A stretch of DNA of 64,000 nt, taken from NCBI GenBank assembly GCA_944322785.1, contig CALUPW010000004.1:1-64000 (forward strand), in the 5' to 3' direction. Numbering within the stretch: position 1 is the stretch's first letter; every line of letters begins with the position of its first letter. The DNA is from Candidatus Gastranaerophilales bacterium. Lineage in GTDB: Bacteria; Cyanobacteriota; Vampirovibrionia; Gastranaerophilales; Gastranaerophilaceae. Shown here piece by piece: positions 1 through 64,000 of this stretch. A program made the translations under genes and the position numbers. The notes under the pieces were generated by a model. That model saw only the letters and a list, made by a program, of their open reading frames with translations. It was not told the origin of the DNA and searched no databases.

Positions 1-32
1 TAGTTTAAAAAAACTAACTTATATTATGGTAT

Positions 33-848
33 CTATTTTGCATAAAGTACTGCACGACCTGCTGCTGTTGCAGGAACGATTGATTGGTCATAGAACATAA
101 CCGGATATATATCGGTCGGGTTGGATACAACACATGTTGCATCATCACCAGTTCCATCTATGTCAGTTGTGGCTCCAGAGCCATCGCATTGAACAATTCT
201 GTTAGGACCTTTTTGACCGTTTACATCAATATATCCCAAACAATATGCATCGTCTGTTGTGGCAGTTTCTGCAGCACATGAGTTCTGTTCATTATCAAAA
301 ATAAAGGTAATACCGTCATTCATAAATAAGAATGTTAATTTATCTGCTGGCCAATCAACAGCACCACCAGTTTGACCCGCTGTTATCCATGTATCAGGTA
401 ATGTATTCCCCTCAAAGTGCGCAGTATCAGGTTTATCATTTCCGTTACCTGTATGTGCAATTTTGTAATATGTTGCATCACCAGGAGTGTCACTATCAAA
501 ATCCTCAGTTCCTGCAACTTTAACAACATTCATACGGTTTTTAAATAAAATATATAAAGATTGAGATTCAGCATTAGTACCTGCATCTTCATCACCGCCA
601 TGCGCATCTTCGCCACCGTTTACACCAGCAACAGTTTGTGACAAATCGTAGTCTTCAAGAGCAATGTTCATAACAACAGCCTGTGACAGAACAGAAAGTG
701 CTTTTTTGTAAGCTGTTTTGTACTGTGCGCCCTGTGTTGAGTTAATCAATGTAGGCATTGTCATTGCGGCAACTACCCCGATGATACCTAATGTGATTAA
801 CACTTCTGCAAGTGTAAAACCTGCCATACCAATAGTTTTCTTTAACAT
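33..848 (-). CDS. Prepilin-like protein A (type IV pilin/pseudopilin N-terminus)
   Basis: A 271-residue protein with a class III signal. The leader ends in Gly10, and the mature part begins FTLAEV with the Glu5 needed for pilin assembly, followed by a hydrophobic helix of about 20 residues. The family is processed by prepilin peptidase at the membrane and assembled into a type IV pilus or type II-like pseudopilus. The C-terminal half is Asp/Gly/Thr-rich and carries DVNGQKGPN, a motif shared with the other six paralogs here and plausibly a metal-binding loop (inference). It lacks the C-terminal YPW ending seen in B, E, F and G. An ACCTCC complement (SD GGAGGT, 856-861) lies 7 nt before the ATG. 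It is divergent from the XRE regulator at 1030. Its substrate or adhesive role is unknown. Confidence 0.88.
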   Translation of the reverse strand: MLKKTIGMAGFTLAEVLITLGIIGVVAAMTMPTLINSTQGAQYKTAYKKALSVLSQAVVMNIALEDYDLSQTVAGVNGGEDAHGGDEDAGTNAESQSLYILFKNRMNVVKVAGTEDFDSDTPGDATYYKIAHTGNGNDKPDTAHFEGNTLPDTWITAGQTGGAVDWPADKLTFLFMNDGITFIFDNEQNSCAAETATTDDAYCLGYIDVNGQKGPNRIVQCDGSGATTDIDGTGDDATCVVSNPTDIYPVMFYDQSIVPATAAGRAVLYAK

Positions 849-940
849 CTGAAATACCTCCGTTTATTGTACATAATTCCGTCTATTGTATAGGAATTAT
901 TTATAATTATATCTGATAAATAGAATTTTGTCAATATGTA

Positions 941-967
941 AGATAGAATTTATTAAAAATTCTATCT
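941..967. promoter_or_regulatory. Palindromic operator candidate between prepilin A and its XRE regulator
   Basis: Arms AGATAGAATTT (941-951) and AAATTCTATCT (957-967) form a perfect 11-bp inverted repeat with a 5-nt spacer, in the 181-bp divergent intergenic region. A second, weaker repeat (ATAATTCC ... GGAATTAT, about 869-896) lies closer to the prepilin gene, and a half site TAGAATTTT is near 921. Position and symmetry fit an operator for the adjacent Cro/C1-type protein; binding is inferred. Confidence 0.55.
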
Positions 968-1029
968 ATTAAATAGTTTTATTGGGATTATAGACTTGTA
1001 ATCATATTAAATATCGGGAGTGTTAAATT

Positions 1030-1335
1030 ATGTCTTTAAAGTACCAACTTGGGCAAAAAATCCAAATTTTGCGCAAAAAGCGTCGGCTTACGCAGGAAAA
1101 GTTCGCTGAGCTTATCGGTATTGACCCCAAAAATGTCAGCAAAATCGAAAACGGTAACAATTACCCATCTTCCGAAACACTTACTTCTATTGCAAAAGCC
1201 CTTGATGTTGAGATTTATGAGCTTTTTGTATTCAAGCAGGAGCTTTCTTATGAAGAAATGAAAGCTGCGATTTTAAAAGCTCTTGATAATGAAAAGGATG
1301 TTTTATATCTTTACCAGATGTTGAAGTCGATGTAA
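1030..1335 (+). CDS. XRE-family HTH transcriptional regulator (paired with prepilin A)
   Basis: A 101-residue protein. Residues about 8-65 form a Cro/C1-type helix-turn-helix (LTQEKFAELIGI ... VSKIENG). A short helical C-terminal tail resembles those of the regulators at 7056 and 24713. SD GGGAG precedes the ATG. It is transcribed away from prepilin gene A across a palindrome-bearing 181-bp gap and ends just before a strong hairpin terminator. Family knowledge makes it a DNA-binding repressor or activator, and the layout suggests control of itself and the prepilin. The distinct palindromes suggest each paralog has its own operator. Confidence 0.9.
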   Translation: MSLKYQLGQKIQILRKKRRLTQEKFAELIGIDPKNVSKIENGNNYPSSETLTSIAKALDVEIYELFVFKQELSYEEMKAAILKALDNEKDVLYLYQMLKSM

Positions 1336-1340
1336 TGAAA

Positions 1341-1370
1341 AGGCGCCGCCTTCGGCGGCGCCTTTTTAAT
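1341..1370. terminator. GC-rich intrinsic terminator, probably bidirectional
   Basis: A 10-bp stem AGGCGCCGCC / GGCGGCGCCT with a TTC loop is followed by five T on the plus strand. On the minus strand the left flank AAAA also gives a T run. It terminates the XRE gene and would face any minus-strand transcript from 1482. Confidence 0.85.
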
Positions 1371-1374
1371 AAAA

Positions 1375-1482
1375 TTATTTATCCCAACAGTGTTCAAGCA
1401 TTTCAGGCAATATTTTATTCAGGTCGCCCGCCGTGTCGGCGCCATTGACACCCGTCGCATGTGACATCCACCCTTGTGTCAT
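1375..1482 (-). pseudogene. Possible gene remnant or 35-residue ORF
   Basis: A minus-strand frame of 35 codons ends with a stop at 1375, directly beside the bidirectional terminator, as a real gene end would. The C-terminal half (NKILPEMLEHCW) looks like ordinary protein. No Shine-Dalgarno precedes the ATG at 1482, and the start lies inside a degenerate dispersed repeat (GTCATTCT ... GAGAAT, 1478-1503). Most likely a decayed 3' end of a former gene; I do not recognise the family. Confidence 0.25.
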
Positions 1483-1586
1483 TCTAAGCAAAGCGGAGAA
1501 TATATTTATTTTATTTCTTATTTCTCTGACTTTTTTTCTGTGATAAAATATATTTGTTGAAATTAGATTTACGGAAGGGATATCTT

Positions 1587-2864
1587 ATGACGAACAAAGT
1601 TGTTGTGGGCGCTCAATGGGGCGATGAAGGCAAAGCAAAAATTACGGATATTTTGGCGCATGATGCTGATTTGATTATCAGGTATCAGGGCGGCTGCAAT
1701 GCAGGGCACACTGTTGTTGCGCACAACAAGACTTTTAAGTTCCACCTTATCCCCTCAGGTATATTGTACGAAGGCAAAACCTGTTTTCTCGGTGCGGGAA
1801 CAGTTATTCTGCCGGAATTCTTTGAGCAGGAAGTAAATGAGCTTATTGCGGAAGGAATTGATGTGTCTGGGCTTAAAATCAGTCCGCTTGCCTCTATCAC
1901 AATGCCTTATCACACGGAAGTCGACGGGTATTCCGAAAGCACCGCCGGCAAAGGTAAAATCGGCACAACTAAAAAAGGTATCGGACCTACTTACACTGAC
2001 AAAGCCGCAAGAATCGGGCTTAAAATCGGTGACCTATACAATATTGAAACGCTTAATGAAAAGCTCGACATTATTTTGCCTTTAAAAAACAAGATGCTTG
2101 AAAAAGTTTACGGACTCCAGCCCTATACAAAAGATTGCATTCTTTCTTTGTGCGAAAAATATGCGCAGATTTTTAAACCCTATGTCTGCTTTGAGTGGCA
2201 GGAACTTCTTGAAAATTTCCGCAAAAAAACAATTCTTTTTGAAGGCGCACAAGGTGTCATGCTTGATGTTGACTATGGCACATATCCGTTTGTCACATCT
2301 TCAAATCCGATTGGCGGAGGTGCCGCAACCGGAAGCGGTTTTGGTCCGACTATGATTGATGAAGTTATCGGGGTTGCTAAAGCTTATGTTACACGTGTGG
2401 GGGAAGGACCTTTTGTCACCGAGCTTACTGATGAAACCGGCGAAAAAATCCGTCAGATAGGGCATGAGTTCGGTGTCACGACAGGCCGTCCCAGACGCTG
2501 CGGATGGTTTGATGCCGTGATTATGAAGTATTCCGTACTTGTCGGGGGGCTTACCTCAATCGCTCTTACGAAAGCTGATGTGTTTGATTCGTTTGATGAA
2601 ATTAAGGTTTGTACGGCGTACAAAGACACCCGTGACGGAAAGATTTACAAATATTATCCCACAGATGTTTTTATGCACAGGTATCTTGAACCTGTTTATG
2701 AAACACACAAGGGCTGGAAAACTGATATTTCTCAGATTAAAGAGTATGAAAAGCTGCCGGAAAACTGCCGCAAATATCTTGAAAGACTGGAAGAACTTCT
2801 GGGTGTTCCGGTGTCTATTGTGAGTGTCGGTCCTGACAGAGAACAGACGATTTTTAGAAAATGA
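1587..2864 (+). CDS. purA: Adenylosuccinate synthetase
   Basis: 425 residues. It converts IMP and aspartate with GTP to adenylosuccinate, the first committed step to AMP. Hallmarks are an N-terminal GAQWGDEGKAK, then GTTKKGIGPTYTDKAARIG, FEGAQGVMLDVD.GTYPFVTSS and TTGRPRRCGWFD near the C-terminal third. The P-loop-like element reads GDEGKAK where most orthologs have GDEGKGK; this Gly-to-Ala change is worth noting but the rest is intact. The ATG at 1587 is preferred over an in-frame TTG at 1554 because AAGGGA sits 7-8 nt upstream. The downstream 1.1 kb has no gene. Confidence 0.96.
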   Translation: MTNKVVVGAQWGDEGKAKITDILAHDADLIIRYQGGCNAGHTVVAHNKTFKFHLIPSGILYEGKTCFLGAGTVILPEFFEQEVNELIAEGIDVSGLKISPLASITMPYHTEVDGYSESTAGKGKIGTTKKGIGPTYTDKAARIGLKIGDLYNIETLNEKLDIILPLKNKMLEKVYGLQPYTKDCILSLCEKYAQIFKPYVCFEWQELLENFRKKTILFEGAQGVMLDVDYGTYPFVTSSNPIGGGAATGSGFGPTMIDEVIGVAKAYVTRVGEGPFVTELTDETGEKIRQIGHEFGVTTGRPRRCGWFDAVIMKYSVLVGGLTSIALTKADVFDSFDEIKVCTAYKDTRDGKIYKYYPTDVFMHRYLEPVYETHKGWKTDISQIKEYEKLPENCRKYLERLEELLGVPVSIVSVGPDREQTIFRK

Positions 2865-2928
2865 TTTACTCAGGCGCCCGCCTGCAGCTCAATCAGATGC
2901 CCGTCACCTTGACAGACTTCTATACGTT

Positions 2929-2950
2929 ATTCAGGCCTCTGAGCCTGAGT
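2929..2950. repeat. Degenerate dispersed palindrome
   Basis: Imperfect hairpin with arms ATTCAGGC and GCCTGAGT and a CTCTGA loop. The same loop and layout occur in the copy at 57002-57023, marking it as a diverged member of the palindrome family. Confidence 0.45.
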
Positions 2951-3048
2951 CTATTCTTATATCATATTGAGTAAATTCTTTATTTTAAATGCCTCCGGCG
3001 GGTCTTACGCAGACGGCGGTCGCTTTTACAGAAAAGCAACGCAAACTG

Positions 3049-3182
3049 CGACCTTATGCTCCGTTCGCTAATCAATTGTAACCGTTTCACCCGAGCAAGT
3101 GAACTCGCTAAACGCTCGAACAACACTTGCTTTGATATTGTGAAACAGAACATTGATTGCTTACTTCGCAGAGGTCGATTTT
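3049..3182. repeat. Left arm of a ~134-bp imperfect inverted repeat
   Basis: The sequence starting CGACCTTATGCTCCGTTCGC and ending CAGAGGTCGATTTT matches the reverse complement of 3637-3769 with only scattered differences (about 90% by eye). It includes a shared CGTTTCACCCGAGCAAGTGA block. The arms are separated by about 450 bp with no transposase frame. Possible foldback/MITE-like element. Confidence 0.75.
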
Positions 3183-3195
3183 ATTAAAAACATCA

Positions 3196-3278
3196 ATCAC
3201 TACTTAACGAAACAACGACAAAGCGGATTTTGTCCGAGCAAAGCGAGTTAATCCGCTCGGGTTGAGTTTAGTAGTGAT
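3196..3278. repeat. Nested foldback
   Basis: ATCACTACT (3196-3204) pairs with AGTAGTGAT (3270-3278). Inside it AGCGGATT (3222-3229) pairs with AATCCGCT (3250-3257). The two nested stems make a cruciform-capable structure between the arms of the longer inverted repeat. Confidence 0.55.
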
Positions 3279-3369
3279 AAAACAGTCTGCGTGTTTTCTT
3301 GCCTTTTTCTCGAGGCGAGGCACTAGCCGTAGAAAATGGCTTCACTTTATCCATTTGATAGTGAACTTG

Positions 3370-3413
3370 GTACATTCTTTTCTTTTGCATCGCAACAAAA
3401 GAAAAGAATGTAC
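3370..3413. repeat. Perfect 18-bp hairpin
   Basis: Arms at 3370-3387 and 3396-3413 are exact reverse complements with an 8-nt loop. No T run follows, so it is not a standard terminator; it is part of the repeat-rich gap. Confidence 0.7.
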
Positions 3414-3452
3414 ATTATAAATAATAAATAATAAAATGATTTAAATAAATAG

Positions 3453-3474
3453 ACTCCGGCTCAAAGGCCGGAGT
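3453..3474. repeat. Dispersed palindrome (ACTCCGGC type)
   Basis: Arms ACTCCGGC and GCCGGAGT around TCAAAG, followed by GACG. Same arm sequence as the copy at 57002-57023; one of at least seven related elements in the window. Confidence 0.65.
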
Positions 3475-3636
3475 GACGTTGAGTTGTTCGACGGGTGTCG
3501 GATTGATGCGCCGTTGGCGCCAACTGCCACCGTCCCGTCATTCTGAGTCGCAAGGCGAAGAATCCAGCCGATTGATAATAATAAGCCGGATTGCTTCGCT
3601 TTCTCTCGCAATGACAAATCCAGATGAAAGGATAAA

Positions 3637-3769
3637 AAATCGACCTCTGCGAAGTGAGCAACCAATGTTCCGTTTCTCAATATCAAAGCAAGTGTTGTTT
3701 GAGCGTCAGCGAGTTCACTTGCTCGGGTGAAACGGTTACAATTGATTAGCGAACGTAGCATAAGGTCGA
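3637..3769. repeat. Right arm of a ~134-bp imperfect inverted repeat
   Basis: Reverse-complement partner of 3049-3182, starting AAAATCGACCTCTGCGAAGT and ending GCATAAGGTCG. Flanked on the left by CTCTCGCAATGAC repeat sequence. Confidence 0.75.
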
Positions 3770-3781
3770 GAGCTTCTTTGC

Positions 3782-3811
3782 GGTACTTTCTTGTCGGTAC
3801 AAGAAAGTACC
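3782..3811. repeat. Perfect 13-bp hairpin
   Basis: GGTACTTTCTTGT (3782-3794) and its exact reverse complement (3799-3811), 4-nt loop. No T run follows. Confidence 0.65.
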
Positions 3812-3961
3812 TTGTAATCAGCATTGATAAATTCTGACTTACGTTTGGATGACTGGACGGTTACAGTTGGCGCCCACGCCTGTGTTAAAATTTATCTTTA
3901 CAAACGCAATTTTTCTTTTGTTCATGTTTTTATTATCATATAGGTTAGCAAGGAATAGTGT

Positions 3962-6781
3962 ATGTTAAAAATTACCCCTAAATTCACATCAGCGGCAATT
4001 ACCACATCTAATAATCAAGATAATAAGCAATGCCATGGTCAGGCTTATGAAAGCTCTGTTAAAACCGGAACTCTGCCCGTTGTTTCAAAAGATTTTGCGG
4101 TTAAAATCCCGATTAAGTATTACAAAATATGCGATATACCTCTGCCGTTTGATAATAAAGCCGGTTTGTATAAGCTTGCAAACGGTCAAAGAGTCGTAAT
4201 TGTGCCAAGAGAAGGTAAGACCGTTATTAAAACTTATGTTAATACAGGTTCAATGAATGAACCCGATAATATCCGCGGGATAAGTCATTATATTGAACAC
4301 AATCTTTTTAACGGCTCGCAGGGGCTTGAGGCGGGTGAATTTTTTAAGCAGGTTGACAAAATGGGCGCCTCTACCAACGCCAGTACAGGATTTTCCGAAA
4401 CTAACTACTTTATCAGTTCACATTTGTTAAATAACGATGATCTTGAAAAACAAATCAAAATTCATGCTTCAATGCTTGAAACACCGAAATTCTCAATAGA
4501 TATGCTTGAAAAAGAAAAAGGAATTGTAAATTCCGAAATAAACATGATTACCTCGGATCCGCAAAATATCGGGATTAACAAAGCGCTCAAAAATCTCTAT
4601 CAAATAGATACAAAATCCCTTGATATGATTGGCGGAACAACGGCAAATATTACCAATCTTACACGTGAAGATGTGGCTGAATATTTTGATCGAAATTATT
4701 ATCCTGCAAATATGGTGACGGTTATTACAGGCGAAGTTGACCCCGAAAATACAATGAAATTAATCTCAAAATATTTTTCATCAAACAAACGCCCGCCGTC
4801 ATCAAGACATTTTGAAAATCTAAAGCCGATTAACAAACCTGTGCGTGAGGATATAATTTCGGATAAAGCGACTGCATCAACCGTTATTCTCGCATTTGAC
4901 GGCCCTAAAAACAACAACATGAAAGATAAAATTCTTGCTTCTTCGCTTGCGCAAATTCTTACTGCGTCAAAAGCTTCAAGAATTAATCAAGGATTGAATA
5001 TCTTAAACAGTTATGCGATTACCGAAATAGAAAGAATCAGCCCCGGTTCTGAAGACGGACGTGCAATATTGATTATGGCTGAAGGAACTGAAAATAATTC
5101 CGAAAAAATAATTAAAACGATTTATACGGAAATTGCAAAACTCATAACCAATCCGCCGTCTGAAGATGAACTTAACGCTGTAAAAAAACGCATGCTTCAA
5201 ATATTTTCAAATATTTTTGAATACTCGTCATTTACAAATGATTTTATCGGAACAGCTTTTCTTGACAATGATATCAAAATGCTGACAAACTACAAATCCA
5301 TAATTAATTCAATTACACCTGATGATATTACTAATGCAGCAAAAAAATTTCTTGACCTTAACAAAGTCTCATTAACAGTTGTTCACCCTGCAACTGCAAC
5401 GGAGGAAAGTATCAAAAATAACTATAAGAATACAGGTAAAATTTCCTTTAGCGGTTCGTCTGCCAAAAAACAGGCAATTAATATGAACAACGTTAAAGAA
5501 TACAGACTTAATAATAATTTTGCAGTTGTTCTTAATGACACGCAAAATAACAATGCCTATTTTAATATTTTATATAAAAATACCAGACCGCCGCAAAATA
5601 TAAAACCTGCAACTGCACGGCTGTTATTTAAACTGTTAAATTCCGGAACTATGAATAAAACTGTTCATGAATATCAAAAAGAACTGGACAAATTTTCTAT
5701 TAATATGTATATGGAATCAGGCAGGACTGATTTACTTATCAAATCCAGATGTTTTGCTGACGATATACAAACGTCTTTAAAGCTGGCAAAAGAAGTATTG
5801 AAAACGCCGAGGTTCAGACAAGACACTTTAGACAAAATGAAAAGTGAACTGAAAGATGAAATTTTAACCTCTGAAAAAAGTGCGGAAGATAAACTTTTAC
5901 CCGAATTATACAAAGGATATCAGGGTGGCTGTTCAAAAGAAGAAATTTTAAATTCAATTGATTCGGTAACGCTTGATGATTTAAAAAATCTCTATGACTA
6001 TATAATTTCAAACGGTCAGGCTAATATCGTTGTATCTGCACCGTTTTCGAAAAAGCCGGAGTTAAAACAAATTGTGTTTAGTGAAATAGGAGAACTTCCG
6101 AAAGTTGCGCCGAAAAATTTTGAAATTAAAAAGTCTTATAAAAAAAATGAAGAAACAAAAGTTTTGACAGATACCTTCACCAAACCGCAGGCTCAAATAA
6201 TAAAAGCATATAAATTTCAGGTAAATCAGAATATAAAAGACGAAATTACGCTGGAACTTTTAAACACAATTCTTGGCGGGAATCCTTCCTCCAGACTGTT
6301 TCAGGATTTGCGTGAACAACAAAAACTTGCGTATTCAGTTCATTCTGATGTAACAGCTATTGACGATATCGGCACAATTCAACTCAAAATAGGTACAACT
6401 ACCGAAAATAAAGACACCGGCGAAATAAGCTTTGACAACCTGAAAAAATCCATTGAAGGCTTTAACAAACATATCCAAAAGCTTAAAACCGGAAAAGTAA
6501 CGGACGAAGAATTGAATAATGCCAAATTAAGTCTTAAAAATACTATTTTGAATATAAATGAATCAAATAAAGGGAAAAACTTTTCTCTTGCAGACGGGCT
6601 GATTTCGCCATACGGTCTTAATAGCGAGAATTTAATTTTTGAAACTATTGACAAAATCACGCCCGATGATATTTACAATGCTGCAAACTATATTTTTAAA
6701 GACAAACCTGTTTATTCAATTCTTGCAACCGAAAATACTCTTGATGCAAACAAAGAATTTTTGAAGTCTTTAAAAGATTAG
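3962..6781 (+). CDS. M16-family (insulinase/pitrilysin-like) zinc metallopeptidase
   Basis: 939 residues with two M16 repeats. The inverted zinc motif HYIEH is at 109-113, with the third ligand probably Glu192 in KGIVNSEI. The second half (from about residue 510) is an inactive M16-like domain ending with the conserved SSRLFQDLREQQKLAYS block (about residue 775). M16 enzymes degrade peptides in a clamshell chamber; the two-repeat single-chain form is common in bacteria. No classical signal peptide is evident. The N-terminus (MLKITPKFTS) resembles a short N-terminal motif seen in other hypotheticals here. SD AAGGAA precedes the ATG. The 3' end overlaps the opposing DUF378 gene by 4 bp (TTAG). 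Confidence 0.93.
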   Translation: MLKITPKFTSAAITTSNNQDNKQCHGQAYESSVKTGTLPVVSKDFAVKIPIKYYKICDIPLPFDNKAGLYKLANGQRVVIVPREGKTVIKTYVNTGSMNEPDNIRGISHYIEHNLFNGSQGLEAGEFFKQVDKMGASTNASTGFSETNYFISSHLLNNDDLEKQIKIHASMLETPKFSIDMLEKEKGIVNSEINMITSDPQNIGINKALKNLYQIDTKSLDMIGGTTANITNLTREDVAEYFDRNYYPANMVTVITGEVDPENTMKLISKYFSSNKRPPSSRHFENLKPINKPVREDIISDKATASTVILAFDGPKNNNMKDKILASSLAQILTASKASRINQGLNILNSYAITEIERISPGSEDGRAILIMAEGTENNSEKIIKTIYTEIAKLITNPPSEDELNAVKKRMLQIFSNIFEYSSFTNDFIGTAFLDNDIKMLTNYKSIINSITPDDITNAAKKFLDLNKVSLTVVHPATATEESIKNNYKNTGKISFSGSSAKKQAINMNNVKEYRLNNNFAVVLNDTQNNNAYFNILYKNTRPPQNIKPATARLLFKLLNSGTMNKTVHEYQKELDKFSINMYMESGRTDLLIKSRCFADDIQTSLKLAKEVLKTPRFRQDTLDKMKSELKDEILTSEKSAEDKLLPELYKGYQGGCSKEEILNSIDSVTLDDLKNLYDYIISNGQANIVVSAPFSKKPELKQIVFSEIGELPKVAPKNFEIKKSYKKNEETKVLTDTFTKPQAQIIKAYKFQVNQNIKDEITLELLNTILGGNPSSRLFQDLREQQKLAYSVHSDVTAIDDIGTIQLKIGTTTENKDTGEISFDNLKKSIEGFNKHIQKLKTGKVTDEELNNAKLSLKNTILNINESNKGKNFSLADGLISPYGLNSENLIFETIDKITPDDIYNAANYIFKDKPVYSILATENTLDANKEFLKSLKD

Positions 6782-6981
6782 TCAAACCTTGACAAATCTC
6801 TGTATGCCAGTATTGCATAAATTATTGCAGCCAATCCGACAAGAATATAAACAATTCTTGACAAAATCGTCATATCACCGAAAATTAATGCCACAAGATC
6901 GATTCCGAAGGCTCCGACAAGCGCCCAGTTTAAAGCTCCGATAATCACTAGTACAAATGTAATAATTTTTAAAATATGCAT
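6778..6981 (-). CDS. DUF378 small membrane protein (YuzA-like)
   Basis: 67 residues with two hydrophobic helices. It carries the family pattern ALNWALVGAFGIDLVALIFG ... YILVGLAAIIY, matching the DUF378/YuzA family of unknown function. SD AAAAGGAGA precedes the ATG. The stop codon is embedded in the TTAG shared with the M16 gene. Probably monocistronic. Confidence 0.88.
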   Translation of the reverse strand: MHILKIITFVLVIIGALNWALVGAFGIDLVALIFGDMTILSRIVYILVGLAAIIYAILAYRDLSRFD

Positions 6982-7055
6982 AATATATCTCCTTTTAGAG
7001 ATATTATTATGAAATGTTTCAAAAATAACATTATCAAGTTGACTAATCGTAAAGA

Positions 7056-7361
7056 CTAAAAAAGCATTTTGTAAATCAAACGAACAAGTTCATCATCTTT
7101 ATCCAATTTTTCGTATATTTTTTCTTTTAACACAGATACATCCGCAAGATGCTCAGTTCTGAACAAATCGGAAGCAGAAATCTCAAAAACTTCAAGAATT
7201 TTATCAAGAGTTTTGACCCTTGGAAAAGTTTGTGCATTTTCGATTTTTATAATATTTCGTGTATCCATATCAACAAGTTCGGCTAACTGTTCCTGAGTAA
7301 GATTTTTTTGTTTTCTCAGTTCTTTTATTCTTTTACCGAACAGGTTTTTTACACTCTGCAT
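7056..7361 (-). CDS. XRE-family HTH transcriptional regulator (paired with prepilin B)
   Basis: 101 residues: a Cro/C1 HTH (LTQEQLAELVDMD ... IIKIENA) plus a helical tail ending LIYKMLF. Length and architecture match the regulator at 1030. An upstream in-frame ATG (7385) would add 8 residues, but AAGGAGT sits properly before the ATG at 7361. It is divergent from prepilin B across about 127 bp. Confidence 0.88.
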   Translation of the reverse strand: MQSVKNLFGKRIKELRKQKNLTQEQLAELVDMDTRNIIKIENAQTFPRVKTLDKILEVFEISASDLFRTEHLADVSVLKEKIYEKLDKDDELVRLIYKMLF

Positions 7362-7431
7362 GTCCACTCCTTTAAAACTAATCATATAATTTATATTAAG
7401 CTCTTATGATGATTTAATTATTCACTTTATA

Positions 7432-7460
7432 TTGACAAAACTGATATAATAATTCATAAT
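7432..7460 (+). promoter_or_regulatory. Sigma-70-type promoter of prepilin B
   Basis: TTGACA (7432-7437), a 17-bp spacer and CATAAT (7455-7460), 28 nt before the ATG. An inverted pair AATTATT (7416-7422)/AATAATT (7448-7454) brackets the -35 element and may be the regulator site, though it is weaker than the palindromes of the other pairs. Confidence 0.6.
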
Positions 7461-7488
7461 TAGATTGTATTTATTTTGAGGAACAATT

Positions 7489-8223
7489 ATGAAAAAAGCA
7501 GATTATAAAAATGGTTTTACTCTTGCGGAAGTTCTTATTACTCTTGGAATAATAGGAATTATTGCGGCTATGACACTGCCGTCCTTGATTGGAAATTACA
7601 AACGAAAAGTAGTCGTTAATCGTCTCAAAAAAACTTATAGTGTTTTATCACAGGCATTTGAGCGTACCCGGGCAGATTACGGAGATCCTTCCGGATGGGA
7701 TATTGGCGGCTATATGGAATCTATATCAAACAATGAAACAGTTACTAAAAATTTTTCAAAAATCTATATTATTCCTTATCTTGCAAAAATTAAAAATCCG
7801 GTATATTCAACTTGGAAAGATTATGGTTATAAGTATATTAAGATATTTAACAGCTGGACAACAGAACAGAATTTGAATAGAGCAGGTCAAATGCTTGCAT
7901 TAAATGATGGTACAATTTTACAGATAACAGCGGCAACACATAACTACGGAACAGAAGAAAATAGAGATGACCGAATCGTGTCAATAATGATTTGGGCAGA
8001 TATAAACGGATTAAAAAGTCCTAATGAATCAGGTAAAGATATTTTTGCATTCCGCATTATGTTTACGGACGGAAGATTCGGTTTTTATGATACTGACTAT
8101 TCTCAAAATCAAAGCACTGAACGCAAGGTATTACTTAATAAATGTAAAAATACACCCTATACTTGCGGGCTTTTAATAATGGCAGACGACTGGGAAATAA
8201 AAGAGGATTATCCCTGGCAGTAA
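7489..8223 (+). CDS. Prepilin-like protein B (YPW-ending subfamily)
   Basis: 244 residues. The leader MKKADYKNG is cleaved before FTLAEV, with Glu5 and a hydrophobic helix. The middle carries ADINGLKSPN ... GKDIFAF, the family's Asp/Asn loop. The C-terminus has two Cys and ends DDWEIKEDYPWQ, matching the C-terminal signature of E, F and G. SD TGAGGA precedes the ATG. Probably a secreted-filament subunit or pseudopilin; which assembly machine it uses is not visible here. Confidence 0.88.
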   Translation: MKKADYKNGFTLAEVLITLGIIGIIAAMTLPSLIGNYKRKVVVNRLKKTYSVLSQAFERTRADYGDPSGWDIGGYMESISNNETVTKNFSKIYIIPYLAKIKNPVYSTWKDYGYKYIKIFNSWTTEQNLNRAGQMLALNDGTILQITAATHNYGTEENRDDRIVSIMIWADINGLKSPNESGKDIFAFRIMFTDGRFGFYDTDYSQNQSTERKVLLNKCKNTPYTCGLLIMADDWEIKEDYPWQ

Positions 8224-8251
8224 AAAATAAAATTAATTTCAAAATAAAAAC

Positions 8252-8279
8252 AAGCCCGAAATTTCTTTCGGGCTTATTT
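8252..8279. terminator. Bidirectional intrinsic terminator between prepilin B and gapA
   Basis: Arms AAGCCCGAAA (8252-8261) and TTTCGGGCTT (8266-8275) with a TTTC loop. The plus side is followed by ATTTT and the minus side by GTTTTTATTTT, so it can end both convergent genes. Confidence 0.85.
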
Positions 8280-8310
8280 TCAAATTTATAATTCCAATAG
8301 CATTTTATAA

Positions 8311-9321
<1,011 letters not shown>

Positions 9322-9444
9322 TTACTCCTTCTTATTATGTAAATCTTTAACATGAAATTTATAACACCAACAAAAAAACTAATCAATAGGTTTAGGCAGT
9401 GCGAATTATTAAGAAATAGTTAATATTTTTATTAAATATTTAAT

Positions 9445-10128
9445 TTACAATTTTGAGAAATAATCCTTTTCATTAATCGCTTTTATAGTGCATCCAGCAC
9501 CATTCAAACTGTTTGTTGATGTTGCTGAACAATATGTTTCACTGTCATACTGACTGCCCTCGGCCCCCATAGGAAGCAACCGGCCTTTGTTGTCGATTTG
9601 AAACATAAACAAATCCTGTCCCAGCCTGTTGGGATTTTTGAGATATCCGTTCACATCAACCGATATATATAGGTTTCCACTAGAATTTTCAAGAAGTATA
9701 AGACTCCCGTCATTAAGAATAAATTGTCCGTCATCAAAAAATGCTAACGGAATTGTAGTCGTACCGGTAAAATTTTTATATGCATCAGAAACAGAATCAG
9801 AATCATCGTAATTGGCTGGAATACATGCTTTTCCGATATTATCTGCATTTGACTCTGCCCCCCAGTAACAATCTCTTAAAACTTTCATATATTTCATTAA
9901 TGCCGGCTTCAATTCATGTCTACTTACAGATCCGTGGCTAAGCCTTTCTCCGTTTTGCGCCTGATACATATCAAGAGCCTGCTGAATTACCGAATAATTT
10001 TTCTTAAAAGAGGCTTCCAACTCCTTATTTTTCTTACTGTTTATCAGAGAAGGCAAAGTCATTGCAGCAACTATTCCGATTATGCCAAGTGTTATCAAAA
10101 CCTCAGCCATAGTAAAACCATTTTTCAT
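9445..10128 (-). CDS. Prepilin-like protein C
   Basis: 227 residues. The minimal leader MKNG is followed by FTMAEV with Glu5 and the hydrophobic helix. It contains VDVNGYLKNPNRLGQDLFMF, the family loop, and several Cys in the C-terminal third, but no YPW ending. SD GGAG sits upstream of the ATG. It is divergent from a 67-residue HTH gene across 116 bp that carries a perfect palindrome. Confidence 0.88.
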   Translation of the reverse strand: MKNGFTMAEVLITLGIIGIVAAMTLPSLINSKKNKELEASFKKNYSVIQQALDMYQAQNGERLSHGSVSRHELKPALMKYMKVLRDCYWGAESNADNIGKACIPANYDDSDSVSDAYKNFTGTTTIPLAFFDDGQFILNDGSLILLENSSGNLYISVDVNGYLKNPNRLGQDLFMFQIDNKGRLLPMGAEGSQYDSETYCSATSTNSLNGAGCTIKAINEKDYFSKL

Positions 10129-10177
10129 ACACGGTCTCCTTTAGATATTAAACGTTATTACAATATTATTATTTACA

Positions 10178-10196
10178 TGACTAATAATATTAGTCA
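10178..10196. promoter_or_regulatory. Perfect 19-nt palindrome, operator candidate for the prepilin C/HTH pair
   Basis: TGACTAATAATATTAGTCA, perfect apart from its central base, in the centre of the divergent gap. A TATAAT box for the HTH gene follows at 10202-10207, so a protein bound here would block both directions (inference). Confidence 0.6.
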
Positions 10197-10244
10197 ATCA
10201 TATAATAAAATTCCAGAAAAATTCGTAAATGCTAAACTTACGCT

Positions 10245-10448
10245 ATGATTAAAAACAAATTGTCCGAAATGATGGGTATAAGACGAATGAACATGGCAGA
10301 AACCGCCAGAATCGCCGGTTTAAGCCATGTAGCAGTTTTCAAAATCTATCACAACAAAACAAAAACAATAGAACTTGAAACAATAAACAAACTGTGTTAT
10401 GCTCTTGATTGCAGAATTCAGGATATTTTTGAATATATTCCTGACTAG
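10245..10448 (+). CDS. Small XRE/Cro-type HTH protein (paired with prepilin C)
   Basis: 67 residues consisting almost entirely of an HTH_26-like fold (MAETARIAGLSHVAVFKIYHN ... INKLCYALDCRIQDIFEY). No clear SD precedes the ATG. Divergent from prepilin C. It lacks the helical tail of the 101-residue regulators, so it represents a second regulator type attached to the same kind of target. Confidence 0.82.
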   Translation: MIKNKLSEMMGIRRMNMAETARIAGLSHVAVFKIYHNKTKTIELETINKLCYALDCRIQDIFEYIPD

Positions 10449-10460
10449 ATTAGGGACATT

Positions 10461-10790
10461 ATGAAAATTCAAGGCATCCAAAGCTATACATTCAAAGGAA
10501 ATTCAGACAGGCAAAACAGAAGCTGGCTCGACAAAATTCATGAAAATACTAAAAATTCCGCGGATATGACGGATACAATTGTTGTGCCGAGAACTATTTT
10601 TAAAGGTTATCTTGGTATTATGGCAGGCACAACAATACTTACATTAGGCAGTCTGGTATACAATCATCCTAAAATATTTAAAACTGTAACTGCCGCAGGA
10701 CTTTTAACTTCACTTTATGGAACCTGGGCTTTCGTAAGACCGTTTGTCTTAAAAGATGCAAAAGGGGTTGAAAAACAAAGGCTACATTAA
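10461..10790 (+). CDS. Hypothetical protein with two membrane helices
   Basis: 109 residues, no recognised family. It starts MKIQGIQSYTFKGNSD, a short N-terminal pattern (…F-K/T-G…) also seen in neighbouring hypotheticals. Two hydrophobic segments follow (about residues 48-66 and 72-92), suggesting a small inner-membrane protein. It starts 12 nt after the HTH gene on the same strand, so they are probably co-transcribed. The 3' end overlaps the opposing gene by 9 bp. Confidence 0.7.
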   Translation: MKIQGIQSYTFKGNSDRQNRSWLDKIHENTKNSADMTDTIVVPRTIFKGYLGIMAGTTILTLGSLVYNHPKIFKTVTAAGLLTSLYGTWAFVRPFVLKDAKGVEKQRLH

Positions 10791-11414
10791 CGATACAGCA
10801 ATCATGAATTCTTCTTCCTGCAGACAGTAGACTGTATCCATCAGTATCGGAATTAAGTCAGTATCCTCATTAAAAATGCCTTTTACATTAACATCATTTC
10901 CGAAAAGTGTTTTATTTTTTATACGTAAATCTATGTTGTTGCCCTTAAGTTCGTAGCCGACAAATTTGCTGTTCAATTTTATATCAATATCGTTGTCCTT
11001 AAAAGTTCCTTTAATTCTTTTGCCGGCAAAGGTATCGCTTATTTTAAGATTAACAGGTTTGCCGCCTATAGTACCTGAAACAACGGAACCTGTAAGATTG
11101 TCTTTTGTTTCAAGCTTTAACGCTTTATCGCCGACAAAACCGGTAATAGTATCGGCTTTTAAAAATTTTCCCTGATGCTGTATATTAAATTTAACGCCGT
11201 CGATTTCGCCAGCCAGATTTCTGGACATGAAGCCTTCGGAAGCTTTGATTGTAAACTTTTTATCAGCAAAAGTACCTACGCCTTTTTTAATGTTCTTTTT
11301 GCTTAGCTCGACAGAATCTGCCGGAATACTTTGAGATTTATGAGCAATCTGAACAGCCGCTGCTCCTGTAAAATGGCATGGCGTATTCGCAATCTGAGAA
11401 ATATTTAAAGTCAT
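10782..11414 (-). CDS. Hypothetical protein with repeated beta-strand units
   Basis: 210 residues, family not recognised. From about residue 45 to 170 it is built of roughly 20-residue units alternating G-x-[FI]-x-[DG]-x-[KD]-[VI]-x-[LI]-K patterns (for example GKPVNLKISDTFAG, DNDIDIKLNSKFVG). This suggests a beta-solenoid or stacked-hairpin fold. The N-terminus MTLNISQIANTPCHFTG resembles the short F-x-G motif of other local hypotheticals. No signal peptide. It overlaps the 3' end of the preceding gene. Confidence 0.72.
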   Translation of the reverse strand: MTLNISQIANTPCHFTGAAAVQIAHKSQSIPADSVELSKKNIKKGVGTFADKKFTIKASEGFMSRNLAGEIDGVKFNIQHQGKFLKADTITGFVGDKALKLETKDNLTGSVVSGTIGGKPVNLKISDTFAGKRIKGTFKDNDIDIKLNSKFVGYELKGNNIDLRIKNKTLFGNDVNVKGIFNEDTDLIPILMDTVYCLQEEEFMIAVSLM

Positions 11415-11524
11415 ATTTTACCTTTCTATAGCTACACTTATATTTATTGTAAAAACATAGACATAAAAAAATTTGCCAGTAATCCAAATTACTGCGTCAA
11501 TCTGGAAGCCCAAAGGAAAAGCGA

Positions 11525-12901
11525 CTATTGACCGGGAGAAACACATGCCGCAATCGCATCCATAAGACGCTTAACTTTTACGATATCTATATTCCCGATA
11601 TTTTCAGGTACATCATTTGCATATGGAATTATTGCCTTTTTAAACCCTGTGGCAATTGCTTCATTCAACCTTTTTTCGATATTATTCACAGGATGAATTT
11701 CACCTGACAATCCTATTTCGCCTATTATAACAGTCTGCGGATCAACAACCACGTCACGTGCACAAGTCGCAACAGCAATTGCGATTCCTAAATCCGCACT
11801 TGGTTCATCAACCTCAATTCCGCCCATAACGTTCACGTAAACATCTTGTTTTGAAAGGTTAAGCCCGACACGCTTTTCAAGAACTGCGAGAATCTGATGA
11901 AGGCGGCTTAAATCTACACCGTTTGTCACACGTCTCGGCGCTGCGTAAGGCGTTGTACCGACCAGAGCCTGAATTTCAACAAGAAGCGGACGTGTTCCCT
12001 CGTTAGTAACAATAATTGCACTTCCGGGTGCTGCCCCCTGAGAACGCTCATTTAAGAACAATTCATTGGGATTTTTAACTTCCTTTAAACCTTTTGAATG
12101 CATCTCAAAAATTCCGACCTCTGATGTATTTCCGAAACGATTTTTCATAGCTCGAAGCATGCGGTATGATTTGTATTTATCTCCTTCAAAATAAATCACG
12201 GTATCCACCATATGTTCAAGAACTTTTGGTCCTGCAATACTTCCCTCTTTCGTAACATGACCTATTACAACAGTTGTAATATTTTTGCTTTTTGCGATAT
12301 GCATCAAAATATTACAGCACTCTCTTATTTGAGAAACACTGCCTGCAGTGCTTGCTACATTATTTGAATAAATCGCCTGAATACTGTCTATCACGACAAA
12401 ATCAGGCATAATTTCTTCAATTTGGTTTTTTATATTTTCCATATTGGTCTGCGGATAAATATAAAGGCTGTCCGAATTTATTCCGAGGCGGTCTGCTCGG
12501 AGTTTAAGCTGATTTGCGCTTTCTTCAGCCGATACATATAAAACTTTTTTACCGTTTTTACAGAGTTCACCGCAGGTCTGCAGTGTAATTGTAGATTTAC
12601 CTATTCCGGGATCTCCTGCCAGAAGCACCAGCGAACCTTGAACAAAGCCACCTCCGAGAATTCTGTCAAATTCAGAAATATTCGTGCTAATTCGGACTCC
12701 TTCATCAACTTCAATTTCTTTTAAAAGTTTAGGTTTTTCCGTATTTACAAATTCATTTGCCGCAGCATTTGAAGTTTTTCCCGTGAACTGCACTTCTTCA
12801 ACAAGACTGCCCCAGCTTCCGCACTCTGGACATTTTCCCAGATATCCGGCTGTTTCATATCCGCATTCAGAGCATATCCATTTTGATTTAACTTTTGCCA
12901 T
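11525..12901 (-). CDS. radA: DNA repair protein RadA
   Basis: 458 residues. An N-terminal zinc finger CSECGYETAGYLGKCPECG (about 10-28) is followed by a RecA-like ATPase with Walker A GDPGIGKST, the RadA-specific KNRFG motif (about residue 255), and a C-terminal Lon-like domain (GGIEVDEPSADLGIA...). RadA is a branch-migration helicase in recombination repair. Start MAKVKSK is the standard N-terminus. Apparently monocistronic. Confidence 0.97.
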   Translation of the reverse strand: MAKVKSKWICSECGYETAGYLGKCPECGSWGSLVEEVQFTGKTSNAAANEFVNTEKPKLLKEIEVDEGVRISTNISEFDRILGGGFVQGSLVLLAGDPGIGKSTITLQTCGELCKNGKKVLYVSAEESANQLKLRADRLGINSDSLYIYPQTNMENIKNQIEEIMPDFVVIDSIQAIYSNNVASTAGSVSQIRECCNILMHIAKSKNITTVVIGHVTKEGSIAGPKVLEHMVDTVIYFEGDKYKSYRMLRAMKNRFGNTSEVGIFEMHSKGLKEVKNPNELFLNERSQGAAPGSAIIVTNEGTRPLLVEIQALVGTTPYAAPRRVTNGVDLSRLHQILAVLEKRVGLNLSKQDVYVNVMGGIEVDEPSADLGIAIAVATCARDVVVDPQTVIIGEIGLSGEIHPVNNIEKRLNEAIATGFKKAIIPYANDVPENIGNIDIVKVKRLMDAIAACVSPGQ

Positions 12902-12955
12902 ACAACAATTATATAATTTAGCTGCCTTCTAGTCAACAAATACTGTATAATTCAA

Positions 12956-12975
12956 GGCGCCGCATCAGCGGCGCC
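12956..12975. repeat. GGCGCCGC hairpin at the 3' end of the exported-protein gene
   Basis: Arms GGCGCCGC and GCGGCGCC with an ATCA loop, 19 bp past the stop of the minus-strand gene. No T run on that side, so termination is uncertain. Same GC-rich core as the hairpins at 1341 and 56108. Confidence 0.6.
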
Positions 12976-12994
12976 TCATATCACAAATAAATAA

Positions 12995-14113
12995 CTACTT
13001 TTCTGTCTGTTCAATATTCACGTTTTTTTCAGTTTCCTGTTTTGTTTCCTCAACCTGTGGTTTTCCTGTTTTGTTTATCAAATCCAAATCATAAACCCGC
13101 AGCGCAAAGTATGGAAGTTTTTTATCATATTCCTGCAGGAACAGTACAAAGGTATCATCAAAATAGAATTTTCTCGGTGCGGATTCATCTGCAATTTCCA
13201 TTGAACATTTTGCTGCAATAGCGGCTTCGCTTTTTAGTTTTACACCTTCATTGTTCATTTTAAATTCAACAGTCTGAACAGCATCGGATATTTGCATCTG
13301 ATTGGTGCCTTTGATAGTTTTATTTGTCAACTCCGGATAGGTCTGCATTCTGTATAAATTGATATCAGGAATTCTAAGTTCATCCTGTGCTCTAAATTCA
13401 CGCCAGCTCATATATCCTGCTTTTTTAATCATCATATCACTGTATAATTTGTCAAAAGTTTTGTTATCATCTGTTCTGTATAAATAAACAACATCTTTTG
13501 AATTCGTTTTGATTGATACCGCAAAATCATCCTCGGAATCATAAAATAAAACCGTTACCATATCATCCAGTATTTTATCGGAATTTTCGTCAATTCCGAA
13601 GTAGTTGACTTTTCCAAAGAATTTTGAAAATCTTGCGGGCTTAAGTTTGTCAAATGCCGTAATAAATTTGAAATCTTTTTTAAGCATTGCATACACAAGA
13701 TATTTTTCCGGCGCCGGTGTCCAGTCAATAGAACCTAATATATCACTTGTTTCGTTAAATCTTTCCTTTAATTCAGTTTCTATCTGATTTTTAAGTTCCG
13801 GTGAAATTAGTCCGTATGTTTTGTAATATGAATTTTTGCTTAACATATCGGCTTTAAATCTCTGTTTGTTAAGTTCTTTAACCAGCGGATTTTTTTCATC
13901 ACCCTCAAATTTAATCGGATGTTTTACTATGTTATTTTGAAATTCATTCCATACAATCTGAAAAGTTCCGACCCATGCCCGATTTTGCTGCACTGATTGA
14001 GAATTTAGCGCCGGAACCAGCACAAATTCCGTATTCTTTGTCTGCCTGCCAAACGCAAAAGCCGATGTTCCGCATACAGCCAGTATTGCAATTAATGTTA
14101 AAAGTTTCTTCAT
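12995..14113 (-). CDS. Exported protein of unknown function
   Basis: 372 residues from the ATG at 14113, which has SD AAAGGAGAG; an earlier in-frame ATG at 14134 lacks one. A clear signal peptide MKKLLTLIAILAVCGTSAFA is followed by a mature domain with no family I recognise. The C-terminus is Glu/Gln/Lys-rich and low in complexity. It is the last gene of an operon with a BlaI-type regulator and a small helical protein, so it may be the regulated effector (inference). Confidence 0.78.
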   Translation of the reverse strand: MKKLLTLIAILAVCGTSAFAFGRQTKNTEFVLVPALNSQSVQQNRAWVGTFQIVWNEFQNNIVKHPIKFEGDEKNPLVKELNKQRFKADMLSKNSYYKTYGLISPELKNQIETELKERFNETSDILGSIDWTPAPEKYLVYAMLKKDFKFITAFDKLKPARFSKFFGKVNYFGIDENSDKILDDMVTVLFYDSEDDFAVSIKTNSKDVVYLYRTDDNKTFDKLYSDMMIKKAGYMSWREFRAQDELRIPDINLYRMQTYPELTNKTIKGTNQMQISDAVQTVEFKMNNEGVKLKSEAAIAAKCSMEIADESAPRKFYFDDTFVLFLQEYDKKLPYFALRVYDLDLINKTGKPQVEETKQETEKNVNIEQTEK

Positions 14114-14123
14114 TATCTCTCCT

Positions 14124-14492
14124 TTATTCCACATTCAAATACCTTAAAAAACTTTTTATATTACCGTATGCAGTCTTTGCATGCGGAATATTAGCTTCTT
14201 TATAATATTTTTCGTAATTTTTTATAATATTATCAGGCAAATCTTCATTGTTTTCAAGTATTTGCGAAATCATCTCCAAATATTCATCCTGTTCTTCTCG
14301 ATAAGTTAAATCTCTTTTTCGCAAATCCTCATCAGCCTCCAGATGAATAAGAGCATGAAACGCTGCCTGAATGCTTTTGTCTGTTGTATCAGGCGGAAAT
14401 TTAAGCAGAGCTTCACGTACAGGAATAAATCCCAATAACGCTTTTCTGACCAGCTCCGCCGTCAAAAGACGTTCTTCTTTATTTCCAGACAT
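14124..14492 (-). CDS. Small helical hypothetical protein in the BlaI-type operon
   Basis: 122 residues, highly charged and predicted all-helical, with no signal peptide. Start and stop are coupled to the upstream regulator through TAATG at 14492, a sign of translational coupling. Its position between a BlaI-type repressor and an exported protein suggests a cytoplasmic accessory, but no family is recognised. Confidence 0.7.
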   Translation of the reverse strand: MSGNKEERLLTAELVRKALLGFIPVREALLKFPPDTTDKSIQAAFHALIHLEADEDLRKRDLTYREEQDEYLEMISQILENNEDLPDNIIKNYEKYYKEANIPHAKTAYGNIKSFLRYLNVE

Positions 14493-14833
14493 TACACAAG
14501 AATCCCGCTGTGTTCGGTTTCAATAAACTTCATCATCTTTGCGTAATCGTTGTCAAAAAACTGTTCCGCTACCGTATTTAAAGCATCCTGTGCCATTTCA
14601 CGTTTGTTCATTGCGGCTCTGTAAAAGAATTTTTTACCAACCTTGTACCTTACAAGAATACTCTTTAATGTCAATCTGTCCATCACAGTCTTAATTGTTG
14701 TATAAGCTCTTTCAACACCGTTTGCAGCCAGACTGTCCACTACATCCTGTATTGAAATATCTCGTTCTTCACACTCTGCGGTAAGAGTCCAAATTGTATT
14801 AAGAATATCAATTTCTAATTTGCCGCAAGCCAT
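14492..14833 (-). CDS. BlaI/MecI/CopY-family transcriptional regulator
   Basis: 113 residues. Winged-helix pattern KLEIDILNTIWTL ... YTTIKTVMDRLTLKSILVRYKVGKKFFY typical of the penicillinase-repressor family, followed by a dimerisation helix. In the family, the repressor is cleaved by a BlaR1/MecR1 M56 protease or responds to copper; no such partner is in the window. The start at 14833 is chosen for a GAGGA 5-6 nt upstream; an extended N-terminus to 14875 is possible. First gene of a three-gene operon. Confidence 0.85.
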   Translation of the reverse strand: MACGKLEIDILNTIWTLTAECEERDISIQDVVDSLAANGVERAYTTIKTVMDRLTLKSILVRYKVGKKFFYRAAMNKREMAQDALNTVAEQFFDNDYAKMMKFIETEHSGILV

Positions 14834-14912
14834 ATTTTTCCTCACATTTCTAAACATACTACGAATTACTAACATTGTAACATAACATTTTTATTTTTCA
14901 AGCAAAATTTTT

Positions 14913-16067
14913 CTAAATATCTTCAAGAAGATCTTTTTCTTTTTTAAAGTTTGTTTTTTGTTTTCTTTTTTTCAAATTTTTCTTTTTGGTTTTCTCCGAA
15001 ACATTGTTTCTGTATGCGTTGTCAAGTGAAATTTTTGTAACAGCAGCCCCGCTTCGTCTGTCAAAAAAAGTAAGCCAGAAACTCCGGTTTATGTTATCTA
15101 CCGCAAAAGATATCTGCCCGACTTTTTTTTCACCGGGGTTTAAATGCATAAACATCAATTTTGTATCGCCGAATACAGATGGTCTGAATACTTTATTGTA
15201 ATCATTCACTAGTGCCATATCAAGTCCGGAAAAGCCTTTATCCGACATATTGGAAATTAACAGTGTAATTGTTATTGTATTAAGTTCTCCAAACGGATCT
15301 TCTTCATGCTCAATATTACTTATGTTAATATCAAGCCCCGGATAAAAAAGTTCATGCTGCTTTAAAGCTGTGTCTTTATATACAGGAAGCGGCACCGTTG
15401 TATTTATTTTTACTCTGATTTCATCGCCCGGGGCAATCAACACCTCATTACCTTTTCTCATAAGCGCCATTCCCAAACCTATAACACCTCCGACAGCGGC
15501 TCCTCCCGCCAGTGTATAACCTTGAGATGCAATTGCAGCTTCAAGCCCCAGCCAGTTGAGAGCAAGAAAACCACCGACAGCACCACCGGCAACAGTATAG
15601 CCTACATCCTGCGCTATAATTTTTGTTGTTTCAACCGCCGGATGAAGCCGTGTTGTCATTTTACCTTCTATCGGAATTTCACGACCGTCAGGTGTTACAA
15701 GATAATCAAATGCAAGTTCCAGCCAGGCGGAACGCCCCATACTTTTCGGGTCACCTGACTGTGTTATTTTGCCGTGCGCAATAGTTCCTTTAGGAATTAT
15801 AACACCTTTATCACCGTAAACTTCATTGGTGACTTCGGCAAAAAATTCATCGCCCTCCATATTAATACTTCCGTCAAGCACCTGTGAAACAGTCATATTA
15901 ATTATATCTTTTCGTTCAAGGTGTTCGATTTCGCCGGTAAAAAGTTCCTGTGCATCCTGCTTATACTGATCGCTGTACTCGGCATGACCTTCAAAAACAG
16001 GATCCGCAAAAACTGTTGACGTTAACAAAATTGAAGATATTAAAAACGATGAAACTATTTTTTTCAT
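14913..16067 (-). CDS. Exported protein with glycine-rich hydrophobic core and Lys-rich tail
   Basis: 384 residues. A signal peptide (MKKIVSSFLISSILLTSTVFA) comes first. About residues 60-120 form a beta-rich domain with VIIPKGTIAHGKITQ. Two glycine-rich hydrophobic stretches (about 155-205) then lead to APGDEIRVKINTTVPLP, a layout loosely reminiscent of the TrbI/VirB10 C-terminal barrel. A second beta domain follows. The last 30 residues are almost all Lys/Arg/Asn. I cannot assign a function; the VirB10 resemblance is impressionistic. Confidence 0.72.
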   Translation of the reverse strand: MKKIVSSFLISSILLTSTVFADPVFEGHAEYSDQYKQDAQELFTGEIEHLERKDIINMTVSQVLDGSINMEGDEFFAEVTNEVYGDKGVIIPKGTIAHGKITQSGDPKSMGRSAWLELAFDYLVTPDGREIPIEGKMTTRLHPAVETTKIIAQDVGYTVAGGAVGGFLALNWLGLEAAIASQGYTLAGGAAVGGVIGLGMALMRKGNEVLIAPGDEIRVKINTTVPLPVYKDTALKQHELFYPGLDINISNIEHEEDPFGELNTITITLLISNMSDKGFSGLDMALVNDYNKVFRPSVFGDTKLMFMHLNPGEKKVGQISFAVDNINRSFWLTFFDRRSGAAVTKISLDNAYRNNVSEKTKKKNLKKRKQKTNFKKEKDLLEDI

Positions 16068-16162
16068 AACAGAATTATACTACGTTAATTAAACTATAAC
16101 AAATTAGCTGATTTTATGATAATATAAACATACTACGGATAAAAAAGTTTTACGGGGGCTAT

Positions 16163-16468
16163 ATGAAATTTAAACGCTGGTATGATGTTGATGTAACAAT
16201 GAGCAGGGCTGTTGCTTTGTGGGAAGGTGCAGAGGAAAATCTTCAAACAATCTGTGCAGATTATGTAATTGACAAACTTAAGGACATGGATTTTGAAATG
16301 TCTTTGGATGAACAGTACAACTACATTATGAGAAGATGGTATGATAAAAATATTCGTGTTTCACATGCTATGGAGTATTTAAAACATGCGCCTGAGGAAA
16401 TTCAACGTCAGCTTGCGCTTGATATTATTGAGTATATTGAACAGAATTCTGAAGATAAAAATAACTGA
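16163..16468 (+). CDS. Small hypothetical protein
   Basis: 101 residues, predicted helical and rich in acidic and aromatic residues (RRWYDKNIRVSHAMEYLKHAP). No signal peptide and no family recognised. A GGGGG run gives a workable SD before the ATG. Stands alone. Confidence 0.65.
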   Translation: MKFKRWYDVDVTMSRAVALWEGAEENLQTICADYVIDKLKDMDFEMSLDEQYNYIMRRWYDKNIRVSHAMEYLKHAPEEIQRQLALDIIEYIEQNSEDKNN

Positions 16469-16622
16469 ATTATCAAGAAATCACCTGACGCCCTAACGCC
16501 ATAAGGACTAAGGATCTTTTTCCGGAACAAACCCATCACCTATTCAACTTTTCAACCATTCAACCATCTTCACTCTTCTTAACATTTAGCCATGCCTGTC
16601 TGCTTCATATTAAACTTTAAAT

Positions 16623-16970
16623 ATGAGTGACGAAATTAATCGCAAAGTAATAAATATTTTTTCACGGCACAACAAAGAACTTCCGCCAGTATCCTCAAGT
16701 GAAAAGGTCAAATATTATGCCGGATTTAATTATGTAAAACTCAATAAAGACCACAACGGCAACAAATTTAATAAAGAACATTTAATAAAATATTCCAAAG
16801 GCTGCCACTATATAGTCAGAGTAATGCGGGAACTTGACGGGGAAGTAGTTTTGTATAATTATGATGTTCCGAACGATAACCTTTTCAAGTTTTTGAAATC
16901 GTTCGAGGACAACACGCTGGACGGCACAATTATTGAAATAGACAAGTATTTTCCGGATAATCCGGCATAG
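16623..16970 (+). CDS. Small hypothetical protein upstream of the radical SAM gene
   Basis: 115 residues, mixed alpha/beta, no signal peptide. The middle (YSKGCHYIVRVMRELDGEVVLYNYDVPND) looks like a small beta domain. No SD is visible. It precedes the radical SAM gene by 47 bp on the same strand and could share its transcript. Family not recognised. The 154 bp upstream of it hold no feature I can name. Confidence 0.6.
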   Translation: MSDEINRKVINIFSRHNKELPPVSSSEKVKYYAGFNYVKLNKDHNGNKFNKEHLIKYSKGCHYIVRVMRELDGEVVLYNYDVPNDNLFKFLKSFEDNTLDGTIIEIDKYFPDNPA

Positions 16971-17017
16971 AAAGCCTTTCGCACAGACAACGGACGGAAT
17001 AAATAGCGAAATAAATT

Positions 17018-19564
17018 ATGAATTGTTTTTACAGAAAATATCATGAAAGTTTATACAATTGCACAAAGCCTTATCAGTATGTAGGCGGGGAATTTTTATC
17101 ATTCAACAAGGATTTTGATAAAGCAAAAATAAGGTTTGCATTTGCATTCCCTGACAAATACGAAATCGGCATAAGCAATTTAGGCCTTAGAGTTCTGTAT
17201 AATCAGGTAAATTCTCATCCTGATTTTATGGCGGACAGGGTTTATGCGCCGGAAGTGGATTTTAAACCGGAACCGCTTTATGCTCTTGAAAGCAAATGCC
17301 CGATTAAAGATTTTGATGCGGTCGGATTTTCAATCCAGTATGAACTTTCTTATCCGACAATTTTAAAAATGCTTGAAATGGCTGAAATTCCATACAAGAA
17401 TTCGGACAGAACAGACGAACATCCGATAATACTTGCAGGCGGGCCATGCGCTTACAACCCGTTGCCTGTTGCGGATTTTATAGACGGATTTTTGATAGGA
17501 GATGGCGAGGACAGTATTCTTGAAGTCTGCGAAAGTCTTGAAAAAACAAAAGGGCTTCCGAGAGCAGAAAGAATAAAAAAACTCTCGGAAATTGAAGGCG
17601 TCTGGTGTCCGGATTATTCAAAAAATGTCACAAAACGAATTGCGCAGTTAAAGTATGAAACGGCCCTTAAATCTTATCCGATTCCGTTTTCATCCTCTGT
17701 TCATGACAGAGCAATTGTCGAAATAAGACGGGGCTGCGGACGAATGTGCAGATTCTGCCAGCCGGGACACGTAAATCTGCCCATACGTGAAAGAAGTGCT
17801 GAAGATATTATAAAAATTGCAAAAGAACTGGTTGAAAACACAGGTTATGATGAATATTCGCTGCTTTCGCTTTCGTCAAACGATTATTCTAATATTAATG
17901 AAGTTATAAAAGAACTTGCGGTTGATTTTAATGAAAAGAAAATCTCCGTATCTCTTCCGAGCCAGCGGATTGACGGGTTCAATCTCGAACTTGCAAACCT
18001 TGTGCAGAGTGTCAGAAAATCGACAATGACACTTGCGCCGGAAGCTGGTTCACAAAGGCTCCGTGACGTTATAAAGAAAAACATTACGGAAGATATGATT
18101 TTGAATGCTGTTCTTACTTTGTATGAAAACGGCTGGTCAAAGGTTAAACTGTATTTTATCTGCGGGCTTCCGACAGAAACCCTTGAAGATATGGAGGAAA
18201 TGGCAGAACTCCTTTCAAGACTTAAATACAGAGCAAAACTTATCAAAAAAGAAAAAGGACTTAATCACGGACTCGACATAACCTGCACACTCTCAATTTT
18301 TGTCCCGAAACCATTCACCCCGTTCCAGTGGCACGGGCAGATGAATCTGGAGGAAGTAACCGAACACATAAATTATTTGAAAGAAAAAACTTCTCACTTA
18401 AAAGGTGTCAAAATCAACTACCACGACAAATTTGTTTCAAGAATTGAAGCTGTTCTGACACGAGGTGACAGAAGTCTTTGCAAATACATCGAAGCGCTAT
18501 ACCAAAAAGGCTGCTACTTAGACGCATGGGGAGAATATTTTGACAAAAACGTCTGGCATCAAACAGCTGATGAATGCGGAATTTCACTACAACAGCTCGC
18601 AGAAAAAAATTACGACACAATAAAGCCGCTTCCATGGGATTTTATCAATATCGGAGTTGATAAAGAGTGGTTTAAAAAGGAATACGAAAAGGCTATTGCT
18701 GTACCTCCGGACTGCGGGGAACAGGGAAGCACCCATATCGTTCCGACCTGTGAAAAAGACTGCGTAAACTGCGGAGTATGTAAAAATTTAAAAACACATA
18801 AAGTTCTTGCCCCTCCTTTTAAGGCTTCTGAAAAGGCGCAAAAACTAGACTTCACACCGCCTGACCCGCACACTCACGAAACTGACAAACGTGAAATTTT
18901 CAGATACAGGATTAAACTCACAAAAACGGGAATATTAAGATATTTTTCACATCTTGACTGGCAGAATACATTTTTTAAAGCCCTTTCTCGAAGCGGACTG
19001 AATATCGCATTTTCTCAAGGTTTTAACCCGACAATGAAAGTTTCTATGGGTGTTGCGCTTCCGCTTTTTGCGCAGAGTCTGTGCGAATTAGCGGATATTG
19101 AACTTTACGACAATTTACAGAATGATGAAATCAAACAAAAGTTGGAAAAAGTGGTGCCCGCAGGTTGTAAAATACTAAGTATTGTAAAAATTGATAAATC
19201 CGCTAAATCCATTGATACAACGGTATGCTGGGCTGAATATGAAATAAAACTTTTTAATGATACTCTTTACGATTTTGAAGATTTTAAGTATAATACAAAC
19301 AGAGTTTTGAATTCTCAGGAAATATTTATTGAGAAGAAAAACAAAAAAGGTTTAATTAAAAAAATAGACATCAAACCGTGCATTAAATCGTACAAATTCA
19401 ACGGAAACAGTCTATTCATAATTTTAAAAACCGGTCAGAACCTTGAAGGCGGCATCCCGTCGTTGAGAGCGGATGTACTTATGGAGCTTATATCAATGGA
19501 TATAAAATTTGACATCACACGTACAAGGTTCTTTGACGAAAACAATCAAGAGTTAGAGGTTTAA
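17018..19564 (+). CDS. TIGR03960-type radical SAM protein fused to a DUF2344 domain
   Basis: 848 residues. An N-terminal B12-binding-like domain leads to a radical SAM domain with GCGRMCRFCQ (CxxxCxxC cluster, about residues 237-244). A Cys-rich linker (CEKDCVNCGVCKN, about 586-598) precedes a C-terminal DUF2344/TIGR03936 domain (GILRYFSHLDWQNTF ... SQGFNPTMKVSMGVALP). This two-domain protein is typically encoded just upstream of ribonuclease G/E, exactly as here (14-bp gap). Its substrate is unestablished; a role in RNA or ribosome maturation is commonly suspected from neighbourhood. Confidence 0.92.
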   Translation: MNCFYRKYHESLYNCTKPYQYVGGEFLSFNKDFDKAKIRFAFAFPDKYEIGISNLGLRVLYNQVNSHPDFMADRVYAPEVDFKPEPLYALESKCPIKDFDAVGFSIQYELSYPTILKMLEMAEIPYKNSDRTDEHPIILAGGPCAYNPLPVADFIDGFLIGDGEDSILEVCESLEKTKGLPRAERIKKLSEIEGVWCPDYSKNVTKRIAQLKYETALKSYPIPFSSSVHDRAIVEIRRGCGRMCRFCQPGHVNLPIRERSAEDIIKIAKELVENTGYDEYSLLSLSSNDYSNINEVIKELAVDFNEKKISVSLPSQRIDGFNLELANLVQSVRKSTMTLAPEAGSQRLRDVIKKNITEDMILNAVLTLYENGWSKVKLYFICGLPTETLEDMEEMAELLSRLKYRAKLIKKEKGLNHGLDITCTLSIFVPKPFTPFQWHGQMNLEEVTEHINYLKEKTSHLKGVKINYHDKFVSRIEAVLTRGDRSLCKYIEALYQKGCYLDAWGEYFDKNVWHQTADECGISLQQLAEKNYDTIKPLPWDFINIGVDKEWFKKEYEKAIAVPPDCGEQGSTHIVPTCEKDCVNCGVCKNLKTHKVLAPPFKASEKAQKLDFTPPDPHTHETDKREIFRYRIKLTKTGILRYFSHLDWQNTFFKALSRSGLNIAFSQGFNPTMKVSMGVALPLFAQSLCELADIELYDNLQNDEIKQKLEKVVPAGCKILSIVKIDKSAKSIDTTVCWAEYEIKLFNDTLYDFEDFKYNTNRVLNSQEIFIEKKNKKGLIKKIDIKPCIKSYKFNGNSLFIILKTGQNLEGGIPSLRADVLMELISMDIKFDITRTRFFDENNQELEV

Positions 19565-19578
19565 ACAAAGGATTTTTT

Positions 19579-21477
19579 ATGAACAACAAAAACAACAATG
19601 CAGCTCAGGCAGCACCTAAAAAAATAGTTATTGCGGAGCGTGATAACATTGCGGCTGTTCTTGAAGGTAAAAAAGTTACGGACTTCTTTATCCACAGAGG
19701 CGAAGTTTTATTAGGAGATGTTTATCTTGCTACAGTAGATAATATTCTTCCGAGTATTGATGCGGCATTCGTAAACGTCGGAACAGACAAAATGGGATTT
19801 TTACATGCTCAGGATGTTATGGGAAAAGGCAGTTTAAAAGAAAAACTTTCGCCCAAACAAAAATTAATTGTTCAGGTTGTAAAAGAACCCACAGGACACA
19901 AAGGCCCGAGAGTAACAACAGAAATCAGCCTTCCCGGAAGATTTCTTGTTTTGATGCCGAACGAGCCGGGAGTCAGTGTTTCGAAAAAAATCGAGAACTC
20001 TAAAGAACGTGCAAGACTTAAAGCGATTATGAATCTTATAAAACCTGTCGGAGTAGGTGTAATTATAAGAACCGAAGCCGAAGGACAGAGCGAAGCTGAT
20101 ATTCAGGAAGATCTTGAAATCCTTCTTGAAAAATGGAACAACATAATAACGGCAGCCGAAACAATGACGCCGCCGAATCTTTTATACAGAGATCAGGATT
20201 TGCTCTATCGTGTAATCCGTGAAGCCTGCACCGAAGATACAAAAGAAATTATTGTAGATACAGCTTTTGCAATGAACAGAGTTCAAAATCTTCTTCAAAA
20301 CTGGCACATGAACAAAAACATTGATGTCACACTCTACAAAGGCACAGAACCTCTGCTTGTTGCAATGGATATTCATAAAGAAATTAAAGCAGCGTTGAAT
20401 ATTAAAGTTAATATGCCTTCCGGCGGATACCTATTTATCCAGCAGACAGAAGCTCTGACAGTTATTGATGTCAACAGCGGCAAATTCGTAAGTTCGGCAA
20501 CTCAGGATGAAACAATTTTAAAAACAAATATTGAAGCGGTTCATGAAATTGCTCGCCAGCTTAGACTCAGAAACATCGGCGGCATGATTATTATTGACTT
20601 CATTGATATGCTTTCCCGTGCGGACAAGCTTGCGATTATGGAAGAACTTGAAATTGCACTGGAACCCGACAAGGCAAAACCGCAGGTCGGACAACTTTCT
20701 GATCTCGGACTTGTTGAACTTACCCGCCACCGTCAAGGACAGAGTTTGTCTGAAATATTCACGAAAAAATGCCCGCACTGTCAGGGTACAGGATATTTTA
20801 TGAATGAGTTTAACTTTGCAACCCCGACTGCCGAAGGCGAATACAGGGCAAAAGCAGCAAAACTTAAACTTCCCGTAAACAACTTTAAAAAGAACAATAA
20901 CAACATCAAAAATAACAACAAACCACAACAGCAGCCACAGCCGGAGGTTCAGCAAGAATTACAGCCTTCCGTTGAAATAGCCGTTGAAAATCCCGCACAA
21001 ACAGCCGTTCAGGAAGTTGAAAGACGGGAAAATAACAAAAAACAAAAAAACAGACGCAAAAAATTTGAACGTCAGGAAAGAGAACTGAATAATGAAATTC
21101 AGGCTGAAATAAAGGCAAATGAAGAAATTCCAACGGCAGAAACAGTTATCAAACCGCTTGAGGGAATTAAGCCTGTAATAGAGGAACAGCCGCAAACACA
21201 GGCTGAACCCGAAACAGCACAGGAACCAAAACCTCAGCCGGTAAAACAGGAAAAGAAAACAAAAAAAGTCAGAGGCAAACGGAATAAAAAACAGGAAGCC
21301 GAGGCTCAACAGGCTGCATCTATAGAACAGCAGGCAGAAATTCAACAGGAACAGCAAACTCCGGAACCTGTTGAAGCTACAGTAGAAGGAACTCCGAAGA
21401 AAACAAGACGTCCGAATCGTGGTACTTCCCGCAAAGGCCGCTCTAAAAAAACAAATGAGGAACAAGTTGAAGAATAA
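19579..21477 (+). CDS. Ribonuclease G/E family endoribonuclease
   Basis: 632 residues. An S1 domain (about 40-120, DNILPSIDAAFVNVG) is followed by the RNase E/G catalytic core with LTVIDVNSGKFV and GGMIIIDFIDM carrying the metal-binding acids, then a zinc-link-like CPHCQGTGY (about residue 397). The last 190 residues are low complexity, rich in Gln, Lys, Glu and Asn, like the unstructured scaffold tail of RNase E. It cleaves single-stranded RNA in rRNA processing and mRNA decay. The start has an AAAGGA-type SD. Co-oriented with the TIGR03960 gene. Confidence 0.95.
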   Translation: MNNKNNNAAQAAPKKIVIAERDNIAAVLEGKKVTDFFIHRGEVLLGDVYLATVDNILPSIDAAFVNVGTDKMGFLHAQDVMGKGSLKEKLSPKQKLIVQVVKEPTGHKGPRVTTEISLPGRFLVLMPNEPGVSVSKKIENSKERARLKAIMNLIKPVGVGVIIRTEAEGQSEADIQEDLEILLEKWNNIITAAETMTPPNLLYRDQDLLYRVIREACTEDTKEIIVDTAFAMNRVQNLLQNWHMNKNIDVTLYKGTEPLLVAMDIHKEIKAALNIKVNMPSGGYLFIQQTEALTVIDVNSGKFVSSATQDETILKTNIEAVHEIARQLRLRNIGGMIIIDFIDMLSRADKLAIMEELEIALEPDKAKPQVGQLSDLGLVELTRHRQGQSLSEIFTKKCPHCQGTGYFMNEFNFATPTAEGEYRAKAAKLKLPVNNFKKNNNNIKNNNKPQQQPQPEVQQELQPSVEIAVENPAQTAVQEVERRENNKKQKNRRKKFERQERELNNEIQAEIKANEEIPTAETVIKPLEGIKPVIEEQPQTQAEPETAQEPKPQPVKQEKKTKKVRGKRNKKQEAEAQQAASIEQQAEIQQEQQTPEPVEATVEGTPKKTRRPNRGTSRKGRSKKTNEEQVEE

Positions 21478-21814
21478 AAATATTTTAAAAATTACATCAT
21501 TAATCGTATTTGCAGCCGTAATAACGTTTATTGCGGCGCAAAACGGTTTTTGTGCGGATGAACTGGTAAATCATGTGCCGGATATTCAACAGCAGACGGC
21601 GGACAGCAAAGGCGATACCATTGCAAAATTTTTAATTGCAATGGGGGGCGTGATGCTTTCCTCTTTTGTAATTTATCTGGGGCTTACAATTTACAACAAA
21701 TTTTTTGTGGACAAAAGTCTTTTTCCGAACAACGATCCTGATGACGTTTTAAACACGCCCAAAACGGTAGATGAAGCCGTTACTTTGTTTATAAAAAGGA
21801 ACAAATTATGCTAA
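21455..21814 (+). CDS. Small exported/membrane protein
   Basis: About 119 residues from the ATG at 21455, which overlaps the RNase G/E 3' end; a TTG at 21467 with TGAGGA upstream is an equally good start. N-terminal signal sequence ending GFCA before DELVN, then a second hydrophobic segment (FLIAMGGVMLSSFVIYLGLTIY). Likely a periplasmic/membrane-anchored small protein. No family recognised. It overlaps the next gene by 7 bp, so an operon is likely. Confidence 0.65.
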   Translation: MRNKLKNKNILKITSLIVFAAVITFIAAQNGFCADELVNHVPDIQQQTADSKGDTIAKFLIAMGGVMLSSFVIYLGLTIYNKFFVDKSLFPNNDPDDVLNTPKTVDEAVTLFIKRNKLC

Positions 21815-22032
21815 AACCTGCATTCGGTTCAATTTCAATTCTTCTGGCTCTTTTGATTATCGGCTTGATTTTTGTTATGACGATTCCAATGCTTAAATCA
21901 ACCTCAAATTCAGGACTCGGCAAATCTTCAATTCAACAGGAAAGTGTTGAAGAAAAAACTAATGAAATGGTGAAAGAAATACAAAAAATGCGTCAGGAAT
22001 CTCTTGATTATTACAACAATCAAAATCAATAA
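21808..22032 (+). CDS. Small single-span membrane protein
   Basis: 74 residues. A hydrophobic helix (about 6-30, ISILLALLIIGLIFVMTIPML) follows a short N-terminus; the rest is a polar helix. It superficially resembles a pilin N-terminus but lacks the prepilin cleavage site and Glu5. Overlaps the upstream gene by 7 bp and the opposing LysM gene by 7 bp. Confidence 0.62.
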   Translation: MLKPAFGSISILLALLIIGLIFVMTIPMLKSTSNSGLGKSSIQQESVEEKTNEMVKEIQKMRQESLDYYNNQNQ

Positions 22033-22718
22033 TATCTTTTGGGCTGTTTATTATAATCATCATACAGTTTTTGCACCTCTCCAAAAAGTGATTCTTTTTG
22101 CGTTTTGTCTAAATTACCCGCTTTTTTAGCCGGATAGTCACGCAAGATTACATTTCCTTTTTTATCAATATCGTAGTCATATCTTATTGCAAAGATATCC
22201 TGTGTATCATCTGTTGAAATAGTTTGGACGCTACCTTCTCTGTCAACAACGAAAGATAAAACAGGACTTTCATTTGTCTTATACCCGCTTGAATATGTTT
22301 TTTCTTTAAAAATATGATAAAGATTTGAATGCATTGCGCCAAACATCGATCCTTTAACATGAACACTTTTATCATTTTTAAGAGTGTTTAAAAGAGCATC
22401 AACCGTTTTATCTATCGAGTTTTTCGACTCTTTAACCGAATTTTTAAGTTTTCCTGTTAATTCAGGCAGATAAATCTTCTGATTTGCCATCAAGCCGTTC
22501 ATTTTTTCAACAGTATCAAGCCCGTTAAGTTTTGCAATCAAAAGCATATAATCACGTATCTCACGGTTTGTAAGATTTTTTCCGCCCAGCTCCTGTTTGG
22601 CCAGCCCCCAGAGTGATTCGCCGTTTTTTAAAGTATATTCTTTTTTCGATTTGACTTCAGGCAGCTTTTCAAAAACCTGATTAATAACAGCCTGCTCTGC
22701 AGATACTCCGTTAATCAT
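22026..22718 (-). CDS. LysM-domain protein
   Basis: 230 residues. About residues 23-72 form a LysM-like module (YTLKNGESLWGLAKQELGG ... NQKIYLPEL) expected to bind peptidoglycan or related glycans. No obvious signal peptide, so export is uncertain. The C-terminal part (about 115-230) is mixed alpha/beta with no recognised family. An SD-like AAAGG lies upstream. Confidence 0.75.
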   Translation of the reverse strand: MINGVSAEQAVINQVFEKLPEVKSKKEYTLKNGESLWGLAKQELGGKNLTNREIRDYMLLIAKLNGLDTVEKMNGLMANQKIYLPELTGKLKNSVKESKNSIDKTVDALLNTLKNDKSVHVKGSMFGAMHSNLYHIFKEKTYSSGYKTNESPVLSFVVDREGSVQTISTDDTQDIFAIRYDYDIDKKGNVILRDYPAKKAGNLDKTQKESLFGEVQKLYDDYNKQPKRYY

Positions 22719-22794
22719 AAAGTTTACCTTTATTTTTCCCCATATTTATATAAAGTTTATTTTTGAGCAGAAAATGACTGTTTGTAAAGATATA

Positions 22795-23748
22795 TTAACA
22801 ACAAACGGATTTTTCCGAATTTTTTATATCCTGAGCTTCATGAATTATTTCAAACATTTCTTTAAAAATTTTGTTATAAGGTGTTGGAATATTATGTTTT
22901 TGACCGAGTTTAACAATGGTTCCGGCAAACATATCAACTTCGGTTTTTCGTCCGGCTTCAACATCCTGAAGCATGGAAGTTTTACCGTCGGGACTCATTG
23001 TCTTTAAATGTTCAACCGTTTTTTCAATCATATCATCTGTATTTTTTACACCTTCGGCCTTTGCAATCAATTGCACTTCCTTCATTATATTTACGGCAAA
23101 CTCCATGAACTTTTTATTTTCAAGCATTTCGCCGAATGTCATCCGCAAAATTGCCGTTGACTGATTTGCCGCAACATTCAGCATATACTTAAGCCAGAGG
23201 GAATATTTCATATCAACCGGAATTTTATAATTTATACCTGCATCTTCAAAAAATGTTTTTAAACGGGAAACATTATCGGATGAAAGTGAATTTTCCCGGT
23301 CGCCGAAAACAATCGTATTAACACTGTCATGCCGGATGTTTCGCCCGTTTCGGACTGCACTGTGCCCGATAAAATAGGAAAGAAGAAGCCTGTTCCATCC
23401 ATAAGTTTCCGCAAGAATTTCCTCACTCGTTACACCGTTCAATAACGACAGAATTATAGTATCATCTTTTACGAAATTTTTGATATTTTTTCTTGCCTCA
23501 ATAAGTCCTGAAAATTTTGTTGCAATAATTATTAAATCAGCCTTAAATGAAGTTTCTGACGGCAGAACATAATTAAAATCCAATTGCTGTCCGTTAAAAA
23601 TCAAAGGTGCATTTTGATATTTAAAAAGTCTTTTCTCATCAACAAGAACCCTTAAATCAGCTCTTTTATATGATTTGATTTTGTCCGCATAAATACATCC
23701 GACTGCACCGATTCCGCAGATTAAAACGTTTTTAATATCATTATTCAT
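22795..23748 (-). CDS. Ketopantoate reductase-like protein (ApbA/PanE family)
   Basis: 317 residues. N-terminal Rossmann motif ICGIGAVGCIYADKI, then a C-terminal six-helix domain with NVAANQSTAILRMTFGE (catalytic Lys/Asn region) and KTSMLQDVEAGRKTEVDMFAG, the family's late motif. Family members reduce 2-dehydropantoate to pantoate with NADPH for coenzyme A synthesis, but many paralogs act on other 2-oxo acids, so panE is not asserted. Monocistronic. Confidence 0.85.
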   Translation of the reverse strand: MNNDIKNVLICGIGAVGCIYADKIKSYKRADLRVLVDEKRLFKYQNAPLIFNGQQLDFNYVLPSETSFKADLIIIATKFSGLIEARKNIKNFVKDDTIILSLLNGVTSEEILAETYGWNRLLLSYFIGHSAVRNGRNIRHDSVNTIVFGDRENSLSSDNVSRLKTFFEDAGINYKIPVDMKYSLWLKYMLNVAANQSTAILRMTFGEMLENKKFMEFAVNIMKEVQLIAKAEGVKNTDDMIEKTVEHLKTMSPDGKTSMLQDVEAGRKTEVDMFAGTIVKLGQKHNIPTPYNKIFKEMFEIIHEAQDIKNSEKSVCC

Positions 23749-23820
23749 ATTTTATATTCTATCACTTCACCAAAATTATACTTATTCTCTGAATATAAAT
23801 TTAATACAATTGATTTAAAA

Positions 23821-23836
23821 TTACCTTATAAGGTAA
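23821..23836. promoter_or_regulatory. Perfect 16-nt palindrome, possible operator
   Basis: TTACCTTATAAGGTAA lies in the 180-bp divergent gap between the PanE-like and HD-GYP-like genes, about 92 nt before the latter. No terminator features. Function inferred from symmetry and position only. Confidence 0.35.
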
Positions 23837-23928
23837 CAAATTATTAATTTTTAAATCTTCAAGGCAATTTTAATACTCTGAAATACTTTATAAATACATA
23901 AGTGTAGTAAAAAGTGTGTAGAAATTAA

Positions 23929-24711
23929 ATGGGTATAGATTTTATCCCCGCATTAAATATTAGCGGATTAAATCCGAATATTAAAGTTTCATCCCGCCGT
24001 TTTTTCCCTCATTTCGGGCAGCAGCTTGAAAACGACCGTTTTGAAGGTAATTTGCCGGAAAGATTTACCAATCCGGCTGTTTTAAACAAGTTAATAAATT
24101 CAAACCCGAAAATCACAAAAATCCTTCATGAAAACGGAATTCCGCTGAATATAAATACAAAGGATTTAAACAATATTTTAAATAACCACTGTAAAGATGT
24201 TCAAAATATTGTAAGAGGAATCAGTGAAAATCTGCCTTTTTCATTAAAAACAAAAGTCGATAAAAAAGCACTCAATGATGCAGCTTATCTGCATGACATC
24301 GGAAAAGTTCTGATTCCGCCGCAAATTTTAAACAAAAACGGAAAACTGAATGACTATGAAACAAAAATCATGCATAAACATTCTGAACTTGGGTTTGAAA
24401 TTTTGAAAAATACAAATCTTGATAAAAAAACACTTGATTTAATCCGCAACCACCATCAGAATGCTAAAAAAAGCGGTTATCCGTTTGTTAGTAATGATTT
24501 TAGAGCGGATTTGGATCTGCAGATTTTGACAATGGCCGACAAATATTCAGCACTCACTGAAAAGCGCCCTTATAAAGAAGCCTATAGTCCTCAGCAGGCT
24601 TTGACGATTATTTATGCTGATGTTAAAGACGGGAAACTACATCCGTTTGTTTTTAAAGCTCTTGCAGGCTATGTAAACACCATTGGTTGTGAAACACGGC
24701 AAAGAGCATAA
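23929..24711 (+). CDS. HD-GYP-like phosphohydrolase
   Basis: 260 residues. The HD motif (AAYLHDIGKVLIP, about residue 120) and HHQNAKKSGYP (about 180) match the HD-GYP subclass, which hydrolyses cyclic di-GMP. LTMADKYSALTEKRPYK provides the later conserved block. The N-terminal 80 residues are not a recognised sensor and begin with hydrophobic MGIDFIPALNISGLN. Whether it is an active phosphodiesterase is unproven; the GYP signature is present but the preceding DG is replaced by KS. It ends 1 nt from the opposing XRE gene. Confidence 0.82.
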   Translation: MGIDFIPALNISGLNPNIKVSSRRFFPHFGQQLENDRFEGNLPERFTNPAVLNKLINSNPKITKILHENGIPLNINTKDLNNILNNHCKDVQNIVRGISENLPFSLKTKVDKKALNDAAYLHDIGKVLIPPQILNKNGKLNDYETKIMHKHSELGFEILKNTNLDKKTLDLIRNHHQNAKKSGYPFVSNDFRADLDLQILTMADKYSALTEKRPYKEAYSPQQALTIIYADVKDGKLHPFVFKALAGYVNTIGCETRQRA

Positions 24712-24712
24712 T

Positions 24713-25033
24713 TTATTCAAGAAATCCTTTTACAATTTTATAGACATCCGGAATTTTTTCAGTATTCCGGTCAATTAAAGAAAACAATTCTTTTTTAATA
24801 TCTTCCGGATTTTTGATGTAATATTCAAAATCAAAAAGCTGTTTGGGAGTTATTTCAAGAATTTTACAGATTTTATCAAGAGTTTCTGCGGTCACAAAAT
24901 TGGTTCCGCATTCGATAAATGAGAGTGAACGGCAATTGAAATCAAGTTTTTCGGCAAGTTCTTCCTGCGTAAGCCCTCTTAATTCACGATAATATTTAAT
25001 TTTTTTACCGAATTTTTTCTTTATTTCACTCAT
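24713..25033 (-). CDS. XRE-family HTH transcriptional regulator (paired with prepilin D)
   Basis: 106 residues. HTH (LTQEELAEKLDFNCRSLSFIECG) plus a helical tail (about 75-106), the same architecture as the regulators at 1030 and 7056. Divergent from prepilin D across 108 bp. Confidence 0.88.
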   Translation of the reverse strand: MSEIKKKFGKKIKYYRELRGLTQEELAEKLDFNCRSLSFIECGTNFVTAETLDKICKILEITPKQLFDFEYYIKNPEDIKKELFSLIDRNTEKIPDVYKIVKGFLE

Positions 25034-25086
25034 AACATTTACCTTTTAATAATTTTCTTTTACTTTCGCATATTATTAAACATATT

Positions 25087-25104
25087 TACAATTACTAAAT
25101 TGTA
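25087..25104. promoter_or_regulatory. Palindrome in the XRE/prepilin D divergent gap
   Basis: TACAATT (25087-25093) and AATTGTA (25098-25104) with an ACTA spacer. Candidate operator; sequence unlike the palindromes of pairs A, C and E. Confidence 0.5.
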
Positions 25105-25141
25105 CGTTTAAATACATAGCAGAAGTTTAACTGGAGGTTTT

Positions 25142-25837
25142 ATGAAAAAGTCGTTTACTATGGCAGAAGTATTGATTACACTTGGAATTATCGGGATTAT
25201 TGCAGCCATGACACTGCAGGCATTAATCAACAAATATGATTTATACGTTCGTCAACAGCAATTTAAAAAAGCTTATGCAACTCTTTCCAATGCTCTTCAA
25301 AGAGCAGATTTTGAACTGGGCGGCTATACAAGATGCCATTATCCGGAAAACAGTGATTCAGGTTTTCAAAATGCAGATTGCCCCCTGTTATATTCTACTA
25401 TTACAAGTTACTTTAATAAATTAAAAAAATGTGAAGGAAATGCGCTTGCCGGCGGATGTCTGCCGCCGGACTCTTATAAATCTCCGGAAAGTATTTTTGC
25501 TGCAAATAATCCGGATATGGATGAGGATGAAGCTAAAGACAAATATATAAGAAATTGTAATGGATTATCTCAAAATTATCTCGAAAATATATCAAATGCT
25601 TATCTTTTAAATAATGGTCTGCTTGTAATAGAATACGGGGATGGACAGACGCCGATAATTACGGCAGATATTAACGGACATAAAGGCCCTAACAAATGGG
25701 GATATGACGTTTTTTCATTTATTATCAGAAAAAAGACTTCCGGACTTTCATTGCAGGGGATGGAAACCGGTTCATGCCAGCCTGTTGAAAAAGGGGGATA
25801 TTCAGCCCGTTCATTTATAGATTTAATGAACAGATAA
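25142..25837 (+). CDS. Prepilin-like protein D
   Basis: 231 residues. Leader MKKS, mature FTMAEV with Glu5 and a hydrophobic helix. Contains TADINGHKGPNKWGYDVFSF, the family loop. Several Cys pairs lie in the middle (CHYPENSDSGFQNADC). No YPW ending. SD GGAGG lies immediately upstream of the ATG. Divergent from the XRE gene at 24713. Confidence 0.88.
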   Translation: MKKSFTMAEVLITLGIIGIIAAMTLQALINKYDLYVRQQQFKKAYATLSNALQRADFELGGYTRCHYPENSDSGFQNADCPLLYSTITSYFNKLKKCEGNALAGGCLPPDSYKSPESIFAANNPDMDEDEAKDKYIRNCNGLSQNYLENISNAYLLNNGLLVIEYGDGQTPIITADINGHKGPNKWGYDVFSFIIRKKTSGLSLQGMETGSCQPVEKGGYSARSFIDLMNR

Positions 25838-25851
25838 AATAAACATGTTTG

Positions 25852-25867
25852 TATTATAATATTATTG
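25852..25867 (+). promoter_or_regulatory. -10 element placing transcription start at the symporter start codon
   Basis: TATTATAAT (25852-25860) ends 7 nt before the ATG at 25868, and no SD lies between. No good -35 is visible. If used, the transcript would begin at about 25867, giving a leaderless mRNA. The same TATTATAAT string sits before the RelA/SpoT gene. Confidence 0.45.
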
Positions 25868-27400
25868 ATGAATTTTGATAATGCAATAGACAGCTTTTTA
25901 TCACCGATAGCCGACAAAATTTCAGGGATTATATTTTGCTCCGTTAATATTAACGGGGTGGAAGTTCAGCTGCTTGTTGCACTTTTAATGACTGCGGCGC
26001 TTTATTTTACCTTTAGAACGGGCTTTATCGGAATCTGGGGGTTTAAACACGCAATAAAACTCATTACAAAAAACTACGAACATAAAGACGTCATTAAAAG
26101 GAAAAAGAAAGGTGAAGTTTCCTCATTTCAGGCTTTGACCGCAACGATTTCTGCATCTGCCGGAATCGGAAATGTAGCAGGGTCTGCTGCAGCAGTTTCA
26201 ATCGGCGGACCCGGAGTAATTTTCTGGATGATTATTGCGGGATTTTTCTCAATGGCTTTAAAATTTGCAGAAGTTCTTCTGGGGCTTAAATTCAGACAAA
26301 TTAATCCGGACGGAACTGTTGACGGCGGTCCTATGTATTATATTCAAAACGGGCTTAAAAATCATAAATTATTCGGTAAATTTGCCCCCTATCTTTCAAA
26401 AATTTATGCACTCTGCTGTATTTTTGCAATGATTGGCGGCTGGAATTTATTTCAGATAAATGCGATGACAACACAAATAACCGAGGTAACAGGAGGCGAC
26501 AAAAGTTTCTTTGCAAATCAAAGCTGGCTTCTCGGATTGATTGTGGCTGTTATTACATATTTTACGATTATCGGCGGGATTAAATCTATCGGAAAATTCA
26601 CCTCAAAAGTTACGCCGGTTATGTGCAGCTTGTATGTATTATCAGCTTTCATAATATGTATTGTAAATATTCACCATCTGCCCGAAACCATTGTATTAAT
26701 CATAAAAGAAGCCTTTAAACCTCAGGCGGTAGCCGGCGGAATGTTTGCGTGCATGCTCTGGGGATTTCGCCGTGCAATGTTTGCAAACGAAGCGGGACTT
26801 GGAACAGCACCGATTGCATTTTCTGCCGTTAAAACAAGTAAACCCGCAGTTCAGGCGTTTATTGCCATGCTCCAGCCGTTTGTTGATACTGTAATCGTGG
26901 GAAGCGCAACAGCATTTGTTATTGTCGTTTCAGGGGTGTATCTTAATAACTCCGGACTTGCAGGAATTGAACTTACATCAAAGGCGTTCGGCTCTGTTTG
27001 TCCGTTTTTCCCGATTCTTTTAACTTTTATGGCAAGCTGTTTTGTTTTGTCGACCATGCTCTGTGGTTCATATTACGGAATAAAAAGCTGGAACTTCCTT
27101 TTCGGAAATTCAAAATTGACAACAAGAACTTTTCAGGTAATATATTGTTTATTCATTGTAATCGGCTCTGCAATGAACTTTAAAAGCATAATCAACCTTT
27201 CTGACGCTTTCACATTATTTTTAGCCGTACCGAATTTAATTGCGGTTTTCATACTTTCGGAGGTTGTCATGAAAGATTTGAAACGATATTGTAAAAAATA
27301 TAATGTAGGATTATTCAAACATAACACATATGAACAAGGAGAGAGAAAAGATGAAAGAACAGTGTCTGGAGATAGTGAGACAGAAATGCAGCGCATGTAA
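25868..27400 (+). CDS. Alanine/glycine:cation symporter (AGCS family)
   Basis: 510 residues, about ten hydrophobic helices. Family signatures are FQALTATISASAGIGNVAGSA (about 95-115), GGPMYYIQNG and FRRAMFANEAGLGTAPIA. AGCS proteins import alanine or glycine with Na+ or H+. The preceding TTG codon is less likely than the ATG at 25868. The 3' end overlaps the start of the uracil-DNA glycosylase gene by 50 bp. Confidence 0.93.
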   Translation: MNFDNAIDSFLSPIADKISGIIFCSVNINGVEVQLLVALLMTAALYFTFRTGFIGIWGFKHAIKLITKNYEHKDVIKRKKKGEVSSFQALTATISASAGIGNVAGSAAAVSIGGPGVIFWMIIAGFFSMALKFAEVLLGLKFRQINPDGTVDGGPMYYIQNGLKNHKLFGKFAPYLSKIYALCCIFAMIGGWNLFQINAMTTQITEVTGGDKSFFANQSWLLGLIVAVITYFTIIGGIKSIGKFTSKVTPVMCSLYVLSAFIICIVNIHHLPETIVLIIKEAFKPQAVAGGMFACMLWGFRRAMFANEAGLGTAPIAFSAVKTSKPAVQAFIAMLQPFVDTVIVGSATAFVIVVSGVYLNNSGLAGIELTSKAFGSVCPFFPILLTFMASCFVLSTMLCGSYYGIKSWNFLFGNSKLTTRTFQVIYCLFIVIGSAMNFKSIINLSDAFTLFLAVPNLIAVFILSEVVMKDLKRYCKKYNVGLFKHNTYEQGERKDERTVSGDSETEMQRM

Positions 27401-28010
27401 AGGATGCGAACTTGCCAAAAATCGTAAAAATGTAGTATTCGGCTCAGGTAACGCTGAAACCGCAAAAGTCGTATTTATAGGTGAAGCCCCCGGTGAAGTG
27501 GAAGATGAAAGCGGCATGCCGTTTGTTGGACGGGCAGGACAGCTTTTGGACGAATTTTTGGCAAATGCGGGAATCTCCAGAGAAGAAGATATCTATATTA
27601 CAAATACGGTTAAATGCAGACCTCCGGAAAATCGTGTTCCGACAGATGAAGAAAAAGAAAGCTGCCGCAAATTTTTAAATGCACAGATTGATGTAATCAA
27701 ACCCCGTGCTATAGTGCTTTGCGGAGCTACAGCATTAAAATCTTTTGTAGAACTTGACAAAAAGACTACGATTTCAAAAGTAAGAGGACAATGGATGACA
27801 ATTACGGTTGACGGAGTTGAATATCCTGCAATGACAATTTTCCACCCGTCATATCTTTTAAGAAACCATTCACTGGCTGAAAATGCACCGAGAACTCTGA
27901 TGGCAAAAGATTTAAGGGAAATTAAAAACACATATTTAAACGATGTACACAGATTTGACAATGTTGTTGCAGGCGGTGTCGTAAGCAACAAAGAAGTTGC
28001 ATGCGTTTAA
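27351..28010 (+). CDS. Family 4 uracil-DNA glycosylase
   Basis: 219 residues. An iron-sulfur Cys set begins CSACKGC, with further Cys in NTVKCRPPENR and ESCRKF. Active-site motifs are GEAPGEVEDESGMPFVG and HPSYLLR. Removes uracil from DNA in base-excision repair. The ATG at 27351 has AAGGAGAG upstream; an earlier ATG at 27330 does not. Likely expressed from the symporter transcript. Confidence 0.93.
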   Translation: MKEQCLEIVRQKCSACKGCELAKNRKNVVFGSGNAETAKVVFIGEAPGEVEDESGMPFVGRAGQLLDEFLANAGISREEDIYITNTVKCRPPENRVPTDEEKESCRKFLNAQIDVIKPRAIVLCGATALKSFVELDKKTTISKVRGQWMTITVDGVEYPAMTIFHPSYLLRNHSLAENAPRTLMAKDLREIKNTYLNDVHRFDNVVAGGVVSNKEVACV

Positions 28011-28042
28011 AGTAAATCAGACTTCTTTATTAATTCCAATAT

Positions 28043-28067
28043 AAAAGCGGGCTTTTAGCTCGCTTTT
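28043..28067. terminator. Terminator after the uracil-DNA glycosylase gene
   Basis: Arms AAAAGCGGGC and GCTCGCTTTT (one G-U pair) with a TTTTA loop; TTTT in the right arm and a further TTTTT at 28071. It overlaps the last codons of the opposing gene at 28055. Confidence 0.7.
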
Positions 28068-29473
28068 CCGTTTTTATTGTCGTTATCATCAATTATTCCG
28101 GGTTCAAGCTTTGAACCGGTGTACCACTCACGGAATATATACTGGACTTTCGGCAGACAATACGCTAAAAGGAAACTGCTTAAACCGACATTTGTCAAGA
28201 TGTTTATTGATTTTACCGTTTTTGCCTTCTTTGCAAACTTCTCAACATGATTTAAAACAAGGCTGCTGTCCGCATTTTTGACGGTATCGGTAAGGGCTGT
28301 TTTAGAAAATTCTTCAATTGATTTTTTAAAACTTTTAAGTTCTTCTATATCCACATAAGCTCTCGGATCACGAATTGCGTTTTTCATCTGTTTTTTGTCT
28401 TCAAAAATCATTGTAACTTTTTCAAACTTTGCCGCATATTTTGTAAATAATTCATCGGGATTTTCGTCAATGAATTTTAAAAGAGAAATACCATCGTCTT
28501 TTTCCGGTAACTTTAGAGTTCCGTTTGCAATCTGTTTTAAAAATTCTTTGTCCGCAAGCATAAGAGGATCGAGTTTTACATCTATGTTAAAGGCTTTATT
28601 TGCTGTTGAATCAAGAATTTTTTCAATGTATTTCGGTGCAACATAATTTAAAAACATCATACCCAGCATTTTGAAAGATAAATCTACTGCCTCGTTTTTC
28701 TTTCTTGAAGTTACCACACGCCCGACAGCATAACCTCCGTCAATAGCTGCCATTTTTTGATAAGTTGAAAAGTTTGCGACAGTTGATGAAAAATTTCCGG
28801 TAAATGACGGAGAGTTACTATTTTTCAAAGTCATTTTGGAAAACACATCACTTTTTAACGATGTAAATGATGTATTTGAAGATTTTTGCAAAATTTGTGT
28901 TTGATTTTGATTGTCGACTTGATGTGCTTTTTTAGCAGCTTTGGTTTTGGCCGTTAAACCGAACACCATTTTCGGTATTACGAAACCCATTAATGCAATA
29001 GGAATAACCGTTGCTGCAAGGAATTTTGACGCTAAAAGTTTTTCATACAATTTCTTGTTATTTTTTACATTTTTTAAATCATTAATTGCATTTTGAATAT
29101 TTTTGACTGCTTTTTGAGGAATTTCGCCGTTTTTAATTTTGTTTTCAAAAAATTTGATATTATAATCAATTCCCTGACAATCGCTTTCTTTAAAAAGTTT
29201 TAAATTTACTGCGGGATTAAGTCCCTTAGGCGCTATTATAAATTTGTTGATAAGTTTTTCAACAAGCGGTATTCCGCCCAGCCATACCGCAGAAGTTGCA
29301 TATTCATCAATAATTCTTTCTCGTGTTGCAAGAAAAGCAACCTCTTTATCGTTTTTGTTTTCCTGATAGGTAAGATAAACCTTTGAAGGAATTTCAACCC
29401 CGCAGTCCCGGAGTATAAGAGGATAAACACTGCTTGTATTGCCTATTGCCGATATAATATTTGTAATTGCCAT
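28055..29473 (-). CDS. Large hypothetical protein with hydrophobic segments
   Basis: 472 residues, no family recognised. Hydrophobic stretches occur near 150-170 (LAATVIPIALMGFVIPKMVFG) and near the C-terminus (INILTNVGLSSFLLAYCLPK), suggesting membrane association. It holds an internal SPSFTGNF, a variant of the short F-x-G motif. SD TTGGAG lies 12 nt before the ATG. It is the first long gene downstream of the histidine-rich leader and terminator at 29520-29678. Confidence 0.75.
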   Translation of the reverse strand: MAITNIISAIGNTSSVYPLILRDCGVEIPSKVYLTYQENKNDKEVAFLATRERIIDEYATSAVWLGGIPLVEKLINKFIIAPKGLNPAVNLKLFKESDCQGIDYNIKFFENKIKNGEIPQKAVKNIQNAINDLKNVKNNKKLYEKLLASKFLAATVIPIALMGFVIPKMVFGLTAKTKAAKKAHQVDNQNQTQILQKSSNTSFTSLKSDVFSKMTLKNSNSPSFTGNFSSTVANFSTYQKMAAIDGGYAVGRVVTSRKKNEAVDLSFKMLGMMFLNYVAPKYIEKILDSTANKAFNIDVKLDPLMLADKEFLKQIANGTLKLPEKDDGISLLKFIDENPDELFTKYAAKFEKVTMIFEDKKQMKNAIRDPRAYVDIEELKSFKKSIEEFSKTALTDTVKNADSSLVLNHVEKFAKKAKTVKSINILTNVGLSSFLLAYCLPKVQYIFREWYTGSKLEPGIIDDNDNKNGKAS

Positions 29474-29519
29474 TTAACTTCGTTTCTCCAATTCTAATTT
29501 AATTGCACCCATGACGGGC

Positions 29520-29564
29520 AAAAAATAACCTTTCGCATTCATTAATCCTGAGAAAGGCTATTTT
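29520..29564 (-). terminator. Attenuator-like terminator upstream of the 28055 gene
   Basis: On the minus strand, a stem AAAATA-CCTTTC type (12 bp with one mismatch, arms 29522-29534 and 29552-29564, 17-nt loop) is followed by six T (29520-29525). It lies between a His-codon-rich leader ORF and the large gene, the layout of an attenuator. Confidence 0.7.
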
Positions 29565-29606
29565 CTTTTTTAGAATTGAATTGATTTTAAAACTTTTGCG
29601 AAACCA

Positions 29607-29678
29607 TCAATTCATAGCCCGTCCCAGGTTGCTATGACAATGATGATGATGAAGTTTTAAATCAAATATTTTTTTCAT
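29607..29678 (-). CDS. His-rich leader peptide candidate
   Basis: A 23-codon ORF starts 7 nt after AAAGGA on the minus strand and contains HHHHCH (CAT CAT CAT CAT TGT CAT) at codons 10-15. Just upstream of the His run, AAGTTTTAAATC (plus 29652-29663) pairs almost perfectly with GATTTTAAAACTT (29583-29595) beyond the stop. A terminator follows at 29520-29564. These are the parts of a translation-coupled attenuator. The downstream gene is not a recognised histidine gene. Confidence 0.55.
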   Translation of the reverse strand: MKKIFDLKLHHHHCHSNLGRAMN

Positions 29679-29729
29679 TAAGTTTCCTTTTAAGATAACA
29701 TTAACAGGAAGTTTATAAAAATTCAAGTC

Positions 29730-30287
29730 TTAGATTTTAAAATCTAAAATAGGGCCTTGCGAAAATTTAGAAGGGTCATCCAAATTGAAACGAAGTTCAA
29801 TCATTTTATCTTCAGGCAATTTGTCAACAGCCGCTCTTAACTGATTTTCCGTTGGATTTTCAGTTCCCGTAATTTTTTTTGAAAGTCTGCCGCTTGATTT
29901 AGCTTTGTTAATAAGGTCATTTTTGCATATTTCCACTTCATCAGCTATCTTTTTCTCAGCTTTTTGTATATCTTTTTCGGTTAAATCCATAAAAGCATCC
30001 ACAAAATTGTCAGTATCCTTTCCGAGAGCTGCTCCGTAATTTTTTGAAATAGCAAAGTTATTCATACCGAGCATTAATCTGTTGCGTGTAGAATCAAAGG
30101 TAAGGTCTAAAGTTGAATCCGGTCTGCCCCAGGATTGCACCTTTGCAATCTGTGCTTTTGCTCGTTTTAACCCCTCTGTACCAAGATCTACTGCTTCACG
30201 AAGAACTGTATTTTGAATATCTTGAGGGACTCTGGCTTGAAAAACCGGACGGTTTGTATAGTTTGAATTAATTCCGCTTACTTGCAT
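29730..30287 (-). CDS. Hypothetical protein
   Basis: 185 residues, soluble, family not recognised. It begins MQVSGINSNYTNRPVFQAR, close to the short N-terminal motif of several local hypotheticals. The rest is helical and charged. SD AAAAGGAG lies upstream. The stop codon lies in the palindrome TTAGATTTTAAAATCTAA (29730-29747). Confidence 0.72.
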   Translation of the reverse strand: MQVSGINSNYTNRPVFQARVPQDIQNTVLREAVDLGTEGLKRAKAQIAKVQSWGRPDSTLDLTFDSTRNRLMLGMNNFAISKNYGAALGKDTDNFVDAFMDLTEKDIQKAEKKIADEVEICKNDLINKAKSSGRLSKKITGTENPTENQLRAAVDKLPEDKMIELRFNLDDPSKFSQGPILDFKI

Positions 30288-30363
30288 AATTTTTTCTCCT
30301 TTTGGTATTACAAATAATCTGATAATTTATAATGTTTAATATCCGTAAAAAAATTTAGTTGCG

Positions 30364-30648
30364 CTATTTAAAAAATTCTTTTAATTTTTGTAACTTTTCT
30401 TCATTTTTACACTTTACCAAAACAGTTTTTTCTTTAGATGTTTCACCTTTTACGATTTCAATTGAAGTCTTCGGGATTTTAAAAAATTTAGAAAGATATT
30501 CGAGCAGAGCTTTGTTTGCTTTGCCGTCAACAGGCTGCGCTGTAATTTTCACTTTTACGCCTTCATCTGACTTTATAATTTCGTTTTTTGAGGCGTTCGG
30601 TGAAATTTTTAAATTTAATAAATACCCGTCTTTCGATTCCTTAAGCAT
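30364..30648 (-). CDS. DUF167 / YggU-family protein
   Basis: 94 residues. Pattern LNLKISPNASKNEI ... VKVKITAQPVDGKANKALLEYLSKFF matches the YggU/DUF167 family, whose function is unknown. Length is typical. Monocistronic. Confidence 0.9.
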   Translation of the reverse strand: MLKESKDGYLLNLKISPNASKNEIIKSDEGVKVKITAQPVDGKANKALLEYLSKFFKIPKTSIEIVKGETSKEKTVLVKCKNEEKLQKLKEFFK

Positions 30649-30700
30649 ATCAATACCTTTATTAATACTAACACAAACGTATGAAATTCATTGATTTTGC

Positions 30701-30732
30701 TTGAAAAATCGAATTAAAATCTGTATTATAAT
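30701..30732 (+). promoter_or_regulatory. Promoter of the RelA/SpoT gene, start near the ATG
   Basis: TTGAAA (30701-30706), a 17-nt spacer and TATTAT (30724-30729), part of TATTATAAT ending at 30732. Predicted transcription start about 30736, only 3 nt before the ATG at 30739, with no SD. Confidence 0.5.
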
Positions 30733-30738
30733 GATATC

Positions 30739-32949
30739 ATGTCAGAAAAACCGCTTTTCGATGAAATAAAAGAAAAATTAATTGCTCAAAACAGAGATGA
30801 TGAAGATATAAAACAAATAGAAAAGGCTTATCTTTTTGCAAAAAAACTTCATGAAGGGCAATACCGCATATCGGAAGAACCTTACATCATCCACCCTGTT
30901 GAAGTTGCAAAAATTCTTGTTGATTTAAAAGTTGACACTCATACTCTTATGGCTGCATTTTTGCATGATATTCTTGAAGATACTGACACAAAACCCGAGG
31001 AGATAAAAGAACTTTTCGGCGAAGATGTCCTAAATCTTGTTCAGGGTGTCACGAAACTCGGCAAATTACAGTTTAAATCAAACGAAGAACGTCAGGCTGA
31101 AAATTTCCGCAGACTTTTTATTGCAATGGCAAATGATATAAGGATAATTTTCCTTAAACTTGCCGACCGTCTTCACAATATGAGAACTTTGAACTTTATG
31201 GCGGCACCCAAACAGCAGAAAATAGCACGTGAAACTCTTGATATTTTTGCTCCTCTTGCAAACCGCCTCGGTATCGGACGGATTAAAGCGGAACTTGAAG
31301 ATTTATCTTTAAGATATCTTGAACCTGACAAATATTTTGAAATTGCACAGCTTGTATCTCAAACAAAAGCCGAACGGGAAATGACAGTTCAGCTTTTGAT
31401 AGACAAAATTTCGCAGGATGTTAAAAAAAGCGGAATTAACGCACAAATCACGGGACGGGCAAAACATTATTACAGCATTTACAGCAAGATGAAACGACTG
31501 AATATAGCTTTTCATGATTTGTACGATATAACTGCTGTTCGAGTAATTGTTGACACGGAAAAAGAGTGCTATGAAGTTCTCGGACTTATACATTCACAAT
31601 TTAAACCTATTCCCGGACGATTTAAAGACTATATCGCAATGCCCAAAGGCAACATGTATCAGTCACTTCACACTTCTGTCATAGGCCCCCGCTCAAAACC
31701 TCTTGAAGTTCAAATCCGGACATGGGAAATGCATGAAGTTGCTGAATTCGGTGTGGCAGCACACTGGCGCTACAAAGAAAAAGGTTCTCAAAAAGCCAAC
31801 AATCCGGCCGATATGCAGTTCAGCTGGATGAGAAAAATGGCGGAATATGATAAAGACATGACTAATGCGCAGGACTATGTAAATTCCGTTAAATTAGACC
31901 TTTTTTCCGATCAGGTTTTTGCATTTACGCCTAACGGTGATGTACTTGATTTGCCGGTAAACGCAACTCCCGTTGACTTTGCCTACAGAATTCACTCCGA
32001 TGTCGGTCATAGAACCGTCGGCGCTCTTATAAACGGACGGATTGCACAGCTTGATACAAAATTAAACAACGGGGATATTGTTGAAATTCTTACATCAAAA
32101 ACTCAGGCGCCGAGACTTGACTGGCTTAATTTCGTTGTAACAAAGCAGGCATCATCAAAAATCAAACAGTGGTTCAAAAAGAACAACCGTGAAGATCATA
32201 TTGAAGTCGGTAAAGCAAATCTTGAACATGAACTCACCAAAGCTGTTTTTGATGAATATGTAAAATCAGGCGAATTTGACAAAGCTGCAGTTGCAATGAA
32301 CTATCAATCGGCAGATGATTTGTTCGCTGCATTAGGTTATGGTGAAACAACTTTAAACAAAATTATAAACAAGCTTAAAAAACCTGAAAAGAAAAATATT
32401 GAAAATAACTTCCACACAAGCAGACGCAAAAAATCTGAAAAAGATATTGTAGGTCTTGAAGGTTTGATGTATTCTTTTGCCCGCTGCTGTTCACCCATTC
32501 CGGGAGAACCGATTGTGGGTGTTGTTACCCGTTCAAAAGGGGTTTCCGTCCACAGAATTGACTGCAAAACACTTGAAAATGTTCCGCCGGAAAGAATGAT
32601 GGATATTCACTGGTCAGGCGATCATACGACAAAAACTTACAGTACAACAATCCGAATTGAAACCGCAGAAAAAATGGGACTTTTAAAAGATATTATCGCC
32701 GCTGTTTCGGATAACAACACAAATATAAACTATGCAAACGTCAAATCCAAAAATAACAAAATCGGTATTGTTGAACTGGGAATTGAATTAAACAATATTG
32801 ACACGTTAAAAAAAGTTATCAACAGTATTCAATCAATTCCCGATGTTTACAGCGTAAAACGTATTCAGACTTCATACGCTCATTCTCATCAGGCAAGAAA
32901 GCCTCAGAACAACTCAAAACGCCCGTCCAAAAACCGCAAGACTAAATAA
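30739..32949 (+). CDS. RelA/SpoT-family (p)ppGpp synthetase/hydrolase
   Basis: 736 residues. An HD hydrolase domain (AAFLHDILEDTDTKPEEI, about residue 75) and a synthetase domain (ITGRAKHYYSIYSKMKR ... DYIAMPKGNMYQSLHTSVIG) are followed by a TGS domain (FAFTPNGDVLDLPVNATPVDFAYRIH) and a C-terminal ACT domain. HD and synthetase motifs both look intact, so a bifunctional stringent-response enzyme is likely. The only enzyme of this type in the window. Confidence 0.95.
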   Translation: MSEKPLFDEIKEKLIAQNRDDEDIKQIEKAYLFAKKLHEGQYRISEEPYIIHPVEVAKILVDLKVDTHTLMAAFLHDILEDTDTKPEEIKELFGEDVLNLVQGVTKLGKLQFKSNEERQAENFRRLFIAMANDIRIIFLKLADRLHNMRTLNFMAAPKQQKIARETLDIFAPLANRLGIGRIKAELEDLSLRYLEPDKYFEIAQLVSQTKAEREMTVQLLIDKISQDVKKSGINAQITGRAKHYYSIYSKMKRLNIAFHDLYDITAVRVIVDTEKECYEVLGLIHSQFKPIPGRFKDYIAMPKGNMYQSLHTSVIGPRSKPLEVQIRTWEMHEVAEFGVAAHWRYKEKGSQKANNPADMQFSWMRKMAEYDKDMTNAQDYVNSVKLDLFSDQVFAFTPNGDVLDLPVNATPVDFAYRIHSDVGHRTVGALINGRIAQLDTKLNNGDIVEILTSKTQAPRLDWLNFVVTKQASSKIKQWFKKNNREDHIEVGKANLEHELTKAVFDEYVKSGEFDKAAVAMNYQSADDLFAALGYGETTLNKIINKLKKPEKKNIENNFHTSRRKKSEKDIVGLEGLMYSFARCCSPIPGEPIVGVVTRSKGVSVHRIDCKTLENVPPERMMDIHWSGDHTTKTYSTTIRIETAEKMGLLKDIIAAVSDNNTNINYANVKSKNNKIGIVELGIELNNIDTLKKVINSIQSIPDVYSVKRIQTSYAHSHQARKPQNNSKRPSKNRKTK

Positions 32950-32956
32950 TATATTT

Positions 32957-33964
32957 TTACTGTTTGTCTGCGGGTAGTTGCCTATCATATGTTATCATTT
33001 TGTCATATAACATATAAGCGTTAAAATCAGATATTTTTGGCACCGGTTTTGCATCCGGCGGCAAAACTATTTTATAAACCTTTTCTCTTTCATCAAGAAC
33101 ATATTGAACTTTTCCTTGAAACACTTTGCCGTCACGGTTAAGTAAAGTTTCGACACGCCAGTATTCCGCTTTGTAACCGTTGCCTTTATAGCGCATCATC
33201 TCTGAATATTCTTTTGCTTCAGGACTGTCATATTTGTATTTTTCATAAAATCCGGCGTGATTATTTATTCTTGTAATCATCTGACCGTTTTCGTTAAATT
33301 GTTTTCCGTCAAGACCTGACTGAAGATTAAAAGCGGCATCGTTATCAGGAACAAAATTATCTATTGTACTTTGCACTTCATCCGTAAGTCCGGTAAAATC
33401 AAATGCAGGTTGTCCGCTTGCCTCTGCTGCAGAAATCACAGCTTCCATTCTGTCTATTTCATCTCCATGATTAGCTAAGGCCTGATCTATAAAATCCAAT
33501 TTTTCTTCATCGGATAAACTGTTATCACCTGTTTTTGGGGGAATTAAAACAGGTTCGGGCTTTTCTGCCCCGGGTTGTATTACGACACCTTTTGATGCAA
33601 ACATGTGAAGTTCATTAAAATCAATCTTTTTATCATTTGCCATCATCGCCTGCAAATCATCATAAGATGGCATTTTAAGTGTTGATATTTCACTTTTGCC
33701 GGTTTCTTTTTTGAGCTGTTTATAAATCTGTTTTATTGCTTTTTCGTATTCTTTACGTGTTACATTAAGTTCATTTTCATCAATAATACCATCCGGACGT
33801 TCGTATGAATATTGTGAACCTTGTATTGTTTCGCCTTTTTTATCAAAAATTGATAAAATTGCAAGACTTAACAAATCTTCTTTTGATAAATCTTTATAGC
33901 TCACACCGGTATCGTTTGTCTTTAAGAAATAATCTCTTAATTGACTGATTTTGAATTTGTCCAT
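32957..33964 (-). CDS. Hypothetical protein with an EF-hand-like loop
   Basis: 335 residues, no signal peptide, family not recognised. About residues 58-68 read PDGIIDENEL, like the second half of an EF-hand calcium loop, and a second acidic stretch (DKKIDFNELHMF, about 110-121) has a similar DxxIDFxEL pattern. A Pro-rich linker follows. Acidic, possibly secreted by a non-classical route. It sits 86 bp downstream of the 34051 gene on the same strand, probably one operon. Confidence 0.7.
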   Translation of the reverse strand: MDKFKISQLRDYFLKTNDTGVSYKDLSKEDLLSLAILSIFDKKGETIQGSQYSYERPDGIIDENELNVTRKEYEKAIKQIYKQLKKETGKSEISTLKMPSYDDLQAMMANDKKIDFNELHMFASKGVVIQPGAEKPEPVLIPPKTGDNSLSDEEKLDFIDQALANHGDEIDRMEAVISAAEASGQPAFDFTGLTDEVQSTIDNFVPDNDAAFNLQSGLDGKQFNENGQMITRINNHAGFYEKYKYDSPEAKEYSEMMRYKGNGYKAEYWRVETLLNRDGKVFQGKVQYVLDEREKVYKIVLPPDAKPVPKISDFNAYMLYDKMITYDRQLPADKQ

Positions 33965-34050
33965 CGGGTTTTCTCCTTATATTACACTTCACTTGTTTTT
34001 TATTTTATGATGCTGGTGCGGCTATTTGAGTATAGCCGCATACTGCATCT

Positions 34051-35679
34051 TTATGAATAAAGTTTCAAATTGCGTTCGATAGTCTTTTCTATAACGCCTT
34101 TCACACTGTCGTATTCTGTTTGCAGTGCATTATGCTCGGTATCAAGTATTTTTAACTGATTGTCATACTGTTTGTCTTTTGCCTCAATATCACGGAGCGC
34201 CTGTTCGTACTTAACTTCTGCCGCTGCAACCGCTGCTTCGTTTTCTTCCTCTGTTATATCAACTGCGCTTGTCCATATAATTGATGTCCATGTACAATCG
34301 GCAAGTCCGGTGCCTTCTTCTGTCGGATCCGTAAAATCCACCCGCTCCAGAGTTATTGTACCGTTATTTAAAGCATCCTGAAGCCATTCTGAATTGTTCA
34401 TTAAACCGTCTTCTAAAACTTTATACATCGGAAGTCCGCTTTCCGTCTTGCCGCCTCCGACAACATTACCTTCTTCATCAACAGTGCCGGCTTTAACATC
34501 ACTTTCTCCGTTCATTCTGTGCCAGAGATTGATGTACCACTGACCTTTGTCTTTGTCGACAATTTTTCGAACTTCTTCTTCTATATAATATGGTTCATCC
34601 GGTACAGGAGGCTCCTGAGCAAGCCATTCTTCATAATCTTCTTGCCAAGCATCTTCGTCATATTTCGGAGCTGATACGTCAAATTGTTTTAAATCATGCT
34701 CTACAAAATAAAAGAATTTTTGTAAACTTTCCTGTGTTGCCGGTCCTCCGGTTGATGTCTCATCAGGATCAAGCAGACAATATTCATTGTGTACCTCCCA
34801 TAACAAATCAACCGCTCTTTGGTAAACAGACATTTCGGGATCTGAGGGCGGTCCACCGACAGTTACAGTACCATATGACGTTTCGACTGTTTCTGTCCCT
34901 CCCTCAATTACATCACCTGAACATTTTGCATCATGAATAGCCTTTGTAATTTCTTCCATAGCTTCATTTCTGGTATGGTCTGTTTTGTTCCAGTCCCATG
35001 TTCCAATATCTGGATACACTTCAAAAGTTACAGGAGGATCTGAACTCGTTGTATGCTCTCCAGGACCAATCAAATCGACTAAAACATGCATATAACAACA
35101 TGTATGACTATTTGCAGCCAAACCAAAACAACCCGCTGTTGTATCCAAAAATTGTTGGTACAAAGAATTTTCAACATCTGATCCCGGTATCAAATAAATC
35201 TCGTCATATTTATTAGGTTCTTTTGCTTTCCAATCATCATAAGCGGTTTCATACTCGCCCCAAACAACCTCATAATTCGGGTTAACAACCTGTACAAACT
35301 CCCCTTCGCCTTCAGGTGTCAAAACCCCGTATTTATCCAAAAATTCTTCCATATTTGCGCTGTTCTCGTAATTCGTTGCATCAAGTTCGCTTACAAGAAT
35401 CTGGTTGTTATTGTTTATTATTCCATATTGATTTTTTAACGGTCCGTATTGGCTTAAAGAGGTTCCGGTCAATTTTTCGGTAACCTTATTCCCTTCGCCG
35501 TCATATGTTGTAAACAAAAGATTAGTAGAACTTAAAGCATCCATATATGCCGCACTTGCTTCCTGCGTGCGGCTTGACAAAGACATCTTGGCGGTCGTTA
35601 TTGTTTGTGAACGAAGTTCATTGTCTGACAACCGTGATGTTATACTTAGTAATCTTGCTTGTGATGCTGACAGTCCCAT
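34051..35679 (-). CDS. Large lineage protein with conserved N-terminal helix (SASQARLL)
   Basis: 542 residues. The first 60 residues (MGLSASQARLLSITSRLSDN ... AKMSLSSR) form an amphipathic helix recalling the N-terminal D0 helices of flagellar axial proteins, and the last 60 form a coiled coil ending IEKTIERNLKLYS. The middle is acidic and aromatic-rich. No classical signal peptide. Resemblance to axial-protein architecture is inference. Followed on the same strand by the EF-hand-like gene. Confidence 0.7.
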   Translation of the reverse strand: MGLSASQARLLSITSRLSDNELRSQTITTAKMSLSSRTQEASAAYMDALSSTNLLFTTYDGEGNKVTEKLTGTSLSQYGPLKNQYGIINNNNQILVSELDATNYENSANMEEFLDKYGVLTPEGEGEFVQVVNPNYEVVWGEYETAYDDWKAKEPNKYDEIYLIPGSDVENSLYQQFLDTTAGCFGLAANSHTCCYMHVLVDLIGPGEHTTSSDPPVTFEVYPDIGTWDWNKTDHTRNEAMEEITKAIHDAKCSGDVIEGGTETVETSYGTVTVGGPPSDPEMSVYQRAVDLLWEVHNEYCLLDPDETSTGGPATQESLQKFFYFVEHDLKQFDVSAPKYDEDAWQEDYEEWLAQEPPVPDEPYYIEEEVRKIVDKDKGQWYINLWHRMNGESDVKAGTVDEEGNVVGGGKTESGLPMYKVLEDGLMNNSEWLQDALNNGTITLERVDFTDPTEEGTGLADCTWTSIIWTSAVDITEEENEAAVAAAEVKYEQALRDIEAKDKQYDNQLKILDTEHNALQTEYDSVKGVIEKTIERNLKLYS

Positions 35680-35828
35680 AAAAGACCTTTCCTATGTATT
35701 CTTATCGAAATATACGGATATTTCTTTTGTATTCTTTAATAAATTCAAAATTTTTATTGTTCACATGTTACAAAAATTAATAATCTTCAAATATTTGCAA
35801 TATCTTGATTTGTTGCTACCATGAAAAT

Positions 35829-37544
35829 ATGGTAAAGATTTTTCTTGTATCGGACAATCAAAATATTATTGAAAGGTACAGCCGCATTTGCGAACAAAAT
35901 TCATTTAATGTCGGGTTTTCATCAGACATGGCAATCATTGAGGAGATGATTGGCGCAGAAAACTTTGACTTAATAATTGTTGATAACGGAATTAAAACTC
36001 TTGCGCCTAAAAATCTTATTACAAAAATTAAATCGGTTTCTGAAAACACAGTAATAATACTTCTGGCAAACAACGGGGAAATAGATAAATCCATTTTAAA
36101 ATCAACTAGTGCAATAATAACAGAAGATTTTGACGACAATCTCATATCGGCGGCTTTTAACATCAATTTGAGGATGAAAAATGCCTTAACCAAACTGTCC
36201 GATACAAACAAAGATCTGGCTGACAGTCTGTACAGATTAAATGCGTTATACAGCACCAGTTCTCAATTTGCGGGAACACTGGATAAACAAAAACTAATTG
36301 AATTTATGATAGAAGGACTCGACAAATCTTTAAGTTTTGCACTCACCTGCACGCTATCTTTCTGTACGGAAAACGAGCCTGTTTTGATTTTAAATTCTTT
36401 ATATGAAATATCTGAAGAACTTCTTGATGCAATTAAACTAAGAACCGTTCTGAATTACAAATCACTTTTTGAAAACAGCAAAAATATCCCATATACTATT
36501 GACGAAAAAACTTTAAAAGTTAAAAAATTTGTCAAATATCCGGCAAACCGCTTTAATTTTACGTTATTTCAATTTGACAATATGTTTTCACCTATTGCGC
36601 TCGGCGAAAACTTTTACGGATGTATTGAAATTTTTAAAGAAAGCCATTTTTCTCCCGAGGACGCAAAATGCTTTCAAACAATAGCCCAGCAGGTATCTTT
36701 GCCGTTAAAAAGTGCAACTTTATATCAGGAAATAATTGAAACAAACAAAAAACTGGAAAAACTGGAAAAATTAAAATCAGAATTTATTTCAATAGTGTCG
36801 CATGAACTGAGAACACCCTTAACCTCAATTAAAAATTCAATTGATATAATTTTAAGCGGAAGATGCGGTCAAAACAGTACATCTGCCGAAAAATTTCTTT
36901 CAATGGCAAAACAAAATGTTACAAGACTGTCCGGAATCATAAACGACCTTCTTGACATTTCAAAAATTGAAGCTGGCAAAATGGATTTTCATTTTAATCC
37001 GGTAAATATACATTCTGTTATTGATTATGTAAAAAATGCACTTTCAGGACTTGCAAAAGAGAAATCAATTGAAATTTTAACTGCCGGAACAAAAAATCTT
37101 CCGGAAATTATGGCGGATGCACAAAGGTTAGAACAGGTTTTGACAAATCTTTTATCCAATGCAATCAAATTTACCCCCGAAGGCAGGAAAATTACAATCC
37201 GCTCAGAACTTAAAAATGCGGCTGATATCATTTATAATCCATGTTTTAGTGAAGTTATGGCAAAACTTAAAGGTGACTATATTGTTGTTTCGGTTGAAGA
37301 TGAAGGCATTGGAATTGCAGAAGCCGGACTTTTGCATGTCTTTGACAAATTTGCACAGATAGAAAACTCGCTTTCCCGTAAAGTCGGCGGCTCAGGACTC
37401 GGACTTCCGATTGCAAAACAGCTTCTGGAAGCACACAACGGTGCAATCTGGTGTGAAAGCGAAATTGATAAAGGTTCTAAATTTCATTTTGCCCTGCCGG
37501 TTGAAATGTCTGCAGTTAAGGGCGAAGCCGTTAGTATAAGTTAG
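35829..37544 (+). CDS. Cytoplasmic sensor histidine kinase with receiver-like N-terminus
   Basis: 571 residues from the ATG at 35829. About residues 1-115 resemble a degenerate receiver domain (IFLVSDNQNIIERYS). A GAF-like region (about 150-300) is followed by a coiled coil, then HisKA with the phospho-acceptor in ISIVSHELRTPLTSIK and a HATPase domain (NLLSNAIKFTPEG, DEGIGIAEAG, GGSGLGLPIAK). No membrane segment. It autophosphorylates and passes phosphate to a response regulator, plausibly the one at 38466. Confidence 0.92.
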   Translation: MVKIFLVSDNQNIIERYSRICEQNSFNVGFSSDMAIIEEMIGAENFDLIIVDNGIKTLAPKNLITKIKSVSENTVIILLANNGEIDKSILKSTSAIITEDFDDNLISAAFNINLRMKNALTKLSDTNKDLADSLYRLNALYSTSSQFAGTLDKQKLIEFMIEGLDKSLSFALTCTLSFCTENEPVLILNSLYEISEELLDAIKLRTVLNYKSLFENSKNIPYTIDEKTLKVKKFVKYPANRFNFTLFQFDNMFSPIALGENFYGCIEIFKESHFSPEDAKCFQTIAQQVSLPLKSATLYQEIIETNKKLEKLEKLKSEFISIVSHELRTPLTSIKNSIDIILSGRCGQNSTSAEKFLSMAKQNVTRLSGIINDLLDISKIEAGKMDFHFNPVNIHSVIDYVKNALSGLAKEKSIEILTAGTKNLPEIMADAQRLEQVLTNLLSNAIKFTPEGRKITIRSELKNAADIIYNPCFSEVMAKLKGDYIVVSVEDEGIGIAEAGLLHVFDKFAQIENSLSRKVGGSGLGLPIAKQLLEAHNGAIWCESEIDKGSKFHFALPVEMSAVKGEAVSIS

Positions 37545-38313
37545 TATTTTTTGTCAAATATTCACCCGCATCAAGAAGTCTGCCGTTTTTGGCCGACAAA
37601 TCCGCAGCTTCAGACAGAGTTTCTAAATTGTCCTGAATTTTTGCAAGAGGAGCATTGCTTGATACAAAATCCCAAACCGAGAAAAAGCCTTTGTTATTAA
37701 GTTTTTCAAAAACCTCTTTTACAAGAGAAACTTTTTTGGGGTCAGCATATTCATTTATTACGTTTCTGATGAGAAACATAAAATTACCCTGATTTTCAAA
37801 TGAAATCGGATTCGGAGGATTCAAGGTTTCTTTTGCGAATAGTTCAACAAGCGGTTTTGCTGCTTTAAAATGTTCTGCGACTTTTTTGTTTTCAAGAACA
37901 CCGCCTGTTGTCTGCCAGAGAAAATATTTTGAGGTAATTGAATCCGTATTATTTATAACTTCCTGCGTAAAATCAAGGGCATTGGGATTTTCTTTTGAGG
38001 CTCTGCTGAAAATACCTAGTAATACCCCTAAAAGACTTTTACCTTCACCCGTCATCCCTTTCATATTAATATCAGTAGGCAGCATTGATTTGCGGTTTGA
38101 AAGTTCAATCGTATCCGCAACAAGCCCGAGATGTTTCGGGTTTATATCCTTTAAATGCGGCAGAAACGCTTTTACTTCCGGATTAGTTTTTGCCCATAAA
38201 CCGATTGCCTGGTTTAATTCATCAACGGTTCTGGTATCCGCCGGACGCTTTACTGCTCCAAAAATGTTCCAGTCGCGAAATCTTGTTATCGGATTTGTCA
38301 ATTTTACTGCCAT
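37531..38313 (-). CDS. Hypothetical protein between two-component genes
   Basis: 260 residues, helical, no signal peptide, family not recognised. It is opposite to the histidine kinase and response regulator genes and overlaps the kinase 3' end by 14 bp. A loose AAAGGA SD precedes the ATG. Confidence 0.68.
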   Translation of the reverse strand: MAVKLTNPITRFRDWNIFGAVKRPADTRTVDELNQAIGLWAKTNPEVKAFLPHLKDINPKHLGLVADTIELSNRKSMLPTDINMKGMTGEGKSLLGVLLGIFSRASKENPNALDFTQEVINNTDSITSKYFLWQTTGGVLENKKVAEHFKAAKPLVELFAKETLNPPNPISFENQGNFMFLIRNVINEYADPKKVSLVKEVFEKLNNKGFFSVWDFVSSNAPLAKIQDNLETLSEAADLSAKNGRLLDAGEYLTKNTNLY

Positions 38314-38408
38314 AGATTATCCTTTCAAGTTTTTATTCTTTGTGTATTAAATCTGAATATAATATTTTTTGACTTTACAACGCAATTGATTTAACAAATA
38401 TTAACATG

Positions 38409-38437
38409 CTGAAAGTTAAATTTTCCTATGATATAAT
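38409..38437 (+). promoter_or_regulatory. Promoter of the response regulator/PilB-like operon
   Basis: CTGAAA (38409-38414), a 17-nt spacer and TATAAT (38432-38437), 28 nt before the ATG at 38466. SD TGAGGA lies just upstream of the start. Confidence 0.6.
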
Positions 38438-38465
38438 ATCACTAACAGACGATTGATGAGGAAAT

Positions 38466-38852
38466 ATGAAAAAAATTCTTATTGTTGATGACGAACAGGA
38501 TATTGTTGAAAGTTTAAAATTTGTTCTTGAAACCTCAGGTTATAACTGCTATACGGCATTTAACGGTGAAGACGGCCTTAAACTTGCAAAAGAACTCCTG
38601 CCGGATTTAATTATTCTTGATGTTATGATGCCAAAAATTAACGGGTACAAAATCAGCAGACTTTTAAAATATGACAACAAATACAAAAACATTCCGATTT
38701 TAATGATTACCGCTCGCTCTCAGGAGGAGGACAAGCTTATCGGCGAGGAAACCGGTGCTGATGAATATATTACAAAACCCTTTGACCTTGATGAGGTTTT
38801 AAAACTTGTCGAAAAATATTTGAATAACGAAAATGATGGAAACAGTAACTAA
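38466..38852 (+). CDS. Single-domain response regulator (CheY-like)
   Basis: 128 residues: receiver domain only, with acidic pocket DDE near the N-terminus, phospho-acceptor Asp in LIILDVMMPK (about residue 54), Thr in MITARS and Lys in YITKPFD. No output domain, so it acts by protein-protein contact. Its 3' end overlaps the PilB-like gene by 20 bp, so the two are co-expressed. Confidence 0.93.
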   Translation: MKKILIVDDEQDIVESLKFVLETSGYNCYTAFNGEDGLKLAKELLPDLIILDVMMPKINGYKISRLLKYDNKYKNIPILMITARSQEEDKLIGEETGADEYITKPFDLDEVLKLVEKYLNNENDGNSN

Positions 38853-40224
38853 CAAAACCCTTGAAAAATTAAAATATGATCTGGTAAGAACAGGTCTTGT
38901 GCCTTATGAAACACTTGAACAGGCGCAGGAAATTGCAAATGCGCAAAATATTAATATAGGACAGGCGCTAATAAATTCAGGCGTTTTAACCGAAGAAACA
39001 CTTATTAAATTTCTGGAAAACAAACTTCATACTCCGTTTGTTAATCTTGAAGACTACAAACTTGATACAAAATGCCTCAAATACGTAAATTATAAGGATG
39101 CAAAAAAATTTAAAATTCTTCCTTTATTTAAAATAGAAGACACTCTGACGGTTGCAATGGCAGATCCTCTAGACCTTTTTGCCATTGATAAAATTATAGA
39201 AACCGCAGCCTGCTCAATTGAACCTGTTCTGGCTTCAGAGCCTGTTATATTAAAAAAAATTGATGAATACTACCCGAATGATATAAGTGTAGGTGAAATC
39301 TTTACCGGAAGAGGAAATACAGGATTTGACTGGCGTGATGAACTTCACAGCGAAGACTTATCCGACGGGCACATGCAAAAAATAATCCGTTCCATTCTCA
39401 AACAGGCAATAATGGAAGAAGTTCATGAAGTTCTTTTTCAGCGTGAAGATGAAGGGCTGGGTGTAAACTTTAAACAAAATGGAGAAATAATAAACAAAGG
39501 TACAATTCCGACAGTTTTGACACCATCATTTACGGCAAAACTAAAAACTCTTGCCGACCTTGACCCGTCTGTAAGCGAAGTGCCGCAGCTCGGCAAATTA
39601 AATTTTACGGTTGACGAAATTCCGGTTATTGCAAGTATTTCAACATTCCCGACAATTATGGGAGAAAGAATTTTCCTTAAAATCTACAAACCGCCCAAAC
39701 AACTGGATAAAATTATCACAAACGAAAATCAGCTTAAAATCGTCAAAAATGCACTTGATACGCCGGGGGTAATTCTTGTATGCGGTTCACCTTTGAGCGG
39801 AAAAACCCATGTTATTTATTCTCTTCTGCTTGAAACTGCATCAAAGAACCAAAATAAAAATATCATGACTCTTGAAAGTATTGCAAAATACAATCTTAAA
39901 AATGTCAACCAGTGCGAATTAAATGAAAATATCGGATTTAACATGGATAAAGCATCCAGATTTATAGAATTTCAATCACCCGATATAATTTATCTTGAAG
40001 GAATTAAAAACAAAGAATCTTTTGATTATTTTTCAAGTCTTGTTTATGACAACAAAACTGTTATTATGGAATTTCTTGCAAATAACATGGAAGATTTGCG
40101 CAACAAAATGTCAATTTCCGATTTTGAAACTTTAAAGTCTATTATCGGATGTATTATTTTCATTCATTCCAAAAACAGCATAGAAGTTTTTGATAAAGAA
40201 ACTGCGCAGAAGTATCTCGCATAA
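38833..40224 (+). CDS. Degenerate PilB/GspE-like ATPase with MshEN-type N-domain
   Basis: 463 residues. About 1-150 resemble the T2SS-E/MshEN N-terminal domain (INIGQALINSGVLTEETLIKFLENKL), a fold that in some members binds cyclic di-GMP. About 190-463 match the assembly ATPase core: Walker A CGSPLSGKTHVIYSL keeps GKT, but the Walker B/catalytic Glu segment is altered (PDIIYLEGIKNKESF rather than DIIMVGEIRDxET). The tetracysteine zinc motif is missing and the protein is shorter than PilB (about 560). Probably a regulatory or non-hydrolysing paralog. The overlap with a response regulator suggests signal-controlled pilus function. Confidence 0.85.
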   Translation: MMETVTNKTLEKLKYDLVRTGLVPYETLEQAQEIANAQNINIGQALINSGVLTEETLIKFLENKLHTPFVNLEDYKLDTKCLKYVNYKDAKKFKILPLFKIEDTLTVAMADPLDLFAIDKIIETAACSIEPVLASEPVILKKIDEYYPNDISVGEIFTGRGNTGFDWRDELHSEDLSDGHMQKIIRSILKQAIMEEVHEVLFQREDEGLGVNFKQNGEIINKGTIPTVLTPSFTAKLKTLADLDPSVSEVPQLGKLNFTVDEIPVIASISTFPTIMGERIFLKIYKPPKQLDKIITNENQLKIVKNALDTPGVILVCGSPLSGKTHVIYSLLLETASKNQNKNIMTLESIAKYNLKNVNQCELNENIGFNMDKASRFIEFQSPDIIYLEGIKNKESFDYFSSLVYDNKTVIMEFLANNMEDLRNKMSISDFETLKSIIGCIIFIHSKNSIEVFDKETAQKYLA

Positions 40225-40241
40225 ATAATTAATTGAATATA

Positions 40242-40976
40242 TTATTTTATATAAAAGACGAGATTAATCAAAAAATCCGCAATCAGCATGTAAATTGTTG
40301 ATAATATTGCAGCCTGAGTTGTCGAAATGCCGACTTCTTTTGCCCCGCCGTGTGTTTGATATCCCTGCGTTGCACATACAAGTGCAATAAGAGAACCGAA
40401 AACTGACGCTTTTAAAAGACTTATATAAATATCTCTTGTACTGAGCCATGCCCAGACCGAATGCATATATCTTGCCGGATGCAAATCAATTGTTGCATGA
40501 GATATAAACATCCCGCCAAGAGTTCCGACAACTTCAGCTAACAGAACAACCATAGGAACAGTAATTGCAGCCGCAACAATCCGAGGGGTAAAATAATAAC
40601 CGACAGGATCGACTTTTAAAGTTTTCATAGCATCAACCTGACTTGTAACCTGCATGTTAGCGATTTCGGCAGAAATTGCAGTCCCAGCTCTTGCACCGAT
40701 TGCAAGAGCTACAAATCCCGGAGCAATTTCACGTATCAAAACTATAGCTATCATTCCGCCGATATAAGTTTCTGCTCCTGACATCAAAAACTGTTTTGAC
40801 ACCTGAATCGTTATAACAGCCGCCGATATAAATGCAATAATCAAAGATATCGGAAGTGAATCGTAACTTATTGAAGCAGCTTTGGAAATGACTTCTGAAA
40901 ACCTTAACTGCCCTGTTAAAAGGTATTTTATACTTTTTATTAAGTTCTGGACACACAGCCCTAAAAATTCAATCAA
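40242..40976 (-). CDS. MlaE-family ABC transporter permease
   Basis: 244 residues, five to six hydrophobic helices. Family motifs include IREIAPGFVALAIGARAGTAISAEIANMQVTSQVDAMKTL, spanning the conserved EIG-type region. MlaE permeases move phospholipids between membranes with an MlaF ATPase and MlaD; neither partner is adjacent here. Implies an outer membrane. It follows ilvE on the same strand. Confidence 0.93.
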   Translation of the reverse strand: MIEFLGLCVQNLIKSIKYLLTGQLRFSEVISKAASISYDSLPISLIIAFISAAVITIQVSKQFLMSGAETYIGGMIAIVLIREIAPGFVALAIGARAGTAISAEIANMQVTSQVDAMKTLKVDPVGYYFTPRIVAAAITVPMVVLLAEVVGTLGGMFISHATIDLHPARYMHSVWAWLSTRDIYISLLKASVFGSLIALVCATQGYQTHGGAKEVGISTTQAAILSTIYMLIADFLINLVFYIK

Positions 40977-41002
40977 AACTTCACCATAATTTTTTAATCA
41001 AA

Positions 41003-41022
41003 CCCGCAGCAAAAGCTGCGGG
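41003..41022 (-). terminator. Hairpin after ilvE
   Basis: Arms CCCGCAGC and GCTGCGGG with an AAAA loop, 12 bp past the ilvE stop. The T run on the minus strand is short (TTT), so read-through into the MlaE gene is possible. Confidence 0.6.
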
Positions 41023-41033
41023 CATTAAATACC

Positions 41034-41948
41034 TTAGTAAACCGGCATACACCATTTTTTATACTTTGGAACTCTGCCTTTTACAACATCAAAGTATAAT
41101 TTCTGAAGTTCTTTTGCAACAGGGCCGACAGTTCCGTCACCGAGTTTTCTGTTATCAACACTTACAATCGGGCTGACCTGAGCGCCGGTTCCGCAATAGA
41201 AAGCTTCATCAGAGATGTAAATTTCAGTTCTGTCAATTGCTCTTTCTTCAACTTCAAGCCCAAGAACGTCTTTTGCCAGTTCCATAATTGTGTTACGGGT
41301 AATTCCTACAAGAATATTATCAGTTTTCATTGTTGTAATAAGTTTGCCGTTTTGAATTAAATATAAATTCATTGCAGAACCTTCCGTAACCTGTCCCTGT
41401 TCATCAAGAACAATAGCATCGTCAAAGCCTGCGTAATGAGCGTCTGTTTTAATCAAGGCAGCATTTGCATACCCTCCGGCAACTTTTGCTCTGGGCGGAA
41501 TAGCGTTATCACTGTTGCGGCGCCAGCTTGAAACACAAACTTTCAACCCTTTTGATGTATCTATATAATCACCCATTTTATTTGAAATTATCAAAAATGA
41601 GTCCGGATTGTCATAAAGCCCCGGACCTACTTTTTGTGCGGATTTGTACAATGTCGGACGCATATAGGCATCTTCTTTGTAATTATTTTTTCTTAAAAGA
41701 TTTTTTGTAATTTCACAATACTCATCAACTGTATGAAGCGGATCCATATACATGATTTTTGCACTGCGTATCAATCTTTCATAATGCTCCGGAACTCTAA
41801 ATGCATACAATTGTTTTTCTTCTTCATTCCAGTAAGCCCTGATACCTTCAAAAACCGCAGTACCGTATAAAAAAGCATGTGTTCTGACCGGTATTGATGC
41901 TTTTGTTACATCGACATAATCCCCGTTTAAATAAACATACTCTGTCAT
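41034..41948 (-). CDS. ilvE: Branched-chain amino acid aminotransferase
   Basis: 304 residues, fold-type IV PLP enzyme. The PLP Lys lies in AALIKTDAHYAGFDDAI (about residue 160), followed by GQVTEGSAMNLYLI and the late GTGAQVSPIVSVD. Transfers the amino group between glutamate and leucine, isoleucine or valine. SD AAGGAGG sits upstream. Functionally linked with ilvC at 60959, though the two are 19 kb apart. Confidence 0.95.
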   Translation of the reverse strand: MTEYVYLNGDYVDVTKASIPVRTHAFLYGTAVFEGIRAYWNEEEKQLYAFRVPEHYERLIRSAKIMYMDPLHTVDEYCEITKNLLRKNNYKEDAYMRPTLYKSAQKVGPGLYDNPDSFLIISNKMGDYIDTSKGLKVCVSSWRRNSDNAIPPRAKVAGGYANAALIKTDAHYAGFDDAIVLDEQGQVTEGSAMNLYLIQNGKLITTMKTDNILVGITRNTIMELAKDVLGLEVEERAIDRTEIYISDEAFYCGTGAQVSPIVSVDNRKLGDGTVGPVAKELQKLYFDVVKGRVPKYKKWCMPVY

Positions 41949-42048
41949 ATAATCCTCCTTGTTAAACTAACTTACAAATCTAATATATCACGAAATTAAA
42001 TGTTGTAACATATTTTTAGGTTATATTTTAACTAAATTAGCAAAATAA

Positions 42049-42069
42049 ATTCCGGATTAAGTCCGGAAT
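42049..42069. repeat. Dispersed palindrome (ATTCCGGA type)
   Basis: Arms ATTCCGGA and TCCGGAAT around TTAAG, followed by GAC. Nearly identical to the copy at 57046-57066. Confidence 0.65.
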
Positions 42070-42095
42070 GACATTATCTTTAATTAAAACAATAA

Positions 42096-42122
42096 AAAGC
42101 GGACATATTTGATGTCCGCTTT
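42096..42122 (-). terminator. Terminator after the PGDT-repeat gene
   Basis: A perfect 11-bp stem, AAAGCGGACAT and its complement, with a 5-nt loop, followed on the minus strand by TTATTGTTTT. Sits 24 bp past the stop at 42146. Confidence 0.7.
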
Positions 42123-42145
42123 CACAAGGATATTATAAGGATTTT

Positions 42146-43498
42146 TTATTGAGGATCTTTTACATCATTACCGCCACCTATTTTGATATTTTTCAACAGC
42201 CATTGTGAGCCGTGAGAATTTGTTTTGATAACCGAATTAGGTTCAGGGCCTCTTTCGTATGTAAAACCATCGCTTGATTGCCATTTACCGTCACCGATTT
42301 TTGTGAAGGAGCGAGCATTGTTACGAGTCCAGTTGCCCGGCTGCGCCGTTACCTGATCCGGATCGAAAATGTACCAGTTAGGTGAACCGTTGCCGTTTGA
42401 CACGTTAATCGGTGATGTCGGAGTATTTACGCAGTCACTTAATTCTTCTGATACATTCAGATATAATTCATGGCGTCTGAAGTCTTCATTTTTACCGAAT
42501 ACATAATCTTCATCAGGATCTGACCATTTTGTACCTATATCATTCATTATGTAAACATCACCGTCACGGCTTGTACGACCGCCATCCCAGAGGGTTCTGT
42601 GAACAACGTTATTCTTTTCATCATGCCAATCCATAAAGTATATTAATGACTCTACGCCAGTTGTATCAATTCCTAAATCATGGATGATTTCTTTGATTTT
42701 TTCCGGAACTTCCGATTCAAATTTAGTGTTTACATAAATCGTTTCAGGCGGCATTGGAACAGGTTTGTCAATATAAATTGTGTCATGTTTTACAACCGTA
42801 TCACCCGGCATATAGACTGTATCACCCGGAAGAACAATTGTGTCGCCCGGCATTACAACCGTGTCCCCGGGCATATAGACCGTATCACCCGGAAGAACTA
42901 CCGTATCACCAGGCATATAAACCGTATCTGCCGGTAACGGCGGTAACTGAATTGTATCTTTTTGAATAATGGTATCTTTAATATAAATCGGTTTTTCAAC
43001 AATTTTCTCTATATATTCCGTTTCCGTTACAGTATCGGTCGGAATTTCTACATAGTGGTTATGTTCCTCATCTAAAAAGTCGGTTGTACATGAGCCTAAC
43101 AATGATGTTCCGCCTAAAATTCCGACTGTACCTAATGCTTGACTTGCTTTAAGCCCTTTTGAAGCTTCAGGCGTATGAGAGGCAAGTTTTGCCGCTCCCT
43201 TAAGAGCTTTTGCGGCTGAAGGTTTTATGAATGTCAGAACACCTGCAGCTACTCCTAAAATTCCTGCGCCTGTTAAAAGTTTTTGACCTGTTGAAAGTCC
43301 CTCTTTTTTCTCCAAAGCTGCCGGAATTTGCATTTGTTTTACTGTTTTGCCTTCCTTTGAGGTTTTGCCTTTTGATAAAGCCTGTGAAAGTTCTGATTTT
43401 GACTCTTGATTTTTTTTCAATTTCAAATCAGATTTCGTGTTTTGTTCATTCTGCTGAACTGTTGCTGCAGAAACTTTTGAAACTTCTGGTAATCCCAT
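42146..43498 (-). CDS. Large protein with heptapeptide PGDT repeats
   Basis: 450 residues, family not recognised. A Lys/Glu/Ser-rich N-terminus (about 1-70) leads to a glycine/alanine hydrophobic segment with an internal lipobox-like LLGSC (about 130-137). An acidic region with IVEKPIYIKDTI follows, then six to seven tandem copies of [ML]PGDT[VI][VY] (about residues 188-236), then a C-terminal domain with many Asp, Asn and Trp. Looks like an extended stalk or adhesin-type surface protein; the lipid attachment is doubtful because the motif is far from the N-terminus. Confidence 0.7.
   Translation of the reverse strand: MGLPEVSKVSAATVQQNEQNTKSDLKLKKNQESKSELSQALSKGKTSKEGKTVKQMQIPAALEKKEGLSTGQKLLTGAGILGVAAGVLTFIKPSAAKALKGAAKLASHTPEASKGLKASQALGTVGILGGTSLLGSCTTDFLDEEHNHYVEIPTDTVTETEYIEKIVEKPIYIKDTIIQKDTIQLPPLPADTVYMPGDTVVLPGDTVYMPGDTVVMPGDTIVLPGDTVYMPGDTVVKHDTIYIDKPVPMPPETIYVNTKFESEVPEKIKEIIHDLGIDTTGVESLIYFMDWHDEKNNVVHRTLWDGGRTSRDGDVYIMNDIGTKWSDPDEDYVFGKNEDFRRHELYLNVSEELSDCVNTPTSPINVSNGNGSPNWYIFDPDQVTAQPGNWTRNNARSFTKIGDGKWQSSDGFTYERGPEPNSVIKTNSHGSQWLLKNIKIGGGNDVKDPQ
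42791..42937 (-). repeat. Tandem 21-bp repeat encoding [ML]PGDT[VI][VY]
   Basis: Six clear units of 21 bp and a seventh diverged unit (LPADTVY), in frame within the 42146 gene. Units alternate MPGDTVV and LPGDTVY, so the higher-order unit may be 42 bp. Such repeats can change copy number by slippage or recombination. Confidence 0.9.
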
Positions 43499-43682
43499 GT
43501 CTTAACTCCTTTTCCCTAATTAACTGAATTATTTTCCCCTGGCATTTGTGCCTATATTTTCATAAAGTTTTTTTGCGGTTTAAAATTGCCTTTTTATAAA
43601 ATTTTTTTTTTAGGATTTAATAAAAATTGCCGTCCTGTAAGGGCTGGGGCGGCCGAATCAAGTTAATATAACTTTACAATAA

Positions 43683-44360
43683 TCACTTTCCTGTTACTCT
43701 TGATGCTTCAATAAATTTTTTTGCATCGTTAATAGGAATTGCAAAACCGATTCCAATATTTGAAATGTTGTTATCCGGATTGTATATGGATTGATTTATT
43801 CCGATAACTTCACCTGAGGAATTTAAAAGAGGACCGCCTGAACACCCCGGATTTATTGCGGCATCGGTTTGAATTTTATTTTTTGTATAATCTATTCTGG
43901 AAACTATTCCCTGCGTCAATGTTCCGGAAAAGCCGAATGGATTTCCGATTGCAAGAACTTTCTGCCCGACTTTTACATTTTGAGAATCACCGAATTTTAT
44001 TGTTTTAAGCTGAGTTTTCGGCGAAATTTTTAAAAGCGCAAGATCTTTATTTTTACCCATTTTTGAAACAATCCGAGCTTTATAAACCTGACCGTTAAAA
44101 GTTGTGACTTCTACACTTTTGCAACCTTCAACCACATGAGAGCCTGTCAGAATAAGCCCATCTGAGGACACTACACATCCTGTTCCGGCGGAAATTCCGT
44201 CTTGAGTCTGCGCATCAATTGCAACTATTGCCGGATTTATTTTTTCATATACAGAAATATTTATTTGTTCATCAGGTTCAAAACTTTTGGCAAAACTTAA
44301 GTCCGCTCCTGCTATAACAACAACTAAAGATATAAATAAAATCAATATTTTCCTTTGCAT
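43683..44360 (-). CDS. Trypsin-like serine protease (HtrA/DegP catalytic domain)
   Basis: 225 residues. A signal peptide (about 1-24, ending SFA) is followed by a chymotrypsin-fold domain with catalytic His in LTGSHVVEG, Asp in KNKDLALLKI and Ser in NPGCSGGPLLNSSGEVIGIN. The usual GNSGGP reads GCSGGP, with Cys in place of Asn. There is no PDZ domain, so it is shorter than DegP (about 450). Probably a periplasmic quality-control or processing protease. Monocistronic. Confidence 0.92.
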   Translation of the reverse strand: MQRKILILFISLVVVIAGADLSFAKSFEPDEQINISVYEKINPAIVAIDAQTQDGISAGTGCVVSSDGLILTGSHVVEGCKSVEVTTFNGQVYKARIVSKMGKNKDLALLKISPKTQLKTIKFGDSQNVKVGQKVLAIGNPFGFSGTLTQGIVSRIDYTKNKIQTDAAINPGCSGGPLLNSSGEVIGINQSIYNPDNNISNIGIGFAIPINDAKKFIEASRVTGK

Positions 44361-44439
44361 AATAAAACACCTCTTGATTTTATTATCTATAAATTGCGAA
44401 TATTTACATTCGGTTGAAGATATTTATTGCGGTTAGTTA

Positions 44440-44468
44440 TTGAAATTATTAAAATTTTAATGTATAAT
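44440..44468 (+). promoter_or_regulatory. Promoter of the Ycf23-like gene
   Basis: TTGAAA (44440-44445), a 17-nt spacer and TATAAT (44463-44468), 45 nt before the ATG. SD AAGGAG sits just upstream of the start. Confidence 0.65.
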
Positions 44469-44513
44469 TCAGGAAAGATTTATATAAAATTTACGAGTTA
44501 AGGAGATTATAAA

Positions 44514-45272
44514 ATGAAAAGAATTGATTTATTCAGACAACACCTGGAAGAAAAAAGAGCAGTAAAAATTATTGCAGGAATTGACAACTTTGATATGGAA
44601 TCCGTTAAAAAAGTTGTTTCAGCTGCAGACAAAGCAGGCGCAAGCGCTGTTGACATCTGTGCTGATGAAAATATTATTGCCGCAGTTAGAGAAATGACTG
44701 ATTTGCCGGTATTTGTTTCATCAATTGTACCGCAAAAGCTTGCAAGAGCCGTTGAACTCGGTGCTGATGCAATTGAACTGGGCAACTTTGATGTTCTTTA
44801 CAAATCAGGCAAAACATTTACAGCCTCTGAAGTTTTGGAACTTACAAAAGAAACCCTTGCTCTTTTAAAGGGTCAGCATGTATTTTTCTCTGTTACTGTT
44901 CCTGGTGAATTGGATATCAATGAACAAATCGAACTTGCAAGAGAATTGGAAACTTTAGGAATTGATTTAATCCAAACTGAAGGTCATTTTTCAAAAGATG
45001 AACAATCAAACGGCGTAAGAGGTTTGATGGAAAGAGTTGAACTTACGATTTCCAATACCGTTGAACTTGTACGAAACGTTGAAATCCCTGTTATGACAGC
45101 AACCGGTATCAACCCGACAACCGCACCGTTTGCATTTGCGGCAGGAGCATCTGCTATCGGCTGCGGTTCATGCATTAACAAACTTAATTCTGAAATTGCA
45201 ATGGTTGCAACTGCAAAACAACTTGTTGAAATTTCAGCTAAAAATGCGGAAAAAATTGCAGCTTTAGTTTAA
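44514..45272 (+). CDS. Ycf23/DUF561-like TIM-barrel protein
   Basis: 252 residues, single alpha/beta barrel. Its IIAGIDNFDMESV start, AVDICADENIIAAVREMTDLPVFVSS, the GADAIELGNFDVLY block and TATGINPTTAPFAFAAGASAIGCGS match the Ycf23/DUF561 family of cyanobacteria and plastids. Biochemical function is unknown. Phylogenetic value: such genes outside Cyanobacteria are unusual, supporting a cyanobacterial-sister origin. Strong promoter and terminator; monocistronic. Confidence 0.85.
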   Translation: MKRIDLFRQHLEEKRAVKIIAGIDNFDMESVKKVVSAADKAGASAVDICADENIIAAVREMTDLPVFVSSIVPQKLARAVELGADAIELGNFDVLYKSGKTFTASEVLELTKETLALLKGQHVFFSVTVPGELDINEQIELARELETLGIDLIQTEGHFSKDEQSNGVRGLMERVELTISNTVELVRNVEIPVMTATGINPTTAPFAFAAGASAIGCGSCINKLNSEIAMVATAKQLVEISAKNAEKIAALV

Positions 45273-45304
45273 AGTCAAAATTTTTCGGATTTAATTTTTA
45301 AAAA

Positions 45305-45331
45305 ACGCCGGTATTTGCCGGCGTCTTTTTT
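45305..45331 (+). terminator. Terminator after the Ycf23-like gene
   Basis: Arms ACGCCGG and CCGGCGT with a TATTTG loop, followed by CTTTTTTTA. Confidence 0.85.
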
Positions 45332-45417
45332 ATACATACCGTCACAATTATTTACATTAAATGGAAAAATAATCAGGTTTTAACTACAATATTCTTATAA
45401 GAATTAAGAGGGATATT

Positions 45418-46992
45418 ATGGAAATTATTTTAGATATTTTATACATTTATGCTGCACTTTATACAATATTTTTTCTTGCACTTGCCATCAGAAATCTTAA
45501 TGACAGAAAATTTAAAAGAGAAAAAAGATACTCCCAGTTTGAAGATAAAGACAATCTTGCTGTTGTAATTTATGCACATAATAACTGTGATTCGCTCGAA
45601 AAACTTATACAGGAGCTTAAATCACAAGATTATCCAATTTGTAATTTTAAAGTTTATCTTATTTTGGACAACTGCACAGACGGCTCACAAAATCTCTTTA
45701 ATAATGATCCGTTTGTTCATGCTGTTAATATCAAGGATGTCGGAACCATCGGCAAAGATCAGGCTATTTCTATTTTACTTGAACAACTATCTCATGATGA
45801 TTACATTGATTCTTTTGTGTTCATTGACGGCGACAGAAGCATTGCTCCTGACTTTTTGTCAACGGTTAACTCCGCCCTTACAAAAAACAGTGTCCTTAGC
45901 GGCGAAACTATTATTGATGTTGAAAACCTCGGTCCGATTGACAAAATCAAAGCCGCTTATCAAAAATACCATATGAATTTTTTACGTAAAGCCCGATCCC
46001 TTTTCGGACTTGCTTCTCAGGCTGACAGCGGCGTTTTTATAATAAAAAAAGATATTGTTAATCAAATCGGAGATGTTGATTTTAAAGATATAAATTCTGA
46101 ATTAAAATACAGTATGCTTTTATCAAAAATCAAGTACAAATGTACCTATAACCCTAACATTCAAACAGTTGTCGACAGCACGAATTATGTCTTTAGAAAA
46201 CCTCGTCTTTCCGCAAGGCTTTATTTATTCAGAAATGCAATTCCGCAAATTTTTTCTACAAATTTTGTATTTACGGAACATGTTCTATCAATGATTTATC
46301 CGAATATATGGACGCTGTTAATAATTTATGCAATAGTATTAAAACATTCCTACAGTTCATATTTCTTTTTAGATTTCAAATTCGTTCTTTTCACATTCAT
46401 ACTTCTTTTGATAGGATTTGCACTGAGTCTTATCGAATCTAAATTGAACAGAGTTGAAATTATCAGATTATTTATGTATCCGGCATATTCATTCGGGCAT
46501 ATTATCAAAAACTTTCCGCCAATCAGAAAACTTATAAATAAAATTCTTAACCGTGAAGATTTGCCGGAAAATGTTCAAAAATTTGACGTTGATATTGTTG
46601 TAACAACAAACCGCGGCAACAATCTGAACTGTAAAATGCAATTTATTTCAGACAACGGACTTGCAAAAATCAGATTTTTCTATAAAAACAAAAAATTTAC
46701 AACCGCAACACATCTCAGAATGATTGATGCGTTGAATGAACTTAAAACAAAACTTGACGATTACGGATTTGTACTAAAAATTTGCAGCTGCTGCTCACAC
46801 TTTACACCAAACTTTGACGGCTCAACCAATATGCTGAAAGGTTTTTGCAACAGCGACTATCCGTCACCTTCAATAAAAGAACAGAAACCGACTTTAATCT
46901 GGAATACATGTAACGACTTTTGTCCGGCGGAATTAAACAGTCTTATTTCCGAAATGGTTAAAGAAAGCAATCAGGACGAACAAGTTCGTTAA
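45418..46992 (+). CDS. Membrane-bound family 2-like glycosyltransferase with Cys-rich C-terminus
   Basis: 524 residues. An N-terminal membrane helix (about 1-25) precedes a GT-A domain with VVIYAHNNCDSLEKLIQEL, LILDNCTDGS and the metal-binding VFIDGDRS. Two or three hydrophobic helices (about 290-360) follow, and the C-terminus contains a Cys-rich patch (CSCCSHFTP, then several more Cys) that could bind metal. Acceptor unknown. The C-terminal part overlaps the opposing folC by 35 bp. Confidence 0.82.
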   Translation: MEIILDILYIYAALYTIFFLALAIRNLNDRKFKREKRYSQFEDKDNLAVVIYAHNNCDSLEKLIQELKSQDYPICNFKVYLILDNCTDGSQNLFNNDPFVHAVNIKDVGTIGKDQAISILLEQLSHDDYIDSFVFIDGDRSIAPDFLSTVNSALTKNSVLSGETIIDVENLGPIDKIKAAYQKYHMNFLRKARSLFGLASQADSGVFIIKKDIVNQIGDVDFKDINSELKYSMLLSKIKYKCTYNPNIQTVVDSTNYVFRKPRLSARLYLFRNAIPQIFSTNFVFTEHVLSMIYPNIWTLLIIYAIVLKHSYSSYFFLDFKFVLFTFILLLIGFALSLIESKLNRVEIIRLFMYPAYSFGHIIKNFPPIRKLINKILNREDLPENVQKFDVDIVVTTNRGNNLNCKMQFISDNGLAKIRFFYKNKKFTTATHLRMIDALNELKTKLDDYGFVLKICSCCSHFTPNFDGSTNMLKGFCNSDYPSPSIKEQKPTLIWNTCNDFCPAELNSLISEMVKESNQDEQVR

Positions 46993-48127
46993 TCATATAA
47001 AAAGACCCGCAGATAATAGTTAATGTATCGGATTTGAATTCCAACCGTTCGAAAGACTCAAATTCTTTTGACGGATACTTGCAGACTGATTGTAAACCCG
47101 AAACCGTACATGAATTTTTATTGTTAAAATGATAAAAATAAATTTCGTCATTTTTGTCAAATAACAGAGAAACCATTTTTTTGTAATCTTTATTCTTTAA
47201 ACATCCGAAAACAAAGCGGCGTTTTTTATCGGGAAAATAGAAATCCAAACTTTCCCGCAGCGCAATGATTCCGTTCGGGTTGTGCGCACCATCAATTATA
47301 AGATTTTTTTCTTTTATATATTGAAATCTTGCTGGATGTTTAACATTTTTAAGAGCATTTTGAATAAGGCTTTCCGGAATATCAGGATAAACAAGTCTTA
47401 TTGCAGCAAGCGCAAGCGATAAATTTTCCTGCTGGTAAAGCCCTTTTAATGAAAGATTTGTTGTATCTTCAAACGGTGCAACCATCATAAAAAGAGAATT
47501 ATTTTTGTCTGCAGCATCTTTTATTGCTTCATAACCTTCAGATGCAACAACCGGACAGTCAGGCTTGATAATTCCTGCTTTTTCAAATGCTATTTTATCT
47601 TTTGTATCCCCGAGGCGTTCTGTATGATCTAACGCAATATGAGTAATAATTGCACATAGATTATTTTTTATAACGTTTGTTGCATCAAACCGTCCGCCAA
47701 GACCTGTTTCCAGAACTACGACATCGACCTTGTTGTCCGCAAAATATTTAAACATCACGGCTGTTAATATTTCAAATTCCGTAAGGTGAATATTGTTTTT
47801 GTCAGCGATTTCACAAATTTCAAAAACAAGGTTTGCAAAATCTTCATCTGAGATATCTTCACCGTTAATTTTAATTCTTTCCGTATATTTAAAAATATGC
47901 GGACTTGTATAGAGTCCGGTTTTTCTGCCGGATTCTTTTAATACTTCCGCAAGAATTGCGCAGACACTTCCCTTGCCGTTTGTACCTGCAACATGAAAAT
48001 ACTTAAGTTTGTCCTGCGGATTTCCGAGGAGTTCAAGAACTGAGGAAATCCGTTCCAGACCTAAATTTATAAAAAATTTGCCTTTTGAAGTTAAAAGCTC
48101 TTTTGCATCATTATAACTATGGGTCAT
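46958..48127 (-). CDS. folC: Folylpolyglutamate synthase / dihydrofolate synthase
   Basis: 389 residues, Mur-ligase fold. P-loop VAGTNGKGSVCAILAEVLK (about residue 45), FEILTAVMFKYF, GLGGRFDATNVI and IIDGAHNPNGI. Adds glutamate to dihydropteroate and tetrahydrofolate. Slightly shorter than E. coli FolC (about 420). Its 3' end overlaps the glycosyltransferase; prepilin E lies upstream on the same strand. Confidence 0.92.
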   Translation of the reverse strand: MTHSYNDAKELLTSKGKFFINLGLERISSVLELLGNPQDKLKYFHVAGTNGKGSVCAILAEVLKESGRKTGLYTSPHIFKYTERIKINGEDISDEDFANLVFEICEIADKNNIHLTEFEILTAVMFKYFADNKVDVVVLETGLGGRFDATNVIKNNLCAIITHIALDHTERLGDTKDKIAFEKAGIIKPDCPVVASEGYEAIKDAADKNNSLFMMVAPFEDTTNLSLKGLYQQENLSLALAAIRLVYPDIPESLIQNALKNVKHPARFQYIKEKNLIIDGAHNPNGIIALRESLDFYFPDKKRRFVFGCLKNKDYKKMVSLLFDKNDEIYFYHFNNKNSCTVSGLQSVCKYPSKEFESFERLEFKSDTLTIICGSFYMINELVRPDCFL

Positions 48128-48163
48128 AATTATAAATTAAATCAAACACACCTTACATTCAAC

Positions 48164-48844
48164 TTACCACGGGTAATCATCTTTAATGTCCCAGCCATCA
48201 GCCATAATCTTGTCAGTACAGCAATTGTCAAGACCTGATGAATCTTTTGTACAATTAGAATTAATATATTCAGAAGTTTGATTATAACAGTAAGGTCTTA
48301 ATGTATTTTTGTTGTCCATTCTAAATTGAAAAACATCTTTACCAAGCACATTCGGCGAAAGATAACCGTTTACATCCACATAAATAACACTGACATAAGT
48401 GGGGTTTCCCTGTTCATCAGTTGTATTTCTCGGTATAAAAACAGCAGTCCCGTCATTTAAGATAAAAAATATCCGGCTGGACTTAGATTGAAGCCCCCAG
48501 GTTATTGTATTACCTTTTATATTTTTCCAGGGCTGGTCAGTTTCATAACCGCAATCAACAGCCATTTTACATATTTGAACACCATTAAAATATGGTTTGT
48601 AATATAAATTGAAATAATCTTCGGCATCGGCTATATTTTTTCCTGAAGGCCATGTATCAAAAGGGCCGTTTACAAGCTGGGATTGTATTAATGCCTGACT
48701 TAAAATCGTATAAGTCTTTTTTAATTTTGTAACCAGAACTTTCTTTTGATGTTTTGCAATTAACGAAGGCAGAGTCATAGCGGCAACAATTCCGATTATA
48801 CCGAGGGTTATCAGAACTTCTGCCATGGTAAAGGCTTTTTTCAT
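48164..48844 (-). CDS. Prepilin-like protein E (YPW-ending subfamily)
   Basis: 226 residues. Leader MKKA, mature FTMAEV with Glu5 and a hydrophobic helix. Family loop IYVDVNGYLSPNVLGKDVFQF. The C-terminus has a Cys pair and ends ADGWDIKDDYPW, the motif shared with B, F and G. Divergent from the XRE gene at 48943 across a palindrome-bearing 98-bp gap. Confidence 0.88.
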   Translation of the reverse strand: MKKAFTMAEVLITLGIIGIVAAMTLPSLIAKHQKKVLVTKLKKTYTILSQALIQSQLVNGPFDTWPSGKNIADAEDYFNLYYKPYFNGVQICKMAVDCGYETDQPWKNIKGNTITWGLQSKSSRIFFILNDGTAVFIPRNTTDEQGNPTYVSVIYVDVNGYLSPNVLGKDVFQFRMDNKNTLRPYCYNQTSEYINSNCTKDSSGLDNCCTDKIMADGWDIKDDYPW

Positions 48845-48870
48845 ATAAAAATCTCCAACACTTATTATTA

Positions 48871-48894
48871 TATATTCAATTATAATTGAATATA
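48871..48894. promoter_or_regulatory. Perfect 24-nt palindrome in the prepilin E/XRE gap
   Basis: Arms TATATTCAATTA and its exact complement meet without a spacer. It is the longest perfect palindrome among the divergent pairs and a strong operator candidate. Confidence 0.6.
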
Positions 48895-48942
48895 ATTATA
48901 TGTCAATACAAAAATATATCAATAATAAGCCATAATGTTTTT

Positions 48943-49164
48943 ATGAACAAAAAAGAAGTGATTAAACAGATAGGCAAAAACATTCAAAACGCCAGAAAAG
49001 AAAAGGGATACACCCAGGAAACCTTCTCTGAACTTATGAACGTTTCCTGGAGTTATGTAGCAAAAATAGAATCGGGGATTTTAAATCTTTCCATAGGAAA
49101 AATCGCAGAGATTGCAGATTATCTTGATGTTGATATCAACACCCTGCTGGAAATTAAAAATTAG
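48943..49164 (+). CDS. XRE-family HTH transcriptional regulator (paired with prepilin E)
   Basis: 73 residues, essentially a bare Cro/C1 HTH (YTQETFSELMNVSWSYVAKIESG). An upstream in-frame ATG at 48886 would add 19 residues, but those codons run through the palindrome and lack protein-like character, so 48943 is preferred. No SD: CATAAT ends 6 nt before the ATG, suggesting a leaderless transcript. Ends in the TTAG shared with murG. Confidence 0.85.
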   Translation: MNKKEVIKQIGKNIQNARKEKGYTQETFSELMNVSWSYVAKIESGILNLSIGKIAEIADYLDVDINTLLEIKN

Positions 49165-50288
49165 TTATATTTTTCTGCAATATTAACTAATTTATCGCAA
49201 ATCAAATCAACACTGTCATATTTGGCGAGTTTAAGCGCTGCGTTTTGCAATTCTTTTAATTTTTGCGGATTTTGTATTAAATATGAAATCAAATCTGTTA
49301 ATGTGTCCTCGTTTACATCCTCATCTTCCAGATACAAAGCAGCACCCTTTTCCTCCATATATTTTGCGTTTTTGCGCTGGTGATCGGCCGCCGCAAATGG
49401 ATACGGAACAAGTATTGATGCAATACCTGATGCCGAAAGTTCTGAAAGACTCAGGGATCCTGAACGTGAAATGGCAATATCAGACGCTTTCAAAACCGTC
49501 ACCATATCATCAAAATAGGGTTTTACAATCAAATTTTTATCGGCTTCATATTCCGGATAAATTTTGATTAGCTGTTCAATCACACGCTCAAAATTCTTCT
49601 TACCGGTCTGGAAAATAATTTGTAAATCGTAATTTTTAGAGAATTTTTTAAGGATTTCAACGGCACCGTCATTAATTGAGCGGGCACCTTGAGAGCCGCC
49701 CATAATACAAAGTGTCATCTTGTCTGCCAGTCCCAAATTTTTTCGAGCCTCAGCTTTTGAAAGAGTTTTAAAAGTTTTACGTATAGGGTTTCCATTAATC
49801 ATGCAATCCGGATTATTTATTTCATTTTTAGCGCAGTCAAAGGCAAGAGAAACACAATCCGCCCATTTTGAAAGTTTTCTTGTTACAAGCCCCGGCTTTG
49901 CATCGCAATCATGGAGCATAAACGGCACCCTGCATAATTTTGCAGCCATCAGAGCCGGTGCCGAAACATACCCGCCTGTTCCGAAAACCGCATCGGGCTT
50001 GTACTTTAAAACATAGAAAATTGATGTTAACACAGCCATTCCGAGTTCTATAAACCATTTTACAAGAGTCAAACCTGCTTTTCTCGGCATTCCGTGAACA
50101 TAAACAGGTAAAAATTCAAAACCTTTTTGACTTACAATATCATATTCAAGATTTTGAGGATTACCCACATAAAATATTTTTTCATCCCTTTTGACGAGTT
50201 CATCTGCAACAGCAACCGCAGGATAAATATGTCCCCCTGTGCCGCCGCCTGTAATAAAATATGTATATTTTTTACCGGAGTCTGTCAT
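49161..50288 (-). CDS. murG: UDP-N-acetylglucosamine-peptidoglycan transferase
   Basis: 375 residues. N-terminal GGGTGGHIYPAVAVADEL and C-terminal acceptor/donor motifs (GGSQGARSIND, SRSGSLSLSELSASGI) are the MurG hallmarks. Adds GlcNAc to lipid I to make lipid II at the inner membrane face. Last gene of the mur/fts run; its start overlaps ftsW by 17 bp. Confidence 0.96.
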   Translation of the reverse strand: MTDSGKKYTYFITGGGTGGHIYPAVAVADELVKRDEKIFYVGNPQNLEYDIVSQKGFEFLPVYVHGMPRKAGLTLVKWFIELGMAVLTSIFYVLKYKPDAVFGTGGYVSAPALMAAKLCRVPFMLHDCDAKPGLVTRKLSKWADCVSLAFDCAKNEINNPDCMINGNPIRKTFKTLSKAEARKNLGLADKMTLCIMGGSQGARSINDGAVEILKKFSKNYDLQIIFQTGKKNFERVIEQLIKIYPEYEADKNLIVKPYFDDMVTVLKASDIAISRSGSLSLSELSASGIASILVPYPFAAADHQRKNAKYMEEKGAALYLEDEDVNEDTLTDLISYLIQNPQKLKELQNAALKLAKYDSVDLICDKLVNIAEKYN

Positions 50289-51474
50289 TTTCCTGATTCC
50301 TTATTTTTTTAATTCTTTTTTTAGAGATGTTTAATAAAATTCCGACCATCCATAGAGAAACAATAAGAGATGAACCGCCATAGCTGATAAACGGCAGCGG
50401 AACACCGGTTGTAGGCAAAAATGAACTGGCAACACTTATGTTCAAAAACGCCTGAAAACCGATAGAAAAAGTTATGCCGACCGCAAGAAGCCTTCCGTAC
50501 ATATCAGGGCATCTTGAGGCAACAATGAACCCTCTATGAACAAATGTCCAGAACAAACCGATTATAAGAACACAACCGACAAATCCCAATTCCTCGGCTA
50601 TAATTGCAAATATAAAGTCCGTATGGCATTCCGGCAGATATGAAAGTTTTTGAATTGAACCGCCATATCCAACGCCGTTAAAGCCTCCTGAAGCAAAAGC
50701 AATTAAAGATTGAATTATGTTATATCCCGCCCCCTGCGGATCTGTTTCCGGATGCCGCCAGATTCGAAGTCTTTGAAGCTGATAAGGTTTGATTATTGTC
50801 GTTAAAGCGAGAACAACGGTTGTAACACCTGCTGCCATAAAACTGAAAAACAGTTTTAAGGAACCGCCGCCGCACAAAAACATTACAACAGACACGGACA
50901 ATAGCAGAATAACCATACTCAAATTCGGCTGCATAAAAATGAATGCAAGCATTACAATAATCGGAATAAAATATTTTATCCATTTTGTTTCGTCAAAAAG
51001 ATTTCCGTTATCTTTAAAAGCAGAAGCAAGAAGAAGAACAACTGCAGGTTTTGCAAACTCAGACGGCTGAAGCTGGAAACCAAAAAGATTTATCCAACGT
51101 TTTGCCCCGTTAACGGTAACGCCTAAGGGGGTAAAATCAACCAGCAGAAGCGAAATTATTATTGCTGCCGCTAAAATCGTATTCCACTGTGAAAGTTTTT
51201 TGTAATCGTAATTTGTAAAAAATTTAAGCCCGATAAATCCCACAATGAAACATATAGCCTGTTTAATCAAAAATTGTGCGGGATTTACCCCTTCATCCAG
51301 ACATTTCGGTGCTGATGCGGAAAATATCGCCATAAACCCGATTATGACAAGAAATGTCACCACAACAAGAAGCGTTCTGTCAGGTGAAGATATTATAACG
51401 CTTTGAATAGGCGAACGATTTTCCCGCAGCCTGTCCCGTTCATAATTAGTTTTATCATAATCTCGATAAGACAT
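50272..51474 (-). CDS. ftsW: SEDS-family peptidoglycan polymerase, FtsW-type
   Basis: 400 residues, about ten membrane helices. Motifs include VNGAKRWINLFGFQLQPSEFAK and FLPTTGVPLPFISYGGSSL. The start at 51474 fits an AAGGTC-type SD and a cytoplasmic N-terminal tail; an upstream start at 51555 would run into murD coding sequence. Lies between murD and murG as in canonical dcw clusters, so FtsW rather than RodA. Confidence 0.93.
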   Translation of the reverse strand: MSYRDYDKTNYERDRLRENRSPIQSVIISSPDRTLLVVVTFLVIIGFMAIFSASAPKCLDEGVNPAQFLIKQAICFIVGFIGLKFFTNYDYKKLSQWNTILAAAIIISLLLVDFTPLGVTVNGAKRWINLFGFQLQPSEFAKPAVVLLLASAFKDNGNLFDETKWIKYFIPIIVMLAFIFMQPNLSMVILLLSVSVVMFLCGGGSLKLFFSFMAAGVTTVVLALTTIIKPYQLQRLRIWRHPETDPQGAGYNIIQSLIAFASGGFNGVGYGGSIQKLSYLPECHTDFIFAIIAEELGFVGCVLIIGLFWTFVHRGFIVASRCPDMYGRLLAVGITFSIGFQAFLNISVASSFLPTTGVPLPFISYGGSSLIVSLWMVGILLNISKKRIKKIRNQENDRLR

Positions 51475-52804
51475 AATCTTTAAAGACCTTTCCTCTCTCC
51501 TCATATCCGGAAAACATATCAAAACTTGCACATGCCGGCGAAAGCAGAACAACATCCGGATTTAACGAAATTGCTTTATCAATTGCACTTTCCATAGACG
51601 GTTCACGAATAATGTTTTCAAATCCGTCTTTTTTCAAATTTTCCTGAAATCTGTCTGCGGCTTCACCAATAAGAACAACTGTTTTAATATGTTTTTTGCA
51701 AGCTTCGTCAAACTCTTTTAAATCCGTATTTTTGTCACGGCCGCCCGCAATCAGAACAACATTTTTGTCAACAAATGACCTGATTGCAACAAGAGAAGCC
51801 TCAGGATTTGTTGCTTTTGAATCATTATAAAAAACTGTTCCGTTCTTTTCTGCAAATCTTTCAAGTCTGTGTTCCGGCACCTTGAAACTCATAATAGCGG
51901 ATTTTATTTTATCATTCGGAATTCCCTCAAGTTTTGCGGCAATAACTGAGCATTCAACATTTTGATAATTATGTTCGCCGATTAAAGGACAATCTTTTAA
52001 ATCAATAATATGCTCCTCAATCCCGTTACGTTTAAAATAAATTGCATCATTTTTTACGTAACAGCAGTTTGCGCCAAATTCTTCCGCAAACATAAAAACA
52101 GTTCCTCCACAATGAGATGCAAAATCCTTCAATTTTTCATCTTTTGCATTCAAGACTGAAAATGCAGGCTCTGTCGGTGATTTAAATATTTTAGCTTTTG
52201 CATTAAAATAATTTTCCAGATTACCGTGCCAGTTTATGTGATCGGGCGTAAAATTCGTCCAAATAGAAATTTGAGGCTGGAATGAATTGCTGTATTCAAG
52301 TTGAAATGAACTGCACTCACATACAAAGATTTCAACATCGCCGTCAAGAAGATCACACGGTGGAACCCCGTAATTGCCGCAGGGGTATGCCTTGAATTCC
52401 TGATTTAAAATATGGGCGGTTAATGCTGTTGTTGTAGTTTTTCCGTTTGTTCCGGTTATTGCAACAAAAGGTTTTGATGTTTGAGAAAAGGCAAGTTCAA
52501 TTTCTGAAATAACACGAATATTTTTTTCTTTAAGTTTTTGCATAATATCGGAATGCGGCGGAATTCCAGGACTTGTTACCGCAATATACGAATCGTTTAT
52601 AAATTCGTCGCTGTGATGCCCCATTTCAATTTTTATACCAAGCTTTTCAAAATTCTCAATTATTTCAATATCTTTTTCTTCTTTTTCGCGGCTTTCTGTT
52701 ATATAGACCTCTGCTCCGTGTCGGTTAAGATACTTTGCGGCTGAAATTCCGCTTTTTGAAAGCCCAAGAACTAAAACTTTTTTATCAAACCAGTTTGTTT
52801 TCAT
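51455..52804 (-). CDS. murD: UDP-N-acetylmuramoylalanine-D-glutamate ligase
   Basis: 449 residues. ATP-binding TGTNGKTTTTALTAHIL, then TNFTPDHINWHG and the C-terminal NDSKATNPEASLVAI. Adds D-glutamate to UDP-MurNAc-L-Ala. Its 3' end overlaps ftsW by 20 bp. Confidence 0.96.
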   Translation of the reverse strand: MKTNWFDKKVLVLGLSKSGISAAKYLNRHGAEVYITESREKEEKDIEIIENFEKLGIKIEMGHHSDEFINDSYIAVTSPGIPPHSDIMQKLKEKNIRVISEIELAFSQTSKPFVAITGTNGKTTTTALTAHILNQEFKAYPCGNYGVPPCDLLDGDVEIFVCECSSFQLEYSNSFQPQISIWTNFTPDHINWHGNLENYFNAKAKIFKSPTEPAFSVLNAKDEKLKDFASHCGGTVFMFAEEFGANCCYVKNDAIYFKRNGIEEHIIDLKDCPLIGEHNYQNVECSVIAAKLEGIPNDKIKSAIMSFKVPEHRLERFAEKNGTVFYNDSKATNPEASLVAIRSFVDKNVVLIAGGRDKNTDLKEFDEACKKHIKTVVLIGEAADRFQENLKKDGFENIIREPSMESAIDKAISLNPDVVLLSPACASFDMFSGYEERGKVFKDYVLSRL

Positions 52805-52807
52805 AAA

Positions 52808-53788
52808 CTAAATAATACCTCTTTGAGTCATACAAAATAAAACAAGCGCCAGCACCCCGAAAAGAGCCGAACAAAACGCAAATACAACAACAATTTTCTT
52901 TTCGCTCCAACCTGAAAGTTCAAAATGATGGTGTATCGGCGACATTTTAAAAATTCTTTTGCCTGTTGTTTTAAAACTAAGAACCTGCAAAATGACGGAC
53001 AATGTTTCAACTACAAAAACAGCGCCGATAAAAATTAAGAGAAATTCAAATTTGCCGACAACAGCAAGAGTTCCTAACAGTCCGCCGATTGCAAGAGAAC
53101 CTGTATCACCCATAAAAACCTGAGCTTTCGGCTTGTTATACCGCAAAAACCCGAATAAAGCGCCTGAAACGGAAGCTGAAACTATAGCAGCCCCCGAATG
53201 TCCTGTCAAAAGCAATATTATAGCACAGGCGGCAAATGCAAACAATCCGGTTGAAGACGCCAGACCGTCAAGACCGTCTGTCAGGTTGTATGCATTTGAT
53301 GCACCGGTAATGACAAACACCGCAAATAAAGGATACAACCATCCTAAATCAATTTCAAAACTTCCGATTGAAAAAAATGTGCCGAATGTATTACTCATCA
53401 TTACATAAATCGTAGGCAACAACGCAATAGCAATCTGGCGGAGCAGTTTTCCTTTTGCACTTAAACCGTCATTATGTTTCCCTTTAAGTTTTAAATAATC
53501 ATCCTGAAATCCGGCAAACGTATAAAAAAGAAATGTAATCAAAATTATAAAAGCTTCTTCCGATAGCTGCTGTGCTAACGCAAGCGTAATAATTGATGCA
53601 ATCACAACCGCCGCCACAATAAAAACTCCGCCGGTTGTCGGTGTGCCTTCTTTCTTTTGATGTGCTTCCGGCGCAACATCTTTTACATACTGCCCTATCA
53701 TTTTCTTTTTCAAAAAATCTATATACGGAACGCCGGACAAAAGGCATAATATCATTCCCAGTAAAAATGCCACTGTTACCATTATCAT
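52808..53788 (-). CDS. mraY: Phospho-N-acetylmuramoyl-pentapeptide transferase
   Basis: 326 residues, about ten membrane helices. AGFQDDYLKLKGKHNDGL, NAYNLTDGLDGLAS and IHHHFELSGW carry the catalytic Asp and His. It transfers phospho-MurNAc-pentapeptide to undecaprenyl phosphate to make lipid I. The start shares ATGA with the murF stop. Slightly shorter than the E. coli enzyme (360). Confidence 0.96.
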   Translation of the reverse strand: MIMVTVAFLLGMILCLLSGVPYIDFLKKKMIGQYVKDVAPEAHQKKEGTPTTGGVFIVAAVVIASIITLALAQQLSEEAFIILITFLFYTFAGFQDDYLKLKGKHNDGLSAKGKLLRQIAIALLPTIYVMMSNTFGTFFSIGSFEIDLGWLYPLFAVFVITGASNAYNLTDGLDGLASSTGLFAFAACAIILLLTGHSGAAIVSASVSGALFGFLRYNKPKAQVFMGDTGSLAIGGLLGTLAVVGKFEFLLIFIGAVFVVETLSVILQVLSFKTTGKRIFKMSPIHHHFELSGWSEKKIVVVFAFCSALFGVLALVLFCMTQRGII

Positions 53789-55158
53789 GACTGCTCATTC
53801 TCCCTCAAAAATTCAATAATTGTTTCAAACTTCATCGCTCTTGATGCCTTTAAAAATATTGTACTCCCGCCATCTATGTTATCAAGAATATAACGGGATG
53901 CTTCAATATTATCTTCAAAATTCTTTACAAAAATATCTGCATTCTTCAGTTCTTCTCCGATTTTTTCGGCGAGAGTTCCGACGGTTAAAAATTTCACTTC
54001 TTTTAAAATACCATTTTTCACTGCTTTATTACGCTTTAAAATCAAATCTGCCAGATATTTTCCGACGGTTCTGTGAAGCTGCACCTCATCTTTACCCAGT
54101 TCACCCATATTTCCAAGCACAACAACAGGATTTTCATACAAATCAATAAATGTTGAAACCGATGCTTTCATGGATTCGGGATTTGCATTGTAACTGTCGT
54201 TGATTATATTGAATTTACCGGCTTTTTCGGCTTCCCATCTTTTTTCTATCGGATGATAATCTAAAAGCCCCGATTTTATTTCTTCATAAGTCATTCCGAG
54301 TTTAAGACCCAGTTCAATTGCTGCAAGTGAATTTTCTATGTTGTAATTGCCCTCGACATTCAATTCATATTCATTTTCTTTGTAAACAAACTTTGAATAT
54401 CCGCACTTTTGCTCAAGAATAACTACATCAGAAATTGAAAACCAGATTTTTTCGCCGTTAAAATCTTTTGTAAATTTTTTAAGACGCTCATTGTCATTGG
54501 CAATCAATACTCCGTCAGTTTTTAAATATTTTACGATTTCCGATTTTGCTTTTGCAATATTGTCAAGACTTCCCAGACGTCCTATGTGAGCGGAACCTGC
54601 ATTTGTTATAATTGCATAATCAGGTTCTGAAAATTTTGAAAGAAGTTCAATTTCACCAAGTCCTCTCATTCCCATCTCAACTATCAGGGCCTCTGTATCC
54701 TCCTCCATTTCAAGAATCGTCTGACAAAGACCTACTTCGTTGTTATGATTGGAAAATGTTTTGTGTGTTGTGAATTTTCGGTTTAATACGGAAAATACCA
54801 TTTCTTTTGTTGTGGTTTTGCCTGAACTTCCCGTAATCGCAACTGTTACAGGATTTACTTTACGCCGGTAAAATCTTGCAAGAGATAAATATGCAGTCAG
54901 AGTATCCTTGACTTTAAAAACCAATTCTGCTCCGCCAAAAATGACATCAGATGTAGTAAAATATCCGATTGCCCCTTTTTGAAGAGCCTGTTCAATAAAT
55001 TTTTCGCCGTCAAAAGTTTCACCTTTAAGCGGCAGGTAAATTTCACCGGCTTTAATGTTTCTTGTGTCGGTTGAAATACCGAATTTTAACTCATCACTCT
55101 TGCTTTTTAATACTTCCGCCCCGCAGGCAGCCGCAATTTCTTTCTCATTAAACTTCAT
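53785..55158 (-). CDS. murF: UDP-N-acetylmuramoyl-tripeptide D-Ala-D-Ala ligase
   Basis: 457 residues. P-loop TGSSGKTTTKEMVFSVL, NAGSAHIGRLGSLDNIAKAK and DSYNANPESMKAS. Adds D-Ala-D-Ala to the UDP-MurNAc-tripeptide. First gene of the five-gene minus-strand operon murF-mraY-murD-ftsW-murG, all overlapping or nearly so; murE, murC, ftsA and ftsZ are not adjacent. Confidence 0.96.
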   Translation of the reverse strand: MKFNEKEIAAACGAEVLKSKSDELKFGISTDTRNIKAGEIYLPLKGETFDGEKFIEQALQKGAIGYFTTSDVIFGGAELVFKVKDTLTAYLSLARFYRRKVNPVTVAITGSSGKTTTKEMVFSVLNRKFTTHKTFSNHNNEVGLCQTILEMEEDTEALIVEMGMRGLGEIELLSKFSEPDYAIITNAGSAHIGRLGSLDNIAKAKSEIVKYLKTDGVLIANDNERLKKFTKDFNGEKIWFSISDVVILEQKCGYSKFVYKENEYELNVEGNYNIENSLAAIELGLKLGMTYEEIKSGLLDYHPIEKRWEAEKAGKFNIINDSYNANPESMKASVSTFIDLYENPVVVLGNMGELGKDEVQLHRTVGKYLADLILKRNKAVKNGILKEVKFLTVGTLAEKIGEELKNADIFVKNFEDNIEASRYILDNIDGGSTIFLKASRAMKFETIIEFLRENEQS

Positions 55159-55217
55159 ATTCTAATTTTACTTCAAACAAAACAAGAGAGTAAAAAGTTA
55201 ATAAATATTAATACTGC

Positions 55218-55246
55218 TTGACATTCGGATTTGTGTATCAGATAAT
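55218..55246 (+). promoter_or_regulatory. Promoter of rplU-rpmA
   Basis: TTGACA (55218-55223), a 17-nt spacer and GATAAT (55241-55246). The predicted leader (about 55253-55337) contains GGTAAC ... GTTACG pairing and CCCCGAAACACCCG, which may be an autoregulatory ribosomal-protein leader; that part is inference. Confidence 0.65.
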
Positions 55247-55337
55247 AAATATACGTGTATAGTACAGGTAACTCGTTGATAAAACCCCGAAACACCCGTT
55301 GAAGGGTTACGAAACCTCAATTAGAAAGGACAAACAA

Positions 55338-55697
55338 ATGTACGCAATTGTAGAAACAGGCGGAAAACAGTATCAAGTAGAAGAAGGACGTTATGTTGAC
55401 GTTGAACTTCTTAATCAAGAAGCAGATTCAAAAGTTGTTTTTGACAACATCGTTATGATTGTTAACGGCAAAAAATCAAAAGTCGGACAACCTTATGTAG
55501 CAGGTGCTTCTGTTGAAGGCGTTGTCGTTAAGGAAGGTAAAGCTAAGAAAATTATTGTTTTTAAACAAAGACCCAAAAAAGGTTACAGAAAAAAACAAGG
55601 CCACAGACAGGGCTTTACAAGAGTAATGATTAACAAAATCAGAACTTCCGCTCAAAAGAAATCAGCAGAAACTGTAGAAACAACAGAAGAAGCATAA
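55338..55697 (+). CDS. rplU: 50S ribosomal protein L21
   Basis: 119 residues. Starts MYAIVETGGKQYQVEEG and contains KKIIVFKQRPKKGYRKKQGHRQGFT, both standard. The ATG at 55338 follows SD AAAGGA; an in-frame ATG at 55299 is inside the leader and not used. It binds 23S rRNA. Co-transcribed with rpmA, 63 bp downstream. Confidence 0.97.
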   Translation: MYAIVETGGKQYQVEEGRYVDVELLNQEADSKVVFDNIVMIVNGKKSKVGQPYVAGASVEGVVVKEGKAKKIIVFKQRPKKGYRKKQGHRQGFTRVMINKIRTSAQKKSAETVETTEEA

Positions 55698-55760
55698 ACA
55701 AGTAATACAAAAAACGTATATAACCGCAAGGTTGTTTACGAATAAACAGGAGATAAAGAA

Positions 55761-56015
55761 ATGGCACATAAAAAAGGTATGGGATCTACCCGTAACGGAC
55801 GTGATTCCGAAGCGAAGCGATTAGGCGTTAAAAAATTCGGCGGTGAAACTGTTAAAGCCGGAAATATTCTTGTCCGCCAAAGAGGAACTAAAATTCACCC
55901 CGGCAACAATGTAGGTATCGGTTCTGATGATACTTTGTTTGCATTGATTGACGGTCAGGTGAAGTTTGAAGCTCACAGACGTGACAGAAAACAGGTAAGC
56001 GTTTACGCTGTATAA
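55761..56015 (+). CDS. rpmA: 50S ribosomal protein L27
   Basis: 84 residues. Starts [17 protein letters not shown], without the N-terminal extension cleaved in Firmicutes. Reaches the peptidyl transferase centre. SD AGGAGAT precedes the ATG. Confidence 0.97.
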
Positions 56016-56055
56016 ATTATTTAAAAAGAAATAGTCAATATCAATAGATTAAATG

Positions 56056-56094
56056 AAAGCGGTTGTTTAAATATAACCGCTTTGTTTTTTTTTT
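56056..56094 (+). terminator. Terminator of rplU-rpmA
   Basis: Arms AAAGCGGTT (56056-56064) and AACCGCTTT (56075-56083), then G and ten T (56085-56094). The T run continues directly into nine G. Confidence 0.88.
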
Positions 56095-56103
56095 GGGGGG
56101 GGG
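56085..56103. repeat. Adjacent T10 and G9 homopolymer tracts
   Basis: Ten T then nine G, between the rpmA terminator and the prepilin F 3' end. In an AT-rich genome a G9 run is unlikely by chance and is slippage-prone. Compare the G-tracts at 57190 and 63023, which precede prepilins F and G. Confidence 0.8.
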
Positions 56104-56107
56104 TAAG

Positions 56108-56128
56108 GGCGCCGTCGCAGGCGGCGCC
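56108..56128. repeat. GC-rich hairpin beside the prepilin F stop
   Basis: Arms GGCGCCG and CGGCGCC, 7-nt loop, 3 bp past the stop. Related in sequence to hairpins at 1341 and 12956. No T run on the minus strand, only C9 then A10. Confidence 0.65.
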
Positions 56129-56131
56129 TGA

Positions 56132-56938
56132 TTACCATGGATATTTGTCGCCGAAATCCCAGCCTTTGCATACGATATAGGCAAGACACATTGAGCCGCT
56201 GCCCCAGGCTGCTTTTAAATTACAGGAATTTGGCATCTCTGAAACATAATAATTACAGTTTTTAGATGTATCATAATTGTATGGGAGAAACTTGTTTCTA
56301 TCAGCATTATTCTTTTTATTAGGCCCGTCAGCGCCGCCAAGCTCGACCTCAAATACATCATATTCCATTTTATTAAACCCCTTAGGTCCATCTATATCAA
56401 ATTTTATACGAATTCTGCTTATCCCACCCATATCAATTTCTTCTTGTGTCATATGCCCGACCTGCACATACACAACAGCTCCGCTGTTTAATACAAAAGC
56501 TGTACCATAACTGCTAGCAGCTGGTCCCAAAATCGTACCTTGACTGGAACCAATAGTGGTTAAACCTTTTACTTTTATATTACAATAAGGCGCTACGTAC
56601 TTGTCTTTGCAGTAATGTAACACCTGTAAATACGGCAACATATATGTTTCGACAAAGAACATGCTTTTTTCAAGATTTGTCCCTTCCGTAGGTATATACC
56701 AGCTGTTAACTTCGGTGTCGTAATCAACCTTTGCTCGTTCAAGAGCGTTGCTTAAAATATTATAAGTGTGTTTGATTTTGGTTAAAGCTACCTGTTTGCG
56801 GTGGTTGACTATTAACGTCGGTAATGTCATGGCCGCAATAATTCCGATTATGCCGAGTGTTATCAGAACTTCTGCCATGGTGAAGGCGGTTTTGCGGGAC
56901 TTTTGCTGCCCTGAGTGCCCGACTGAATTAACCGGCAT
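56132..56938 (-). CDS. Prepilin-like protein F (YPW-ending, G-tract leader)
   Basis: 268 residues if started at the ATG at 56938; the start is uncertain. The class III site reads RKTA before FTMAEV, with Glu5 and a hydrophobic helix. The family loop is degenerate (KFDIDGPKGFNKMEYDVFEV). Six Cys occur in the C-terminal half, which ends CKGWDFGDKYPW. The frame stays open upstream to 57076 through dispersed palindromes, whose translations are not pilin-like. A GTG with SD AAGGAG lies at 57230, separated by a G13 tract and about 345 bp from the FTMAEV codons. It follows two dehydrogenase genes on the same strand. Confidence 0.8.
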   Translation of the reverse strand: MPVNSVGHSGQQKSRKTAFTMAEVLITLGIIGIIAAMTLPTLIVNHRKQVALTKIKHTYNILSNALERAKVDYDTEVNSWYIPTEGTNLEKSMFFVETYMLPYLQVLHYCKDKYVAPYCNIKVKGLTTIGSSQGTILGPAASSYGTAFVLNSGAVVYVQVGHMTQEEIDMGGISRIRIKFDIDGPKGFNKMEYDVFEVELGGADGPNKKNNADRNKFLPYNYDTSKNCNYYVSEMPNSCNLKAAWGSGSMCLAYIVCKGWDFGDKYPW

Positions 56939-56944
56939 TGATAG

Positions 56945-56964
56945 ACTCTGACTTTCGTCAGAGT
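56945..56964. repeat. Dispersed palindrome (ACTCTGAC type)
   Basis: Arms ACTCTGAC and GTCAGAGT, TTTC loop, then GACG. Lies immediately upstream of the presumed prepilin F start; the first of three palindromes in 120 bp. Confidence 0.65.
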
Positions 56965-57001
56965 GACGGGACGGAGTGCATAGCATCCGGCTGCTTTGGT
57001 C

Positions 57002-57023
57002 ACTCCGGCCTCTGAGCCGGAGT
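57002..57023. repeat. Dispersed palindrome (ACTCCGGC type)
   Basis: Arms ACTCCGGC and GCCGGAGT around CTCTGA. The same arms occur at 3453-3474. Confidence 0.65.
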
Positions 57024-57045
57024 CTGTTTTTATCCGCATTGATAG

Positions 57046-57066
57046 ATTCCGGATCAGGTCCGGAAT
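57046..57066. repeat. Dispersed palindrome (ATTCCGGA type)
   Basis: Arms ATTCCGGA and TCCGGAAT around TCAGG, followed by GAC. Near-identical to 42049-42069. Confidence 0.65.
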
Positions 57067-57082
57067 GACATATCATTTTTTA

Positions 57083-57235
57083 GTAAAATGATTCAAGACC
57101 TGTCTTTTTAAGAGGCTTTGGACTTAAATTGTCCTTGGCTGAAGAAGGACATAAGTCTAAATCGCAACAGGAGCCTGTTTTAAGGGTTGCCCCCCCCCCC
57201 CCGAATTTCAATCATAGTCTGCTTTTTCACCGTTT
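57083..57235 (-). repeat. 153-bp direct repeat with a 13-nt G tract, upstream of prepilin F
   Basis: Aligned over its full 153 bp with 62916-63068 (same orientation and length, no net indel, only scattered substitutions). On the minus strand it begins with a GTG (57230) preceded by AAGGAG, then AAA AAG CAG, a G13 tract (57190-57202) and AACCCTTAA. In the present length the GTG frame ends as a 16-codon ORF just past the G tract. Changing the tract by one or two bases opens other frames; one fewer G gives about 50 codons ending before the prepilin. Likely a contingency (phase-variation) element; switching is inference. Confidence 0.8.
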
Positions 57236-57253
57236 TTAGCTCCTTTCAGATTT

Positions 57254-58291
57254 TTATTGCCAAGGTTTTATCAAAAATTTTACCGCACGTCCTGCAATAT
57301 GTTCTTGCATTGCAAATTCGACATCTTTAAGTGAAAGTGTATCCGTAATTAGCTTTTCAACTTCGATTTGTCCTGATGCAATATAGTCAAGCGCCTGTTT
57401 AAAATACTTTGGCGTATGATGAAACACGCTCATCAAACGGATATCGCCATAGTGCATTTTGGTTGTATCAAATGTTACTGTTGAACCGGATTTGCAGCCG
57501 CCGAAAAAATGAACGGTGCCGCCGGGGCGGACAAAAGAAAAAATTCTTTCCCAGATTTCAGGCAGACCGACACATTCAACCGCAATATCAAGCCCTTTAT
57601 TTTCCTCTGTAAAATCCATAAAAATTTTTTCAGGATTGGGATATTTTTTCAAATCCACAATCTCATCAGCATGTGCAAATTCATCCGCCAGCTTAAGTTT
57701 TATCGGATTACGCCCTGCTGCAATAACCCGTGCGCCTTTAAGCTTGGCAAGTCTTGCAAACATAAGCCCTATAGGTCCTATCCCGATAATTCCGACTGTA
57801 TCACCTTCTTTTATTCCTGTTCTTTCAACACCGTGAACCACATTTGCAAGCGGTTCACAGAATGCCGCTCTGTCAAAACTTAAATCCTCCGGTAAAATAT
57901 ATGTATTCTTTTCAACTATTCTTGCCGGAACCGTTATATATTGAGCGTATGCACCGTTCAACAAATCCAGATTTTCGCACAAATTGTATTCTCTGCGACG
58001 GCAGTAAAAACAGTGTCCGCAAGGAGCCGAATTCGCACAAACAACACGGTCGCCGGCTTTAAATTTGGTAACACCGTGTCCGACTTTATCTACAATTCCT
58101 GCAAATTCATGCCCGAAGCCGGACGGAATATTTTTAATCAATACCGGATGTCCCCGTCTGTAAGTCTTTACATCTGTTCCGCATGTCAGAGCAGATATAA
58201 TTTTTACGACGATTTCACCCTCCTCGGGCGGTTTTATCATTACTTCTTCATACTTAATATTCTGCGGTCCGTAATATTGTATTGATTTCAT
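57254..58291 (-). CDS. Zinc-dependent medium-chain dehydrogenase 1
   Basis: 345 residues. GroES-like domain with catalytic-zinc residues in CGTD and GFGHEFAG, structural-zinc Cys cluster CGHCFYCRRREYNLC, and Rossmann motif GIIGIGPIGLMFARL. The family oxidises sugar alcohols, threonine or other secondary alcohols with NAD(P). Substrate unknown. The start at 58291 follows CGGGAA; an in-frame ATG at 58315 lacks an SD. It sits 25 bp downstream of a second dehydrogenase, likely one operon, with the prepilin F leader just after its stop. Confidence 0.9.
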   Translation of the reverse strand: MKSIQYYGPQNIKYEEVMIKPPEEGEIVVKIISALTCGTDVKTYRRGHPVLIKNIPSGFGHEFAGIVDKVGHGVTKFKAGDRVVCANSAPCGHCFYCRRREYNLCENLDLLNGAYAQYITVPARIVEKNTYILPEDLSFDRAAFCEPLANVVHGVERTGIKEGDTVGIIGIGPIGLMFARLAKLKGARVIAAGRNPIKLKLADEFAHADEIVDLKKYPNPEKIFMDFTEENKGLDIAVECVGLPEIWERIFSFVRPGGTVHFFGGCKSGSTVTFDTTKMHYGDIRLMSVFHHTPKYFKQALDYIASGQIEVEKLITDTLSLKDVEFAMQEHIAGRAVKFLIKPWQ

Positions 58292-58316
58292 TAAATTTTC
58301 CCGTTTTAATAACATC

Positions 58317-59327
58317 TTATGCGATTTTGATGTAAGCTTTCAAAATTTTATTTGATATTGTATCGTCAAATGCCGTATTTATTTTATCAAAATCATAAAC
58401 CGTTGACAAATTTTTAACTTTCACCTGTCCTGTTTTTAAAAGTTCCAGAGATTCCGCAAGATCCAAAGGGGCAGGGGAATAACTGCCCAAAACAGTCAAT
58501 TCTCTATAATAAATTTCATTATTTGCATATCCGAAGTTTTTCGGAGTGCTTGCAAAAACAAGAATTTTGCCGCCATTTCTTACCATTTTAAGTGCAAAAT
58601 CAATCGCTCGGTCAGAACCTGACGTCATAAAAACAGCATCAACGCCGTTATTTTCGGTTTTATTAAAAATATATTTTTTCGTATCTTCTAAATCCGATGA
58701 ATTTATTGAATCTATACAGAAACTTTTTAGAATTTCAACACGTTCATCAATCAAGTCACACCCGATAACATTCATCCCGTGAGCTTTTAAAGCCTGTGAC
58801 ATCAAAATTCCGATTGAACCGAGTCCAACAACAAGAACGTTTGAATTTTTAGACAAATCCGCTCTATGAACAGCCCGAACGCAACAACCGAGAGGTTCAT
58901 AAAATGACCCCTCAATTTCATCAAGATTTTCCGGCAAAAGACGTGCGACATGCGTTAAATGCTCCTCTGAAAGATAGACAAATTCACTGAATCCGCCGGG
59001 AACGATATTCGTTTTTTTAAAATGCCTGCACATTGAAACATTACCAGATTTGCAGAAAATACATTCACCGCACGGTATATGGTGTGATGTAACTATTTTG
59101 TCGCCTTTTTTAAAAGCTGTTTCGGAGTTTATTTCAATAATTTGTGCAACGATTTCATGTCCCAGAACTGTTCCGTCAGGTGAAATTTTTTCACGGAATT
59201 TAACAATATCAGAACCGCACAAACCGCACCCCAGAACTTTTACAATCGCACCTTTTTTACCGCCAAAATTTATATCTTCAACTTTTTTTACCAAAATCTT
59301 ATCATTATCAATAACTGCAACTTTCAT
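58317..59327 (-). CDS. Zinc-dependent medium-chain dehydrogenase 2
   Basis: 336 residues. CGLCGSDIVKFR, LGHEIVAQI and the Cys cluster CGECIFCKSGNVSMC are present, and the Rossmann motif is VVGLGSIGILMSQAL. Only modestly similar to its neighbour, so a tandem of diverged paralogs rather than a recent duplication. The ATG at 59327 has AGAGGG upstream. Substrate unknown; carbohydrate or polyol metabolism is likely. Confidence 0.88.
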   Translation of the reverse strand: MKVAVIDNDKILVKKVEDINFGGKKGAIVKVLGCGLCGSDIVKFREKISPDGTVLGHEIVAQIIEINSETAFKKGDKIVTSHHIPCGECIFCKSGNVSMCRHFKKTNIVPGGFSEFVYLSEEHLTHVARLLPENLDEIEGSFYEPLGCCVRAVHRADLSKNSNVLVVGLGSIGILMSQALKAHGMNVIGCDLIDERVEILKSFCIDSINSSDLEDTKKYIFNKTENNGVDAVFMTSGSDRAIDFALKMVRNGGKILVFASTPKNFGYANNEIYYRELTVLGSYSPAPLDLAESLELLKTGQVKVKNLSTVYDFDKINTAFDDTISNKILKAYIKIA

Positions 59328-59362
59328 CTTTAATCCCTCTTCTAACAAATTTTAACACAAAC

Positions 59363-59391
59363 TTGCGAAACCGTTAAATAAAATATATAAT
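59363..59391 (+). promoter_or_regulatory. Promoter giving a leaderless GNAT-like transcript
   Basis: TTGCGA (59363-59368), a 17-nt spacer and TATAAT (59386-59391). The usual start 7 nt on would be 59398, the A of the ATG itself. No SD. Confidence 0.5.
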
Positions 59392-59397
59392 AAGAAT

Positions 59398-60387
59398 ATG
59401 ACACGTATCCGAAAGTTAACCTGTTTTGATTATCCTAAAATCAAAAAAATGATATCGTATCTGGGGTCGGCAGAGGGTGAATTTTTCTCAAAAGCTCTGC
59501 TGAATGAACCTTTCGGACTTATCAGTTCTGTTCTGCCTTTAAAATACAAATTTTTAAACGAATCCTACATTCTTCTTGACGGAAAAGAAATCCTCGGACT
59601 GATTACCATAGAACCCGCACTTGGCAATCATTACAAAATAAACATTACCCGACTTGTATTTCAAAATAATCTTTATGATGCGGGGAAACAATTGATTGAC
59701 TTTGTAACATCAAAATACTCTGCAAAAGGTGCAACGTCATTTATTGTTTCTGTTGACGAGTGCCACGACGAACTTTTGAAACTTTTTACGGACGGCTGCG
59801 GCTTCCGTCAATGCGCAAGCGAAACTTTATGGAAAATTGACAACTTTCCGCAAAATACAGATATCCCCTGTGGTTTCAGACCTTTTAACAACGGGGACGC
59901 CAAAAGCGTATGTAAACTTTACAACAGCGAAATTGAAACCATTTATAAAGCTTCTCTTGAACGGATAAAACAGGAATTTGAAGACCCGATTTTCGGCGGA
60001 TATTCTCAGTTTTATAAAAACAGATATGTTCTGGAAGAACCCGTTAAAAAAACAATTATCGGATATATTTCAATTACCACGAGCGATAATAACAATTTTA
60101 TTATTGATTTTGTCACAAATGACGGCTATGAAATAGCATACGATGATATTTTAAAATATGCGATTTCTGAAATCAGCAGGCGGAGAACTGTTTTTTATCC
60201 TTTTGTCAAGCAAAAAAATTACACAAGAACAACCGAAAAACTGGGTGAATATTTGAGAGGGAAAAACTATACCCCTATTCAAAACCAGATTGTTCTTGTA
60301 AAACATTTTTACCGACCCGTAAAAACAACCGAAAATGCAATTCAGGTATTTTTATTCGGTGAAAACAGCAAAATTGTGACCAACTGA
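59398..60387 (+). CDS. GNAT-like protein of unknown function
   Basis: 329 residues. Two regions with an acetyltransferase-like beta-alpha pattern (about 1-150 and 160-300), including YKINITRLVFQNNLYDAGKQLIDFV and ILKYAISEISRRRTVFYPF, suggest a duplicated GNAT fold. No clear acetyl-CoA pyrophosphate loop (Q/RxxGxG/A) was found, so activity is uncertain. Monocistronic with its own promoter. Confidence 0.55.
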   Translation: MTRIRKLTCFDYPKIKKMISYLGSAEGEFFSKALLNEPFGLISSVLPLKYKFLNESYILLDGKEILGLITIEPALGNHYKINITRLVFQNNLYDAGKQLIDFVTSKYSAKGATSFIVSVDECHDELLKLFTDGCGFRQCASETLWKIDNFPQNTDIPCGFRPFNNGDAKSVCKLYNSEIETIYKASLERIKQEFEDPIFGGYSQFYKNRYVLEEPVKKTIIGYISITTSDNNNFIIDFVTNDGYEIAYDDILKYAISEISRRRTVFYPFVKQKNYTRTTEKLGEYLRGKNYTPIQNQIVLVKHFYRPVKTTENAIQVFLFGENSKIVTN

Positions 60388-60578
60388 TATTAACTATTCT
60401 ATAAACATTGATAGCGCAAATTACTCTTGTATAGCCAGTCCGTATTTTACTTAATTAAGAAGAACAGTTTATTTAGAAAATTTATTAAATTTTGTAAACT
60501 AAATCAATTCAAAAATTAAAGTTTAAAGCATATCCGGTCGATTACACATTTGTAATCAGACAATTGGAGATAAATTAA

Positions 60579-60734
60579 ATGCTTAAAAAGATAGTAAAAC
60601 CTGCGTGTAATGTAAACGGCAGTGTTGAATATATATTAAGAGGAGCGAGAAAACGCCGGAGTATGGCGGTGGCAAATGCCAGAAATATTAATATGGAATC
60701 AGGCATAAGGCCAAAACTTGCTGTTGTTAAGTAA
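60579..60734 (+). CDS. 51-residue basic small protein
   Basis: ORF of 51 codons with GGAG at 60566-60569, 9 nt before the ATG, and its own intrinsic terminator at 60777-60807. Strongly basic (GARKRRS in the middle) with no hydrophobic helix and no recognised family. A hairpin GATTACA/TGTAATC (60540-60557) lies just upstream. The SD and dedicated terminator support a real small gene; nucleic-acid or ribosome binding is a guess from charge. Confidence 0.6.
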   Translation: MLKKIVKPACNVNGSVEYILRGARKRRSMAVANARNINMESGIRPKLAVVK

Positions 60735-60776
60735 GTGTGTACAGCAAGAGTTTAAGAAGTTGAGAGCAAAAGTATG

Positions 60777-60807
60777 CGGGACGGCAAAAGCTGTCCCGTA
60801 ATTTTTT
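60777..60807 (+). terminator. Terminator after the 51-residue gene
   Basis: Arms CGGGACGGC and GCTGTCCCG (one G-U pair), AAAA loop, then TAATTTTTT. Confidence 0.85.
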
Positions 60808-60943
60808 ATTTAGACGGCATTACAAAGAGATTATATGGAATTTTCCTCTAATTTACTCAGATTTTAACAGTTTTTCCGGTTTCTGCAAAAGATTGCATCA
60901 TAGCTTTTTTATTTGTGCTAAAATTATCATAAGGAGTATATAA

Positions 60944-61984
<1,041 letters not shown>

Positions 61985-62009
61985 AAAGCTTTGTTATAAA
62001 CTATTCTTT

Positions 62010-62051
62010 ATGCAAAACAGTCATGACTTATTCAGACTGTTTTGCATTTTT
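62010..62051 (+). terminator. Terminator of ilvC
   Basis: A 13-bp stem ATGCAAAACAGTC and its complement, 12-nt loop, then TTTTT. Also separates ilvC from the convergent prepilin G. Confidence 0.88.
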
Positions 62052-62069
62052 AATAGCCGCTATACGAAA

Positions 62070-62828
62070 TTACCACGGATAATTATCGGGGATTTTCCAG
62101 CCGCTTCTAAATATTAGCGCACCACACAAAAATCCGGAAAATTTTTCTCCGGACTTATTGCATCCATAAGGAGCACTAGTTATCAAGTCTTCAGTAGTTT
62201 TATAATAATTGGAACCCCAAAATTTTAAGTAATAGTTCTTTCTGTCACTATAATTTGGATGTCCATATATATCAAAAACAAATATATCACGCCCAACCTG
62301 ATTTGGTTTCTGGTGCGCATTTATATCAACAAACATCCATATATAACCATTTAGAGTATTTGGTAAAAAATAAATATACATTCCGTCATTGGTTTTTACT
62401 ATATAATTAGCGAGATAAATGCCGGCAGCATCTTGTCCGCTTAAACTATTTATTGTGTATTCCTCTTTGGAAAAACAATTTGCAGAATAACATTCTCTGG
62501 CATCTTTCATATACGGCAGATAATAACGTTGAAAAAATTTGTCCATACTTTTATCATACTCATCTTTCGGAAAATCCCAATAGACCATTTCGCCATTTTC
62601 AGCCTCTGAAAGATTTATTACATTTGCCATTACGGAATAAAATTTCTTTAATCTCTCAATTGTAACCTGTTTTTGATATTTTGCAAGAAGCATTGGCATA
62701 GTCATTGCTGCAACTATTCCGATTATGCCGAGTGTTATCAAAACTTCTGCCATGGTGAAGGCTGCTTTGCGGCTTGTATTGTCAGTCTGTCCTGCGGGGC
62801 GGAGGTTGTTAGACGAAATTTTCGTCAT
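62070..62828 (-). CDS. Prepilin-like protein G (YPW-ending, G-tract leader)
   Basis: 252 residues from the ATG at 62828, which has GGAGG 5 nt upstream; both lie inside a dispersed palindrome (62827-62848). The class III site is RKAA before FTMAEV, with Glu5 and a hydrophobic helix. Family loop FVDINAHQKPNQVGRDIFVFDI; C-terminus CGALIFRSGWKIPDNYPW. The frame is also open upstream to a TTG at 63044, through a G12 tract. A GTG at 63063 with AGGAGG 5 nt upstream lies before the tract but is out of frame. Deleting one G would join them. Confidence 0.8.
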   Translation of the reverse strand: MTKISSNNLRPAGQTDNTSRKAAFTMAEVLITLGIIGIVAAMTMPMLLAKYQKQVTIERLKKFYSVMANVINLSEAENGEMVYWDFPKDEYDKSMDKFFQRYYLPYMKDARECYSANCFSKEEYTINSLSGQDAAGIYLANYIVKTNDGMYIYFLPNTLNGYIWMFVDINAHQKPNQVGRDIFVFDIYGHPNYSDRKNYYLKFWGSNYYKTTEDLITSAPYGCNKSGEKFSGFLCGALIFRSGWKIPDNYPW

Positions 62829-62848
62829 TCTGGCCTCCGAGCCGGAAT
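62827..62848. repeat. Dispersed palindrome providing the prepilin G start
   Basis: Arms ATTCTGGC and GCCGGAAT (one G-U) around CTCCGA. On the minus strand CGGAGGCCAGAATGAC supplies GGAGG, 5 nt and ATG. Confidence 0.6.
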
Positions 62849-62879
62849 CTTTCCTGATTGATTTTATCAAAATTGATAG

Positions 62880-62900
62880 ATTCTGAATCAAGTTCAGAAT
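62880..62900. repeat. Dispersed palindrome (ATTCTGAA type)
   Basis: Arms ATTCTGAA and TTCAGAAT around TCAAG, followed by GACG. Confidence 0.65.
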
Positions 62901-62915
62901 GACGTAACGGTTTTC

Positions 62916-63068
62916 GTAAAATGGTTCAAGACATGAGCTTTTGAGAGGCTTTGGACTTAAATTGTCCTTGGCTGAAGAATGACATAAGTCTAAATCGCAA
63001 CAGGAGCCTGTTTTACGGGTTGCCCCCCCCCCCCTGAATTTCAATCATAATCTGCTTTTTCACCGTTT
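62916..63068 (-). repeat. 153-bp direct repeat with a 12-nt G tract, upstream of prepilin G
   Basis: Second copy of the element at 57083-57235, with the G12 tract at 63023-63034 on the minus strand. GTG at 63063 with SD AGGAGG reads 16 codons (MKKQ ... ) and stops at 63013 as now read; 11 or 14 G would carry this frame straight into prepilin G. Confidence 0.8.
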
Positions 63069-63227
63069 CCTCCTGTTTTTTATATATTCATTACTAATTT
63101 AATATACTGTATTTTTTCCAATTTTTCAATGTTTTAAAATAAATAAAAAGCGATATAATTGTTTACATCAGTTTCTAATCTGAATTCTTTATGATAAAAT
63201 CAGAAAAAAGTTTTATAAGGATTTTTT

Positions 63228-64000
63228 ATGTTCAGTACAGATACAATTTATGAAGTAGTAATATTTTCAATAGGCGATACCAAAGCAGGGACAAAAATGG
63301 GTAAACTTCAGCTTAAAAATCCTGAAGATGGCACCCTTTTAAACTGCGTTCTATGGGAAGAAGCCTTAAACCGTATGGACAGCAAACTTTTTAGATGCGG
63401 TAATCTTTTAAGAATTGTTTCAGGTTCTTTTAATGAAAAGTTCAACAACTGTCTTATCACATCTCTTGAACTTGTTAAAGAAGCCAAAATGGGGCTTAAT
63501 GAAACTGAGCGGGAAGTTTACTTTAGAGAATTGACTTCATATTTTGACAAAATCAAAAATGACAGATTAAGACAGTTTTTGAATGAATATTTTGAAACTC
63601 ACAAAGAAAGAATTAAAGTAGCACCTGCAGCTAAACTTATGCATCACAACTATATCGGAGGGTTGCTTGTGCATACTGTTGAATGCCTGAAGTTTGCCGA
63701 ATTAAATATGGATGCTATGGATTACAAACCAAATCGTGACAACATATATGCCGCCTGCATTCTTCATGACATCGGCAAAATTTTTGAATACACTATAGAT
63801 TTAGAAACCGGACTGATTGATTATGACGAAGATTTCCGTCATGAATGGCTAACACATTCACAATACGGATTTTCAATATGTATGACAAACGGGTTTAAAG
63901 AAATTGCAAAAATGATTGCTGCTCACCACGGCAGAGCAGAATGGGGCGCTATCATTGATCTTAACGAGCGGGATTTGGAACCCGAACTTTACCTTATTCA
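63228..64000 (+). CDS. YhaM-like OB-fold/HD-domain 3'-5' exoribonuclease (5' part)
   Basis: 257 codons to the window edge, no stop. About residues 1-90 form an OB-like domain (KMGKLQLKNPEDGTLLNCVLWEEA). An HD domain starts near 135 (LMHHNYIGGLLVHTVECL, then ACILHDIGKIFEY and MIAAHHG). Same order as YhaM of Firmicutes, which degrades RNA and DNA from the 3' end. SD TAAGGA precedes the ATG at 63228. The 3' end is outside the window. Confidence 0.88.
   Translation, partial: MFSTDTIYEVVIFSIGDTKAGTKMGKLQLKNPEDGTLLNCVLWEEALNRMDSKLFRCGNLLRIVSGSFNEKFNNCLITSLELVKEAKMGLNETEREVYFRELTSYFDKIKNDRLRQFLNEYFETHKERIKVAPAAKLMHHNYIGGLLVHTVECLKFAELNMDAMDYKPNRDNIYAACILHDIGKIFEYTIDLETGLIDYDEDFRHEWLTHSQYGFSICMTNGFKEIAKMIAAHHGRAEWGAIIDLNERDLEPELYLI

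Follow-up and report, generated by a model that had tools for sequence, protein, structure and literature searches.

A putative histidine-specific attenuator precedes the gene for an almost histidine-free protein in Gastranaerophilales

The leader region and its alternative RNA structures

The DNA analyzed here (the window, a stretch of 64,000 nt) comes from a genome of the Gastranaerophilales (Vampirovibrionia). On its minus strand, a leader ORF preceded by a Shine-Dalgarno (SD) sequence starts 205 bases upstream of a gene for an uncharacterized protein (28055-29473, ATG at 29473), and this ORF, with its SD and its position ahead of the controlled gene, is translatable by prediction. The same 23-codon, His-rich ORF had been picked out in the original prediction, made from the sequence of the window, and is conserved in all 116 orthologues read. 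The features of the locus are as follows:

29684-29689, minus strand: SD of the leader ORF, AAGGAA (from the sequence)
29607-29678, minus strand: leader ORF of 23 codons, MKKIFDLKLHHHHCHSNLGRAMN-stop, with its ATG at 29678 (orthologous leader in 116/116 loci read)
29634-29651, minus strand: putative regulatory codons CAT CAT CAT CAT TGT CAT (His4-Cys-His), CATCATCATCATTGTCAT (from the sequence)
29631-29636, minus strand: segment 1 (CATAGC), pairing with GCTATG of segment 2 (fold of 29600-29650)
29614-29628, minus strand: segment 2 (CCTGGGACGGGCTAT), 5' arm of the antiterminator (pairs with segment 3 in the anchored comparison)
29570-29578, minus strand: anti-SD (CAATTCTAA) (folds, and cognate versus permuted energies)
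29547-29561, minus strand: segment 3 (ATAGCCTTTCTCAGG), common to antiterminator and terminator (folds and pairing comparison)
29525-29534, minus strand: segment 4 (GAAAGGTTAT), 3' arm of the intrinsic terminator (fold of 29512-29560)
29520-29525, minus strand: U-tract of the terminator, six T (from the sequence; U-tract in 47/75 relatives)
29486-29497, minus strand: ribosome-binding region of the controlled gene (TTAGAATTGGAG), sequestered by the anti-SD (folds and energies)
28055-29473, minus strand: controlled gene, 472 aa, uncharacterized, mostly helical and almost histidine-free (sequence, model and composition)

Folding of the region 29494-29640 gave z = -6.0, and none of 200 shuffled sequences was equally stable. 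The segment from 29600 to 29650 folds with -15.9 kcal/mol (z -2.9), and the outer stem of this fold involves the His codons and bases around the leader stop. The original prediction had the sequence just before the run pairing with a segment after the stop; this stands in so far as the His run itself pairs around the stop, but both the antiterminator, with its covariation, and the switch at the anti-SD had been overlooked. The predicted intrinsic terminator is present between leader and gene, as a hairpin at about 29526-29560 (-10.8 kcal/mol for the fold of 29512-29560) followed by six T at 29520-29525; a simple terminator scan, with a loop limit of 8, did not list it. Since segment 3 pairs with either segment 2 or segment 4, antiterminator and terminator are mutually exclusive. 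The anti-SD likewise has alternative partners, TTAGAATTG ahead of the gene or GAATTGATG at the leader end, so that the competing folds found within the window set an antiterminator against terminator or SD-sequestering structures.

A CAY4 run in a short ATG-started ORF was found nowhere else in the genome of the window; the scan for such ORFs turned up a 20-aa ORF in another genome, G082. A promoter was suspected at a conserved TTGAA box, and a sigma-70 scan gave no match there. An Rfam scan of the window returned no family at gathering score, including the histidine operon leader and the T-box.

Conservation of the leader and covariation of its pairings

Leaders were first read upstream of 15 orthologues from named MAGs (46-80% identity over the best segment), where all 15 had one, and the sample was then extended to whole genomes of the order, giving 116 orthologous loci. 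The records encoding orthologues are mostly Gastranaerophilales or Melainabacteria MAGs. Every one of the 116 loci has its leader, with no fewer than three His codons (range 3-7, mostly 4 or 5), so the ORF in the window is no chance occurrence; two of these leaders had been missed by the automatic call and were settled on inspection (L047, MIISNVIKFHHHHHCNLKRL; L147, MENLIQKKLHHQHR). An A/G-rich SD lies upstream of most leaders. Over all leaders, CAT is used 469 times and CAC 30 times. Residues preceding the run are variable and the His codons are the conserved feature, while positions within the run that are not His are mostly N, T, L, I or S; few leaders contain a Cys, and cysteine, offered originally as the other possible signal, is not supported.

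One could suppose that pairing within the RNA (CAUCAU with AUGAUG or UUGAUGG near the stop) is what maintains the CAT repeats and that translation of the leader has no regulatory part, a view that draws on the pairing of the His run around the leader stop in the window. We regard it as very unlikely. The repeat is read as His throughout, the Ile and Ser frames never being used, CAC substitutes for CAT, start codons are conserved, the run is interrupted in frame by non-His codons, and the His depletion of the target (described below) would be left unexplained. It is even harder to credit that the leader is a functional metal-binding peptide and that metal, not histidine, is sensed. His with an occasional Cys (HHHHCH) could bind metal, but Cys is rare and the other residues of the run are those listed above; terminator/antiterminator and SD switches fit the position of a ribosome and not a free peptide, and the gene tracks the loss of his genes.

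Covariation was assessed in 75 dereplicated relatives by anchoring segments 2 and 3 on their conserved CC and GG and proceeding outward without gaps. At least 12 of the 13 pairs of the segment 2:3 helix are kept in 54 of the 75, with compensatory changes; at position 3 the pairs are GC (48), TA (14), CG (6), AT (6) and GT (1), so that 100% are canonical, compared with 54% in shuffles. The mean duplex energy is -20.2 kcal/mol for cognate and -12.5 kcal/mol for non-cognate partners, and the summed duplex energy is -1513.6 compared with -1058.8 for the best of 5000 permutations, the variation in these segments being partly due to common descent. The SD:anti-SD pairing gave -10.9 kcal/mol for cognate and -8.7 kcal/mol for permuted partners (best of 5000 permutations, -9.5), with a closer match within species than between them. 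In one clade, GGAG/CTCC has been substituted at the SD, the anti-SD and the leader mimic alike.

An intrinsic terminator precedes the gene in the window, as it does in 47 of the 75 relatives. The remaining 28 lack the U-tract, so control there is probably translational; relatives without the U-tract still keep the SD-sequestering arm. Loss of the His codons or of the terminator in close relatives had been named in advance as evidence against attenuation: the His codons are never lost, but the terminator U-tract is in some. In two groups (L053, L056, L091, L092, L114, L127, L129, L137 and L147), both the run of His codons and the gene after it are retained, but the leader RNA is built differently, for example CTGGGCTAGGCGCTAATGATGG with GTTAGCACCGATGCCC; their pairings have apparently been remade.

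The controlled protein and histidine auxotrophy

The controlled protein is probably membrane-associated and has only two clear hydrophobic segments. Searches of Pfam, NCBIfam and PDB sequences gave no confident relative, matches outside the order are faint, and a structure model of moderate quality (pLDDT 75.8), mostly helical, found no fold relative with Foldseek (best E = 1); no similarity to transporters was seen by sequence or fold. An ancient duplication within the protein encoded at 28055-29473 may have given rise to its two halves, both of which have a hydrophobic stretch with PK at their end; the internal repeat is weak (hhalign probability 34). Near the locus, on the other strand, are genes for a RelA/SpoT homologue (30739-32949) and an AgcS amino-acid carrier (25865-27400). 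A second DNA match in the window's genome was discarded, the region being unrelated and having no leader.

His makes up 0.06% of residues in 113 orthologues versus 1.59% in the background (121,744 residues of the same genome as the window), a 27-fold depletion. There is no His in 93 of the proteins, one in 13 and two in 7, the window's own protein being among those with two. Other residues lie at 0.46-1.43-fold of background, none depleted beyond about two-fold. A protein almost without His can be synthesized while histidine is short.

The His-leader genes form one clade (support 100/100), and the His-depleted branch of the protein tree is the same branch. Their nearest homologues come from several families of the order, prototrophs and auxotrophs alike, contain 1.03% His, and have a leader ending NLxWGL-stop, so leader type follows protein phylogeny. 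The NLxWGL codons change synonymously, which indicates that it is the peptide that is conserved. The paralogue leaders (at L068, L083, L060, L061, L184-L199 and others, and at G000:C3:238823 in the window's genome) have about 24-35 codons, end in NL(I/V/L/S/E)WGL-stop and often carry RR near the start; nascent-chain arrest and a Trp/Arg-sensing leader are candidate explanations.

Neither hisD nor hisB was found in the window's genome or in the other genomes searched in its genus. Within the family, the gene is present in 118 of 137 genomes without hisD (absent in 19) and in just 2 of 33 with it (absent in 31), giving p = 1e-18 in a Fisher test, which ignores phylogeny; within-genus permutation gave 16/20,000, a value that rests on four mixed genera (concordance of hisD and gene, 36/42). 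The presence of hisB matches that of hisD in 32/33. The two hisD-bearing genomes with the gene are G082 and G163. In the latter (G163:C10:29542-32376), hisD is near hisB and scores above the hisD of relatives, in which the two genes are mostly far apart, and the his cluster may have been re-acquired after an earlier loss of the pathway in this lineage. No convincing case of a His leader beside hisD was seen in prototrophic relatives, and a literature search on histidine auxotrophy in Gastranaerophilales found nothing relevant. The gene has no family or fold match that would place it in his biosynthesis or transport, and its presence tracks the loss of hisD and hisB. Why the target is not a his gene is likely explained by a host genus without histidine biosynthesis genes and by a target that is nearly free of His and almost confined to such auxotrophs.

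Proposed mechanism and comparison with known systems

Conservation and covariation, seen in the leader, its His codons, the alternative pairings, the His depletion of the product and the association with his-gene loss, argue for a histidine-specific, ribosome-mediated attenuator and for a role of the membrane-associated protein in histidine shortage in auxotrophs, a reading to which we give a probability of about 0.8. The predicted response to charged His-tRNA is strongly supported by the conserved His codons and the covarying, mutually exclusive pairings. How the switch answers to histidine, in what order the steps occur and what the protein does are inferred, and the logic is that of the established attenuator model (PMC1183508, PMC9413887). 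With ample charged His-tRNA, the ribosome would translate the His codons, run on to the leader stop and cover segment 2, leaving segment 3 to pair with segment 4 and end transcription, and the anti-SD to pair with the SD of the gene and block translation. When His-tRNA is short, the ribosome would stall on the His run and cover segment 1; segment 3 would then be paired to segment 2, and GAATTGATG at the leader end would occupy the anti-SD, so that transcription reads through and the SD of the gene is free.

Alternative RNA structures and SD sequestration also resemble translation-attenuation leaders, and the ermC leader senses global slow-down (PMC2965389), which raises the question of whether this leader responds to a general slowing of translation, the His codons being incidental. 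This is unlikely, given His codons conserved over 116 loci while the preceding residues vary, a depletion of the protein that is specific to His, and a gene that tracks his-gene loss.

What the protein does under histidine shortage is a separate matter. Its association with auxotrophs suggests acquisition of histidine or of His-containing peptides as the likeliest role, to which we give roughly even odds. A fuller version, in which the protein is a shortage-induced histidine-acquisition protein of an undescribed family, purged of His and grouped with the NLxWGL-leader paralogues in a broader family of membrane proteins under leader-peptide control, is tentative. An attenuator working as proposed could instead serve a structural, dormancy or contact protein made under histidine shortage, a possibility we rate at somewhat under even: similarity to transporters is lacking in sequence and fold, there are just two clear hydrophobic segments, and prototrophs have paralogues under a different leader, but near-exclusivity to His auxotrophs speaks for a function tied specifically to the supply of histidine.

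If the attenuator reading is correct, a hypothetical protein from gut bacteria, most of them uncultured, becomes a testable candidate for a histidine-shortage gene in histidine auxotrophs, and the leader would predict the signal for a protein without known relatives. His-codon attenuation would extend to the Vampirovibrionia, with a switch that moves between transcription and translation control inside one family and with unusually strong avoidance of the cognate amino acid outside biosynthesis.

The closest known system is the his operon leader (hisL) of Proteobacteria, which also has a short ORF with a His run, mutually exclusive hairpins and an intrinsic terminator (PMC9413887). Unlike hisL, the leader in the window controls one uncharacterized protein instead of a biosynthetic pathway, its host genomes have neither hisD nor hisB, and SD sequestration is added to termination or replaces it; some known attenuators likewise sequester the RBS rather than terminate (PMC9413887). 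Beyond Proteobacteria, His-codon leaders occur in Firmicutes, as leader peptides of hisZ and a hisS paralogue in bacilli (PMC2965389) and of his operons in the B. cereus group, Eubacteriales and Erysipelotrichales (PMC9413887), whereas the present case lies in Vampirovibrionia, with an unrelated target gene that is tied to auxotrophy. In auxotrophic Lactobacillales, histidine transporters are under T-box control (PMC9413887), and there too an auxotroph's gene is subject to an RNA switch for histidine shortage; the window, however, has no T-box, its target has no transporter similarity and the sensor is a leader peptide. Amino-acid biosynthetic enzymes show low cognate bias, the scarce amino acid being avoided (PMC4209129), and here as well a protein needed under shortage avoids that amino acid, but the depletion is 27-fold, in auxotrophs, and the protein is no known biosynthetic enzyme. 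The principle of a histidine attenuator is thus a known one, and what is new is its target, its lineage, its two-tier output and its histidine-free product.
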